From: Syntrophobacterales bacterium
GTDB taxonomy: Bacteria > Desulfobacterota > Desulfobaccia > Desulfobaccales > 0-14-0-80-60-11
Length of the DNA stretch: 43,632 bases
Assembly: GCA_023512475.1 (NCBI GenBank)
Contig: JAILZL010000025.1
Coordinates: 1 to 43,632 of the forward strand
Direction of reading: 5' to 3'
Shown: positions 1-43,632 of the stretch, one piece after another
How positions within the stretch are numbered: the first letter of the stretch is position 1
How the letters are laid out: each line of letters starts with the position of its first letter
The notes under the pieces: generated by a model
What the model saw: only the letters and a program-made list of their open reading frames with translations
The model's database searches: none
Told to the model about the DNA's origin: nothing
Program-made: the position numbers and the translations under genes

Positions 1-15
1 CCACCACGACCGTGT

Positions 16-123
16 GTCGCAATCCCCTCTCATCGGGTCACGGATTCCTACGATTGACCGGTTTCGGGCGAAGCTAGCGTTCCCCGAGTCGCAATCCCCT
101 CTCATCGGGTCACGGATTCCTAC
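16..123 (-). CRISPR. Edge of a CRISPR array, two 36-bp repeats
   Basis: Two identical 36-bp repeats lie at 16-51 and 88-123, separated by a 36-bp spacer (52-87). Bases 1-15 would be the end of a further spacer, so the array continues out of the window to the left. On the minus strand each repeat ends in ATTGCGAC, which resembles the 8-nt 5' handle (ATTGAAAC type) of crRNAs from type I-A/I-B and type III systems. I therefore infer transcription leftward, with the leader to the right of 123. The last repeat before the non-repeat sequence is not degenerate, as expected at a leader end. No cas genes are in the window, so the subtype is open. Only two repeats are visible, but identity over 36 bp with a typical spacer length is convincing. 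Confidence 0.87.
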
Positions 124-300
124 CCCTGCCCCCTGGGAGCCACGGCCCACGCGGCCTTCCGGGGGCAAAAATGCGGATCCCACCCCCCCCACCCCCCCCA
201 ACCCCGGGGGGCATTTTCGCAAAAATTGATATTTTCCAATGATTCCCCATAGTTGCCGATGCGCGGCTGAAAGGACCCCCACCTAAGGATTTCAACCACT
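124..300 (-). promoter_or_regulatory. Probable CRISPR leader with G-quadruplex tract
   Basis: This stretch borders the array on the side where the repeat orientation predicts the leader, and I see no gene in it. The minus strand carries four close G-runs (complement of C-runs at 179-181, 183-190, 192-199 and 202-205), a textbook intramolecular G-quadruplex pattern. The tract is flanked by an imperfect 10-bp inverted repeat, GCAAAAATGC at 165-174 and GCATTTTCGC at 211-220, with one mismatch. An AT-rich patch follows at about 218-245. The leader role is inferred from position only. Confidence 0.45.
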
Positions 301-449
301 TAGCTTCGGGGCCGGTGAGCCTCGCATTTGTGCCCTTGTGATGAAAAACCCCGCCCTCCCTTCCCTTCTACCATCGCAGGGATTCGGATGTCAAGATAAT
401 TTGCGCCCCGGGAATGGGCCTCCGAGGCTGGCGGCGGCGGGCGGATTGC

Positions 450-458
450 TGGTATAAT
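450..458 (+). promoter_or_regulatory. Extended -10 promoter for the B12-sensor/exporter operon
   Basis: TGGTATAAT at 450-458 is a perfect TATAAT hexamer with an upstream TGn extended -10 element. No good -35 hexamer is visible 17 bp upstream, which is common for extended -10 promoters. The start site would be near 465, giving a leader of about 67 nt before the ATG at 532. The DNA from 301 to 449 holds no gene that I can see. Confidence 0.55.
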
Positions 459-531
459 GCCGCCAACCCACGACCCGCAGCCCCGGGGGCCTCGCAGCGG
501 CGCCCGGGCGGCAAGGGCCGGGAGGCGTTCC

Positions 532-1587
532 ATGACCAGCCGCGACGGCGCCCTGCCGGGGGCGGCGGCCCGCCTGTTCGAGGAGCACTTCGACCAACTG
601 GCGGCCATGGTCCGCCGGCGGCTGGAGACGGTGGGGCGGTATCGGGCGGGGGAGGGCCGGGCGGCCCTGACGGCGGCGCTCCCGGAATGGGTGGAGGAGT
701 TCGGCCGGCTGCTCCGGGTGGTATACCGGCGGCGGTGGTGGGCGGCCCTGAGGGAGGAGGCCGGCTGGTATCTGGCGCTCCTGACGGCCCGAGGGCCCGG
801 AGGCGAGGCCGTGGACCTGCTCCTGGACAGCTGGGTCGTGGCCCTGCATGGGCTCATCAAACCGCCGGAGTGCCACCTGCTGGCGGAGCCGCTGCAGGAG
901 GTGCGGAGGGCGTTGCGGGACGGCCGGGTCCCCGGGGTAGAGCTGGCCCCGGCCCCGGTGGAGGTGGCCCGCCTGGTGGAGCTGCTCGTGGCCGGGGAGG
1001 GAGCCCGGGCCCAGGACTTCCTGGCCGCAGAGCTGGACCGGGGGGCCGCGCCGGGGGAACTCATCACCGCCAGGCTGCTGCCCGCCCTGGCGGAGATCGG
1101 CCGGCTTTGGCACCGGCAGGAGCTGGCGATCTATCAGGAGCACCTGGCCACGGAGACGGTGATGCGCCTGCTGCATTGCCTGCCCGCCCTGGCCCCCCGG
1201 CCGGCGGCCCCGGCGCGGAGGGCGCTGGTGTCCTGTGTGCCCGGGGACGAGCACCAGGTGGCGGCCCTGGCTTTGGCCACCTATCTGGAGCTGGAGGGCT
1301 GGCGGGTATATTCCCTGGGGCGCAGCCTGCCGGCGGAGGAGATTGCGGCGGCGGTGGCGGCTCTGAAGCCGGCGGCGGTGTTTCTGTCCCTGGCTCTGCT
1401 CTCCCGGCTGGAAGAGGCCCTGGCCACCGTGGCGCTGCTCACCGCCCGGGAGCCGCGGCCGGTGCTGGTGGTCGGGGGTCGGGGGGCGCGGCCGGCCCGG
1501 GAGCTCCTGGAGGCCGCCGGGGCCCGGGTGGCGGCGGATTTCCCGGAGGGCCACCGTTTGGCCCTGGGGGAGCTCAGCCATGCGTAG
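532..1587 (+). CDS. Cobalamin-binding domain protein (sensor-like)
   Basis: This 351-residue protein probably binds a cobalamin cofactor. An N-terminal helical region (residues 1 to about 165) is of unknown type. It is followed by a helical B12 cap domain (about 166-220) and a Rossmann-type B12-binding domain (about 228-350). Visible signatures are W193 and E203-H204 of the cap, as in CarH/LitR-type photosensors, and D239-x-H241 of the DxH motif that supplies the lower axial histidine. There is no MerR DNA-binding domain, so it is not a classical CarH. The ATG at 532 has GGAGG at 521-525 with a 6-nt spacer; an upstream in-frame ATG at 457 overlaps the -10 hexamer and is unlikely. Its stop overlaps the start of the next gene, tying it to the exporter operon. 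I infer that it senses B12, light or a corrinoid and controls the exporter or a partner protein. It could instead be a corrinoid methyl carrier. Confidence 0.8.
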   Translation: MTSRDGALPGAAARLFEEHFDQLAAMVRRRLETVGRYRAGEGRAALTAALPEWVEEFGRLLRVVYRRRWWAALREEAGWYLALLTARGPGGEAVDLLLDSWVVALHGLIKPPECHLLAEPLQEVRRALRDGRVPGVELAPAPVEVARLVELLVAGEGARAQDFLAAELDRGAAPGELITARLLPALAEIGRLWHRQELAIYQEHLATETVMRLLHCLPALAPRPAAPARRALVSCVPGDEHQVAALALATYLELEGWRVYSLGRSLPAEEIAAAVAALKPAAVFLSLALLSRLEEALATVALLTAREPRPVLVVGGRGARPARELLEAAGARVAADFPEGHRLALGELSHA

Positions 1588-2701
1588 CCGGGTGGCCCTG
1601 CGCCTGCTCCTCCATGACCGCTCCTCCACGGCGGGGTCGCTGTTGGGGGTGGTGGCCATTGTCTTTCTGGTGGGGCAGCAGCTCTCCATTCTCTTCGGGC
1701 TGCTGAACTACATGTCGGTGCTGGTGGATCACAGCGGCGCGGATGTGTGGATCACCAGCGCCCGGCTGCGGAACGCCGATGCGGGGGACCTCATCTCCGG
1801 CAGGTATCTGGAGAGGGTGATGGGGCTGCCGGAGGTGCAGTGGGCTGACCCTTTGCTTTTGGCCAACGGCCTGGTGCGCACGGCGGACGGCAGTTTTGAG
1901 GCGGTGCGTCTGGTGGGTCTCCGGCGGCCCCGACTCACCGGCGGACCCTGGGCCTTGGCCGCGGGGGAGGGGGAGGCCCTGCTGGACCTGGAGGCGGTGG
2001 CGGTGGACCGCCTGGACCTGGGGAAATTCGGGAATCCGGCGCTGCAAAGGGTGACGGAGATCAACGGCCGGCGGGTCCGTTTCGGGGCGGTGAGCTCGGG
2101 GGCCCGGGCCTTTCAGGGCACTTTGGTCTTTCTTTCCCTGGACAAGGTCAAGGAGGCGGCGGCCACCCCGCCGGGTCGGTATTCCGCCATTTTGGTGGGG
2201 CTCAAGCCGGGGGTGGACCGGGAGCGGGCCCTGGCCCGGCTGCGGGCCCTGCTGCCGGAGTGCGGGGTCTTCAGCACCCCGGAACTGTCCCGGCGCACGC
2301 AGCTCTACTACCTCACCAACACGGGCATCGGGGGCAGTTTCGGCTTTTCCACCTCCATAGCGGTGCTCATCGGGGTGGTGATCATCACTCTCACCATGTA
2401 TGCCAGTGTCTTGGGGCGCACCCGGGATTTTGCGGTGATGCGGGCGCTGGGGGCCCGGCGGCGGGATGTGGCGGTGGTGGTGCTCTGCCAGGCCCTCATG
2501 GTGGGGGCGGTGGGGATTTTTCTCGGCTTCCTGTGTCTGGCGGCGATCCTCAACGCCACCCGGGGCTCGGATATCCCCAGCTATATGCCGGCGTCCGTGC
2601 CGCCCCTGTTGGCGGGCATCACCCTTCTGGTGAGCCTGCTGGGCTCTCTGGTGGCCCTGCGCAAGGCCCTCCAGGCCGATCCGGCCTCGGTCTTCCATTA
2701 G
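1580..2701 (+). CDS. ABC exporter permease, FtsX/DevC type
   Basis: This 373-residue inner-membrane permease belongs to the FtsX/MacB/DevC superfamily. One transmembrane helix lies near residues 16-40, followed by a large periplasmic domain (about 45-245) and three C-terminal helices (about 255-280, 303-330 and 340-362). The sequence before the second helix pair (GRTRDFAVMRALGA) is the conserved coupling stretch of this family, normally E-x-A-x-x-R-A-x-G. The length matches DevC (about 385). The ATG at 1580 lies inside the last codons of the B12 protein gene, so translation is probably coupled. With the ATPase and adaptor that follow it forms a DevBCA-like exporter. The substrate cannot be told from sequence; known relatives move glycolipids, lipoproteins or peptides. 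Confidence 0.88.
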   Translation: MRSRVALRLLLHDRSSTAGSLLGVVAIVFLVGQQLSILFGLLNYMSVLVDHSGADVWITSARLRNADAGDLISGRYLERVMGLPEVQWADPLLLANGLVRTADGSFEAVRLVGLRRPRLTGGPWALAAGEGEALLDLEAVAVDRLDLGKFGNPALQRVTEINGRRVRFGAVSSGARAFQGTLVFLSLDKVKEAAATPPGRYSAILVGLKPGVDRERALARLRALLPECGVFSTPELSRRTQLYYLTNTGIGGSFGFSTSIAVLIGVVIITLTMYASVLGRTRDFAVMRALGARRRDVAVVVLCQALMVGAVGIFLGFLCLAAILNATRGSDIPSYMPASVPPLLAGITLLVSLLGSLVALRKALQADPASVFH

Positions 2702-2739
2702 CCTATGGCGGCGGGGGCCGGCAGAAGCGGACGGCGGTG

Positions 2740-3450
2740 ATGGAGCTTCAGCTCGAAGGCATCGCCCGGGATTTTTGGGACGGGCGGGAGCTCAGACGGG
2801 TGCTCTTCCCCCTGAACCTCAGCCTCACTCCGGGGGAGCTGACGGTGCTGGCCGGACCTTCAGGCAGCGGCAAGACCACGCTGCTGTCCATCATCGGCCT
2901 GGTGTTGCGGCCCTCGGAGGGGCGTATCCTCCTGGACGGCCGGGAGGTGACGGGCCTGCCGGATGACGCCGCTGCCACCCTCCGCCTGTCCCGGTTCGGC
3001 TTTGTCTTTCAGCAGCCCCTGCTCATCGAGGGCCTCACGGTGCGGGAGAACCTCTTCCTGGCGGTGGGCATCCAGGGCGGACGGATCACGGCGGCCATCA
3101 GGGGCCGGGCGGAGGAGCTTTTCACCTCCCTGGGGCTGCAGGGCACCGGGGACATGCTCCCCGCCATGCTCTCCGGGGGCATGAAGCAGCGAGTCTCCAT
3201 CGCCCGGGCTCTTATCCGGAATCCGGCCGTGATTCTCTGCGACGAGCCCACCTCCTCCCTGGATGCCGAAAACGGGCAAGTGGTCATGGACATCCTGAAG
3301 CGCATTGCGGTGGAGGAAGGCCGCCTCGTGGTGGTGGTGTCCCATGACGCCCGGGTCTTTCCCTATGCCGACCGGCTGGTGAAACTGGAGAACGGCCGCG
3401 TGGTGGCGGACACCCGGCCCCTGTCGGAAGGCGCGGAGGCCGGGGCATGA
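2740..3450 (+). CDS. ABC transporter ATP-binding protein, LolD/MacB/DevA type
   Basis: The 236-residue ATPase subunit of the exporter carries all the motifs: Walker A GPSGSGKTT near residues 43-51, a Q-loop (FVFQQP), the ABC signature LSGGMKQR, Walker B VILCDEP with the catalytic glutamate, a D-loop and an H-loop histidine (VVSHD). Its size and QQP/LSGG context fit the LolD/MacB/DevA group. The start is ATG 2740 or the GTG directly before it at 2737; longer versions run into the permease gene in a non-homologous frame. The gene starts 38 bp after the permease stop and ends in a 4-bp ATGA overlap with the adaptor gene. Confidence 0.9.
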   Translation: MELQLEGIARDFWDGRELRRVLFPLNLSLTPGELTVLAGPSGSGKTTLLSIIGLVLRPSEGRILLDGREVTGLPDDAAATLRLSRFGFVFQQPLLIEGLTVRENLFLAVGIQGGRITAAIRGRAEELFTSLGLQGTGDMLPAMLSGGMKQRVSIARALIRNPAVILCDEPTSSLDAENGQVVMDILKRIAVEEGRLVVVVSHDARVFPYADRLVKLENGRVVADTRPLSEGAEAGA

Positions 3451-4386
3451 AACTCCGCACCCTCCTTTTGCTGCTGGCGGTGGTGGCTGGAATCGTGGGG
3501 GCCACCGGGTATATTCTCCATTCCCTGCGGCAATCCTCCCGGCCGCCGCGCCCCGGGGAACCCGTGCGGCTGGAGGAGGCCCCCTTCCGGGTTTACGGCC
3601 TCATCGAGCCCTATGAGCGGGAGGTGTACGTGGGCCCCCTCCAGGCCCGGAGGGTGGTGGCCGTGTATGTGAAGGAAGGGGCGGCGGTACGGCGGGGCCA
3701 GCCGCTGGTGCGCCTGGATGACGACCTGGAGCGCCGGGCCCTGGCCGTGGCGGCCTCCCGCTTGGAAGAGCAGATCCGGAAGCTGGCCCTGACCCGGGAT
3801 ACCCTCCGGCGCCGGGAGGCCCTGTGGCAAAAGAAAACCATCCCGGAGTTCGATTACAGCCAGGTGCAGCTCACCGTCAGGCTGGAGGAGCAGCAGGTGG
3901 CCTCAGCCCGGGCGGAAATGGAGCTGCGCCGGGTGGAGCTGGACAAGCTCACCTTGTATCCCCCCATCGACGGAGTGGTCTATAAACTGGATGTCCGCCT
4001 GGGGGAACAGCTCACCCCCCAGGACTATAAGCGCATCATTCTGGGGCGCCCGGAAAAGCAGGTGCGGCTGTTCGTGGAGACCTTCTGGCTCCACCGGGTG
4101 AAGCCGGGGGATCGCTTTGTGGTCAAGGAGGCGGAGACCCTCAGCGAAATCGGCGAGGGGGAGGTCTATGAGCTCTCCCCGTATGTGGGGGAGCGAGTTC
4201 GGCCGATAAACCATTTCCTGAGGGTCTGTTGAGCTCTCCCCGTATGTGGGGGAGCGAGGCTTCAGGAGCGAGGACAGCCGGGAACGGCTGGACACCAAGT
4301 ATTGCCAGGCCCTCCTCCGGCTGCACCCCCGGCACCACCCGCCCCTGGGGCTCCTGGTGCTCTGCGAGCGCCCTTCCGGCCGTTAA
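3447..4386 (+). pseudogene. HlyD/DevB-type adaptor gene, broken by a 61-bp insertion
   Basis: This is the membrane fusion protein of the exporter. It has an N-terminal membrane anchor (residues 3-24), a lipoyl half-motif (about 65-90), a coiled-coil hairpin (about 95-165) and a second lipoyl half ending in the LYPPIDGVV stretch typical of HlyD family proteins. As it stands the frame reads to a stop at 4230-4232 (261 aa), the last ten residues being out of register. After a second copy of the stretch coding YELSPYVGER (4231 onward) the natural C-terminus continues in another frame to TAA at 4384-4386. It includes SEDSRERLDT, the kind of sequence DevB proteins have there. Removing one 61-bp unit gives an unbroken 292-residue frame. 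The truncated form lacks the last beta-barrel/membrane-proximal part and is probably inactive. An assembly error is possible. Confidence 0.85.
4169..4258. repeat. CRISPR-like unit inside a gene: 29-bp repeat, 32-bp insert, 29-bp repeat
   Basis: A 29-bp sequence (4169-4197) recurs exactly at 4230-4258, with 32 bp of unrelated sequence (4198-4229) between. The period of 61 bp and the 29/32 split are those of type I-E CRISPR arrays. The repeat begins TGAGCTCTCCCC and holds the palindrome CTCCCC-GTATGT-GGGGAG, close in layout to I-E repeats (GAG..CCCCG...GGGG). The flanks do not match the insert, so this is not a plain tandem duplication. One copy is native coding sequence of the adaptor gene. 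The simplest reading is off-target spacer integration by a Cas1-Cas2 complex, which copies its target exactly like this. Confidence 0.8.
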
Positions 4387-4403
4387 CCGGATGTCACCCG
4401 CTT

Positions 4404-4428
4404 CCCGGGGCTGGGGCGCCTCCCCGGG
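4404..4428 (+). terminator. GC-rich hairpin after the exporter operon
   Basis: CCCGGGG at 4404-4410 can pair with CCCCGGG at 4422-4428 across an 11-nt loop. It lies 18 bp after the adaptor stop and before the STAND gene. There is no U-tract, so intrinsic termination is doubtful. Confidence 0.3.
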
Positions 4429-4559
4429 GTAACCTCCTTTGGGGCTCACCCCCGCCGAAATGAAGCTCTCCCCCTCGAGGCGGCCTGTGACGCGGGGAGA
4501 TCCTGAGCCAGCCCGGTTTCTTGGACATAACGGATGAAAACCTGGAGGAAAATGAGCCT

Positions 4560-4895
4560 ATGGCGGATGCAAAAGAGATTCTGATCAGCCTGGCCCCGGA
4601 CCATCTGGAAGAGGTCATTCGCCGGGCGGTTGAGTTCCGCACGCGCGTTAACAAGAATTTACAAAAATTTTTTGAATTTATTCTGGAGCGTTTTATTTTT
4701 ATCAACGGCTTCAGAACGCCACTTACTGCCCCTGACCATCTCTTATGTCTGGAAATCAAAAGATTATTGAAAAAAAACCTGGCATCAAACCACTGGCCGA
4801 AGCAATTTTTGAGGTGTGGATGGAATCCCATCCGGAATTGCGCCAGGCTGTCACGGACTTTCTCTGCGACGAACAGATTGATCTTCTTGACCTGA
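4560..4895 (+). CDS. N-terminal piece of the STAND protein, or a small overlapping gene
   Basis: The ATG at 4560 follows GGAGGAA (4544-4550) at a good distance and opens a frame of 111 codons. The first 72 residues look like a real, helical, charged domain (MADAKEILISLAPDHLEE...). After the A8 run at 4770-4777 this frame becomes unlike protein (rich in N, W, R, C) and stops at 4895. The -1 frame from the same run continues smoothly as PGIKPLAEAIFEVW into the giant ATPase. I therefore think these residues are the true N-terminus of the next gene, joined by ribosomal frameshifting, by phase variation of the A-run, or through a lost base. A separate small protein of 111 aa is the alternative. 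The base composition here is AT-richer than the surroundings. Confidence 0.55.
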   Translation: MADAKEILISLAPDHLEEVIRRAVEFRTRVNKNLQKFFEFILERFIFINGFRTPLTAPDHLLCLEIKRLLKKNLASNHWPKQFLRCGWNPIRNCARLSRTFSATNRLIFLT

Positions 4896-7800
4896 TGGCA
4901 GCGCCAGAGGGCTCCGAAAGGCTGCCGCGCGAGGTGGTGGAGCCCGTGGAGCGCGCCTATCCTCATTTTCAGACCCGGGATATCCGATTGATGTGTCAAG
5001 GTCTGGCATGGGTGATCCCGGAGGAAGGGGCGATGAGAGTGGACGAGAAGGACCAGGAAACGGCCGGGGGCGGGGGGATGTCCCCCTTCTGGCTCTCGCT
5101 TCTGGAGAAAATGCGGCAGCTCCCCATGGATGCCCCCGAGTGGCAGGAGTTTGAGGCCTTCCTCGCCCGGGCCCGGGACCTGGCGGCGGAGAAGGAAGGG
5201 GAACGCCGGGAGTTTTCCGGGAGAAGGGAGCTTGAGGAGGCCTTGCAGCCGCTGACCACCGATGCCGTCCGCCAGGCGCTGCACTTTTTCGGTTTCAGCG
5301 ACATTTTTGCCTGGGAGGCGGAGGCGGTGCCCCCGGGGGAGGCGTCGGAGCTGGCGGCCAGGGTGCGGGATCTGGTGGAGAGGCTCCTGCGCCATGAGGA
5401 ACTCCGGGCCCGGACCCCTGCCACCCTCCCCGAAATGAAGGAATGGCAGGCGGCCTTGCAGGCCCTGGAGGACGAGATCCTGGCCCTCAAAGACCAGATA
5501 GGCTCCCGGCTGGCCCCGGAGCCCGAGGCCCCGGAGGCTTCCCCTGCCGCCGCGGTCCCGGCAGAGGAAGCCGGGGAAGGCCCCGGCACCCCGGAGCCGG
5601 AAAGCGTTCCGGGCGCCTCGGAGGTGCCTGAGGCGGAAACGGCGCCGGCGGCGGAGGAGGCCAGCATAGAGGCGCACTCGGAAGCCCCGGAGGAAGCCGC
5701 CCTCCCCCCTCCTCCGGAAGCAGAAAGAGTGCCCACGGAAGAGCCGGTGGAGCTGAAAGAGCCGGACAGCTGGGAGGCGTATTTCTGGGAGCTGGTGGCG
5801 CAGGATGATCTGGCGGGCGCCTACTGGCTCTGTCGGTCCCTGGAAGCCCAGGGCCTCTCCGCCCCCGTGCCCTCCCAGGTGATGGCGGCGGTTCAGGGTG
5901 TCCGCTGGCTCAAGGACGACGGCGAGGAGCTGGCCACTGATCTGAGCCGCCTGGCGGCCCAGGTGGACAGGCCCGGCAGGGACGATGCGGCGGTGATGCT
6001 GGGGTTGGCCGCCGCGCTCCGGGGCTGCCTCATCCTGCCAGCCAATGACATGTTCGGCTGGCTGCAGGTGCCCCACTGCCTGATGCCCGAAGGCGGGGGA
6101 CTGGTGGGCGCGGTCCAGGATTGTGTGCAGAAAGGCTGTCGCCTCTTTTCCCTGGATCTCCTGGAGGCCGGGAAGGCGGAAGAACGGGAAACAGCCATCC
6201 AGGAGGTGTGCCGGAAGGTGCGCGACCGGCTGGAAGAGGCCCAGGTGGCGCGCCTGAAGATCCGGCGGGCCTCCCAGGTATGGAATTACATGGCCCGCAA
6301 GGACCTGGCCGATTTCCTGAAGCCGGTAGTCGAAGACAACCGGAGCCAGGCGGCAGAAGTGCACCGGCAGCTGGAAAAATGGCGGGACCGGGCTTTCATT
6401 GAAGCCCAGATAACGCGCATTGACCAGGAGGTGACCGGCCTCAAGAAGCATCCCATTGTCGGGGAGCCCCGGAAACGCATGATCCGGGAGGTGCAGGAGC
6501 TCTGCCAGGAGGCTGAGCGCTGGTGCGATCTGGTGGAGCTGGACCGGAAGGTAAGGGAGCAGGGCGACTGGCTCTTCAACCAGGCGATGACCCTCCGGCA
6601 GCGGATACACCATTCCCTGTCGGCAGTGGAGGCGAGCCTGGAGCGCCTGAAGGAGCCTGCGGCCCTGGCCGCCGCGGCCTCCTGTCTCCGGCGTTCCCTG
6701 TCCCAGGTGAAGGCCACTTTGAAGCTCTCCCCCGGCACCGCGGAGGAGCACGACCCCTGGGCGTGGCTCTATCAGCCGGGACGTCCCCTGGAGACCGCCC
6801 TCCGCCGGCGCCTCCTGCTTCTGCCTGAAATCCCCCTGGATGAGGACTATGCCCCTGAGGAGACCGCCCTGCCCCTGGTGGCCCAGGCCCTGAAAGAAGC
6901 CGGACAGGCGAAGGATCCCCTCCTCCAGGCCTATGAATTCTACCTGGAAAAGGAAGACTACCGGATCCTGGAAAGCGACCTGCTGCCGGCCCTCAGCGGG
7001 CGCCCGGAGCAAAAGGAGTTGGAATGTCGCTATCATGACGCCCGCCACCGTTCCGCGCGCCTGCTGGACCAAAAGATCCAGGAAACCGGGACCGCCATTG
7101 AGCAGGCCCTGATGGACGGGCTCATTTCCGACCAGGAGCGCGCCGAGTATGACGCCTTCCTGTCGGCCCTCAAGCCGGAGGAGGAATCCACTATTCGCCC
7201 CCTGCACAGGCAATTGGAGGAAATTCTCCAGAAAATGAAGGAGGCCCGGCAGAGCCGCCTGGAGGACCTGCGGGAGAAATGGCGCCAGATGGAGAAACGC
7301 CTGCTCACCACCTCCCGCATTCCGGCGGCCGAGCGGGAGCGGGCCATTGCGGCCGTGCGGCGCAGTATGGCGGAGCAAGACACCCGGGTGGTGGAGGAAC
7401 ACCTGGCCCATCTGGACCAGGTGCTGGACGGCTCCCAGGGGCTGGATCCCGGGTGGTTCGACCCCCCATCTCCTTCCCGGGGGCGGGGAGTCGGCGATTT
7501 TCTCAAGGCCGCCCGGGCCATTGAAGACCACCTGACCCAGGGTCACTTTCAATGGCGGGAGATGGAAAGCTGCCTGCGCCAGGGGCGCAGTTGGGCCGGC
7601 CTCAGATTTGGCCCGGTGCCGCCCCCCCGGCGGGAGGAAGCCTGCGCGGCGATGCGGGCCTGGCTGGCCTTGAAGCAGGGAAACAGCGGCAATCAGAAAA
7701 ATCGGGAACACCTGCTGACCCTGTTGCAATACCTGGGTTTCAGCCTGGACACGGGGCCGAACCCCGCCGTGGTCATTGAGGAGAGGATGGCCCAGGGGCT

Positions 7801-10279
7801 CCGGGGGACAGGATACATGTGGGCCAGCAGCATCCTGGCCAAGCCCTTCCCCCAATTCGGCTCCCTGTCCGGCAACCACTACGATGTGATCGTCCTCTGG
7901 GACCGGCCCGACGCGGACACGGTGGCCAACAAGCTCCTGGAGAAGCGCCTGGGACAGCAGCAGCCGGTCCTCCTCCTCTATCTGGGCCGCCTCAGTGACC
8001 GCCGGCGCCTGCAGCTGGTGCGCCGGGAATTCTCCGCGGTGGCGGTTCTGGATGAAACCTTGCTCCTCTTTCTGGCCCAGGAGCCGGACAACCGCCTGCC
8101 CACTTTTCTCCGGTGCGCCCTGCCCTTTTCCACCCTGAACCCGTATACCCCCTTCCAGGCCGGAGACGTGCCCCCCGAGATGTTTTACGGCCGGCAGGAG
8201 ATGGTGCAGGAGCTCCTGAAGCCCTCCGGCAGTTGTCTGGTCTATGGCGGGCGCCAATTGGGGAAATCGGCCCTCCTGCGCCATGTGGCCCGGGAGTTCC
8301 ACCATCCCGAACGGGGTCAGTATGCCCGGGTCAAAGACATCAAACTGGTGGGCGATCCCAAGGCTGACCTCCCGCCTCGGACCATCTGGCGGATTCTCCG
8401 GGATGCCCTTAAGGAAATGGGGCTGTTCTCCGAGCGCCTCACCACCGAAAATCCCGCGGAGATTGAAAAAAAGCTCCGGAATCTGCTGGCGGAGCACCCC
8501 ACTTACAAGATCATGGTGCTGTTCGATGAGGCCGACAATTTCTTCGAGGCCGACGTCAAGGACAATTTCCGGGAGGTGGAAAGATTCCGGATTCTGATGT
8601 CCGAAAGCGGGCGCCGTTTCCGGGTGGTGTTTGCTGGGTTGAAAAACGTGCTGCGATTCCAGGGACTCCCCAACCAGCCCTTTGCCCATCTCGGCGCCCC
8701 CCTGTGTGTGGGGGCCCTGGAGCCGCAGGCGGCCCGGCAATTGGTGAAAGAACCTCTGGAGGCCCTGGGGTATGTCTTTGAGGATGACTCCCTGATTCTC
8801 AAGATCCTGTCTTACACCAACTACCATCCGGGTCTGATCCAGCTCTTCTGTCGAACCCTCCTTCAGAACCTGCGGGGACGACCTTTTATCCTGTCGTCAG
8901 ACAGCCATGGTCCCCTGCCGCCCTACCCCATCAGCCGGGAGTGGGTGGAATCCGTCTATCGGAACGACGCCATCAGAAGGGAAATCAAGGCCCGGCTGGA
9001 ATGGACCCTGGACTTGGACGAGCGTTACCAGGCCATTGCCTGGACCATGATCGTGGACCAGATGGAGGCCCGGGACAGCTATGCCCGCTCCTATGGGGCC
9101 GGCGAAATCCTGGACCTGGTCAAGGGTTGGTGGTCCAAAGGCTTCAGTCACACCACCGGCGAACAGATCCGGACGTTTCTGGAGGAAATGTGCGCCCTCA
9201 ACGTCCTGGTGCGCACCAGCTCCGGGACGTACCGGCTCCGCAGTCCCAACCTGGTCCGCCTTTTGGGGACGGAATCCGAGATTGAGGACCGCATCCTGAA
9301 CCTGGCGAACAAAACCCCGTCCGAGCCTTTTGATGAAAAAGGGCATCATGCCCCCCTGGATGAGGCGGCCCGACGCTACAGCCCCTTCCTGTATTATCAA
9401 AGCGCCCGACTGAAACAGGAAAGGTTCGGGGTCGGCCTGATCTTCTCCTCAGAAGCCCTGGGGCTGGATCTGATCCCCCAGGCGGTGGGCCGGTTCATCC
9501 CCCGGGAATTTCCCCCGGAGCTGGCCGATTGCTCGGAAATTCCCGGCACCATCACCCGAGGGACGGACTTATCCCCCTGGCTGAACCGCTACCTGGGGCA
9601 GCAGGCCCGCAAGGAAAGGCTCATCCTTTATCGGCTCCTCACCGGGAGCCCCGAAGAGGACCCGGGCAGTCTGGTGTCCGAGGCCATTTCCCTCTGCCGG
9701 TCTCACCAGAAGACCCGGACAAAGTGGTTGCGGATATTTTTCCTCTTTTCCCCCCAGGCGGCCTGGCGTTGGCTCTCCTGGGACGAATATCAGACCTGGG
9801 AGAACGCCGCGGACGCCTTGGTCATCACGCAGCGCTGGAATGCCGTGGGGGTGCGCCAGCGGCTGGAGCAGACCGGCAAGCAGGATACCGAGGAGATCGT
9901 CCGCCGGGTCCTGGAAGTCACCGGCGGCTGGCCCCTGTTGCTGGATGAATTATTCGACCGCTGCGGCGACCGGGATACCCCCCTGCCGGAGTTGACCCAA
10001 CTGGCCGCCGACCTGACGAACCCCCGCCATTCCCTGCACCACCGGTTTAAAGCCGCCCTGGGAGTGGGCGAGGAGTCTTTCCCCTCCCGGGTGCTCCGGC
10101 ATCTCCTGCGGGAAAGGGAAGTGGAGCGGGAACTGTTCACTCCCGAGCTCGTGGAGGAGGAGGCCTCCCGGGACCAGTGGGACCGGGCCGTGGAGCATCT
10201 GGCGCGGTTGGGGTGCCTCGAGGAGAGGGAGGGGGTGCTGCGCCTTGACCCCGTCGTCCTCACGGTCCTGGAGGCCTGA
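4745..10279 (+). CDS. Giant STAND/AAA-type ATPase, candidate defence protein
   Basis: This 1844-residue protein has no close named family that I recognise. The order is: helical N-terminus (1-255); a linker rich in P, A and E (about 259-339); a long helical, partly coiled-coil region (about 345-985); an alpha/beta domain (about 1010-1130, with NHYDVIVLW); then an NTPase domain opening with NPYTPF and FYGRQE. Walker A is GGRQLGKSA (about 1168-1176) and Walker B is IMVLFDEAD (about 1256-1264). Winged-helix-like and further helical modules follow to the end. The NTPase resembles ORC/STAND-type switches such as those of Avs proteins. No Shine-Dalgarno precedes ATG 4745, and a stop at 4733-4735 closes the frame upstream. 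Translation thus either enters from the frame of 4560 or begins at ATG 4820, which follows GAGG. The HEPN-motif gene starts 3 bp after the stop. I infer an antiphage or abortive-infection sensor; this is not demonstrated. Confidence 0.72.
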   Translation: MSGNQKIIEKKPGIKPLAEAIFEVWMESHPELRQAVTDFLCDEQIDLLDLMAAPEGSERLPREVVEPVERAYPHFQTRDIRLMCQGLAWVIPEEGAMRVDEKDQETAGGGGMSPFWLSLLEKMRQLPMDAPEWQEFEAFLARARDLAAEKEGERREFSGRRELEEALQPLTTDAVRQALHFFGFSDIFAWEAEAVPPGEASELAARVRDLVERLLRHEELRARTPATLPEMKEWQAALQALEDEILALKDQIGSRLAPEPEAPEASPAAAVPAEEAGEGPGTPEPESVPGASEVPEAETAPAAEEASIEAHSEAPEEAALPPPPEAERVPTEEPVELKEPDSWEAYFWELVAQDDLAGAYWLCRSLEAQGLSAPVPSQVMAAVQGVRWLKDDGEELATDLSRLAAQVDRPGRDDAAVMLGLAAALRGCLILPANDMFGWLQVPHCLMPEGGGLVGAVQDCVQKGCRLFSLDLLEAGKAEERETAIQEVCRKVRDRLEEAQVARLKIRRASQVWNYMARKDLADFLKPVVEDNRSQAAEVHRQLEKWRDRAFIEAQITRIDQEVTGLKKHPIVGEPRKRMIREVQELCQEAERWCDLVELDRKVREQGDWLFNQAMTLRQRIHHSLSAVEASLERLKEPAALAAAASCLRRSLSQVKATLKLSPGTAEEHDPWAWLYQPGRPLETALRRRLLLLPEIPLDEDYAPEETALPLVAQALKEAGQAKDPLLQAYEFYLEKEDYRILESDLLPALSGRPEQKELECRYHDARHRSARLLDQKIQETGTAIEQALMDGLISDQERAEYDAFLSALKPEEESTIRPLHRQLEEILQKMKEARQSRLEDLREKWRQMEKRLLTTSRIPAAERERAIAAVRRSMAEQDTRVVEEHLAHLDQVLDGSQGLDPGWFDPPSPSRGRGVGDFLKAARAIEDHLTQGHFQWREMESCLRQGRSWAGLRFGPVPPPRREEACAAMRAWLALKQGNSGNQKNREHLLTLLQYLGFSLDTGPNPAVVIEERMAQGLRGTGYMWASSILAKPFPQFGSLSGNHYDVIVLWDRPDADTVANKLLEKRLGQQQPVLLLYLGRLSDRRRLQLVRREFSAVAVLDETLLLFLAQEPDNRLPTFLRCALPFSTLNPYTPFQAGDVPPEMFYGRQEMVQELLKPSGSCLVYGGRQLGKSALLRHVAREFHHPERGQYARVKDIKLVGDPKADLPPRTIWRILRDALKEMGLFSERLTTENPAEIEKKLRNLLAEHPTYKIMVLFDEADNFFEADVKDNFREVERFRILMSESGRRFRVVFAGLKNVLRFQGLPNQPFAHLGAPLCVGALEPQAARQLVKEPLEALGYVFEDDSLILKILSYTNYHPGLIQLFCRTLLQNLRGRPFILSSDSHGPLPPYPISREWVESVYRNDAIRREIKARLEWTLDLDERYQAIAWTMIVDQMEARDSYARSYGAGEILDLVKGWWSKGFSHTTGEQIRTFLEEMCALNVLVRTSSGTYRLRSPNLVRLLGTESEIEDRILNLANKTPSEPFDEKGHHAPLDEAARRYSPFLYYQSARLKQERFGVGLIFSSEALGLDLIPQAVGRFIPREFPPELADCSEIPGTITRGTDLSPWLNRYLGQQARKERLILYRLLTGSPEEDPGSLVSEAISLCRSHQKTRTKWLRIFFLFSPQAAWRWLSWDEYQTWENAADALVITQRWNAVGVRQRLEQTGKQDTEEIVRRVLEVTGGWPLLLDELFDRCGDRDTPLPELTQLAADLTNPRHSLHHRFKAALGVGEESFPSRVLRHLLREREVERELFTPELVEEEASRDQWDRAVEHLARLGCLEEREGVLRLDPVVLTVLEA

Positions 10280-10282
10280 AAA

Positions 10283-11542
10283 ATGTGGGGGGACAATCTG
10301 GCGGTTTTGCCCCAGACGCAGGCAGTGATCCAAGGTCTCACCGAAGAGCTTGCCAATCGCAGGTCCTTGGTGGTGCTCCTGCCCCGGCCACTGGACGGCC
10401 GCTGGATCTGGGACCTGGTGCGTCGGGAGCTGATCCGCCGGGATTTCTGGGTTGAAGAGATCCCCCTGACGGAATGGAGGGGGGAGGAGGACCTGCGGCG
10501 CTTTCTGTGGCAGCGACTGCAGTGGGCGGGTGAGCCGGCGGCGGGAGCCCGCCCCGACTCCCCTCCCCTGTATTCTCCCACCCTGATTATCTCCCTCACC
10601 GAGGCGGATGGACTGCCGGAAGAAAAGCTGGACTCCCTCCTGGAGACCTTGAGGTGGTGGGCCGGGAAATCCCATGCCGGGGAGCCTCCCATGTCGCATA
10701 CTGCCCTGTGTCTGATGGGCCGGTGGGCCTCCCTGGGCTCCGCCGTCCCCCAGACCGATGTCCGCCTGGCCGTTCACCAATGGCGGGGTGTGCCCACGGC
10801 ATTGGAGGTCCAGCTCTGGTGCCGTCTGGCCCAGGGCGGACAGGAGCCGGACCCTGCCAGCAGGTGGCGGGAACACCTTTTGCCGGCCCTCTGCGGCCCT
10901 GACTGGCGGCTGGCGGAATACCTGTGGGACAAGGTGCACCTGGGCGTGAAGGAATTGATGAGCCATCTGACCGCCTACGCCCGCGATCTGGGATGGAGCC
11001 GCGAATACCTGGAAAAATTAAACCTGAACCTCTTCCTCCACACTCAGATGGATCCCTCCTTTCTGGCCACGCAAAAGGAGTTTTGGCCTCTCTGGTCCGA
11101 AGGATTGCTCCACCGCACTCCGGAGTATGGAGAGGAATTGCATAGCGCGGCCCTGGCGGTGCTGGGAAGGGAGGACCTCATCTCCCACCGGGTGTGGCGC
11201 GGCCAGGTGCAGTTCCTTTTGCCGCTGATCAATCAGATCCGCCTGGCCATGGTCTCCCAGATCGCCATCCGGCACGGACCCGACTGGCCCCTTCGGTGGG
11301 ACCGGCCGCCGGATGATAGGGAATATGAGGCCCTCAAAGCCAACCCCCTGGATGTCCAATGGGGATATGTGTATTATTGCATCCACAAATTCCATCAACT
11401 CAACTCTTTTAAACAATGGTTGCCCCTGGCCGAAAGCGCCAAGAATCTCAGGAATGAATTGGCCCATTACCGGCCGGTGGAATTTTATCATTTCAAAAAC
11501 TTTTGGAACCGGGCTCATAATTTTCTCAAATCCATCAGTTGA
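10283..11542 (+). CDS. HEPN-motif protein with a degenerate NTPase-like N-terminus
   Basis: The C-terminal part (about 280-415) of this 419-residue protein is helical and holds R390-N-E-L-A-H395, the R-x4-H signature of HEPN ribonucleases, in the context LRNELAHYRP. The N-terminal part (about 1-180) alternates strands and helices like a P-loop ATPase: LVVLLPRPLDGRW (29-41) sits where Walker A would be, and TLIISLTEADG resembles a Walker B strand. No GxxxxGK[ST] is present, so it may be an inactive NTPase-like adaptor. The ATG at 10283 is 3 bp after the ATPase stop, with GGAGG at 10269-10273, so the two are surely co-translated. I infer that the ATPase senses a trigger and this protein cleaves RNA. 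The HEPN call rests on one motif and helical context. Confidence 0.7.
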   Translation: MWGDNLAVLPQTQAVIQGLTEELANRRSLVVLLPRPLDGRWIWDLVRRELIRRDFWVEEIPLTEWRGEEDLRRFLWQRLQWAGEPAAGARPDSPPLYSPTLIISLTEADGLPEEKLDSLLETLRWWAGKSHAGEPPMSHTALCLMGRWASLGSAVPQTDVRLAVHQWRGVPTALEVQLWCRLAQGGQEPDPASRWREHLLPALCGPDWRLAEYLWDKVHLGVKELMSHLTAYARDLGWSREYLEKLNLNLFLHTQMDPSFLATQKEFWPLWSEGLLHRTPEYGEELHSAALAVLGREDLISHRVWRGQVQFLLPLINQIRLAMVSQIAIRHGPDWPLRWDRPPDDREYEALKANPLDVQWGYVYYCIHKFHQLNSFKQWLPLAESAKNLRNELAHYRPVEFYHFKNFWNRAHNFLKSIS

Positions 11543-11562
11543 ATATCATTTATTTTGATATT
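11542..11562 (+). terminator. AT-rich hairpin at the end of the HEPN gene
   Basis: AATATCA at 11542-11548 pairs with TGATATT at 11556-11562 and is followed by two more T residues. The stem is weak and starts on the last base of the stop codon. It may be a terminator or simply an AT-rich boundary. Confidence 0.3.
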
Positions 11563-11626
11563 TTGTCCTCCCGCTTTGAGATTGATTGAATATTTCCTGC
11601 GAGATTCTGATATGCTGTCACCACGT

Positions 11627-11660
11627 CCCGCGCCGGCTGGCCCCGGGCCAGGGGCGCGGG
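11627..11660. repeat. Strong GC-rich inverted repeat between the defence locus and tRNA-Leu
   Basis: CCCGCGCC at 11627-11634 pairs with GGCGCGGG at 11653-11660, with an inner stem TGGCCC/GGGCCA. It lies about 85 bp after the HEPN gene and 87 bp beyond the 3' end of the leftward tRNA-Leu. It could stop transcription from either side, but neither strand shows a U-tract. Confidence 0.45.
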
Positions 11661-11746
11661 GCGGCTCATGGTCTTGACCCGGAAGGGGCAGAGAAATCAG
11701 GATATTCCGGACAGATGGACGGCAGCGGGGAACAGTATTATCTGCC

Positions 11747-11833
11747 TGGTGCCTGGGGCCGGACTCGAACCGGCACGGGGAACCCCCCGAGGGATTTTAA
11801 GTCCCTTGCGTCTACCCGTTTCGCCACCCAGGC
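11747..11833 (-). tRNA. tRNA-Leu (anticodon UAA)
   Basis: The minus strand folds as an 87-nt class II tRNA. The acceptor stem GCCTGGG pairs perfectly with CCCAGGC, followed by discriminator A and an encoded CCA. The anticodon stem AGGGA/TCCCT closes the loop CTTAAAA, giving anticodon TAA. A long variable arm and a GGTTCGAGTCC T-arm are present. It reads UUA/UUG. The 3' end faces the STAND/HEPN locus and the remains of a tyrosine recombinase lie on its 5' side, so this tRNA is a likely past integration site. Confidence 0.96.
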
Positions 11834-11867
11834 CGTCTGTTATTTCACCAAGTGAGAGGGGCTCCTC

Positions 11868-12340
11868 TCAGCCTCCACGGCCGTGGTGATTATGTAGATG
11901 AATCCCTTTCCCCATTTTCCCCACCCAGAGCTTCACCTTCTCCTTGCTGACTGTATTATAGCGTTTGAACACCGTCAAGGGTTTGTGGCCCGTGGCCGCG
12001 TGGCCTGCCAGCCGTCCGTGGTTGATGGCCGTATGCTGCAGATCATGAAAGGAAAAATCCTCAATTCCCGCCCTCCGACAGGCCGCCTTGAACGCCTCCC
12101 TTGCCGACCTGATTGCTCTCCTCTTCCGGCTGAACACCCGGGGTCGGGGGCAACCCTCGGGGAGTCCCGAAACATGGCCATTATCTCCGGGTGCAATGGC
12201 ACCAGCCGCCCTTCCCTGGTCTTGGTGTCCTCCGGCCGCAACTTGACAAATCCCTCTTTCACCTCCGGTTGGCCCCAGGTCAGGCCTTCTGCAAGCAACT
12301 CTCCTCATCCGCTTTATGCATGAAGGTGCTGAGAGACCCC
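11868..12340 (-). pseudogene. Decayed tyrosine recombinase (integrase) fragment
   Basis: Read across frames, the minus strand holds the catalytic half of a phage-type integrase. First comes MRR near 12320 (the box I arginine region, normally RRGE). In the next frame come ELLA-like residues, then GLTWGQPEVKEG and EDTKTREGRLVPL (to about 12180). Back in the first frame are AGIEDFSFHDLQHT (about 12030-12075), GHKPLTVF and the tyrosine in FKRYNTV (about 11958). At least two frameshifts break it. The box II motif HxLRxT reads HDLQHT, so a catalytic arginine is also lost. The N-terminal core-binding domain is absent. It is a relic of an element that inserted next to tRNA-Leu. Confidence 0.8.
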
Positions 12341-12751
12341 CTATGCAGCTTTCGTGAATAATCCGGGATAGGAGAACCGCCGCTGCGGATTCCATCTGCG
12401 AAAATTACAAAGATTTTGTAACAGTATTGCTGGGACATGACACTTAAGCGGCAGCCAGGGCACCCGGCACCATCCCGGACGGAGCGGGGTCCGCCCCGGA
12501 CCGGCGCCGGGGTGACCGGAAGGCCTGAAGCTCTCCTGCGGGCTTAAGGGAGCCTCCTTCACCGAATATGGCGTCACCCTGACCGTGGCCAGGGGATCCC
12601 CTCGCCGGCGGGCTCTCTGTCCGGGTCTGTCCTTATGGGGCCATGAAGATGGCCTGGGAGTGAGAGGGAGGCTTTCGGCGCCGGTGGTGCCCAGGGGTCA
12701 AGTCCCGGGGGCCTAGCGCCTCAGAGGGGCCTGAACGGAGAAAGGGAGGTC
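12341..12751. other. Intergenic stretch with no recognisable gene
   Basis: Between the integrase relic and the second tRNA-Leu I see only short frames with no recognisable protein. The first 90 bp are AT-richer and may belong to the lost integrative element. The remainder is GC-rich without clear repeats or promoter hexamers. Confidence 0.5.
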
Positions 12752-12839
12752 TGGTGCCGGAGGCGAGACTCGAACTCGCACAGGGCCGTGCCCCGGGGGA
12801 TTTTGAGTCCCCTGCGTCTACCCATTCCACCACTCCGGC
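12752..12839 (-). tRNA. tRNA-Leu (anticodon CAA)
   Basis: This is an 88-nt class II tRNA on the minus strand. The acceptor stem GCCGGAG pairs with CTCCGGC, then discriminator A and encoded CCA. The anticodon stem GGGGA/TCCCC holds the loop CTCAAAA, anticodon CAA, reading UUG. A long variable arm and the T-arm GAGTTCGAGTCTC are present. It lies about 0.9 kb from tRNA-Leu(UAA) on the same strand, with the integrase relic between them. Confidence 0.96.
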
Positions 12840-13210
12840 AACCGGCTTCATTTTACCGTGGCGGCCGGAGACAGGCAAGGGCTTTGTGCCCCCCGGGAGG
12901 ACCGGCGGCCCTCGCCCGGCCGGACCCGGGCGGGCGCCGGAGAACAGGGTGAGGGGGAGGGTTTTGGCGGACCCGGCGGGGGCGGCCCGCGGCCGGGACG
13001 GCGGCCCCCAAGGGGAAGCCCCCGGGCCGGAAAGGAAAGGAGCGGCGGACGGCCCGCCTCATTCACACGCCAGGGGCGGAAAAGGAGGATTGCCGGCGCG
13101 GGAGCCCCCCTTCCCCGCCGCCGGCAGGGGCCTCCCCCGGCCCTTCCCGACGCCGGTCCGGGAGTCCGCGAGGTGATTGAGCCCCTGGCCGCCTCCGGGC
13201 CGGGCCCGGC
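12840..13210. other. Very GC-rich intergenic stretch
   Basis: These 371 bp between the tRNA and the Spy-like gene are extremely GC-rich. They carry open frames on several strands made almost only of G, R, P and A codons, typical of chance frames in GC-rich DNA. I find no RBS, protein family or structured RNA. Confidence 0.5.
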
Positions 13211-13750
13211 TTACGGGTTGGGCCGCATCACCGGCAGCTCCCGGGGCGGGGTGACGGGCTTGGCGGCTTTGGGCGCGGTCTTGAGCTCCCGGGCCTCGGT
13301 GGCCACCTGGCGGCGCAGGCTCATGAGAAACATGAGATAGCGGGCCTGCTGCACCGGGGTGAGGAGGCTCATCTCCTCCTGAAACTGTCGTTGCTGCAGG
13401 GCCAGGGTCTCCTCCCGGGTGCGCATCATGCGCTCCAGGATCACCTGCACCTCCTGGTCAGTGGGGTTGGGTTTGCTCAGCACCTGCTGGAGCTGCTGGA
13501 AGGCCAGCATGGCCTCCCGTTTGGCCCGCTCCTTTTGCACCCGGTATTTCTGGTCGATCTGCAACAGCAGGTCCACGGTGCGCTGGTCCACTCCCAAGGC
13601 CGGCCCCAGTTTGGCGCGCTTGACCTCGGCCTGATAGCGGTCCATGGGGTCCGCCGGCTCAAAGCCCTGGGCCGCCGCCGGCCCGCCGAGCCACAGGCCC
13701 AGGAGCACTGCCAGACAGAGGCAGCCGAGCCGGGCCAGAGGTGTCATCAT
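13211..13750 (-). CDS. Spy/CpxP-like periplasmic stress protein
   Basis: This 179-residue exported protein begins with a signal peptide (about 1-27, cut near AAAQG). The mature part is almost all helix and rich in Q, E, R and L, with a paired pattern QQRQFQEEMSLLTPVQQARYLMF that matches the LTxxQ-type repeats of Spy/CpxP/ZraP (periplasmic heavy metal sensor) proteins. The ATG overlaps the stop of the anti-sigma gene by 4 bp. As the last gene of an ECF sigma/anti-sigma operon it probably acts as a periplasmic chaperone or as the sensor that feeds back on the anti-sigma factor. The family assignment is by pattern, not by a diagnostic residue. Confidence 0.68.
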   Translation of the reverse strand: MMTPLARLGCLCLAVLLGLWLGGPAAAQGFEPADPMDRYQAEVKRAKLGPALGVDQRTVDLLLQIDQKYRVQKERAKREAMLAFQQLQQVLSKPNPTDQEVQVILERMMRTREETLALQQRQFQEEMSLLTPVQQARYLMFLMSLRRQVATEARELKTAPKAAKPVTPPRELPVMRPNP

Positions 13751-14379
13751 GGTTCCCCCCCCATCAATTTTCGGGCCAGCGCCTCCCGCTCCTGGGGCGA
13801 GAGATCACCCAGCACCGGGTCCATGTCCCAGTTCAGAACCAGATCCTCGTCCCAGAGGCCCTCATCAATGCCGGCATAAAGGACCTTTTCCGGCCCCGGT
13901 GGGTGCGCGGCGCCCCCGCCGTGAGCCGCCAACTCCACACTGCTATCGGACTCCGCCGGCAGGGGAGCCGTCACCGCCACCGGCGGAGCCGGCAGGGGCG
14001 CGGGGCCCCTGGGCCGGAACTCCCGCCAGACACCCACCGCCACCAGGAGCAGTACAGCCAGCGGGGCGACCGCCAGGATCAGCCGCCGCGGAACCGGCAA
14101 ATGCCGCCGCTCAGGTTGCCGCCGCGGCTCTTCCTGGAGCTGCACCAGCTGGAGATGCAGCTCCCGCTGGAAGGCGGCCCAAAACTCCGGACCCGGGTCC
14201 GGCACCGGATGCGCTCGGAGCAGGCGGACGGTGGCCTCCAGCTCCGCCAGCTCCTGCCGGCAGGCGGGGCAGCGCTCCAGATGCCGGGCCACCAGCCGGT
14301 TGCGGAGCCCCCCGGCCTCAGCGTCGAGATATCCGGGGAGCCACCTTTGGATAAGGGCGCACCGCCACGTCATGGTCAT
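13747..14379 (-). CDS. Zinc-finger anti-sigma factor
   Basis: In this 210-residue protein the N-terminal cytoplasmic part holds H33-x3-C37-x2-C40 (HLERCPAC), the zinc-binding anti-sigma signature of the ZAS/zf-HC2 group, together with an upstream cysteine or histidine. One transmembrane helix lies near residues 99-118, followed by a proline-rich periplasmic tail ending in an acidic helix. It should bind and inhibit the ECF sigma factor encoded just upstream, whose 3' end overlaps this start by about 60 bp. The long overlap suggests tight translational coupling, so that sigma and anti-sigma are made together. Confidence 0.85.
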   Translation of the reverse strand: MTMTWRCALIQRWLPGYLDAEAGGLRNRLVARHLERCPACRQELAELEATVRLLRAHPVPDPGPEFWAAFQRELHLQLVQLQEEPRRQPERRHLPVPRRLILAVAPLAVLLLVAVGVWREFRPRGPAPLPAPPVAVTAPLPAESDSSVELAAHGGGAAHPPGPEKVLYAGIDEGLWDEDLVLNWDMDPVLGDLSPQEREALARKLMGGEP

Positions 14380-14932
14380 GTTCGCTCACTAACAGCTTTT
14401 TCAGGCGTTTGATGGCCTGGCAGTAATTCACCCGGGCGGCGCCGGCCGTCCCTCCCAACACCTGGGCGATCTCCTGATAAGAGAGATTCTGCTCCAGCTT
14501 CAGGGTGATCACCGCCCGCTGCTTGGCCGGCAGTCTCTCCAGGGCCTGATAGAGCCGGGCCCGCTCCTCCTCCGCCATCAGCTCCGCCTCCGGGGAGTCC
14601 TCGGCTTCCAGCACCAGGTCCCCCACATCCACCGGCTCCCCGTAGCGCTTCCGCCCCTTGAGAAAATTGTAGCATTGGTTCAGAGTGATGCGGAACAGCC
14701 AGGTGCGGAAGGCGGAGTGGCCGCGAAAATCCCGGATATGCAGAAAGGCCTGCAGCCAAGCCTGCTGCATGACATCCCGGGCCTCCTCGGCGTCGCTCAC
14801 CATCCGGCAGGCCAAGGCGTAGATGTCCCGCTGATAGCGCTGCACCAGTTCCTCGAAGGCCGGCAGGTCCCCTTCCTGAGCCCGGGTCACCAGCTCGACA
14901 TCCGATACCAGGTGGCATTCCCCGGGCTTCAC
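14318..14932 (-). CDS. RNA polymerase ECF sigma factor
   Basis: This 204-residue sigma-70 family ECF factor has region 2 (about 12-80) with YRRDIYALACRM-like and DVMQQAWLQAF motifs and the RTWLFRITLNQCYNF stretch. Region 4 (about 130-185) has LPAKQRAVITLK and the helix-turn-helix SYQEIAQVLGGTAGAARV. I chose GTG 14932, the start nearest the conserved region; an earlier in-frame GTG at 14989 would add 19 residues. The gene heads an operon with its anti-sigma factor and a Spy-like protein, so it probably drives an envelope-stress response. ECF factors usually activate their own promoter, but I could not pick a convincing -35/-10 pair upstream. Confidence 0.88.
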   Translation of the reverse strand: MKPGECHLVSDVELVTRAQEGDLPAFEELVQRYQRDIYALACRMVSDAEEARDVMQQAWLQAFLHIRDFRGHSAFRTWLFRITLNQCYNFLKGRKRYGEPVDVGDLVLEAEDSPEAELMAEEERARLYQALERLPAKQRAVITLKLEQNLSYQEIAQVLGGTAGAARVNYCQAIKRLKKLLVSEHDHDVAVRPYPKVAPRISRR

Positions 14933-15185
14933 TGGATTAGACCGGCCCCTGCGGGAGATGTTAAAGTGGGCATGCGGAATTTTTCTCACTTTGATAAAAA
15001 TTCCGGCGCCGCCTCCGGACGCGTATCTCCACTATACCCCGCTTTGCCCCCCGACGGAAGGCCCGAAGAGACCCAGGGGGCCGGCCCCTGGCCGCCACCC
15101 GCTCCTGGCGGGCCTGCCGGTTCCGGTGCCCCGGGCGGGAGGCGACAGGTAAAAAATTATTCCCCAGGAGAGGGAGAAAATTCAC

Positions 15186-15191
15186 TATAAT
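15186..15191 (+). promoter_or_regulatory. Possible -10 element for pcnB (leaderless start)
   Basis: TATAAT at 15186-15191 lies 6 bp before the pcnB ATG at 15198. If it is used, transcription would begin at or next to the ATG and the mRNA would be leaderless. No Shine-Dalgarno is close: the nearest, AGGAG at 15166-15170, is 27 nt away. No good -35 is seen. Confidence 0.4.
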
Positions 15192-15197
15192 TAAAAT

Positions 15198-16466
15198 ATG
15201 TTGTCTGGTGACCAGGAATCCGGGGCCCCGCAGCCGGTCATTGTCCCCCGGCCCGAACATACCCTCTCCCGCAAGGATATCTCGCTGGAGGCCCTCAAAG
15301 TGCTCTACCGGCTGCATTATGCCGGCTACACGGCCTACCTGGTGGGGGGCGGGGTGCGGGACCTCCTCCTGGGCAAGCAGCCCAAGGACTTTGATGTGGT
15401 CACCGACGCCCGGCCCGGCGAGATCCGCAAGCTCTTCCGCAACAGCCGCATCATCGGGCGGCGCTTCCGGCTGGTGCAGGTCTTCTTCCGGGGCGGCAGG
15501 ATTGTGGAGGTCTCCACCTTCCGGCGGCGCTCGGAATTTGATCTCACCACCAACGGCGAGGAGGGGAAAAACCCCACCTACGGCACCCCGGCGGAGGACG
15601 CCCAGCGCCGGGATCTCACCATCAACGCCCTCTTCTACAACATCGGGGACTTTTCCCTGGTGGATTATGTGGGCGGGCTGGAGGACCTGCGCCGGGGCTA
15701 TATCCGGGTGATCGGCGACCCGGCGGTGCGCTTTGCCCGGGACCCGGTGCGGATGCTCCGGGTGCTGCGCCACGCCGCCCGCACCGGCTTTACCATCGAC
15801 CCCCAGGCCTGGGCCGAAATCCAGGCCAAAGGCGACCTCATCCGTACCTGCCCCCCGGCCCGGGTGCGGGACGAGCTGCTCAAAGACCTGAAAAGCGGCG
15901 CCGCCCGGCCCTTTTTCCAGCTCATGCTGGCAAGCGGCCTCTTTTACGCCATCTTCCCGGGGTGGCGGGGACGCCTGGGAGCCGCCGGCGAGGCCCGCCT
16001 TCTGGAGCTGGCCGGCCGCCTGGACATCCTGAGCCAGGCCGAGCGTCCCCTGCCGGAGAGCCTCATTTGGGCCCTCTTTCTCCTCCCCTACCTGGAGGCG
16101 GAACCGTGGCCCAGCGGCACCCAGGAACTGCGGGAGTTTCTGCCGGCCAGGATCCGGGAGGCATTGGGGGGGGTTGAATTCCCCCGCCAACGCCAGGAGG
16201 AGGTGGTGCAGCTGGTGGCCCTGGCCGCGGCGGTGGCCCACCACGCCCGCCAGAGACGCCCCTGCCCCAGCCGCCTGACCCGGCTGGCCGCCTTTCCCCA
16301 GGCCTACCTGCTGCACCGCCTCCTGGAGGCCCCCCCGGAAGCCCTCCTGGCCGAACTGCCGGGCCCGGAGGAGCCCCTGGAGGCCGTCCTCCCCCGGCGC
16401 CGCCGCCCCCGACGCCGCCGGGGGCGCAAGCGGGGCGAGGCCCGGCCGGAACCTCAAAAATCCTGA
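15198..16466 (+). CDS. pcnB: Poly(A) polymerase / CCA-adding family nucleotidyltransferase
   Basis: This 422-residue enzyme would add A tails to RNA 3' ends. The N-terminal stretch IVPRPEHTLSRKDIS and the arginine-rich C-terminal tail ([14 protein letters not shown]) are features of poly(A) polymerase I rather than of plain CCA-adding enzymes. Catalytic residues are visible: GGGVRD (about 49-54), D64-F-D66, the RRDLTINAL motif, and the ERhxxE-like neck region RFARDPVRMLRVLR. The start is the only one upstream of the conserved region and lacks a Shine-Dalgarno. The 3' end overlaps the convergent Tim44-like gene by 13 bp. CCA-adding activity cannot be excluded from sequence, but both tRNAs here encode their CCA. 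Confidence 0.88.
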   Translation: MLSGDQESGAPQPVIVPRPEHTLSRKDISLEALKVLYRLHYAGYTAYLVGGGVRDLLLGKQPKDFDVVTDARPGEIRKLFRNSRIIGRRFRLVQVFFRGGRIVEVSTFRRRSEFDLTTNGEEGKNPTYGTPAEDAQRRDLTINALFYNIGDFSLVDYVGGLEDLRRGYIRVIGDPAVRFARDPVRMLRVLRHAARTGFTIDPQAWAEIQAKGDLIRTCPPARVRDELLKDLKSGAARPFFQLMLASGLFYAIFPGWRGRLGAAGEARLLELAGRLDILSQAERPLPESLIWALFLLPYLEAEPWPSGTQELREFLPARIREALGGVEFPRQRQEEVVQLVALAAAVAHHARQRRPCPSRLTRLAAFPQAYLLHRLLEAPPEALLAELPGPEEPLEAVLPRRRRPRRRRGRKRGEARPEPQKS

Positions 16467-17353
16467 ATATCCTGGAGCAGCCAGGGAGAGGCGGGATCGG
16501 GCCGTTCAAACAGCCAGGACTCCCGCAGCTCGGCCGGATAGGACATGCTGCCGGCCAGGAGCTTGTAGGTCTGGCTTTGCAGCACATAGTCCAACACCTG
16601 GCCCTCCACCCACACGGTGACGGTCTGCCGGCCGGGCTCGGCCTCGGCCTGCACCAGCGCCAGGCGCTTCAGGCTCAGGTCCTCCAGGCGGCTGATCTCC
16701 CGGCGCAGGGCCAGGATTTTCAGGCCCATCTCCAGGAAGCCCAGGAGATTGTCGGAGAGCTTGCCGTGCAGCGGGCTCAGGTCCTGATGATTCCAGGCAT
16801 CATGGACCTCATAGATGAGATTGCGGACGAGATGGCCAAAAGACTCCAGGGTGAACTGCGGGTCCTGGGCCGCCAGCCGCTCCACCCCGGCCTGGGCGGT
16901 CTTTTCCACCTCCAGGGGCACCGGGTTTTGGGCCGGACGGTTGAAGCGGGGGGTGGGGCGGCCGATGGCGGCCCGCTGTTCCCACCAGCGCTGCACCGCC
17001 ACATAGCCCCCATACACGGCGGTGGCCGCCACCGTGATGTCCAGCAGGCCCAGGGGAAAGCCCTCCGACAGCCAGTGGCCGTACAGGGGGTAGCCGAAGA
17101 TGGTGGACCACAGCAGGCCCGCCAGGAAGCCGCCGGTGAGGAAACGCCACAGGCCCCGCCACGGGGAGGGGGGCAGCTCCCGGGTCGGAGCGGGCGGCCG
17201 GGGCGGGTCGCCCGGGGGAGCCGCGGCCACGGAGGCGGAGGGCGGCCCGGCCCACCTCGACAGGACGGCAGGCTCCAGGGTCGCGGCGCACCACCCCGCC
17301 GCCCACAGGCTGAAAAGAACCGCCGCCGCCAGCCACCGTCTCGGCCGCGCCAT
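16454..17353 (-). CDS. Tim44-like domain membrane protein
   Basis: This 299-residue protein has an N-terminal hydrophobic segment (about 7-26), a P/A-rich linker, two further membrane segments (about 71-90 and 98-118), and a C-terminal Tim44/MRP-L45-like domain (about 150-299). That domain includes DPQFTLESFGHLVRNLIYEVHDAWNHQD-like sequence followed by a beta-rich half with VTVWVEGQVLDYV, the usual layout. Bacterial Tim44-like proteins are inner-membrane proteins of unclear role. The ATG at 17353 has GAGG 5-9 nt upstream. It lies 37 bp after tyrS and probably shares its transcript. Confidence 0.75.
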   Translation of the reverse strand: MARPRRWLAAAVLFSLWAAGWCAATLEPAVLSRWAGPPSASVAAAPPGDPPRPPAPTRELPPSPWRGLWRFLTGGFLAGLLWSTIFGYPLYGHWLSEGFPLGLLDITVAATAVYGGYVAVQRWWEQRAAIGRPTPRFNRPAQNPVPLEVEKTAQAGVERLAAQDPQFTLESFGHLVRNLIYEVHDAWNHQDLSPLHGKLSDNLLGFLEMGLKILALRREISRLEDLSLKRLALVQAEAEPGRQTVTVWVEGQVLDYVLQSQTYKLLAGSMSYPAELRESWLFERPDPASPWLLQDIQDF

Positions 17354-17390
17354 GTCGCCTCAAATCCCCGGGATCTCGGCTGCTTCCTCC

Positions 17391-18617
17391 TTATCTATCG
17401 GCTCTCAAGGTGACGCGCTTAAACCGTCTTTTGCCCACCTGCAGCAAAATCGGTTGATTTTCCGGCAGTTCCCGGTGGATATCCGTCACCTTTTCCCCGT
17501 CCGCCTTCACCCCGCCCTGGGCGATCAGACGCCGGGCCTCGGAGGTGGTGGCGGCCAGCCCCGCGGCGGCCAGGACGTTGGGGAGGAGGCGGTCGTGCGG
17601 TCCCGCGGGGGTGAGGGTGACCTCCTCGATCTCGTCCGGAAGCCCCCCCTCCCGGAAGATGTGGGCGAACTCGGCCGCCGCCTTCTTGGCCGCCTGCGCC
17701 CCATGATAGCGGGCCACGATCTCCTTGGCCAGGGCCTCCTTGGCGTCCCGGGGGTTGACGGCCCCTTGCTCCAGGTCCCGCCGGAGCTGCTCCAGCTCCT
17801 GGGGACCGAGGTCGCTCAACAGCTCGTAATAGCGCAAAAGCAGCGCATCCGGCAGGCTCATGAGCTTGCCGAACATCTCCCGGGGCGGCTCGTCAATGCC
17901 CACATAATTCCCCAGGGATTTGCTCATCTTCTGGACGCCGTCCAGCCCCTCCAAAAGGGGCAGGGTGATGACCACCTGGGGTTCCTGGCCGTACTCCCGC
18001 TGGATCTCCCGCCCCACCAGGAGGTTGAACTTCTGGTCCGTGCCCCCCAGCTCCACATCGGCCCGCAGGGCCACGGAATCGTAGGCCTGGATCAGGGGGT
18101 AGAGGAACTCATGGATGGCGATGGGGGTATGGCTCGCATAGCGTTTGTGGAAATCCTCCCGCTCCAGCATCCGGGCCACGGTGTACCGGGCCGCCAGCCG
18201 GATGAGGTCCTGGGCGCTCATGGCCTTCATCCAGCGGCTGTTGAACTCGATGAGGGTGCGCTCCGGATCCAGGACCTTGAAGATCTGGCGCTCATAGGTG
18301 GCGGCATTGGCCCTGACCTCCTCCTCGGTGAGGGGCGGCCGGGTTTCGCTCTTCCCCGAGGGGTCGCCGATGAGGCCGGTGAAATCGCCGATGAGAAAGA
18401 TGACCTGGTGCCCCAGGTCCTGGAAGTGCTTCAGCTTCTGGATGAGGACCGTGTGCCCCAGGTGCAGGTCCGGCGCCGTGGGATCAAACCCCGCCTTGAC
18501 CCTGAGGGGCACCCCCGTGGCCACGGCGCGCCCCAGCCGCTCTTTGAGCTCCTCTTCCCGGATGATCTCCTGCACGCCCTTTTTGATGAGGGCGAGCTGC
18601 TCGTCCACAGGTTTCAC
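17391..18617 (-). CDS. tyrS: Tyrosyl-tRNA synthetase
   Basis: This 408-residue class I synthetase charges tRNA-Tyr. The HIGH motif is H52-L-G-H55 and KMSKS is at 230-234, inside [12 protein letters not shown]. The tyrosine-binding stretch around [13 protein letters not shown] and the C-terminal S4 RNA-binding domain (about 345-408, [17 protein letters not shown]) are present. The length fits the TyrZ-like subgroup (about 400 aa). The start is GTG 18617 with GGAG 6 nt upstream. A long inverted repeat lies in the leader; no T-box consensus is seen. Confidence 0.96.
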
Positions 18618-18635
18618 ATCATACTCCGCGTCACC

Positions 18636-18677
18636 GGGCGGGAGGGCTCAGAACCCTGGGTCCTGACCCTCCCGCCC
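18636..18677. repeat. 11-bp inverted repeat in the tyrS leader
   Basis: GGGCGGGAGGG (18636-18646) pairs perfectly with CCCTCCCGCCC (18667-18677). The 20-nt loop contains a small ACCC/GGGT stem. It lies between the nitroreductase stop and the tyrS start, about 20 bp before tyrS. It may be a terminator for the upstream gene or a leader structure; there is no U-tract. Confidence 0.55.
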
Positions 18678-18813
18678 CTCTGATGTAATCGCAAGCGGGG
18701 AGGGGGAAACCGACTCGCCGCTCTCCCCCCGGTGCACCCTCCGGCCTCGGCCGCCGGCTTCCGGGACGGGGCGGAAGGGGGTTCTTTCCCCGGCCCTTCC
18801 TGGCGCGTCTCCT

Positions 18814-19386
18814 TTAAAACCCCAGCCAGCGGATTTCCCGCTCCTTGCGGGGCGGCACCGGCGGCTCCTTGGCGGAGTAGCCGATGGGGGTGATGGCCAG
18901 GAGGTGGCGGTCGGGTTTCCCCAGGTAGTCCAGCAGCTCCTGCGCCACATAGTTGGGGCCGGTCATCCAGCAGGTGCCCAGGCCTTCGGCGTGGGCCGCC
19001 AGCAGCAGGTTCTGCATCAGGGCGGCCCCGGACTGGATGTTGGCCTCCATCATCCCCGGGTCCGCCACCTTGTCCACCGTCACCACGATGACCACCGGCG
19101 CGCCCCCCAGGTTCTGGAAGAACTTGATCACCAGTTCCTGGCCTTTTTCCGGGATGTTGGCGGCCTTCATCAGCTCCCGCATGTGGGCGATGCAGTGGGT
19201 CACCCGCTCCACGAATTCATCCCGGTAGCGGCCGGCCAGAACGTCAATCTGCCAGGGCTGGGCGTTGGTGCCGGAGGGGGCCCAGATGGCCGCCTGGATG
19301 ACCCGCTCCAGGACCTCCCGGGGGGGCAGGTCGGGTTTGTAGAAACGATGGCTGCGCCGGTTCCTGATGGCTTCATAGAGTTCCAT
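18814..19386 (-). CDS. Nitroreductase family FMN oxidoreductase
   Basis: This 190-residue protein is of the NfsB/FRP superfamily, which binds FMN and reduces nitro or related compounds with NAD(P)H. The N-terminal [12 protein letters not shown] is the usual RRSxRxF FMN-binding start, followed by [12 protein letters not shown], and [17 protein letters not shown] is the conserved helix-loop near the flavin. The end ([19 protein letters not shown]) is typical of short members (170-200 aa). The ATG at 19386 has GGGAGG upstream and lies inside the last codons of the methyltransferase gene (14-bp overlap). The substrate cannot be told. Confidence 0.9.
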
Positions 19387-20239
19387 AACGCCTCCCGAAC
19401 AGGGGTTGAGAGTGCAGGAATGCCGTCAGTCGGTCCACCGAATGCTGAAAATAGTGCGGGTCGATTTCAAAACCCACACAGGAGAGCCCCAGTTTCATGC
19501 AGGCCAGGGCCGTGGTCCCGAGCCCCAGAAAGGGGTCGAGAACCAGGCTCACCCTTTCCAGACCGTGGAGCTTAAGGCACATTTCCGGCAGTTTCACCGG
19601 GAAGGTGGCGGGGTGGGGGCGCTCCCGCTCCCGGCTCTGGATGGTCTCATAAGGGATGAACCAGGTGTTGCCCCGGCAGCGTCTGTCCCGGGTGGCCGCC
19701 TTCCAGCGGCCGATGTTGGACTTGTCTTGGTAGGGCACCCCGATGGCCAGCCGGTCCAGGGGGACCTGGCCGGTTTTGGTGAGGTGGAAGATGTATTCGT
19801 GGCAATCATTCAAAAAGCGCTGGCCGCCGATGGGCTTGTAATGGCCGAAGGTGACGGGGGCGGTATCGCCCTCAGAGACCGCAATGCTCTTGATCCAGTG
19901 AATGGTGTTCTGGAGGTAAAAGTGGGGCCTAAGCCGCAGGAGAATCTCCAGGGGCCCCCAGGGGTCGGTGGGTTTGCCCCCCACATTGAGGAAAAAGGAG
20001 CCCGTGTCCTTGAGCACCCGCCTGATCTCCAGGGCCACCTCCTCCAGCCAGGCCAGGTATTCCTCCCGGGGGCGGGAGTCATCATAGGTGCCGTAGCGCA
20101 GGCCCAGATTGTAGGGGGGGGAGGTGACCACCACGTCCACGGAGCTCTCCGGCAGCCTCCGGCGCAGGCCGGTGAGGCAGTCCTCCTGAAAGAGGGAGAG
20201 GGTCTGCCCTCCGGGTGGGTGCCAGTGAAATTCCGGCAT
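19373..20239 (-). CDS. DNA (adenine-N6 or cytosine-N4) methyltransferase, orphan
   Basis: This 288-residue SAM-dependent DNA methyltransferase has the catalytic TSPPYN (39-44) before the SAM-binding [12 protein letters not shown] near the C-terminus, the order IV then I that defines the beta class. FEIDPHYF follows as motif II. TSPPY occurs in both N4-cytosine and N6-adenine enzymes, so the target base is open. The central region holds a putative target-recognition stretch (about 130-220). The ATG at 20239 begins the conserved region; longer frames upstream look non-coding and overlap the glycosyltransferase gene. No restriction endonuclease is nearby, so it is probably a solitary regulatory or remnant methylase. 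It overlaps the nitroreductase gene by 14 bp. Confidence 0.85.
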
Positions 20240-20343
20240 CGTCGTCAAGAACCGGTCCTGGCGGGAGTCACCCGGAGGATTCCCCCCCAAGGTCCTCCCC
20301 CCAGGGTTAAGGTCTTCCTGCCGGGTCAGGCCTCCTGCCCTCC

Positions 20344-21204
20344 TCAGCCTTCGGTCCCGGTCAGGGAAAGGGGCGCACCCCCCTCCCCGGCTTCTCCGGC
20401 CAGCGCCTGGTAATGGGCGGCTTCCGCCAGCCGCCCCCGCTTGGCGCAGCCCTGGGCGTAGATCCGGCACTTTTCCGCCAGGGTGCGGCGCACCGCCTCC
20501 CGGTAGGGGGCCGGCAGCTCCGGCTCCTTAAGGAGCTTGAGGAGCGCCCGGATGCGGAAGCGGTCCAGGCCCCAGGCCCGGGAGAGCTGATCCGGATGGC
20601 CGCCCCGCTTCACCACCAAAGGCTCGGGCACCAGCCCGATGTCATGGCGCCAGGCGAGGCGCAGCCACAGGTCGTAGTCCTCGCAGGCGGGGAGGGACTC
20701 ATCAAAGCCCCCCGCCTGCCAGAAGAGCCGCCGGGAGATCATCACCGCGGAGGGGCTGACCAGACAGCGGGCCAGAGAGGGGAGAAAGATCCGGCCCCCC
20801 ACCTTGCGGTGGCTTGAGGGCGGATTCACCCGCACCCCCCGGCGCACCCAGATCTCCCCGGTCTGGCAGATCTCCAGGTCCGGATGGGCGTCAAGATAGG
20901 CCAGCTGGCGGGCCAGCTTCTCCGGCCGCCAGAGATCATCGGAGTCCAGAAAGGCCAGCCACCGGCCCCGGGCGGCGGCGGCCCCCAGATTCCGGGCGGC
21001 GGCCACCCCCCGGTTGCGCCAGGTGCGGAGATAGCACAATTTCCCGCGAAAAGGCGCCAGGGCCTCCATCGTCCCGTCGGTGCTGCCGTCGTCCACCACC
21101 AGGAGCTCAAAATCCCGGCAGGTCTGGGCCAGAACCGAGGCCACCGCCTCGGTAACCCAGCCCGCCCGGTTATAGGTGGGGATGATGACACTGACCCAGG
21201 CCAC
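20344..21204 (-). CDS. Family 2 glycosyltransferase
   Basis: This 286-residue GT-A fold glycosyltransferase has the N-terminal [20 protein letters not shown], nucleotide-sugar contact [12 protein letters not shown], and the metal-binding DSDD (near residue 90) followed by [10 protein letters not shown] near residue 190 carries the ED motif of the catalytic base. There is no membrane helix. It probably adds a sugar to an envelope polysaccharide or lipid, the acceptor being unknown. The start is GTG 21204. No other polysaccharide genes are adjacent, although a sugar nucleotidyltransferase gene lies at the far right of the window. Confidence 0.9.
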
Positions 21205-21443
21205 GGTGACACAAAGATATCAGAATCTCCCGGGAATTCAAGGGGATTTGGGGGCGGGGCCGGGATTCCCCGGGCGGGGGAGGCAGCCCTTTGCCCACAA
21301 AGGGGGAACTGCATGGGATCCCCCGGTCCCGGACGGTCCCAGGCGGCCGCAGTTTCCCGGTGACTGGGGCAGGAAGTTCCCGGGGCCCCTTTTTCCCGGC
21401 CTCCTGAAGGCGGCGGCTTTTTCCGCCCCTGCCGGGGCCGGTT

Positions 21444-21449
21444 TATGAT
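21444..21449 (+). promoter_or_regulatory. Possible -10 element for leuS
   Basis: TATGAT at 21444-21449 lies in a short AT-rich island in otherwise very GC-rich DNA, about 40 bp before the leuS start. The -35 region is poor, so this is a weak call. Confidence 0.3.
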
Positions 21450-21489
21450 ATAAATAAAGCTTCAGATTTTCTCCTGCAGGAGCGTGTGC

Positions 21490-23985
21490 ATGCCGCCCCG
21501 TTATGAACCCCGCCGGGTGGAGGAAAAGTGGCAGCGGCTCTGGGAGGAGCGCCGCCTCTTTGAGGCCGACCTCGACCCCACCCGCCCCAAATATTATGTT
21601 CTGGAGATGTTCCCCTACCCCTCCGGCCGCATCCATATGGGCCACGTGCGCAACTACACCATCGGCGATGTGGTGGCCCGCTACCAGTGGATGCGGGGCT
21701 ATAACGTGCTGCACCCCATGGGCTGGGACGCCTTCGGCCTGCCGGCGGAAAACGCCGCCATGAAGCACGGCCTCCACCCCCACGCCTGGACCCGGGAGAA
21801 CATCGCCTACATGCGGGCCCAGCTCAAGGCCCTGGGCTACAGCTACGACTGGCGCCGGGAGCTGGCCACCTGCGATCCGGACTACTACCGCTGGGAACAG
21901 CTCGTCTTCCTGAAGATGTATGAGCGGGGGCTGGCCTACAAGAAGGAGGCCCCGGTGAACTGGTGCCCCTCCTGCCAGACGGTGCTGGCCAACGAGCAGG
22001 TGGAGGGGGGCCTGTGCTGGCGCTGCGACACCCCGGTGATGCTGAAGGAGCTCCCCCAGTGGTTCTTTCGCATCACCGCCTATGCCGAGGAGCTTTTGAA
22101 TGATCTGGACCGCCTCACCCACTGGCCCGAGCGGGTGATCACCATGCAGCGGAACTGGATCGGCAAGTCCCACGGCGCCGAGATCGACTTCCCCCTGGAG
22201 GGCGGCGGGGAGCCCCTCCGGGTCTTCACCACCCGTCAGGACACCCTGTGGGGGGCCACCTTCATGTCCCTGGCGCCGGAGCACCCCCGGGCCCTGGAGC
22301 TGGCCGCCGGCACCCCCCAGGAAGAGGCGGTGCGCCGCTTCGTGGAGCACTGGAGCGCAGTGAACCGCAGCCGGGGGGCGGTGGAGGAGCTCACCAAGGA
22401 GGGGGTCTTCACCGGCCGCTACTGCACGAACCCGGTGACCGGCTGGCGCCTGCCCATTTATGTGGCCAACTTCGTCCTCATGGAGTATGGCACCGGGGCG
22501 GTGATGGCGGTGCCGGCCCATGACCAGCGGGATTTCGAGTTCGCCCGGGTGTATGGCCTCCCCATCCGGGTGGTGATCCAGCCCCCCGGGGGGGAGCTGC
22601 GGGCCGAAAGCCTCACCGCCGCCTATGAAGGGGAGGGGGTGCTGGTGGACTCCGGGCCTTTCAGCGGCCTCACCTCTGAGGCGGCCAAGCCCGCCATCGT
22701 CGCCTTCCTGGAGGAGCGGGGGCTGGGGCAGGGCACGGTGCACTACCGCCTCCGGGATTGGGGCATCTCCCGCCAGCGCTACTGGGGCGCGCCCATCCCC
22801 ATCCTCTACTGCGACGCCTGCGGCACCGTGCCGGTGCCGGAGAAGGACCTCCCCGTGGTCCTGCCCCTGGATGTCCAGGTGAAGCTGGTGGGGGCCTCGC
22901 CCCTGGCGGAGCTGGAGTCCTTCTGGAAGGTTCCCTGTCCCGCCTGCGGCGGCCCGGCCCGCCGGGAAGTGGACACCATGGACACCTTCGTGGAGTCCTC
23001 CTGGTATTTCCTGCGCTTCACCTGCCCGGGGTACACCGGCGGCATCGTGGACCCCCAGCAGGTGGCCTACTGGGCCCCGGTGGATCAGTACATCGGCGGC
23101 ATCGAGCATGCGGTGCTGCATCTCCTGTATGCCCGTTTCTTCACCAAGGTGCTGCGGGACCTGGGCTACATTGGGCTCTCGGAACCCTTCGAGCGCCTCC
23201 TCACCCAGGGCATGGTACTGAAAGACGGGGCCAAGATGGCCAAATCCAAGGGCAATGTGGTGGACCCCGACGACATGATCGCCACCTACGGCGCCGACAC
23301 CACCCGGCTCTTTCTGCTCTTCGCCGCGCCCCCGGAAAAGGACCTGGAGTGGAGCGACCAGGGGGTGGCCGGGGCCCACCGCTTCCTGCACCGGGTCTGG
23401 ACCCTGGTGCACACCCTGCTCCCGGAGATCGCCGGGGCCGCGCCGTACGCGGGCTCCGGGGAGGATCTGCCGCCGCCCCTATGGGAACTCCGGCACCAGG
23501 TGCACCGCACCATCAAGCGGGTCACCGACGACATCGAGGACGAGTTCCACTTCAACACCGCCATCGCCGCGGTGATGGAGCTGGTGAATCACTGCTACCC
23601 GGCCCTGGAGAGCCTCCCCCGGGACGGCCTCGCCCGGTCGGTCTGGCGGGAGGCGGTGGAGGCCATCCTCAAGCTCCTCAACCCCATGGTGCCCCACCTG
23701 GCGGAGGAGCTCTGGCAGGCCCTGGGGCATGAGACCTCCCTGATGCAGGCGCCCTGGCCCACGGCGGATCCCGCCGCCCTGGTGGAGAGCGCCCTCACCC
23801 TGGTCATCCAGGTGAACGGCAAGGTCAGGGGGGAGATTAAGGTGCCCGCGGCGGCCTCCGACGACGACATCCGCCGGCTGGCCCTGGAGCACGTGCAGCA
23901 GGACGAACGCCTGCGCAAATGGGTGCCGGGCCCGCCCAAAAAGGTCATTCTGGCCCGGCGCAGGCTCATCAATCTGGTGGTCTGA
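21490..23985 (+). CDS. leuS: Leucyl-tRNA synthetase
   Basis: This 831-residue class Ia synthetase has HIGH as H49-M-G-H52 inside [15 protein letters not shown] and KMSKS as K582-M-A-K-S inside [16 protein letters not shown]1 editing domain (about 225-415) contains the [13 protein letters not shown] and [15 protein letters not shown] motifs. Zinc-ribbon-like cysteine pairs (CPSC/CWRC and CDAC/CPAC) and the C-terminal RNA-binding domain ([14 protein letters not shown]) are present. The ATG at 21490 has CAGGAG at 21477-21482 with a 7-nt spacer; a GTG at 21484 is too close to it. It heads the operon leuS-lptE-unknown-AAA-holA. Confidence 0.97.
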
Positions 23986-24061
23986 GGCAGGGCAAGGCCG
24001 GAGGTAGGGCCGGGAGGATGAGGCCCTGGTTCCTCTGACCCGGCCCTTTTCAGGAAGGGGT

Positions 24062-24583
24062 ATGCATCGCTGGGCGTGGTGTCTTGTCATCCTGCTCCTG
24101 ATGCCAGCGGGCTGCGGCTACCGGCCGGTGGGGAGTGAGCCTGTGCCGCCTGGAGGGAAAGAGCCCCCCACTTTGGCGGTGCCGCTCTTCAGGAACCGCT
24201 CCACCGAGGTCAACCTGGAGGCCCTCTTTGCCAACGCCCTCACCGAAACTCTGGCCCAGAGCCGCACCTGGCGCCTCACCCCCCGGGAGGAGAACGCCGA
24301 TCTGGTGCTGGAAGGCGAGGTGACCTCGGTGGAATACGCCTCGGTGGCCTTCTTTGACATTGACCAGTCCCTGGTGCGGCGGGTGACCATCCGGGTGGAT
24401 CTGACCCTGAAACAACGGGGCAGCGGCAAGGTCCTCTGGAAGGAGCGGGAGGTCCTCACCGACGATTACCCGGTGGAGCAACGCAACTACCTCATCGGGG
24501 AGCAGACCAAGGCCATGGGCATCCGCCGCAGCGCCCACACCCTGGCCCGGCGGGTGCTGGAAAAGCTCCTTTTGGTGCTGTAA
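24062..24583 (+). CDS. lptE: LPS-assembly lipoprotein LptE
   Basis: This 173-residue lipoprotein is the likely plug of the LptD outer-membrane LPS translocon. A signal peptide (about 1-18) ends in the lipobox MPAGC, with C19 the lipid-modified residue, followed directly by GYRP, the usual LptE start. The rest has the alternating pattern of the family (LAVPLFRNRSTEVNLEALFANALTE and ADLVLEGEV). It lies 76 bp after leuS and upstream of holA, the order seen in many proteobacteria. GGAAGGGG precedes the ATG. Confidence 0.9.
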   Translation: MHRWAWCLVILLLMPAGCGYRPVGSEPVPPGGKEPPTLAVPLFRNRSTEVNLEALFANALTETLAQSRTWRLTPREENADLVLEGEVTSVEYASVAFFDIDQSLVRRVTIRVDLTLKQRGSGKVLWKEREVLTDDYPVEQRNYLIGEQTKAMGIRRSAHTLARRVLEKLLLVL

Positions 24584-24635
24584 GGCGCTCCCCGGAATCC
24601 GGCCTTTTCATGGGAGGGGCCCAGGAGAAAACTTC

Positions 24636-25253
24636 ATGTCCGACCATCCCCGGGAGCTGAAAAAGCTCCTGAAAGACCTCTGTCCGTTGGTGGACCTGGT
24701 ACGGGAGATGCTGGGCAGCGCCCGGCATGCCTTCAACCGCCACAGCAGGGCCGAGCTGGACAAAATGGCCCGCCTGCATACCGAGTTCTCCCTGAAGATC
24801 GACCCCTTCTTCCAGCGGGTGGAGGAGGAACTGGAGAAGCCTGCCCACCATGGGAAGGCCCAGTGGCTCCTCCTTAAGGAGGTCCTCTCCCGTCTGGAGC
24901 TCCTGGCCCACGAGATTTCCCGCCTGGCTGAACCCTTGCAGCAGAAGGCCAACCGGGGGGCCATCCTCTCGGATCAGGATCTGTTTCAGGTGAATGATGC
25001 CTTCTCCCGCCTCACCGGCATGCTCCGGACTTTGGCGGATGTGTTCGCCACCGACGACCCGGCGCTGAAGGCCTACATCCGCCAGGAATGCGAACGGCTG
25101 GAGCAGGAATGTTTCGGCCATCAGGCCGCGCACCAGGGCCGGATGATGGACAGCCCCGGCCAACCCGGCGCCTGGGCGGTGTATGTGGCCCTGCTGCAGC
25201 GATTCCGGGACTGTATAGGCCACCTGCGGCCCCTGGTGGAGAGCCTGGGATGA
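24636..25253 (+). CDS. Helical protein of unknown function (PhoU-like pattern)
   Basis: This 205-residue soluble protein is predicted almost entirely helical with heptad-like leucines. It has no signal peptide or membrane helix and no motif that I recognise. Its helix lengths recall PhoU-type bundles, but this is a weak likeness. AGGAG lies about 11 nt before the ATG at 24636. The gap to lptE is 52 bp, so it is probably in the leuS-lptE transcript. Confidence 0.7.
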   Translation: MSDHPRELKKLLKDLCPLVDLVREMLGSARHAFNRHSRAELDKMARLHTEFSLKIDPFFQRVEEELEKPAHHGKAQWLLLKEVLSRLELLAHEISRLAEPLQQKANRGAILSDQDLFQVNDAFSRLTGMLRTLADVFATDDPALKAYIRQECERLEQECFGHQAAHQGRMMDSPGQPGAWAVYVALLQRFRDCIGHLRPLVESLG

Positions 25254-25323
25254 CTAGCAGGAACAGGCTGCCGGGAGCTTATGGGAGGCGATGAACCCGC
25301 CGGCACCAAAACCCGGAGTGTAG

Positions 25324-25329
25324 TATAAT
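25324..25329 (+). promoter_or_regulatory. Possible -10 element upstream of the AAA ATPase gene
   Basis: TATAAT at 25324-25329 is a perfect -10 hexamer in an AT-rich patch of the 269-bp gap between the helical unknown and the AAA ATPase. No good -35 or TGn element accompanies it. The leader to the ATG at 25523 would be about 185 nt; its 3' half is GC-rich with possible GCCGG stems. Confidence 0.4.
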
Positions 25330-25522
25330 AAAATCTCATCGTCGGGTCCGTCGGATGGGAATTTCCCCCCGCCCCTGTGCCTGAATTCCAATCCCTTTTT
25401 CACGCGGCCATAAATTTTGCGCCTTAAGTACAAGGGTGACCGGCGGGCCTGAAGTATGCCCGTCCGGGCGGGGCGCCCGCCGGAGGTCGCCGGGATGGCC
25501 CCCCGCCGGAGGAGAAGGAGAT

Positions 25523-26608
25523 ATGCAGCAGGAAATGATGGGAGAACCTGTCTCGGGAGCAGATCTGGCCGAGAAGATTTATGAGATCAGCGGCACCCGC
25601 TTCGAGCCTGAGGCGGCGGCGCTGCTGTGGCCCCGCATCGAGCAGCACAAATGGCTGATGTCGGAAAAGCTGGGGCGGGATGTGGGCCTCAGGGTGGCCT
25701 GCATTGACTTTCTGGAAAACATGGAGCAGGCCGAAAAGGAGTTTTTGGCCTACTACCGCAAGGACCTGCTGGATGAGCTAGGGGCCCAGACCATCGGCCG
25801 GGAGACCTGGGAGGCCATCGCCGACTCCCAGCCCCCCAAGCAGATCGTGCAGCGCAAGATCATCCTGCCCCTCATGGAGCGGGAGCTCTCCCGGAAACAC
25901 GGGGTCATCCCGCCCAAGGCCATCATCTTCTTCGGCCCCCCGGGCACCGGCAAGACCCACTTCGCCAAGGCCGTGGCCGGCGCCCTGTCCTGGTGGTTCA
26001 TCGAGATCGCCCCCAGCATGCTCATGGCCGACGGGGTGGACCGTATGGGGGCCAATCTGCGGGCCCTGATGGAAAAAGCCCGGAACCTGGACGAAGCGGT
26101 GCTCTTCATTGATGAATTTGAAGAGCTGGCCGCCCGCCGGGAGGAGGGCACCCGGCTGGACAAGTCCATCACCAACGAGTTCCTCAAGCAGGTGCCCTTG
26201 CTCAAAAGCCAGGGGAATCAGCTGCTGCTGGTGTGCGCCACCAATTATATCCGGCAGCTGGACCCGGCCCTGCTGCGACCGGGGCGTTTCGATCTCATCA
26301 TCCCGGTGGGTGCGGCCAACGAAGAGGAGCGGGCCACCATCCTGGATTCCTATCTGGCCCGGCTCAATACCGGCGAGGTGGACCGTCACCTCATCATCAA
26401 GATGACCTCCCGCTTCACCCCGGCGGATTTGGAGTATCTTTTCCAGCAGGTGGCTCAGTACGCCTTCGAGCAGGAACTGGCCAGCGGCCGGGATTACCGG
26501 GTGACCACCGCCACCATCCTGGAGATTCTCCCCAAGATCCGGCCGTCCCTCACCGATGAGATCATCACCGAGTTTGAAAAGGACAGCATCACCTTTTCCC
26601 GCTATTGA
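25523..26608 (+). CDS. AAA+ ATPase (FtsH/CDC48-like core)
   Basis: This 361-residue protein has an N-terminal helical domain (about 1-125) of unknown type, then one AAA+ module. Walker A is GPPGTGKTH (about 140-148), Walker B is AVLFIDEFEEL (about 192-202), sensor 1 is LLLVCATNY, the arginine-finger region is LLRPGRFDLIIPV, and the C-terminal lid contains FTPADLEYLFQQVAQYA. The core resembles single-domain relatives of CDC48/FtsH, without a protease domain or membrane anchor. It probably remodels proteins; the partner is unknown. The ATG at 25523 follows GGAGGAGAAGGAG. Confidence 0.85.
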   Translation: MQQEMMGEPVSGADLAEKIYEISGTRFEPEAAALLWPRIEQHKWLMSEKLGRDVGLRVACIDFLENMEQAEKEFLAYYRKDLLDELGAQTIGRETWEAIADSQPPKQIVQRKIILPLMERELSRKHGVIPPKAIIFFGPPGTGKTHFAKAVAGALSWWFIEIAPSMLMADGVDRMGANLRALMEKARNLDEAVLFIDEFEELAARREEGTRLDKSITNEFLKQVPLLKSQGNQLLLVCATNYIRQLDPALLRPGRFDLIIPVGAANEEERATILDSYLARLNTGEVDRHLIIKMTSRFTPADLEYLFQQVAQYAFEQELASGRDYRVTTATILEILPKIRPSLTDEIITEFEKDSITFSRY

Positions 26609-26850
26609 TCCCCGGGCCGCCGCCAATACCCCTTCCCTGGCCGGCCCTGGCGAGGTACAGTGAAGCAGAGGCAGGGGGGCTTCGGGAAAGGGGAGGGGCC
26701 CTGCCCTTCCGCCCCTTTGGGCTTTTCCCGGGACATCGCGGTGCGGGCCCGGATGACCTCACGCCTGAGGGGGAGACGGGGGGCCCCCGGTCCCTTGGCC
26801 CTCTCCTCATCCACCCCGCTCAGCCTGAGGGTGCAGGAAAGCAGATCCCC

Positions 26851-27852
26851 ATGTCCCAGGCCATCCTGGAGCGCCACCTGAAGCAGGGCACCCCCCGACC
26901 GCTCTATCTGTTTTACGGGGAGGAGGAGTTTCTCATGGAGCGGGCCCTGGCCCGGCTGGAGGCGGGCCTGGCGGCCCGGTTGGGGGAGGCGCCGGCGAAG
27001 GTGGTGGCCTCAGCCCAGGATACGGGGCTGGAGGAGTTCCTGGCCCAGGCCCGGCATGCCACCCTCTTCGGGCCGGGACAGCTTCTCATTCTGCGCCGGG
27101 CCGATGCCTATCCGGAGCGGGTGGTGCAGGCCGCGCTGCCCCCCTATCTGGAGCATCCCGCGCCCCGGGCCTGGGTGGTGCTCTTGGCCCCCGCCCTCAA
27201 GACCCGGGAGGTGGAGCGGCACCCGGTATGGTCCCGCCTGAAGAAGAGCGAGGCTGCCCTCGGGTTCCGGCGGCTCCGGGAGGAGGAACTGCACCAGTGG
27301 CTGGCCCGGGAGGCCCAGGACCGGGGCAAACACCTCTCCCTGGCCACGGCGCAGGCCCTGGTGGCGGTGGTGGGAGACAACCTGGCGGAGCTCACCCAGG
27401 AGCTGGAGAAGCTGGTCCTGTACGCCGGGGCGGAGCCCCGGCTGACCCCGGCCATGGTGCAGCAGTTGGCCAGCCACAGCCGCACCTTCACCATCTTCGC
27501 CCTGGTGGATGCCCTGGGGGAGGCCGATCCCCGGCTGCGTCTTTCGGCCTTGGACCAGCTTTTGGAGCTGGGGGAGCCGGCGGCTAAAATCCTCACCATG
27601 CTGGCCCGCCAGGTGCGGCTGCTCCTCATCGCCCGGGAGCTGGGGGAGGCGCCGCCCCCGGAGCTGGCCGCCCGCCTGGGGGTGCCCCCCAGCATCGCCC
27701 AGAATATCCGGCGGCAGGCGGCCCGCTTTTCCCCCGCGGCCCTGCGGCGCCATCTGTGGCTCCTGCATCAGGCGGACCGCCACCTCAAGACCAGCAGCGG
27801 CAATCCCCGGCTGTGGCTGGAATGGGCCCTTGTGCAGATGGGGCCGGGATAA
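26851..27852 (+). CDS. holA: DNA polymerase III delta subunit
   Basis: This 333-residue clamp-loader subunit opens the beta sliding clamp. The N-terminal RPLYLFYGEEEFLMERA is the degenerate ATPase start typical of HolA. Next come the KTREVE stretch and the lid around GDNLAELTQELEKLVLYA, a highly conserved HolA motif. The C-terminal collar helices (residues 200-333) are present. The ATG at 26851 begins the family homology, although the frame is open further upstream in GC-rich DNA. The gap of 242 bp before it holds no other gene that I can see. Confidence 0.93.
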   Translation: MSQAILERHLKQGTPRPLYLFYGEEEFLMERALARLEAGLAARLGEAPAKVVASAQDTGLEEFLAQARHATLFGPGQLLILRRADAYPERVVQAALPPYLEHPAPRAWVVLLAPALKTREVERHPVWSRLKKSEAALGFRRLREEELHQWLAREAQDRGKHLSLATAQALVAVVGDNLAELTQELEKLVLYAGAEPRLTPAMVQQLASHSRTFTIFALVDALGEADPRLRLSALDQLLELGEPAAKILTMLARQVRLLLIARELGEAPPPELAARLGVPPSIAQNIRRQAARFSPAALRRHLWLLHQADRHLKTSSGNPRLWLEWALVQMGPG

Positions 27853-27865
27853 GGGCGGGGAGAGC

Positions 27866-27888
27866 GCCCTGGGCCTGATCCCCAGGGC
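27866..27888. terminator. Hairpin between convergent holA and rpsT
   Basis: GCCCTGGG at 27866-27873 pairs with CCCAGGGC at 27881-27888 around a 7-nt loop. It sits between two converging genes, where a shared terminator is expected. Neither side has a U-tract. Confidence 0.45.
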
Positions 27889-27918
27889 CCAGGCGGGCCG
27901 GCCCCCCCCCCGGACTCC

Positions 27919-28188
27919 TCAGGCGCCCTTCAGGGCGTTGACCTGGCGGGTGAGGCGGGAGATCTTGCGGGCCGCGGTGCGCCAATGCAGGGTGCCTTTG
28001 GCCGCCACCTGGGCGATGACGGGCACCGCCTTCTTGAGGGCGGTCTCTGCGGCCTCCGGGTTCTTCTGGGCCACGGCCTGGCGCACTTCCCGCACCAGAT
28101 TCTTCACCCGGGTCTTCCGGGCTTTGTTGCGCAGCCGGCGTTTTTCGCTCTGCCGGGCCCGCTTCATGGCTGAGGCGTGTCTGGCCAC
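27919..28188 (-). CDS. rpsT: Ribosomal protein bS20
   Basis: This 89-residue small-subunit protein binds 16S rRNA. The N-terminus VARHASAMKRARQSEKRRLRN matches the MANxKSAxKRARQxEKRRxRN pattern of S20. The GTG at 28188 aligns exactly with the family start and lies 9 nt after AGGAGG (28198-28203). The ATG at 28197 touches the Shine-Dalgarno with no spacer and would add three residues. A non-AUG start is also known for E. coli rpsT. Convergent with holA. Confidence 0.95.
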   Translation of the reverse strand: MARHASAMKRARQSEKRRLRNKARKTRVKNLVREVRQAVAQKNPEAAETALKKAVPVIAQVAAKGTLHWRTAARKISRLTRQVNALKGA

Positions 28189-28436
28189 CGTACTCATCCT
28201 CCTAAACGGCGCCTTTCCTGGCGCTCATCTTTTTATGTGATCAAAGGACAGGAATGGGACCCCGCAACCGAAGTCCGGTTTATCCTTTAATTTTATGCCA
28301 GCCTTTCCCGGAATGCTTGCATTTTTTTGCCGGCCAGCCGCCGGCCAAGGCGGCCTGGGGGCCGAGCTCCCGGCCGGGGAGACCCTTCGGCTCCCTCCGC
28401 CCGGGGCCGGGGAGGATCACGGCCCGCCCCCCCCCT

Positions 28437-29018
28437 TCATCCCCCCTGCCTCCGGCTTTGGGCGAAAAAGCCGGCGAAGTAACTGTATCCCGACGCCACT
28501 GTGGCCGCCAGGGCCACCCACAGCAGGCCGTGCCCCAGACGCTGGAAATCCACCGCCTGATAGGGGTAATGGAGGATCAGGCAGGTAACTGCGGCCATCT
28601 GGAGGAGGGTCTTGAGTTTGCCCCAGCGGTCGGCGGCCAGGATCAGACCCTCGGAGGCGGCCACCGCCCTCAGCCCCGTCACCGCCAGCTCCCGCCCCAC
28701 GATGACCACCACCATCCAGGCGGGAACCCCCCGTAAGGGGATGAGCATGATGAGGGCGGCGGTGATGAGGAGCTTGTCCGCCAGGGGATCCAGAAACTTG
28801 CCCAGGGAGCTGACCATGCGGTGGCGCCGGGCCAGAAAGCCGTCCAGGAAATCGGTGGCCCCGGCGGTGACAAAGACCATCGCTGCCAGCAGGCTGGCCA
28901 CAGGGCCGGGAAAACACAACAGCCCCATGAGCACCGGGATGGCCAGGATGCGTCCGGCGGTCAGCAGATTGGGCAGATTCCGGTAGTCGCGCCAGGCTGG
29001 GGCCACGGCCCTCTTCAC
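28437..29018 (-). CDS. pgsA: CDP-diacylglycerol-glycerol-3-phosphate 3-phosphatidyltransferase
   Basis: This 193-residue inner-membrane enzyme of phosphatidylglycerol synthesis has the CDP-alcohol phosphatidyltransferase signature, D-G-x2-A-R-x8-G-x3-D-x3-D, visible as [20 protein letters not shown] followed by LADK. Four to six hydrophobic segments flank it. [18 protein letters not shown] is the usual N-terminal start. The GTG at 29018 overlaps the transaldolase stop by 4 bp (GTGA). The 239-bp gap to rpsT holds no further gene that I can see. Confidence 0.93.
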
Positions 29019-29668
29019 CTGCCTTTGTGCCAGTCCGCCAGGAACTGGGCCAGCCCAGTGTCCGTCAGGGGGTGCTTCACCAGTTGCATCAGGACCTTGT
29101 AGGGCACGGTGGCGATATCGGCTCCGGCCAGGGCCGCCTCCAGGACGTGCAGGGGGTGGCGCACCGAGGCCACGATCACCTCGGTGTCAAAGCCGTAGTT
29201 GTCGAAGATGGTGAGGATGTGCTCCACCAGGTCCATGCCCCGGTGGTTGATGTCATCCAGCCGGCCGATGAAGGGGCTGACGAAGGCGGCCCCGGCCTTG
29301 GCGGCCAACAGCGCCTGCACCGGCTGAAAGATCAGGGTGACGTTGACCTTGACGCCTTCCTGGGCCAGGAGGCGGGTGGCCTTGAGGCCCTCCGTGGTCA
29401 TGGGCACCTTCACCGCCACCTGGGGGTGGATGGCGGCCCACTCCTTGGCCTCCGCCACCATGGCGGCGGTCTCGGTGGCCAGGACCTCGGCGTTCACCGG
29501 CCCGGCCACCAGCTCACAGATCCGGCGGATATGGGCCTTGAATCCTTCCGGAGTGGTAACCCCTTCCTTGGCGCACAGGCTGGGGTTGGTGGTGACGCCG
29601 TCCACCAGCCCCAGGGCCGCGGCCTCCTCGATCTCTTTCAGATTCGCCGTATCAATGAAGAATTTCAT
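29015..29668 (-). CDS. Transaldolase, small Fsa/TalC type
   Basis: This 217-residue class I aldolase of the short transaldolase subfamily has the N-terminal [16 protein letters not shown] and [12 protein letters not shown], which are diagnostic. The Schiff-base lysine lies in VAVKVPMT (near residue 86), followed by [20 protein letters not shown] and SPFIGRLDD. The length equals that of bacterial TalC/Fsa (214-220). It probably links the pentose phosphate pathway with glycolysis; fructose-6-phosphate aldolase activity cannot be ruled out. The ATG has GAGGAG 9 nt upstream. It lies in the series folK-TRASH protein-talC-pgsA. Confidence 0.93.
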
Positions 29669-29743
29669 CCGTGTTCTCCTCTATTCCGGGAAGGGCCCCC
29701 AGGGGAGGGCGCCCGGTCCGGCGCACACCCGCAGAGCCGCCGG

Positions 29744-30016
29744 TCAGCCGGTCTTCTCCTGCCGCCGGAAGCGCATGAGACAGCCCTCGGAGCAGAAAAA
29801 ATACTCCTGTCCGTCTTTCACGGTCTTTAGGGCATTACGCCGGGGGATGTAGGTGCCGCACACCGGGTCCTGCACCAGGCTCTCGGGTTCGCTCAACGGG
29901 CGGCTGTCCCGGCCGGTCCCTGGCGGCAGCATCTCCCGGATGCGCCGGTAAATCCGATAGCCAATATACCCCAAGGCCACGCCCACGGCCACCTGCAGCC
30001 ACATCGTCCACCTCAT
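29744..30016 (-). CDS. Small membrane-anchored YHS/TRASH-like protein
   Basis: This 90-residue protein has one N-terminal membrane helix (about 4-22), then a basic stretch and a C-terminal metal-binding-like module. DPVCGTYIP (near residue 50) and FFCSEGCLMRFR (near residue 74) give C-x-G...C-x3-C, the pattern of YHS/TRASH domains that bind metals such as copper. The ATG overlaps the folK stop by 4 bp (ATGA). The role is unknown; the cysteine pattern suggests metal sensing or binding at the membrane. Confidence 0.75.
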   Translation of the reverse strand: MRWTMWLQVAVGVALGYIGYRIYRRIREMLPPGTGRDSRPLSEPESLVQDPVCGTYIPRRNALKTVKDGQEYFFCSEGCLMRFRRQEKTG

Positions 30017-30552
30017 TTGCCGGCCGCCTCACAGGGGGTGACCTGGGCCACCTCGGCGGCATCCAGCTCCGCCAGCATCTCCCGGGCGGTCTTGTGCAGC
30101 ACCGGATGCCAGGCCTCCGGGGCGATCTCCGCCAAAGGCACCAGCACAAAGGCCCGGCGGTGCATCTCCGGATGGGGCACGGTCACCTCCGGCCCCCGGT
30201 GCACCTCGCCGTCATACAAAAGCAGGTCCAGGTCAATGAGGCGGGGCCCCCAACGCTCGCCCCGTTCCCGTCCCATCTGCCGCTCCAGCCACAGGAGCTG
30301 GCGCATCAGTTCCTCCGGGGTGAGGCGGGTCTTCACCTGGACTACGGCGTTCACATACCAGGGCTGGCCCGGGGGACCCAGGGGCGGGGTGCGATAGAGG
30401 CGGGAACAGGTCAGCACCTCCACCTCCGGGAGCTCCCGGAGCCGGGCCACCGCTTCGGCCACCTGCCGGGGGGGATCCCCCAGGTTGGCCCCCAACCCGA
30501 TGTAGGCCACCACCGGCTTGACCGCGGTGATGTCCGGGGCTCCCAGCGGCAT
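30013..30552 (-). CDS. folK: 2-amino-4-hydroxy-6-hydroxymethyldihydropteridine diphosphokinase
   Basis: This 179-residue HPPK enzyme of folate synthesis transfers pyrophosphate from ATP to the pterin. Motifs are YIGLGANLGDP at the start, SRLYRTPPLG, WYVNAVVQV, the metal-binding RLIDLDLLLYD (two aspartates) and VPHPEMHRRAFVLVPLAEIAP. The length is slightly above the usual 160. It lies between dapL and the YHS/TRASH-like gene. Confidence 0.96.
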   Translation of the reverse strand: MPLGAPDITAVKPVVAYIGLGANLGDPPRQVAEAVARLRELPEVEVLTCSRLYRTPPLGPPGQPWYVNAVVQVKTRLTPEELMRQLLWLERQMGRERGERWGPRLIDLDLLLYDGEVHRGPEVTVPHPEMHRRAFVLVPLAEIAPEAWHPVLHKTAREMLAELDAAEVAQVTPCEAAGK

Positions 30553-30644
30553 GGCGGCTCAGACCCGGGGACACCGAACCCGGCGGCGCCATCGGCTCGC
30601 CCGCCGCTTCAGGCGGTCGCGCCTCCCGATCACCCGGCAGCCCC

Positions 30645-31811
30645 TCACCCCATCTTTCCCAGGCGGTGCACCGCCTCTTCCAGGCGCTCTTTAGGCACCG
30701 TGAGGGCCAGGCGCACGAAGCCCTCGCCCGGGGGCCCGAAACCCACTCCGGGAACCACCACCACCCCGGCCTGCTCCAGGAGACGGGTGGCAAACTCCAG
30801 GGAGGACACCCCCGGCGGCGTGGCCAGCCAGACGTAGAAGGTGGCCCGGGGAGGCTCCACCTGATAGCCCAGCTTCTTCAGCCCCCCCACCACCACATCC
30901 CGGCGTTCCTGATAGATGCGGCAGTACTCCCGGACGGATTCCTGATCCGAATCCAGGGCGGCGATGCCGGCGAGCTGGATGGCGTCAAAGACCCCGGAGT
31001 CGATGTTGCTCTTGATCTTGCCCAGAGCCGCCAGCACCTCCCGGTTTCCCACCGCCATTCCCAGGCGCCAGCCCGTCATGCTGTAAGTCTTGGACAGGGA
31101 GTGGAATTCAATGCCCACCTCCTTGGCCCCGGGCACCTCCAGAAAACTGGGGGGCCGGTAGCCGTCAAAGGCCAGCTCGCTGTAGCAAGCATCATGCACC
31201 GCCACAATGCGGTATTCCCGGCAGAATTCCACCACTTGGCGGAAAAAGTCCAGATCCGCGGTGGCCGCGGTGGGGTTGTTGGGATAATTGAAAAAGAAGA
31301 GCTTGGCGTCCCGGGCCTCGATGGGCGGAATCTGGCGCAGATCCGGGAGGAACCGGTTCTCCGGCACCAGCGGCACCGCATAGGGGTTGCCGCCGGCAAA
31401 GAGGGTGCCCATGCGATAGACCGGGTACGCCGGGGTGGTCACCAGATTGACATCCCCGGGGTTGTTCACCGCCAGGGGGAGATGCGCCAGGCCCTCCTTG
31501 CAGCCGATGAGGGTGAGGACCTCGGTCTCCGGATCCAGCTCCACCTCATAGCGGCGCCGGTACCAGCGGGCCACCGCCTCCCGGAAGCGGCTTAAGCCGG
31601 AATACATGGGGTAGCGGTGGGTGGCGGGGTCGGCCACCGCCTCCTGCATCCGGGCCACGATGAACCCGGGCGTGGGCAGGTCCGGATCCCCCACCCCCAG
31701 GTCAATGATGTCCACCCCCCGGGCCCGGACCTCCTCCTTCTTGTCGTCGATGGCCTTGAAGAGATAGGGGGGAATGAGGCTCAGCCGCTGGGCCGGTTGA
31801 AAAAATGGCAT
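30645..31811 (-). CDS. dapL: LL-diaminopimelate aminotransferase
   Basis: This 388-residue fold-type I PLP aminotransferase has the PLP lysine in SLSKTYSMTGWRLG, DLGVGDPDLPTP near the N-terminus, YPNNPTAA, and the phosphate-binding arginine region. The position next to dapA, dapB, dapF and lysA argues that it makes LL-diaminopimelate directly from tetrahydrodipicolinate with glutamate, bypassing the DapD/C/E steps. The sequence alone would also fit a general alanine- or aspartate-type aminotransferase; context decides. The ATG at 31811 is 4 bp from the FAH gene stop. Confidence 0.88.
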   Translation of the reverse strand: MPFFQPAQRLSLIPPYLFKAIDDKKEEVRARGVDIIDLGVGDPDLPTPGFIVARMQEAVADPATHRYPMYSGLSRFREAVARWYRRRYEVELDPETEVLTLIGCKEGLAHLPLAVNNPGDVNLVTTPAYPVYRMGTLFAGGNPYAVPLVPENRFLPDLRQIPPIEARDAKLFFFNYPNNPTAATADLDFFRQVVEFCREYRIVAVHDACYSELAFDGYRPPSFLEVPGAKEVGIEFHSLSKTYSMTGWRLGMAVGNREVLAALGKIKSNIDSGVFDAIQLAGIAALDSDQESVREYCRIYQERRDVVVGGLKKLGYQVEPPRATFYVWLATPPGVSSLEFATRLLEQAGVVVVPGVGFGPPGEGFVRLALTVPKERLEEAVHRLGKMG

Positions 31812-31815
31812 GAAA

Positions 31816-32583
31816 TCAATCCCTTTCCGCGCTGACCGGATTGCGCAAGGTGCCGATCCCCTCCACCCACACCTCCACCAGGTCCCCGGGCCTCAGGGGT
31901 CCCACCCCCGCGGGGGTGCCGGTGGCAATGACATCCCCGGGGAGCAGGGTCATGATGCGGGAGATGAAGGCGATAAGCCGGGGCACCCCGAAGATCAGGT
32001 CCCGGGTGTTCCCCTGCTGGCGCCGCTCCCCGTTGACCCAGGTCTCCACCTGGAGCCGGTGGGGGTCCGGGATGTCCGTCTCGATCCAGGGCCCCAGGGG
32101 CGCAAAGGTGTCGAAGCCCTTGGCCCGGGTGAACAGGCCGTCCTTCTTCTGCAGATCCCGGGCGGTCACATCGTTGATGCAGGTGTAGCCCAGGACATAG
32201 GCCAGGGCCTCTTCCTCGGGCACCAGCCGGGCCGGTTTGCCGATGACCACCCCCAGCTCCGCCTCGTAGTCCACCCGACGGCTCATGGGGGGCAGAATGA
32301 TGGGCTCTCCGGGCCCGATGACCGCGCTGGGGGGCTTAAGGAAGATAAGGGGCTCCTCGGGCACCGGCCGGCCGAATTCTGCCGCGTGATCCCGGTAATT
32401 CAGGGCCAGGGCCACGATCTTGGAAGGCTCAGCGGGCGCCAGCAAAGTGACATTATCCACCAGGAACATCTCCCCGGTGCGGCAGATCCCGTCAAAGGGA
32501 GGCCCCCACAGCGGAAAGAGGCGTTCCCCTTCCAGCACCCCGTAGCCCGTCCGGCCTTCCAGAAAAAAGCGCACCAGCCGCAT
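31816..32583 (-). CDS. Fumarylacetoacetate hydrolase (FAH) family protein
   Basis: This 255-residue enzyme of the FAH/HpcE/YcgM superfamily has the metal-binding residues in [14 protein letters not shown] (E-x-E) and the downstream conserved [14 protein letters not shown]. The C-terminal [14 protein letters not shown] is the family hallmark. The N-terminal [19 protein letters not shown] is also typical. Members cleave or decarboxylate beta-diketo acids such as acylpyruvates or oxaloacetate. Its place inside the lysine gene series has no obvious metabolic reason; an oxaloacetate decarboxylase or housekeeping acylpyruvase role is possible. Confidence 0.88.
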
Positions 32584-32680
32584 AGCGGTCAGGAGCCGGG
32601 TCCCTTCCTCCCCCCATCCGGGGGAAAATTCTGTTATTATCCATCCCTGGGAGGCGAACCCGGGAGCCCCGTCCTCCCCC

Positions 32681-33484
32681 TCATTTCAGCCCCAGGACAT
32701 CCTGCATGTCGTACAGGCCGGGTTCCTGGTGCACGATCCACTGGGCCGCGGTGAGGGCCCCCCGGGCGAAATTGTCCCGGCTGTGGGCCCGGTGGATGAC
32801 CTCCAGGCGCTCCCCGAGGCCGCAGAAGATGACGGTGTGCTCCCCCACGATATCCCCGGCCCGCACCGTCATGATACCGATCTCCTCGGCGGGGCGCTCG
32901 CCGATGAGCCCTTTGCGGCCGTAGACCGCCACCCGGTCCAGATCCCGCCCCAGGGCCTGGGCGATGACCTGGGCCAGCTTCAGGGCGGTGCCGCTGGGGG
33001 CGTCCTTCTTCAGGCGGTGGTGCGCCTCCACGATCTCCACATCATAGTCGCCCCCCAGAACCCCGGCCATCATCTGGCAGACCTTGAACATCAGGTTCAC
33101 CCCCACGCTCATGTTGGGGGCGAAGACCACCCGGGTGCGGGGAGCCACCCATTTCAGCTCCGCCAGCTGCTGCGGGCTGAGTCCGGTGGTACCGATGACC
33201 ATGGCCTTGCCGGCCTCGGCCGCCAGCTTCAGGTGCGCCAGGGTGGGCTCCGGGTGGGTGAACTCGATGATGACCTCCCCCTGATCCAGCACCTCCTCCA
33301 GGGCCCCCCGCACCGGGATGCCCTTGCGGGGCAATCCCACCACCTCGCCCACATCCAGCTCCACCGCCGGATGATCCGGCTGCTCCACCGCCGCCACCAG
33401 TTCAATCCCCGGCACCGTCTCCATCAAATGGACGATCCGGCTTCCCATCCGTCCCGCTACACCCGAAACGATCGCCTTGACCAT
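32681..33484 (-). CDS. dapB: 4-hydroxy-tetrahydrodipicolinate reductase
   Basis: This 267-residue NAD(P)H-dependent reductase carries out the second committed step of lysine synthesis. It has the Rossmann motif [12 protein letters not shown] at the N-terminus, the catalytic stretch [19 protein letters not shown] (about 155-173), and [10 protein letters not shown]. The ATG at 33484 begins the family homology; the open frame extends upstream in non-homologous sequence. The gene lies between dapA and the FAH-family gene. Confidence 0.96.
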
Positions 33485-33591
33485 AAACCCTCCGGAGATC
33501 AGGTGGGAAGGGCCGGAAAGCCCCTCTCCCCGCTTCCCGATGTGGGTGCGGGGGAGGGTGCGGGCCGTCGGCCCTCCGCCCCTCCCTGCGC

Positions 33592-34464
33592 TCAGATCAG
33601 CCCGTACCGGTGCAGGACGGTGCGCAGCTTTTCCTCGTTGGCCGGGGTGAGGGGGCACAGGGGCTGGCGCACCTCCCCGGTGATCTTGCCCATCATTTTC
33701 AGGGCGGTTTTGGCCGGCGCCGGGTTGGTCTCGTAGAACATGGCCTCCATGAGGGGCCACATCTTGTAATGGAGCTTCCGGGCGGTGGCCAGGTCTCCGG
33801 CGAAAAAGGCGGTGCACATTCCTGCCATGTCACCGGGCACCACGTTGGAGACCACGGAGATGACCCCCTTGCCGCCGATGGCCAACAAGGGCAGGACGGT
33901 GAAGTCGTCCCCCGAGAGCACGGTGATCCGGTCGCCGCACAGCTCAAGGATCTTGGCGCACTGCTTCATGTCGCCGGTGGCTTCCTTGATGCCCACGATG
34001 TTGGGGAACTGGGTCAGCCGGGCCACGGTTTCCGGCAAGAGATTCACGCTGGTGCGGCTGGGCACGTTGTAGACGATGATGGGGATGCGGGTCTTCTCGC
34101 AGATGGTCTTGTAATGCAGCACCAGGCCTTCCTGGGTGGGCTTGTTGTAGTAGGGGGTGATCATGAGGGCGAAGTCGGCCCCGGCCGCCTGTGCGTGCTG
34201 GGTGAGCTCCACCGCCTCGGCGGTGTTGTTGGAGCCGGTGCCCGCGATCACCGGCACGCGTTTTTTCACCTGCTCCACGCAGATTTCCACCACCCGTTTG
34301 TGCTCGGCGTGGGACAGGGTGGCGGATTCGCCGGTGGTGCCGCAGGGCACGATGCCATGAATGCCACCCTGGATCTGGAACTCGATGAGTTCCCGGTAGG
34401 CCTCTTCGTCGACCTCACCGTTCTTGAAGGGGGTGACGATGGCGGTGATGGCTCCTTGCAACAT
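33592..34464 (-). CDS. dapA: 4-hydroxy-tetrahydrodipicolinate synthase
   Basis: This 290-residue class I aldolase condenses pyruvate with aspartate semialdehyde. It has GTTGESATL near residue 44, the catalytic tyrosine in IIVYNVPSRT (near 134), and the Schiff-base lysine in VGIKEATGD (near 162). The ATG at 34464 (MLQGAITAIVTPFKNG) has GGAGGG upstream and matches the family start. It begins 13 bp after the dapF stop. A GG-rich 107-bp gap separates it from dapB. Confidence 0.97.
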   Translation of the reverse strand: MLQGAITAIVTPFKNGEVDEEAYRELIEFQIQGGIHGIVPCGTTGESATLSHAEHKRVVEICVEQVKKRVPVIAGTGSNNTAEAVELTQHAQAAGADFALMITPYYNKPTQEGLVLHYKTICEKTRIPIIVYNVPSRTSVNLLPETVARLTQFPNIVGIKEATGDMKQCAKILELCGDRITVLSGDDFTVLPLLAIGGKGVISVVSNVVPGDMAGMCTAFFAGDLATARKLHYKMWPLMEAMFYETNPAPAKTALKMMGKITGEVRQPLCPLTPANEEKLRTVLHRYGLI

Positions 34465-34477
34465 GAGCTCTCCCTCC

Positions 34478-35317
34478 TTACAGGATTTCCTCCAGCCACA
34501 GACGGCCTTCAAAGACCACCCGGGTTTCGCCCTCCAGGTAGACCTCCCGGAAGGGCTCGCCGGGGGCGAAGGTCACGGTGAGGACCTCGCCCCCCCGGGT
34601 GTGCACCAGCACCGGGGAGCGCACCTCCTCCAGGCGGGCGGCCACCAGGGCCGCGGCCACCGAGCCGGTGCCGCAGGCCAGGGTCTCGTCCTCCACCCCC
34701 CGCTCATAGGTGCGGATCCACAGTTCGTGGGGGTTTCCCACCTTGATGAAGTTGACATTGGTCCCGGCGGGCTGAAACAGGGGGTGGAAGCGCACCGCCC
34801 GGCCCCAGCGGGTGACGGGCACGGCCTCCAGGTCCGCCACCGGGATGACGGTGTGGGGCACCCCCACCCGCAGGAAATGGCCCGTCAGGGTCTCCTCCCC
34901 CACGGGGATCTCCAGGTGCAGCCGCAGATCGTCCACGTCCGTCAGCTGCACCCGGGCGCTGCGGTCCATCACCTCGCAGTGGATGATGCCGGCCAGAGTC
35001 TCCAGGGTGAGGCGGGGGCCGGCCAGCCCCTGGAGCACCGCAAAGCGGGCGGCGCAGCGGGCGCCGTTGCCGCACATCTCGGCTTCGGAGCCGTCGGCGT
35101 TGTAAAACCGCCAGGCCACATCGGCCCGGTCGCTCGTCTCCAGGAGGATGAGGCCATCGGCGCCCACCCCCACCTTGGGGGCGCACAGGCGCCGGGCCAG
35201 CTTGGGCTGTTCCGGCCGGGGAAAGCAGCGCTCCCGATGGTCAATGAGGATGAAGTCATTGCCGCCGCCGTGCATCTTGAAAAAGGCCACCCGGCGGCAC
35301 TCCTGGGGAGCGGGCAT
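34478..35317 (-). CDS. dapF: Diaminopimelate epimerase
   Basis: This 279-residue enzyme turns LL- into meso-diaminopimelate. The two catalytic cysteines lie in MCGNGARCAARF (near residue 80) and LACGTGSVAAAL (near 220). KMHGGGNDFILID opens the fold, and GNPHELW is also conserved. The ATG overlaps the lysA stop by 1 bp (TGATG), showing translational coupling. Confidence 0.97.
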   Translation of the reverse strand: MPAPQECRRVAFFKMHGGGNDFILIDHRERCFPRPEQPKLARRLCAPKVGVGADGLILLETSDRADVAWRFYNADGSEAEMCGNGARCAARFAVLQGLAGPRLTLETLAGIIHCEVMDRSARVQLTDVDDLRLHLEIPVGEETLTGHFLRVGVPHTVIPVADLEAVPVTRWGRAVRFHPLFQPAGTNVNFIKVGNPHELWIRTYERGVEDETLACGTGSVAAALVAARLEEVRSPVLVHTRGGEVLTVTFAPGEPFREVYLEGETRVVFEGRLWLEEIL

Positions 35318-36582
35318 CAGGCATCCCCTTTCAGAAAGGCGGGAATCCGTTCCCCCCAGATGAGCTGGCGGTAGGTTTCCCGCTTTCTGATAACATAAAA
35401 CTCATCGTCTTTCACCAAGATTTCCGCCACCCGGGGCCGGGAGTTGTAGTTGGAGCTCATGGAGAAGCCATAGGCGCCGGCGCTCATCACCGCCAGGAGT
35501 TCCCCGGGCTGAAACCCCGGGAGCACCCGGTCCTTGGCGAGAAAGTCCCCGGATTCGCAGATAGGCCCCACCACCGAGGCGGTGACCTCCGGCCGGTCCG
35601 CTTCCACCACCGGCCAGACGGCGTGATAGGAGCCATAGAGGCTGGGGCGGGCCAGATCATTCATCCCCGCATCCACGATGATGAAGTGGCGGGCGTCGCT
35701 GTACTTGGTGTAGAGCACCCGGGTCACCAGGATGCCGGCGTTGCCCACCAGCACCCGGCCGGGCTCCAGGATGAGGGTGACCGGGAGGCCCGCCAGCTCC
35801 TGTACCAGGGCGGCGCCATACTCCCGGGGATGCGGCGGCAGCTCATCCTGGTAGGTGATGCCCAGGCCGCCCCCCAGGTCCAGGTAGCGGATGGAGAGGC
35901 CCATCTCCCCCAGCCGGCCGATGAGCTCCCGCAGGCGCTGCACCGCCTCCAGGAAAGGTGCCAGCTCGGTGATCTGGGAGCCGATGTGGCAGGCCACCCC
36001 CACCACCTCAATGCCGGGCAGGGCCTTGGCCCGCCGGTAGTCCCGGAGGGCCTGCTCGAGATTGATGCCGAATTTGTTCTTTTTGAGGCCGGTGGAGATG
36101 TAAGGGTGGGTCTTGGGGTCAATGTCCGGGTTGATGCGCAGGCTCACCCGGGCGGTGGTGCCCAGACGCCGGGCCAGCCGGGAGATGGCCTGCAGCTCCT
36201 GGGAGGACTCGATGTTGAACATCAGAATCCCCGCCCTCAGGGCCTCCCGGATCTCCCCGGGCTTCTTCCCCACCCCGGAATAGACGATCTTGGCGGGGTC
36301 CACCCCGGCTTTCAGAGCCCGGTAGAGCTCGCCGCCGCTGACGATGTCCGCCCCGGCCCCCAGGGAGGCGAAGAGACGCAGGAGGGCCAGGTTGGAGTTG
36401 GCCTTCACCGCAAAGCAGATGAGGTGGGGAAAGCCGGCAAAGGCCTCGTCAAAGGCGTGGAAATGCCGGCTTAAGGTGGCGTGGCTGTAAAGGTAGAAGG
36501 GGGTGCCCACCCGGCGGGCGACCTCCGCCACCGGCACCTGCTCGCAGTACAGTTCCCCCTGGACATAATGGAAATGATGCAT
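35317..36582 (-). CDS. lysA: Diaminopimelate decarboxylase
   Basis: This 421-residue fold-type III PLP enzyme makes lysine from meso-diaminopimelate. PLP lysine is in [13 protein letters not shown] (near 61); GGGLGITY binds the phosphate; [11 protein letters not shown] carries the catalytic cysteine; and [17 protein letters not shown] near the end is typical. The ATG at 36582 (MHHFHYVQG) fits the family start, with GAAGG upstream. No lysine riboswitch is apparent in the 126 bp before it. Confidence 0.97.
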
Positions 36583-36708
36583 GCAGCCTTCCTGAAACGG
36601 TGCGGGCGGCCCCAAAGGGGAAGCCCTGCCGTCATGACCTCCCCAGGCACTCCAGCCAGGGCCGGAATACCCGCGGGGAAAGTGACTTCGGCCTTGTCCT
36701 CGCCTGGA

Positions 36709-37827
36709 TTATCGTCTCGCCTCCGCCTCTTCGGAGGGCGGGCTCTCATTGGGCGGCGTGGCGTCGTCCACCGCCGTCACCTGATAGACATACAGACGTC
36801 CGGGCGCCGCCTGCCGGTCCACAAACCCGGGACGGGTTAAAAGCTGGGGGGTGAGCAGGGTGATCCCGGGCTTCCCCGCGGCCCGGCGATAGACCCGGTA
36901 GCCCGCCAGATCCGGGGCGGGGCTGGGGTCCCAGCGCAATTCCACCCCCTGCCGGGTGGGCACCGCCACCAGGTTGAGGGGCGGGGGCGGCGGGGTCAGG
37001 TCCCGGGGCACCGCCCGCAGCGCCGGAGAATCCAGGCTCTCCAGCCAGTCCGGCCCCAGCCGGCGCACCGCCCGCACCGTGTAAATATATTCCACGTTAT
37101 TTTTCAGCGCCACATCCTGGAAGGCCGGCTCCCCCAGGGGCTCGGGGGTGAGGTTCCGGGCCGGGCCGCCGGCCTCCCGGCGATAGACCCGGTAGCCCGC
37201 CAGGTCCGGGGCCGGACTGCCGTCCGCCAGCCGGGTCACCGGACTCCAGGTGAGGCGGGCGCTGCGGTCGCCGGGGGTGGCCGTGAGCTCCCGGGGCGCC
37301 TGGGGCAGCACCCCCCAGGCGTGGGACAGGGTGGGGGAGAACTCCCCCAGCCAGCGCCCCGGCCCGTAAGCCGCCACCTTGTATTCATAGCGGCGCCCGG
37401 GAACCAGCCGGGTGTCCTGATAGATCACCCTGTCCTCCTGCACCTGGGCCTCCCGGGGATAGGCGAGATCGATGTCCGCCCGCACCACGAAGTTCCTGAG
37501 GCAGCGGTCATCGGGCATCACCCCCGCCGTCTCGCAGCGATACAGGCTGAACCCCCGGAGCTGGGTCAGGGGCTGGCCCAGGCGGTCCTGGGTGGGGAAG
37601 CGCCAGCTCACCACCAGGGAGTTCCCTTCCTGGGAGAGTCGGAAATCCCGCACCGGCCCGGGGAGCAGCTCATCCGGGGACAGGGGCGCCGCCTTCTTGC
37701 CGCAGGCGGCCAGGAGGAGCAGGGCGAAGGCCAGGAGGAAGCGGGAGGCCCAGGCGACTCCGTTCCCTGCCCTCCCCCCTTGGCCCCACGCCCCCACCCC
37801 ACCGGACCTGCGGCCGCCTCCTGTCAC
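36709..37827 (-). CDS. Lipoprotein with fibronectin type III repeats
   Basis: This exported lipoprotein is up to 372 residues long. A hydrophobic segment (about 28-41) ends in the lipobox LLAAC, followed by GKKAAPLSPDE, a start seen in small lipoproteins next to lysA and argH in related bacteria. Three fibronectin type III-like domains follow (about 58-160, 160-262 and 265-365), the last two with a near-identical APDLAGYRVYRR. The start is GTG 37827, overlapping the argH stop, or GTG 37797. The role is unknown; it probably sits in the envelope facing the periplasm. Confidence 0.82.
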   Translation of the reverse strand: MTGGGRRSGGVGAWGQGGRAGNGVAWASRFLLAFALLLLAACGKKAAPLSPDELLPGPVRDFRLSQEGNSLVVSWRFPTQDRLGQPLTQLRGFSLYRCETAGVMPDDRCLRNFVVRADIDLAYPREAQVQEDRVIYQDTRLVPGRRYEYKVAAYGPGRWLGEFSPTLSHAWGVLPQAPRELTATPGDRSARLTWSPVTRLADGSPAPDLAGYRVYRREAGGPARNLTPEPLGEPAFQDVALKNNVEYIYTVRAVRRLGPDWLESLDSPALRAVPRDLTPPPPPLNLVAVPTRQGVELRWDPSPAPDLAGYRVYRRAAGKPGITLLTPQLLTRPGFVDRQAAPGRLYVYQVTAVDDATPPNESPPSEEAEARR

Positions 37828-39203
37828 AGCCCCAGTTCCTTCTCCGCCCGGCGCAGGGCCTCCCGGACCCGCTCCGGGGCGGTGCCGCCGGGGGAGGTGC
37901 GCCGGGCCACCACCTTATCCACCGTGAGCCAGTCAAAGACCTCGGGGCCCGCCTGGGAGGCGAACCGCTGGATCTCCTCCAGGGAGAGCTCCCAGAGCTC
38001 CTTTCCCTGGAAGGCGGCATAGCCCACCAGGCGGCCCACCTGTTCGTGGGCGGTGCGGAAGGGCACCCCCTGGGTCACCAGGTAGTCCGCCAGGTCGGTG
38101 GCGGAGAGATAGCCCCCGGCCAGGGCCTGGCGCAGGCGTTCGGGCTTGAAGGTGAGGCTCCCCAGCATGCCCGCCATGAGCCTCACGGAGGCGCGCACCG
38201 TGTCCACCGTGTCGAAGAGGGGCTCCTTATCCTCCTGGAGGTCCCGGTTGTAGGCCAGGGGCAGGCCCTTCAGGGTCATCAGCAGCCCCACGAGGTGCCC
38301 GGCCACCCGCCCGGTCTTGCCCCGGATGAGCTCCGCCACATCCGGGTTTTTTTTCTGGGGCATGATGGAGGAGCCGGTGGCGTAGGCGTCGGAGATCTCC
38401 ACGAAACCGAACTCGGCGCTGGACCACAGGATGAGCTCCTCCGCCAGGCGGCTTAAGTGCACCATGAGGATGGCGGCGTGGGCCAGGAACTCCAGGATGA
38501 AGTCCCGGTCGCTCACCGCGTCCATGCTGTTGCGGAAGACCTGGGGGAAGCCCACCAGCTCCGCGGTGTAGGCGGGGTCGATGGGAAAGGTGGTGCCCGC
38601 CAGGGCCGCGGCCCCCAGGGGCGAGACCCGGATGCGGGCCAGGGATTCCTTCAGGCGCGCCTGATCCCGGCGCCACATCTCGTCGTAGGCCAGCAGATGG
38701 TGGGCCAGGAGCACCGGCTGGGCCCGCTGCAGGTGGGTGTAGCCGGGAAGAATCTCCCCGAAATGCCGGCGGGCCAGCCGCACCCCGGCCCGGCGCAGCT
38801 CCGTCAGGTCGGCAATGAGGCCTTCCACCTCCTCCGCCAGATAAAGGCGCACATCCAGGGCCACCTGGTCGTTGCGGCTACGGGCGGTGTGGAGTTTCCG
38901 CCCCGTCTCGCCGATCTTCTGGATGAGGCGGGTCTCGAGGGCCATGTGGATGTCTTCCAGGGCCGGGTCAACGGGGAACTCCCCCGCCTCGATCTCCTGG
39001 CGGATCTCCTCCAGGCCGCGGATGATGGCCTCGGCTTCGGCCTCGGTCAGGATGCCCTGTTTGGCCAGCATGCGGGCGTGGGCCTGGGAGCCCCGGATGT
39101 CCTGGCGATAGAGCCGCCGGTCAAAGGGGAGGGAACAGGTGAACTCCTCCACCTCGGCGGCGGTCTGTTCCTGAAAGCGGCCACCCCACAGTTTGTCGGT
39201 CAT
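37824..39203 (-). CDS. argH: Argininosuccinate lyase
   Basis: This 459-residue enzyme carries out the last step of arginine synthesis and is of the fumarase/aspartase superfamily. The signature GSSIMPQKKNPD (near 280) is complete, and TARSRNDQVALD, GYTHLQRAQPV and the N-terminal KLWGGRF are present. The length is that of the family (about 460). It is followed directly by the lipoprotein gene. Confidence 0.97.
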   Translation of the reverse strand: MTDKLWGGRFQEQTAAEVEEFTCSLPFDRRLYRQDIRGSQAHARMLAKQGILTEAEAEAIIRGLEEIRQEIEAGEFPVDPALEDIHMALETRLIQKIGETGRKLHTARSRNDQVALDVRLYLAEEVEGLIADLTELRRAGVRLARRHFGEILPGYTHLQRAQPVLLAHHLLAYDEMWRRDQARLKESLARIRVSPLGAAALAGTTFPIDPAYTAELVGFPQVFRNSMDAVSDRDFILEFLAHAAILMVHLSRLAEELILWSSAEFGFVEISDAYATGSSIMPQKKNPDVAELIRGKTGRVAGHLVGLLMTLKGLPLAYNRDLQEDKEPLFDTVDTVRASVRLMAGMLGSLTFKPERLRQALAGGYLSATDLADYLVTQGVPFRTAHEQVGRLVGYAAFQGKELWELSLEEIQRFASQAGPEVFDWLTVDKVVARRTSPGGTAPERVREALRRAEKELGL

Positions 39204-39231
39204 GTTCCTCCAGGTGGGCGCCAGACGGCGC

Positions 39232-39460
39232 TCAGGCCGTCAGTTCCCGCTTCATCTCCTCAAACTGCTCTTTGGTGATCTCCCCCCGGGCGTAACTCTT
39301 TTTGAGGGCCGAGTCGTTCTGCGGTCCGGGGCGGGACCCCAGGGGGTCGGGCCCCGCCCCTTCGGCCCGCGAGACAGAAGGCCATCATGAGCAGCAGGGC
39401 CACCGGCATCACCCCCGGGAAAACCATCCCGGAGGCCCCTGATACGGTTCCCGGGGACAT
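39232..39460 (-). pseudogene. SHOCT-domain small membrane protein, frameshifted
   Basis: An ATG at 39460 opens a frame with a hydrophobic helix (VMPVALLLMMAFCLAG). After a GC-rich stretch near 39365 the sequence continues in the +1 frame as DSALKKSYARGEITKEQFEEMKRELTA, a typical C-terminal SHOCT domain, ending at 39232-39234. In the first frame the sequence turns into unlike protein. A membrane helix plus SHOCT in about 75 residues is the usual layout of such small proteins, so one base seems lost or gained. It lies 28 bp before argH. Confidence 0.7.
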
Positions 39461-39595
39461 ATAGTCCCCCCCCCCCGGCACGGGGTTTGGACCCGCGCCG
39501 TCGCCTGCGGCTCCCCCCTCACGCTCCCTTCCCACGCCCTGAATGGACTGGGGAGGGGGCAAGAAACCTCAACCCTCCCCGTCTCTTTCCAGTCC

Positions 39596-41899
39596 TCAGC
39601 GCCGGCGCCAGCGGGGGCCGGCCGGGGTGTCGATCACCTCCACCCCCTGCCCCCACAATTCCCGGCGGAGGCGGTCGGCGGTGGCATAATCCTTGCGGCG
39701 CCTCGCCTCCTCCCGCTCCCGGAGGCGGGCGTCGATGGTGTCGTCCGTGAGGAAATGGGGGGGCTCCATCACCGCCAGAATGTCGTCCAGCTCCTGGAAG
39801 CGGCTCTGCACCAGGGCGGCGGAGGTGGCGCCCAGGCGGCCCCGGTCCAGCTCCCGGTTGAGCTCCGAGATCGCCTCAAAGATGGCCGCCAGGGCCTTGG
39901 AGACGTTGAGATCGTCGTCCAGGGCGGCCAGCACCTCCTTTTTCATCAAAAAGAGGCGCTCCTCCACCGCCGCCGCCTGGGTGTCCTCGCCGCTGAGGAG
40001 GCTCAAGCGCTCCAGGAAATGGTCCAGGCGGGCCCGGGCCCGGGCCGCGGCCTGAAGGTTGTCCGCCGTATAGGCCAGGGGCTTGCGGTAGTGGGTGGCC
40101 AAAAGGAAGTAGCGCACATCCGAGCCCCTAAAGCCCTCCTCCAGGAGCCGGCGCACGGTGAGCTCCCCCGGATCCTTGGGGGGCTTGCCGTCCTTGAGGA
40201 CGGGCTCGCAGTTGAGCCAGCAGGCCGCCAGGGGCCGGCCGGTGGCCGCGGCAAAGAGGGCGTTTTTGTTCTCTTCGTGGGGGAAGAGGGTCTCAATGCT
40301 CCCCACGTGGAAATCGGCGGTGCGCCCCAGGTGTCTGAGGGCGATGGCGGCGCATTCCACATGCCAGCTGGGCCGGACCTGGCCCCAGGGGGTGGTGAAA
40401 TAGAAGCCGCTTTTGAGCTCCCCCAGCTTGGCCCGTTTGAACAGGGTGAAGTCCCGGGGGTCCTCCTTGGCGTATTCGTCCAGGTCCACGGTCTTCCCCA
40501 GCCGGATCTTGCTCAGGTCCAGGTGGGAGAGGCAGCCGTAGTCTTTGAAGCGGGCGATGTCGAAATAGACGGAGCGCAGCTTTTCGTAGGCAAAGCCCTT
40601 GGTGAGGAGCTTTTTCGCCAGCTCCACCATGTCGTCCACATGCTCGCTGGCCAAGGGGTAGAGGGCCCCCTCCCGGATGCGCAGGCGGCTCAGGTCCTGG
40701 AAGAAATCCTCCCGGAAGCGGCGGGTGAAATCCTTCAGGTCCTGGCCGGCGGCCTGGGCCCCGGCCACGGCCCGGTCGTCCAGGTCGATGAGGCTCACCA
40801 CCTGGCGCACCTTGAAGCCCCGGAAGATCAGGGAGCGGGCCAACAGATCCGCCAGGACCAGGCGCCGGGCCTGGGTGAGGGACAAAGGGGTGGAGAGGGC
40901 CGGCCCATCCACAAAAATGGCCGCCTCCCCCTCCCGCTGGGGGGTGAAGGGCTCCCGCCGGCGGCTCAAGGTGTTGAAAAAGTAGAGGGAGGGGGCCTCT
41001 TTTTCCAAAAACAGGGGGGTGGAGAGGTACCGCTCGCCACTGTCCGGGGCGATGGCCAAAATAAAGCCCTCCTCCAGCTCCCGGGCCAGACGGCGGGCCA
41101 CCGCCACCGCAGCGCCGGAGCTCATGCCCAGAAACAGCCCCTCCTCCCGGGCCAGGCGGCGGGCGGTCTCAAAGGCCTCCTCATCCTCCACGTTGAGGAT
41201 GGCGTCCGCCTGGCCCTTGACAAAGATGCCCGGGACGTAGGATTCCTTGAGGTTTTTCAGCCCCTGGATGGCGTGCCCCAGATAGGGCTCCACCCCGATC
41301 ACCTGGATGGCGGGGTTGAACTCCTTGAGATAGCGGCTCAGCCCCATGAGGGTGCCGCAGGTGCCCATGGTGGCCACCACGTGGGTGAGGCGGCCCTCGG
41401 TCTGCTCCCAGATCTCCTGGGCGGTCTCCCGGTGGGACAAGGGATTGTTGGGGTTGTTGAACTGGTCTACCAGAAAGTATTTGTCCGGATGCTCCCGGGC
41501 CAGGCGGTAGACCTCTTCAATGGCGCCGTCGGTGCCCAGATGGGCCGGGGTGAGGAGGAGCTCCGCTCCCAGGGCCTTGAGGATGCGCTTACGCTCCAGG
41601 GAGGCGGCCTCACTCATGGCGCACAGCAGCCGGTAGCCCTTGACGGCGCACACCAGGGCCAGGCCGATGCCGGTGTTGCCGCTGGTGGCCTCAATAACCG
41701 TCTTGTCGGGGGTGAGCTCGCCGGAGGCCTCTGCCGCCTCAATCATGGCCAGGGCCGGCCGGTCCTTCACCGAGCCCCCGGGGTTGAAATACTCCAGCTT
41801 GACCCAGATCTCCACCCGGGGATTGGGATTGAGGCGCTGGAGGCGCACGATGGGGGTGGCCCCGATGAGTTCCAGGATGTTGTCGGCTTTGAGTTTCAT
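39596..41899 (-). CDS. Cysteine synthase fused to a cysteinyl-tRNA-synthetase-like domain
   Basis: This 767-residue protein starts with a cysteine synthase (about 1-300) with PLP lysine K45 in NPGGSVKDRP, the SGNTG loop and GTCGTLMG. From about residue 304 it is a full-length CysRS homologue, from FNTLSRRREPF to the C-terminal ADRLRRELWGQGVEVIDTPAG. The CysRS half has lost its catalytic signatures. The zinc cysteine and HIGH (C-G-x6-HIGH in active enzymes) read VDGPALSTPLSLTQAR, and KMSKS reads DGKPPKD; WHVEC and FPHEEN remain. It therefore should not charge tRNA in the normal way; it may bind cysteine or tRNA, or catalyse another ligation. The CysK half looks active. The start is ATG 41899 or GTG 41914. 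A functional cysS should exist elsewhere in the genome. Confidence 0.88.
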   Translation of the reverse strand: MKLKADNILELIGATPIVRLQRLNPNPRVEIWVKLEYFNPGGSVKDRPALAMIEAAEASGELTPDKTVIEATSGNTGIGLALVCAVKGYRLLCAMSEAASLERKRILKALGAELLLTPAHLGTDGAIEEVYRLAREHPDKYFLVDQFNNPNNPLSHRETAQEIWEQTEGRLTHVVATMGTCGTLMGLSRYLKEFNPAIQVIGVEPYLGHAIQGLKNLKESYVPGIFVKGQADAILNVEDEEAFETARRLAREEGLFLGMSSGAAVAVARRLARELEEGFILAIAPDSGERYLSTPLFLEKEAPSLYFFNTLSRRREPFTPQREGEAAIFVDGPALSTPLSLTQARRLVLADLLARSLIFRGFKVRQVVSLIDLDDRAVAGAQAAGQDLKDFTRRFREDFFQDLSRLRIREGALYPLASEHVDDMVELAKKLLTKGFAYEKLRSVYFDIARFKDYGCLSHLDLSKIRLGKTVDLDEYAKEDPRDFTLFKRAKLGELKSGFYFTTPWGQVRPSWHVECAAIALRHLGRTADFHVGSIETLFPHEENKNALFAAATGRPLAACWLNCEPVLKDGKPPKDPGELTVRRLLEEGFRGSDVRYFLLATHYRKPLAYTADNLQAAARARARLDHFLERLSLLSGEDTQAAAVEERLFLMKKEVLAALDDDLNVSKALAAIFEAISELNRELDRGRLGATSAALVQSRFQELDDILAVMEPPHFLTDDTIDARLREREEARRRKDYATADRLRRELWGQGVEVIDTPAGPRWRRR

Positions 41900-41957
41900 G
41901 CCCAGGCTTGCCACCCCCGGCGGGGCGGCGTGGCGCCGGAGGCCGCGGCGCGGTCTG

Positions 41958-42206
41958 TCACTCTTCCCGGAATTCCCCTGCCAGGAAGCGGTTGATGAAA
42001 TTCACCACCCGGACGATGAAGGACCGCTGTTCCTCGGGGTTGCTCTCCAATACCGTCATCAGCCGGTGGGTGAGGGCCAGGATCACCATGCCCGCCTCCT
42101 CGGTGGTGATGCCCTCCTCGTTGAAGCGGGCCAGGATCTCGTTGACCAGGGGCCGCAGGCGCTCGGCCATGGCCGCCGCTTCCCTCTCTTCCAGATCGTC
42201 CCTCAC
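41958..42206 (-). CDS. Small helical protein of unknown function
   Basis: This 82-residue soluble, acidic, helical protein starts at GTG 42206, with AGGGGC upstream; an ATG at 42170 is the alternative. No motif is recognised. It precedes the CysK/CysRS-like gene by 58 bp on the same strand and may be its operon partner. Confidence 0.6.
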   Translation of the reverse strand: MRDDLEEREAAAMAERLRPLVNEILARFNEEGITTEEAGMVILALTHRLMTVLESNPEEQRSFIVRVVNFINRFLAGEFREE

Positions 42207-42435
42207 GGGTGCCCCTGCCCTTTCCCGGGGCCGAGGCCCCGTGGTGCTTGTCGCTGATCCACCGGAGGCGGACGGCGAAGTGCCGGTGCCGCTCCCGGGT
42301 TGCCGCCTTCAGGGGGTTTAAGTTACCATATTTTCTCATGGTTTGCAAAGGCTGGCGAGGGGTCCGGACCAGGCCTTCAGTTTGGTGCGCATCTGTTCGA
42401 TAATAGCCTGCAAACGGCCCACGGGGAGGAGGTCC
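42207..42435. other. Divergent intergenic region
   Basis: This 229-bp gap lies between the leftward small gene and the rightward nucleotidyltransferase, so promoters for both long transcripts should be here. An AT-richer patch at about 42317-42352 is a candidate, but I cannot fix -35/-10 hexamers with confidence. Confidence 0.4.
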
Positions 42436-43500
42436 ATGAAAGGCCTGATCCTGAGCGGCGGCAAGGGCACCCGCCTGCGCCCCCTGACGTATACCGCGGC
42501 CAAACAGCTGGTGCCGGTGGCCAACAAGCCCATCCTCTTCTATGTCATTGACAATCTGGCCCAGGCCGGCATCCGGGAGTTGGGGATCATCATCAGCCCG
42601 GAAACCGGCGAGCTGGTGCAGGAGGCGGTGGGGGACGGCAGCCGCTGGGGGGCCGCAATCACCTATATCGTGCAGACCGAACCCGCCGGCCTGGCGCATG
42701 CGGTGCAGGTGGCCCGGCCTTTTCTCCAGGACTCCCCCTTTGTGATGTATCTGGGGGACAACCTCATCCAGAGCAGTATCACCCCCTTCCTCAGCGATTT
42801 TCAGCGGGAGGAGCTGGACGCCCTGGTGCTCCTCAAGGAGGTGGACAACCCCCGGCAGTTCGGGATCGCCGAGGTCAACGGCCAGGGGCGGCTCCTGCGG
42901 CTGGTGGAGAAACCCCAGGACCCCCCCAGCAACCTGGCCCTGGTGGGGGTCTATTTCTTCACCCCCGCCATCCACCCGGTGATCGACACTCTTACCCCTT
43001 CCTGGCGGGGGGAGCTGGAGATCACCGATGCCCTCCAGAACCTCCTCCGTTCCGGGAAAAAGGTGGGCTGGCGCCGCCTGGAGGGCTGGTGGCTGGACAC
43101 CGGCAAAAAGGACGACCTCCTCACCGCCAACACCCTGGTCCTGGACACCCTGGGACAGCGGGACCTCCAGGGGGAGGTGGACGATGCCTCCCAGATCACC
43201 GGGCGGGTGAGCCTGGGACCAGGCTCCCGGGTGGTGAACTCCATCATCCGGGGACCGGCGGCCATCGGTGCCGGCTGCCTCATCGTGGACAGCTTCATCG
43301 GCCCCTTCACCAGCATCGGGGATGGCTCCCGGGTGGAAGCCAGCGTCATTGAGCACTCGGTCATTCTGGCCGGGGCCTGCATCTCCCGGGTGGACCGCCT
43401 GGAGGACAGCCTCCTGGGCCGCAACGCCCGGGTGGCCCGGCACAACAGCCGCCGCTCCCTCCAGCTCCTGCTGGGGGACGACGCAGTGGTGGAGTTGTAA
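42436..43500 (+). CDS. Glucose-1-phosphate thymidylyltransferase, long form
   Basis: This 354-residue sugar nucleotidyltransferase has the N-terminal [27 protein letters not shown], which holds the G-x-G-T-R-x(n)-P-x-T...K catalytic pattern, then YLGDN and EKP. The C-terminal part (about 245-354) has the hexapeptide-like repeats of a left-handed beta-helix, as in the long RmlA/StrD/GraD group. It makes a dTDP- or UDP-sugar from a sugar 1-phosphate for polysaccharide synthesis. GGAGG at 42425-42429 precedes the ATG by 6 nt. No other sugar genes follow within the last 132 bp, which hold nothing recognisable. Confidence 0.9.
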
Positions 43501-43632
43501 GTGGGGGCAAAGGAGCATGCCCGGGCGCCCGGCAGGCGGTGGAAGAACACCTTCTCCCAAATCCGGCAGGATGGGGCGGGCCGATTGTGCCCTTAGGCGA
43601 CGCCACCTCCCAATTATGGGGTTGGGGGAGAG

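Follow-up and report, generated by a model that had tools for sequence, protein, structure and literature searches.

The window analysed here is the whole stretch of 43,632 nucleotides, and near its left end it carries genes of an ABC exporter in which the gene for the periplasmic adaptor is interrupted by a short repeat-insert-repeat unit. The family name of the exporter is approximate because every DevABC-type match, including both adaptor matches (RND_mfp and DevB), falls below the curated cut-offs. The features are as follows.

16..123, no strand assigned: two 36-nt repeats of another CRISPR type at the contig end, spacing 72; not the source of the unit
1580..2701, + strand: DevC-like ABC exporter permease, upstream neighbour (TIGR01185, E 6e-18, below cut-off)
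2704..3450, + strand: DevA-like ABC exporter ATPase, upstream neighbour (TIGR02982, E 3e-56, below cut-off)
3447..4232, + strand: truncated ORF of 261 aa, HlyD/DevB-type periplasmic adaptor of an ABC exporter (RND_mfp E 9e-23, DevB E 3e-10)
4169..4197, no strand assigned: first of the two target copies, identical over 29 nt; the true duplication is probably the 28 bp of 4170-4197
4198..4229, no strand assigned: insert (spacer), 32 nt, or 33 nt if T4230 is counted in
4230..4258, no strand assigned: second copy of the target, whose opening TGA stops the shifted reading frame
4259..4386, + strand: displaced 3' part of the adaptor gene, with 31/38 residues identical to the sister up to a CER motif

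Further along, 4745-10279 encodes a protein of 1,844 aa, whose second half holds an AAA-type ATPase domain, the sole Pfam match of the protein at E 0.001.

A direct repeat search confirmed the central observation of the earlier note, an exact 29-nt repeat (4169-4197 and 4230-4258, spacing 61) around an insert of 32 nt. The 29-mer has just these two copies in the 2.78-Mb genome at up to three mismatches (0 for a reversed-pattern control), and the insert is single-copy in its own genome at the same tolerance. The insert had been described as unlike either flank; its best ungapped match anywhere in the window is indeed 19/32, and it matches the adjoining 32-mers at 10/32 and 7/32. Both strands of the unit are predicted to fold into hairpins. 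A transposable element with target-site duplication was considered and rejected: the insert of 32-33 bp is too short for a gene, and positions 3900-4600 hold no inverted repeats of at least 12 nt (seed 9).

The spacing of 61 is 1 mod 3, and the adaptor ORF is closed after 261 aa by the TGA at 4230-4232, with which the second copy opens. Joining the flanks without the unit gives a frame of 292 codons, as had been proposed, and the tail motif of this frame is present and in frame in all nine distinct relatives compared at the site, where it reads Y[VM]G.R[DN]FR[ST]ED. These are L002 (the same as L062, from genome G002), L063 (from G022) and L003-L009. The site is uninterrupted in all nine, none of them having the unit or any native sequence in place of the insert, which speaks against the possibility, raised in the earlier note, that the insert is native coding sequence. 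Compared with the sister, the adaptor gene has 127 identical, 70 synonymous and 53 changed codons before the site and 19, 14 and 9, respectively, after it; a conserved Asp directly after the insertion site is Gly in the window adaptor. Identity of the two copies and continued conservation of the displaced 3' end make the insertion look recent on the time scale of the genus. The L002 adaptor (79% protein identity) has the DNA GAGCTCTCCCCTTACGTGGGGGAA at its empty site, so that the CCCC...GGGG dyad at the target is probably older than the insertion. The exporter would have lost its function through truncation of the adaptor.

The type I-E system of the genome

The adaptation genes of type I-E, which the earlier reading required somewhere in the lineage, are present in the genome itself. 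Contig C5 carries cse2, cas7, cas5, cas6e, cas1e and cas2e, all above NCBIfam cut-offs (cas1e with 374.9 bits against a cut-off of 215.6), and a piece of cse1 covering the first 174 of 450 positions lies at the edge of contig C7; this inventory leaves out cas3. IHF alpha is unconfirmed, as the best himA match (81.5 bits) is below the cut-off of 120.25. The native I-E array begins 16 nt past the cas2 stop codon (L021:4834-4851), and a further stretch of array is found on C62. The same placement is seen in three family relatives (L109-L111) and leaves no room for a long separate leader.

The native repeat, GTTGTCCCCACGCACGTGGGGGTGAACCG, is 29 nt long and has 28 copies genome-wide at up to three mismatches, of which 27 end in G. 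One native repeat (L058:1168-1196) ends in A rather than G, at the position whose base is expected to derive from the PAM of its spacer. In the C62 array, 22 of the 25 spacers measured are 32 nt long. Since the native repeats are 29 nt and the spacers mostly 32 nt, the window unit has the native 61-nt metrics, and the reading of 29 + 32 = 61 as a type I-E unit stands. According to passages in two papers, E. coli type I-E takes up a 33-bp protospacer and derives the last repeat base from the PAM (PMC10011333), and 33-bp spacers with a PAM-derived G are described as well (PMC9699676); the 29 + 32 of array bookkeeping is therefore equivalent to a 28-bp duplication plus a 33-bp insert. This is probably the true division of the window unit, with one of the 29 bases coincidental. 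The unit thus shows the 28-bp target duplication and 33-bp insert that characterize off-target I-E integration, at a location outside any CRISPR array that is empty in relatives. It is not a canonical type I-E array: its repeat is at best 16/28 identical to the native one, it has one spacer, and it lies inside a gene.

The array at the left end of the window had been noted as different, so that a second system would be involved. Its repeat is indeed of another kind, 36 nt at a spacing of 72. Besides the I-E repeat, the genome has at least two CRISPR repeat types of 36-38 nt (window 1-123, C34, C51, C17, C10 and C25), and several contigs end at arrays.

Units with the same spacing in the genus

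To see whether the unit could be due to chance, we scanned for exact direct repeats that are isolated, 19 nt or longer and spaced at 36-160, where isolated means at most two runs, itself counted, within 300 bases; denser clusters were dropped before counting. In the window's own genome (G000) this removed arrays (L249, L022, L023, L058) and a poly-G end (L269); in G001 it removed an array in L276 and the low-complexity L291, and, elsewhere, L207 and L147 (viral set) and L071 (other relatives), which are multiples of other periods. The poly-G run begins at position 4910 of L269, at the end of contig C4; it exceeds 70 bases and is probably a sequencing artefact.

About 1.18 Mb of the own genome was scanned (42% of 2.78 Mb); it holds four isolated exact repeats in the range of 26-31 nt, every one with a spacing of 61:

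Window:4169, 29 nt
L243:16644 on C54, 28 nt
L248:19713 on C20, 30 nt
L329:16888 on C23, 28 nt

Two genomes of the same genus were scanned likewise. Both repeats of this length class in G002 (752,336 bases) are spaced at 61 and 60 (L297:12408 and L305:19559, 28 nt each), and the sole one in G001 (397,207 bases) is a low-complexity repeat at 41. A viral control (1,186,154 bases, 135 loci) gave three, at 84, 127 and 129, and other relatives (158,407 bases) gave no isolated exact repeat of 26-31 nt. Thus, six of the seven repeats in the genus fall on 60 or 61, for which the probability is about 1e-10 under uniform spacings of 36-160; this value needs to be read cautiously, as the length and spacing class was fixed after the first sites had been seen, although 61 is the value that the array predicts. 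The earlier note had regarded the window unit as a natural case caught in a genome. That it is natural holds, but it is not singular: with three more units in the sampled part of its own genome and two in a sister species, 'caught once' understates what is found.

A looser scan (at least 24/28 identical, spacings 40-110) gave 17 pairs in G000, with six at 61 (one of them in an array), one at 60, two at 59 and the remainder, for the most part arrays, at 55, 72, 74 and 96. It gave five in G001 (40, 72, 72, 75, 81), ten in G002 (42, 60, 61 twice, 72, 73 three times, 74, 110) and four in the viral set (57, 72, 78, 109). The other isolated exact runs in the own genome are array pieces (L021, L024, L059 and window:16) and repeats in L240 (spacing 141, 23 nt), L249 (78, 44 nt) and L318 (83, 21 nt), together with two on C54, L243:11797 (21 nt, spacing 61) and L243:11933 (24 nt, spacing 59), which are probably decayed units. 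The surrounding stretch, L243:11790-12100, has several decayed repeats at spacings 59, 61 and 68, is largely missing in both sister genomes, and is possibly a cluster of older insertions.

Units and adaptation genes do not coincide in the two sister genomes. G002, with two units, has no cas1e match at 1e-30, and G001 has cas1e and no unit in the 397 kb scanned; G002 may have lost its I-E system, or the system may sit in missing sequence.

Among the units outside the window (L243, L248/L256, L329, L297 and L305), L243 alone allowed a clean empty-site comparison. Its unit lies close to the 3' end of an NtrC-type response-regulator gene, and both G001 (L286) and G002 (L298) have a 61-bp gap at the unit as well as small further gaps downstream. 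The L329 unit falls in a gene of the lipid A acyltransferase family (PF03279, matched by the upstream piece with E 2.5e-7) and breaks its frame; joining the flanks gives an open frame, which the unit closes. The L248/L256, L297 and L305 units are probably intergenic, judged by ORF lists; the family scan around L256 and L297 covered one neighbour each.

Near-exact isolated repeats of about 30-38 nt were also seen at spacings of 72-74, in G002 (L304:1337, L308:4482, L341:11566, L342:7102 and L352:3190) and in G001 (L276:7389 and L284:10717). With a 34-nt window (at least 27/34), all nine isolated G002 pairs lie at 59-61 or 72-74; a 28-nt window adds 42 and 110, and the viral set clusters at 54. 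The repeats at 72-74 are unlike the two 36-37-nt repeats of the own genome, with L276 a weak exception, and may be what is left of ectopic units from a different CRISPR type.

Target sites and the origin of the inserts

To compare targets with the native array, we scored the 28-bp sites and the 5 nt upstream of them against the native leader-repeat (leader gaagt followed by GTTGTCCCC...), keeping for each the frame and orientation that scored best; 40,000 random sites from G000 and G002, scored in the same way, served as background. The six sites resemble the leader-repeat individually to different degrees (P = 0.008 for the window, 0.0013 for L243, 0.012 for L256, 0.0013 for L329, 0.034 for L297 and 0.075 for L305) and strongly when taken jointly (P = 7.8e-8 with the leader, P = 7.8e-6 for the repeat alone, both by Fisher's method), in a test that was chosen after seeing the sites. 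The window target alone has a moderate likeness to the native repeat (best 16/28, P = 0.005). A CCC...GGG dyad is in register in five of the six sites, L243 being the one without it, compared with 3.2% of background 28-mers. In the palindrome earlier noted in the duplicated sequence, GGGG stands at positions 18-21, in register with the native repeat (frame 4170-4197), as it does in L243 and L329. This register fits the ruler idea for type I repeats, as put forward in a passage of PMC6895254.

Frame and orientation of the window unit depend on how it is scored. In the most repeat-like frame the insert starts with T, where the native equivalent is G in 27 of 28 repeats, and the frame that gives G is less repeat-like. 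Reverse orientation is favoured by the 29-nt test (13/29 against 9 forward), forward by a free 28-bp frame (16/28 against 13, repeat alone), and the two tie at 17/33 when five leader bases are included. The 28-nt target of the L305 unit in G002 (19559-19586, spacing 60) is nearly self-complementary, CCCATCTGCACATGGG.

The protospacer that the earlier note hoped to find for 4198-4229 did not turn up in phages, plasmids, viral contigs or the other 394 genomes of the phylum. Among 395 genomes searched at up to three mismatches, the own copy of the insert is the only one; plasmids gave no match, phages one at chance level (E 4), and IMG/VR no exact 21-mer. Seeds of 16-17 nt led to 16 contigs, the best full-length match having 8/32 mismatches, and a 14-mer scan to at least 120 loci, the best of the 119 checked having 9/32. 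The insert is putatively of phage or plasmid origin.

Of the six inserts searched in phages, the only convincing case is the 33-nt insert of L297, which matches Microvirus MT135431 at 29/33 (BLAST E 2e-4) and MT135406 at 28/33 (BLAST E 1e-2). In the frame of the match the phages read EEYDGSTVEEA and EEFDGSTVEEA and the insert EEFGCSTDEEA (hand translation); the match is no more than 300 bases away from a gene whose annotation is minor capsid or DNA pilot protein. The triplet at the G end of this insert is TGG in both phages, as against AAG in E. coli. For L305 the best listed match has E 0.03 (Rhodobacter phages, over 29 bases) and is borderline; for L243, L329 and L256 the best E among the matches listed is 0.1, 0.4 and 5. 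Exact IMG/VR seeds numbered 0 for L297, 1 for L243 (9/33 mismatches) and 0 for L256. The native array, searched against phages for its PAM, had no match there; against plasmids it hit 34 records at 60-80% identity, 20 of them from Thermus, which are taken to be arrays of other organisms (10 were viewed, none annotated).

Probable off-target integration and its alternatives

From the assembled sequence, we conclude with high confidence that the window unit is an off-target spacer integration by Cas1e-Cas2e which truncates the HlyD/DevB-type adaptor. The reading is that of the earlier note, and it is supported by the I-E genes, the native 29/32 metrics, the empty sites in all nine relatives, the single-copy insert, the recurrence of like units at 60-61, the microvirus match of L297 and the likeness of the target sites to the leader-repeat; Cas1e-Cas2e is the likely agent. 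Against it count the failure to find a protospacer for the window insert, the moderate likeness of the window target to the native repeat, the T in place of G in its best frame, and the distribution of units and cas1e in G001 and G002. In the proposed mechanism, the I-E Cas1-Cas2 integrase would take a prespacer of roughly 33 bp and insert it into the chromosomal adaptor gene rather than into the first repeat of the array, at a site that already bore a CCCC...GGGG dyad like that of a repeat. Strand transfer at two staggered positions, 28 bp from each other, and filling of the gaps would then duplicate the target on both sides; the outcome would be a one-spacer neo-CRISPR unit and an exporter adaptor whose frame is shifted and truncated.

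The genome has two further Cas1 genes, one I-C-like (C10) and one I-D/I-G-like (C73), and either adaptation module might have made the unit. We consider this very unlikely, as the remaining arrays seen in the genome have repeats of about 36-38 nt and spacings of 69-74 rather than 28-29 nt and 61, and the target sites look like the I-E repeat. Less likely again is end joining of a staggered double-strand break with filler DNA: such repair can leave a duplication around filler, but it predicts neither a spacing of 60-61 at six separate places nor repeat-like targets nor a 33-bp insert that matches a phage. We give still less weight to an artefact of assembly or binning. The assembly is in 73 contigs and the poly-G run at the end of C4 is a sign of raw sequencing artefact there; however, the insert has no other copy from which it could have been recruited, the 29-mer differs from the array repeat, and a second genome of the genus has units of this type. 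That the unit is a tandem-repeat polymorphism or other ordinary coding variation of the adaptor can be dismissed with near certainty: nothing speaks for it beyond the repeat itself, nine of nine relatives lack the unit, the insert is unlike both flanks and the frame is broken.

Off-target integration by Cas1e-Cas2e is an event of a kind already known. Nivala, Shipman and Church are said to have found in 2018 that off-target integration in E. coli creates neo-CRISPR loci at repeat-like sites, and reportedly listed Yersinia pestis and Sulfolobus islandicus as species with putative natural examples. Their work, as far as it is represented in passages of other papers, shares with ours the integration by Cas1-Cas2 into non-array regions of the chromosome and a gene as the site (potG is named in a passage apparently citing that study). 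It differs in that here a natural lineage with its own system has several units in a genome and in a sister, with gene truncation and sister empty sites documented and a native array 16 nt behind cas2. Passages elsewhere state that Cas1-Cas2, when overexpressed, is able to insert spacers outside arrays (PMC11788318, with the 2018 study as its source) and that E. coli Cas1-Cas2 integrates outside the array in vitro, with IHF giving specificity (PMC10011333). The ectopic acquisition described in a passage on Streptococcus type II-A is likewise integration at a wrong site, but the spacers are misplaced within arrays (PMC7999890), whereas the unit here is outside any array. S. thermophilus Cas1-Cas2 integrates in vitro at non-CRISPR plasmid sites that, in the passage concerned, also resemble the leader-repeat junction (PMC6895254); that case differs in being type II-A, in vitro and likely made up of half-site events. 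We found no other report of further natural units outside arrays in the open-access literature, a search mostly outside subscription papers that does not prove absence. The recurrence in one natural lineage is the interesting part.

On balance, we lean towards the view that, in this genus, off-target integration acts repeatedly as a natural mutagen: I-E adaptation would time and again place 33-mers that it has captured, one or more of them phage-like, in repeat-like chromosomal sites and break genes, perhaps helped by an array that begins 16 nt behind cas2. The second, older class of decayed units, spaced at 72-74, may be the trace of a like tendency in another CRISPR type. In the passages cited, off-target integration is described for overexpressed or in vitro systems. 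A natural lineage with several units and with empty sites in sister genomes allows direct tests of how frequently CRISPR adaptation causes mutations in the host that carries it, which sequence alone suffices to recruit Cas1-Cas2, and whether new CRISPR arrays arise by off-target integration.

Follow-up and report, generated by a model that had tools for sequence, protein, structure and literature searches.

In the genome of a Syntrophobacterales bacterium, two adjacent genes, here called A and B, encode a pair of proteins that is probably a STAND-triggered RNase conflict system. At a probability of about 0.6, we read it as a mobile, NTP-dependent module of two proteins, in which A would be the sensor and switch and B the effector, whose HEPN RNase would cut RNA and bring about growth arrest. 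An antiphage role is a plausible hypothesis. The locus lies in a window of 43,632 nucleotides (the whole stretch of DNA that was analysed, contig JAILZL010000025.1), to which all positions refer. Gene A and its elements are:

4745..10279, plus strand: gene A, STAND-type ATPase of 1,844 aa, open from ATG to stop
4560..4769, plus strand: N-terminal segment of gene A, in a frame different from that of the main ORF (homology to the N-termini of A relatives)
4770..4777, plus strand: A8 homopolymer, break of the gene A frame (sequence, and homology on either side)
8246..8269, plus strand: Walker A of gene A, GGRQLGKS, residues 1168-1175 (G/G/R/L/G/K invariant in 51 relatives)
8513..8536, plus strand: Walker B motif MVLFDEAD of gene A (the D, E and D residues do not vary among 51 relatives)

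Protein A is organized as a long, helical and variable N-terminal part (about residues 1-1030), followed by the ATPase core and a C-terminal domain. The acidic residues of the FDEAD stretch in its Walker B correspond to D1261, E1262 and D1264. An AlphaFold model of residues 880-1844 reached a pLDDT of 89.5, and the fold of the core is matched by ORC2 (Z 14.9) and the STAND ATPase 2qen (Z 14.6), as well as by plant RPP1 (Z 12.9) and CED-4 (Z 11.8). Pfam nSTAND1 (PF20703) also matches the protein (E 4.3e-8, 33.6 bits against a cut-off of 27.1). Sequence-profile searches against solved structures gave no convincing match. Having both Walker motifs and a core closest to STAND and ORC proteins, A possesses what characterizes a STAND NTPase, and the switch-type NTPase domain proposed by a sequence-only reading of this DNA is borne out by the invariant motifs, the above-threshold nSTAND1 match and the fold comparisons taken together. 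The C-terminal alpha/beta domain was also considered as a second inactive STAND akin to that of B, a candidate rejected at an hhalign probability of 0.9%.

The reading frame of this copy deserves a separate comment. An ORF at 4521-4895 matches the N-termini of A relatives (L017, 33%, E 2.7e-4; L011, E 0.002); downstream of the A8 run, this homology is carried on in the main frame. Since homology is present in both frames, the gene is split by a frameshift at 4770-4777, which may reflect a mutation, an assembly error or slippage; the window copy, frameshifted as it is, may be inactive. The earlier start at 4560 to which the sequence-only reading had drawn attention is thus meaningful, and the full protein would have approximately 1,900 residues. 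Programmed frameshifting was also considered, but we make no claim of it, since the RNA downstream of the A8 run shows no notable folding (z -1.4). Compared with its nearest relative, L010, gene A shows 66% identity over 1,476 codons and a dN/dS of about 0.08 in the sense frame, a value calculated with a saturated dS. By this codon comparison gene A is a real protein under purifying selection, and the constraint on the sense frame marks the long antisense ORFs as spurious.

Gene B starts three bases after the stop of gene A:

10283..11542, plus strand: gene B, 419 aa, inactive-STAND-like and HEPN (AlphaFold; homologues directly downstream of A)
10283..10990, plus strand: N-terminal AAA+/STAND-like domain of B, without Walker A (Foldseek, VIA, alignment)
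11171..11539, plus strand: helical C-terminal domain of B, HEPN-type (Pfam family most often matched by B proteins: HEPN_Swt1)
11450..11467, plus strand: HEPN motif RNELAH, R390-x4-H395 (R390 and H395 invariant)

The AlphaFold model of protein B is confident (pLDDT 92.3, pTM 0.89). For its N-terminal domain, Foldseek returned clamp loader and ORC matches, that is, an AAA+ fold, and the best VIA match was the STAND of EfAvs5 (Z 11.5, rmsd 5.5, 236 residues aligned). The GK[ST] loop of a Walker A is absent from the alignment of this domain, which is for this reason best read as an inactive STAND. Pfam iSTAND (PF19995) was not among the families matched by 52 B proteins at E <= 0.5; four A relatives matched it weakly.

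The C-terminal domain of B is probably of the HEPN type and a predicted RNase. When 55 B proteins from many phyla are aligned, no column other than R390 and H395 is invariant, so that the R-x4-H motif noticed from the sequence of the 419-residue partner has stood up to comparison. HEPN_Swt1 was matched by 18 of the 52 B proteins (best E 1.8e-5, with scores below the gathering threshold in the two members given individually), and the window's own B protein gave no Pfam HEPN match. Residues 297-419 are helical and confidently modelled, and the fold-search matches cover mainly residues 1-310; as these searches hardly probed the HEPN part, the assignment depends on the motif and its invariance, on the Pfam matches and on the predicted helices. 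Within the reach of these tools, the C-terminal structure contains nothing that contradicts HEPN.

The association of the two genes is conserved far beyond the window. Querying 84,980 species genomes with an alignment of the A core yielded at least 537 confirmed stretches in public genomes, of which 80 loci were retained, covering at least 19 phyla for A; the side-by-side pair recurs in at least 17 bacterial phyla, which is well past chance. A profile derived from no more than six B proteins was run over the 7,429 ORFs of the remaining loci and recovered 58 homologues; 55 follow A directly and three lie further downstream of it, which supports a conserved co-occurrence of the pair in other genomes. 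The start of B falls within -31 to +20 nt of the A stop in 57 of 63 cases, with a 4-nt overlap in 29, a figure somewhat favoured by construction since the B start nearest to the A stop was chosen. All 15 HEPN-type genomes carry B once, beside A; seven genomes whose A has no adjacent B contain no B anywhere, and B apart from A was found in none of 319 genomes searched. The locus exists as a single copy per genome and its distribution is sparse: among 297 genomes of the window's phylum, A is present in three and B in two, every B beside an A, and neither was detected in 58 relatives. Used singly as queries against close relatives, phages and viral contigs, B and A returned nothing or too little. 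Nor was a match to a known non-defence family found for A or B.

Relatives of the C-terminal half of A were first seen on plasmids of very different bacteria, and several of these plasmid-borne relatives have a gene of 377-510 aa immediately downstream.

Different lineages associate A with different partners. Five Streptosporangiales/Actinomadura loci have, directly after A, a gene for a beta-CASP metallo-beta-lactamase RNase whose HxHxDH motif is intact. In Cupriavidus and in one genome belonging to the phylum of the window, the protein encoded after A has a DrmE_C domain (over the cut-off) and is followed by a helicase. DISARM, whose action against phages has been validated, counts DrmE among its components. 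Close to the DrmE-like gene of locus L126 lies a 685-aa protein, whose assignment to MZB/DUF1998 was not confirmed. Azospirillum and Bradyrhizobium B proteins bear an additional AAA_33 kinase-like domain; in Azospirillum, A itself is fused to pPIWI_RE_X, MID and RNaseH domains, the Bradyrhizobium A being annotated likewise, and a contig of a viral collection encodes A fused to pPIWI RNaseH. Eleven B-less A relatives, cyanobacterial where identified, carry a full sigma-70 at the N-terminus, which suggests that at least some relatives act on transcription instead of RNA cleavage. Read from gene order, domain content and phylogeny, the partner of A is exchanged along the tree. The same tree shows 28 changes of phylum against a minimum of 18, with the B-less cyanobacteria nested within B-bearing lineages, and both features suggest transfer. 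A broader proposition, which we advance tentatively and at somewhat less than even odds, is that one ancient, phylum-spanning STAND motor would serve as common trigger for an unnamed family of immune systems, into which HEPN, beta-CASP, DrmE/helicase, PIWI-like and sigma outputs would be plugged as interchangeable effectors directed at RNA, DNA and transcription.

Mobility is also visible in the immediate surroundings of the locus:

4372..11744, no strand: segment of ~7.4 kb with A and B, missing in a genome of the same genus (flanks aligned to genome G002)
11747..11833, minus strand: tRNA-Leu(UAA), 3′ border of the inserted segment (ARAGORN, Rfam; flank 98.9% identical in G002)
11868..12395, minus strand: integrase remnant
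16-51 and 88-123: two CRISPR repeats of 36 nt, at the contig edge

The window sequences 4223-4371 and 11745-11835 align to sites 395 bp apart in G002, which represents an empty site, and window positions 4371 and 11745 correspond to adjacent sites of that genome, next to tRNA-Leu(UAA). No attachment-site repeat was found at the inserted segment, and a general association of A/B with tRNA genes was rejected, tRNA proximity not being general. The defence-island setting invoked by the sequence-only reading is weak. The CRISPR repeats and the tRNA are local features, and when 115 proteins neighbouring A were set against 119 proteins from control regions in the same genomes, PADLOC matches were not more numerous near A (148 vs 228 families). 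This small comparison, which counts families rather than proteins, does not support the defence-island argument.

This result bears on another explanation, according to which the locus would be a stress-response or RNA-quality-control module without a specifically antiviral role, its STAND ATPase sensing the state of the cell and directing either an RNase (HEPN or beta-CASP) or a sigma factor. The absence of defence genes in excess and the single copy per genome would suit such a module, as would the presence of RNases and sigma-70 among the outputs; nevertheless, a distribution as sporadic as three of 297 genomes in the phylum and none of 58 relatives, the empty site, the carriage on plasmids and the links to pPIWI-RE and DrmE fit conflict systems better, and we consider this explanation unlikely, if the best of the alternatives.

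The mobile context, together with the tight coupling of A to B and a HEPN effector comparable to that of MNT-HEPN pairs, could be expected of a toxin-antitoxin-like addiction pair, in which the RNase toxin B would be kept inactive by A, stabilizing the mobile segment. It is hard to reconcile this with the great size of A and the conserved active site of its ATPase, or with the several lineages that keep A beside a non-HEPN partner or none, which is unexpected of a simple antitoxin, and we regard the addiction pair as distinctly improbable. That the HEPN of B would be a dimerization or binding module, the effective activity residing in other domains of A, appears very improbable: some HEPN families are non-catalytic (PMC3710099) and the HEPN match here is mainly a motif, weak Pfam matches and predicted helices, but an arginine and a histidine as sole invariant residues are what one would expect for catalysis, and the partner that replaces B in actinobacteria is an RNase with its own motif intact.

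In the conflict module that we favour, the long variable N-terminal region of A would likely sense the trigger, possibly an invader, or serve as scaffold, and the STAND ATPase would bind ATP upon the trigger, passing to an altered, rearranged state. The inactive STAND-like domain of B, the effector subunit, would dock on the ATPase of A, in the manner of mixed active/inactive AAA+ rings. Docking would gather the HEPN domains into an active RNase, and the cleavage of host and/or invader RNA would then arrest growth.

The closest precedent, as far as the description accompanying Fig. 6C of Kaur et al. 2021 (eLife, PMC8195603) goes, is the predicted mobile two-gene nSTAND2 system. There, both proteins contain a STAND and the inactive one is fused to an effector, most often GT4 or HEPN, so that A/B resembles it as a two-gene operon of an active STAND (A) and an inactive STAND-HEPN (B). 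However, the nSTAND2 model (PF20702) had no over-cut-off match in the window genome or in nine other A-bearing genomes, and no match at the A locus; A is nSTAND1-like (PF20703), with a variable N-terminal part of roughly 1,000 aa, and its family shows beta-CASP, DrmE, pPIWI-RE and sigma-70 associations that are absent from that part of the published description. The same layout with another STAND leads us to consider A/B as a variant of a known layout. The claim of an unnamed candidate system holds in that neither A nor B matched a model of PADLOC-DB 2.0.0 at E <= 1, and is tempered by this 2021 prediction of a similar two-gene layout with another STAND family. No published description of the A/B pair was found, in a search that left subscription papers and preprints mostly outside.

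Other systems share single elements with the locus. Avs (AVAST) and A/B have in common the STAND ATPase sensor fold, and EfAvs5 is the best VIA match of the B N-domain. Avs proteins carry effector, STAND and sensor on a single chain. In A/B, unlike Avs, the RNase is on a separate second protein, and no PADLOC model matches. In BREX and MoxR-vWA systems (PMC12839542, PMC7159879), the iSTAND is likewise an inactive subunit accompanied by components that are active and nucleotide-driven, but the window locus has no PglZ, BrxC, MoxR or vWA partner, and its inactive STAND is fused to HEPN. The Ava_2192/DUF499 systems (PMC3710099) also combine, by fusion or linkage, a Swt1-type HEPN with an AAA+ ATPase; DUF499-type restriction-modification operon partners were not seen around A/B, where the HEPN is on an iSTAND-like protein of its own. 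With pPIWI-RE systems, described as a stand-alone gene or as a three-gene island with REase and DinG helicase (PMC3702460), the link is through the A relatives fused to pPIWI_RE_X, MID and RNaseH; that description mentions neither HEPN nor a STAND ATPase, unlike A/B. As for DISARM of the class with DrmE, two A relatives are followed by a DrmE_C gene and a helicase, neither of which exists at the window locus.

If the proposed reading is true, a large immune or growth-arrest family, with at least 537 stretches and at least 19 phyla for A, would be missing from the defence database and the papers searched. The swap of HEPN for beta-CASP beside one and the same motor, along with the PIWI and sigma-70 fusions, would constitute a natural experiment on how a switch ATPase is coupled to its output, and these exchanges and fusions would make the idea of a pairing between active and inactive STAND directly testable.

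The frame change of gene A, which encodes the large STAND-type ATPase, sits at a run of eight adenines (window 4770-4777). In the zero frame the sequence there reads A AAA AAC, similar to a -1 slippery site; despite this likeness, the fold 3′ of the run is unremarkable. Upstream of gene A lies an ABC exporter operon, whose HlyD-like adaptor gene (3447-4232) is cut short by a small tandem duplication (4175-4258), and at the contig edge two exact 36-nt CRISPR repeats (16-51 and 88-123) belong to an array that probably extends past the contig end. Two tRNA-Leu genes flank an integrase remnant (11868-12395, reverse strand). Since a genome of the same genus carries about 3 kb of different sequence at the position of the remnant, the site between these tRNA genes looks like an integration hotspot.

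In other genomes, relatives of A occur in diverse arrangements. In five loci (L059, L069, L077, L078 and L088), the position of gene B, the HEPN protein gene, is taken by a beta-CASP RNase gene that overlaps or adjoins A. In L007 (4873-17265) and L126 (reverse strand), A is followed by a DrmE-like protein and a helicase, an operon of DISARM-like kind with the STAND ATPase at its head. Furthermore, in L006 (1987-13427) and L009 (2446-13401) an A-type STAND ATPase is fused to pPIWI-RE domains, and the next gene encodes a HEPN protein that also carries a polynucleotide-kinase-like domain, AAA_33.

Cyanobacterial relatives lacking a B gene include L002 (4999-12204), L033, L038, L039, L042, L044, L058, L085 and others, several of which combine the STAND ATPase and a complete sigma-70 factor in one protein. 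A sigma factor under STAND control would be unusual.
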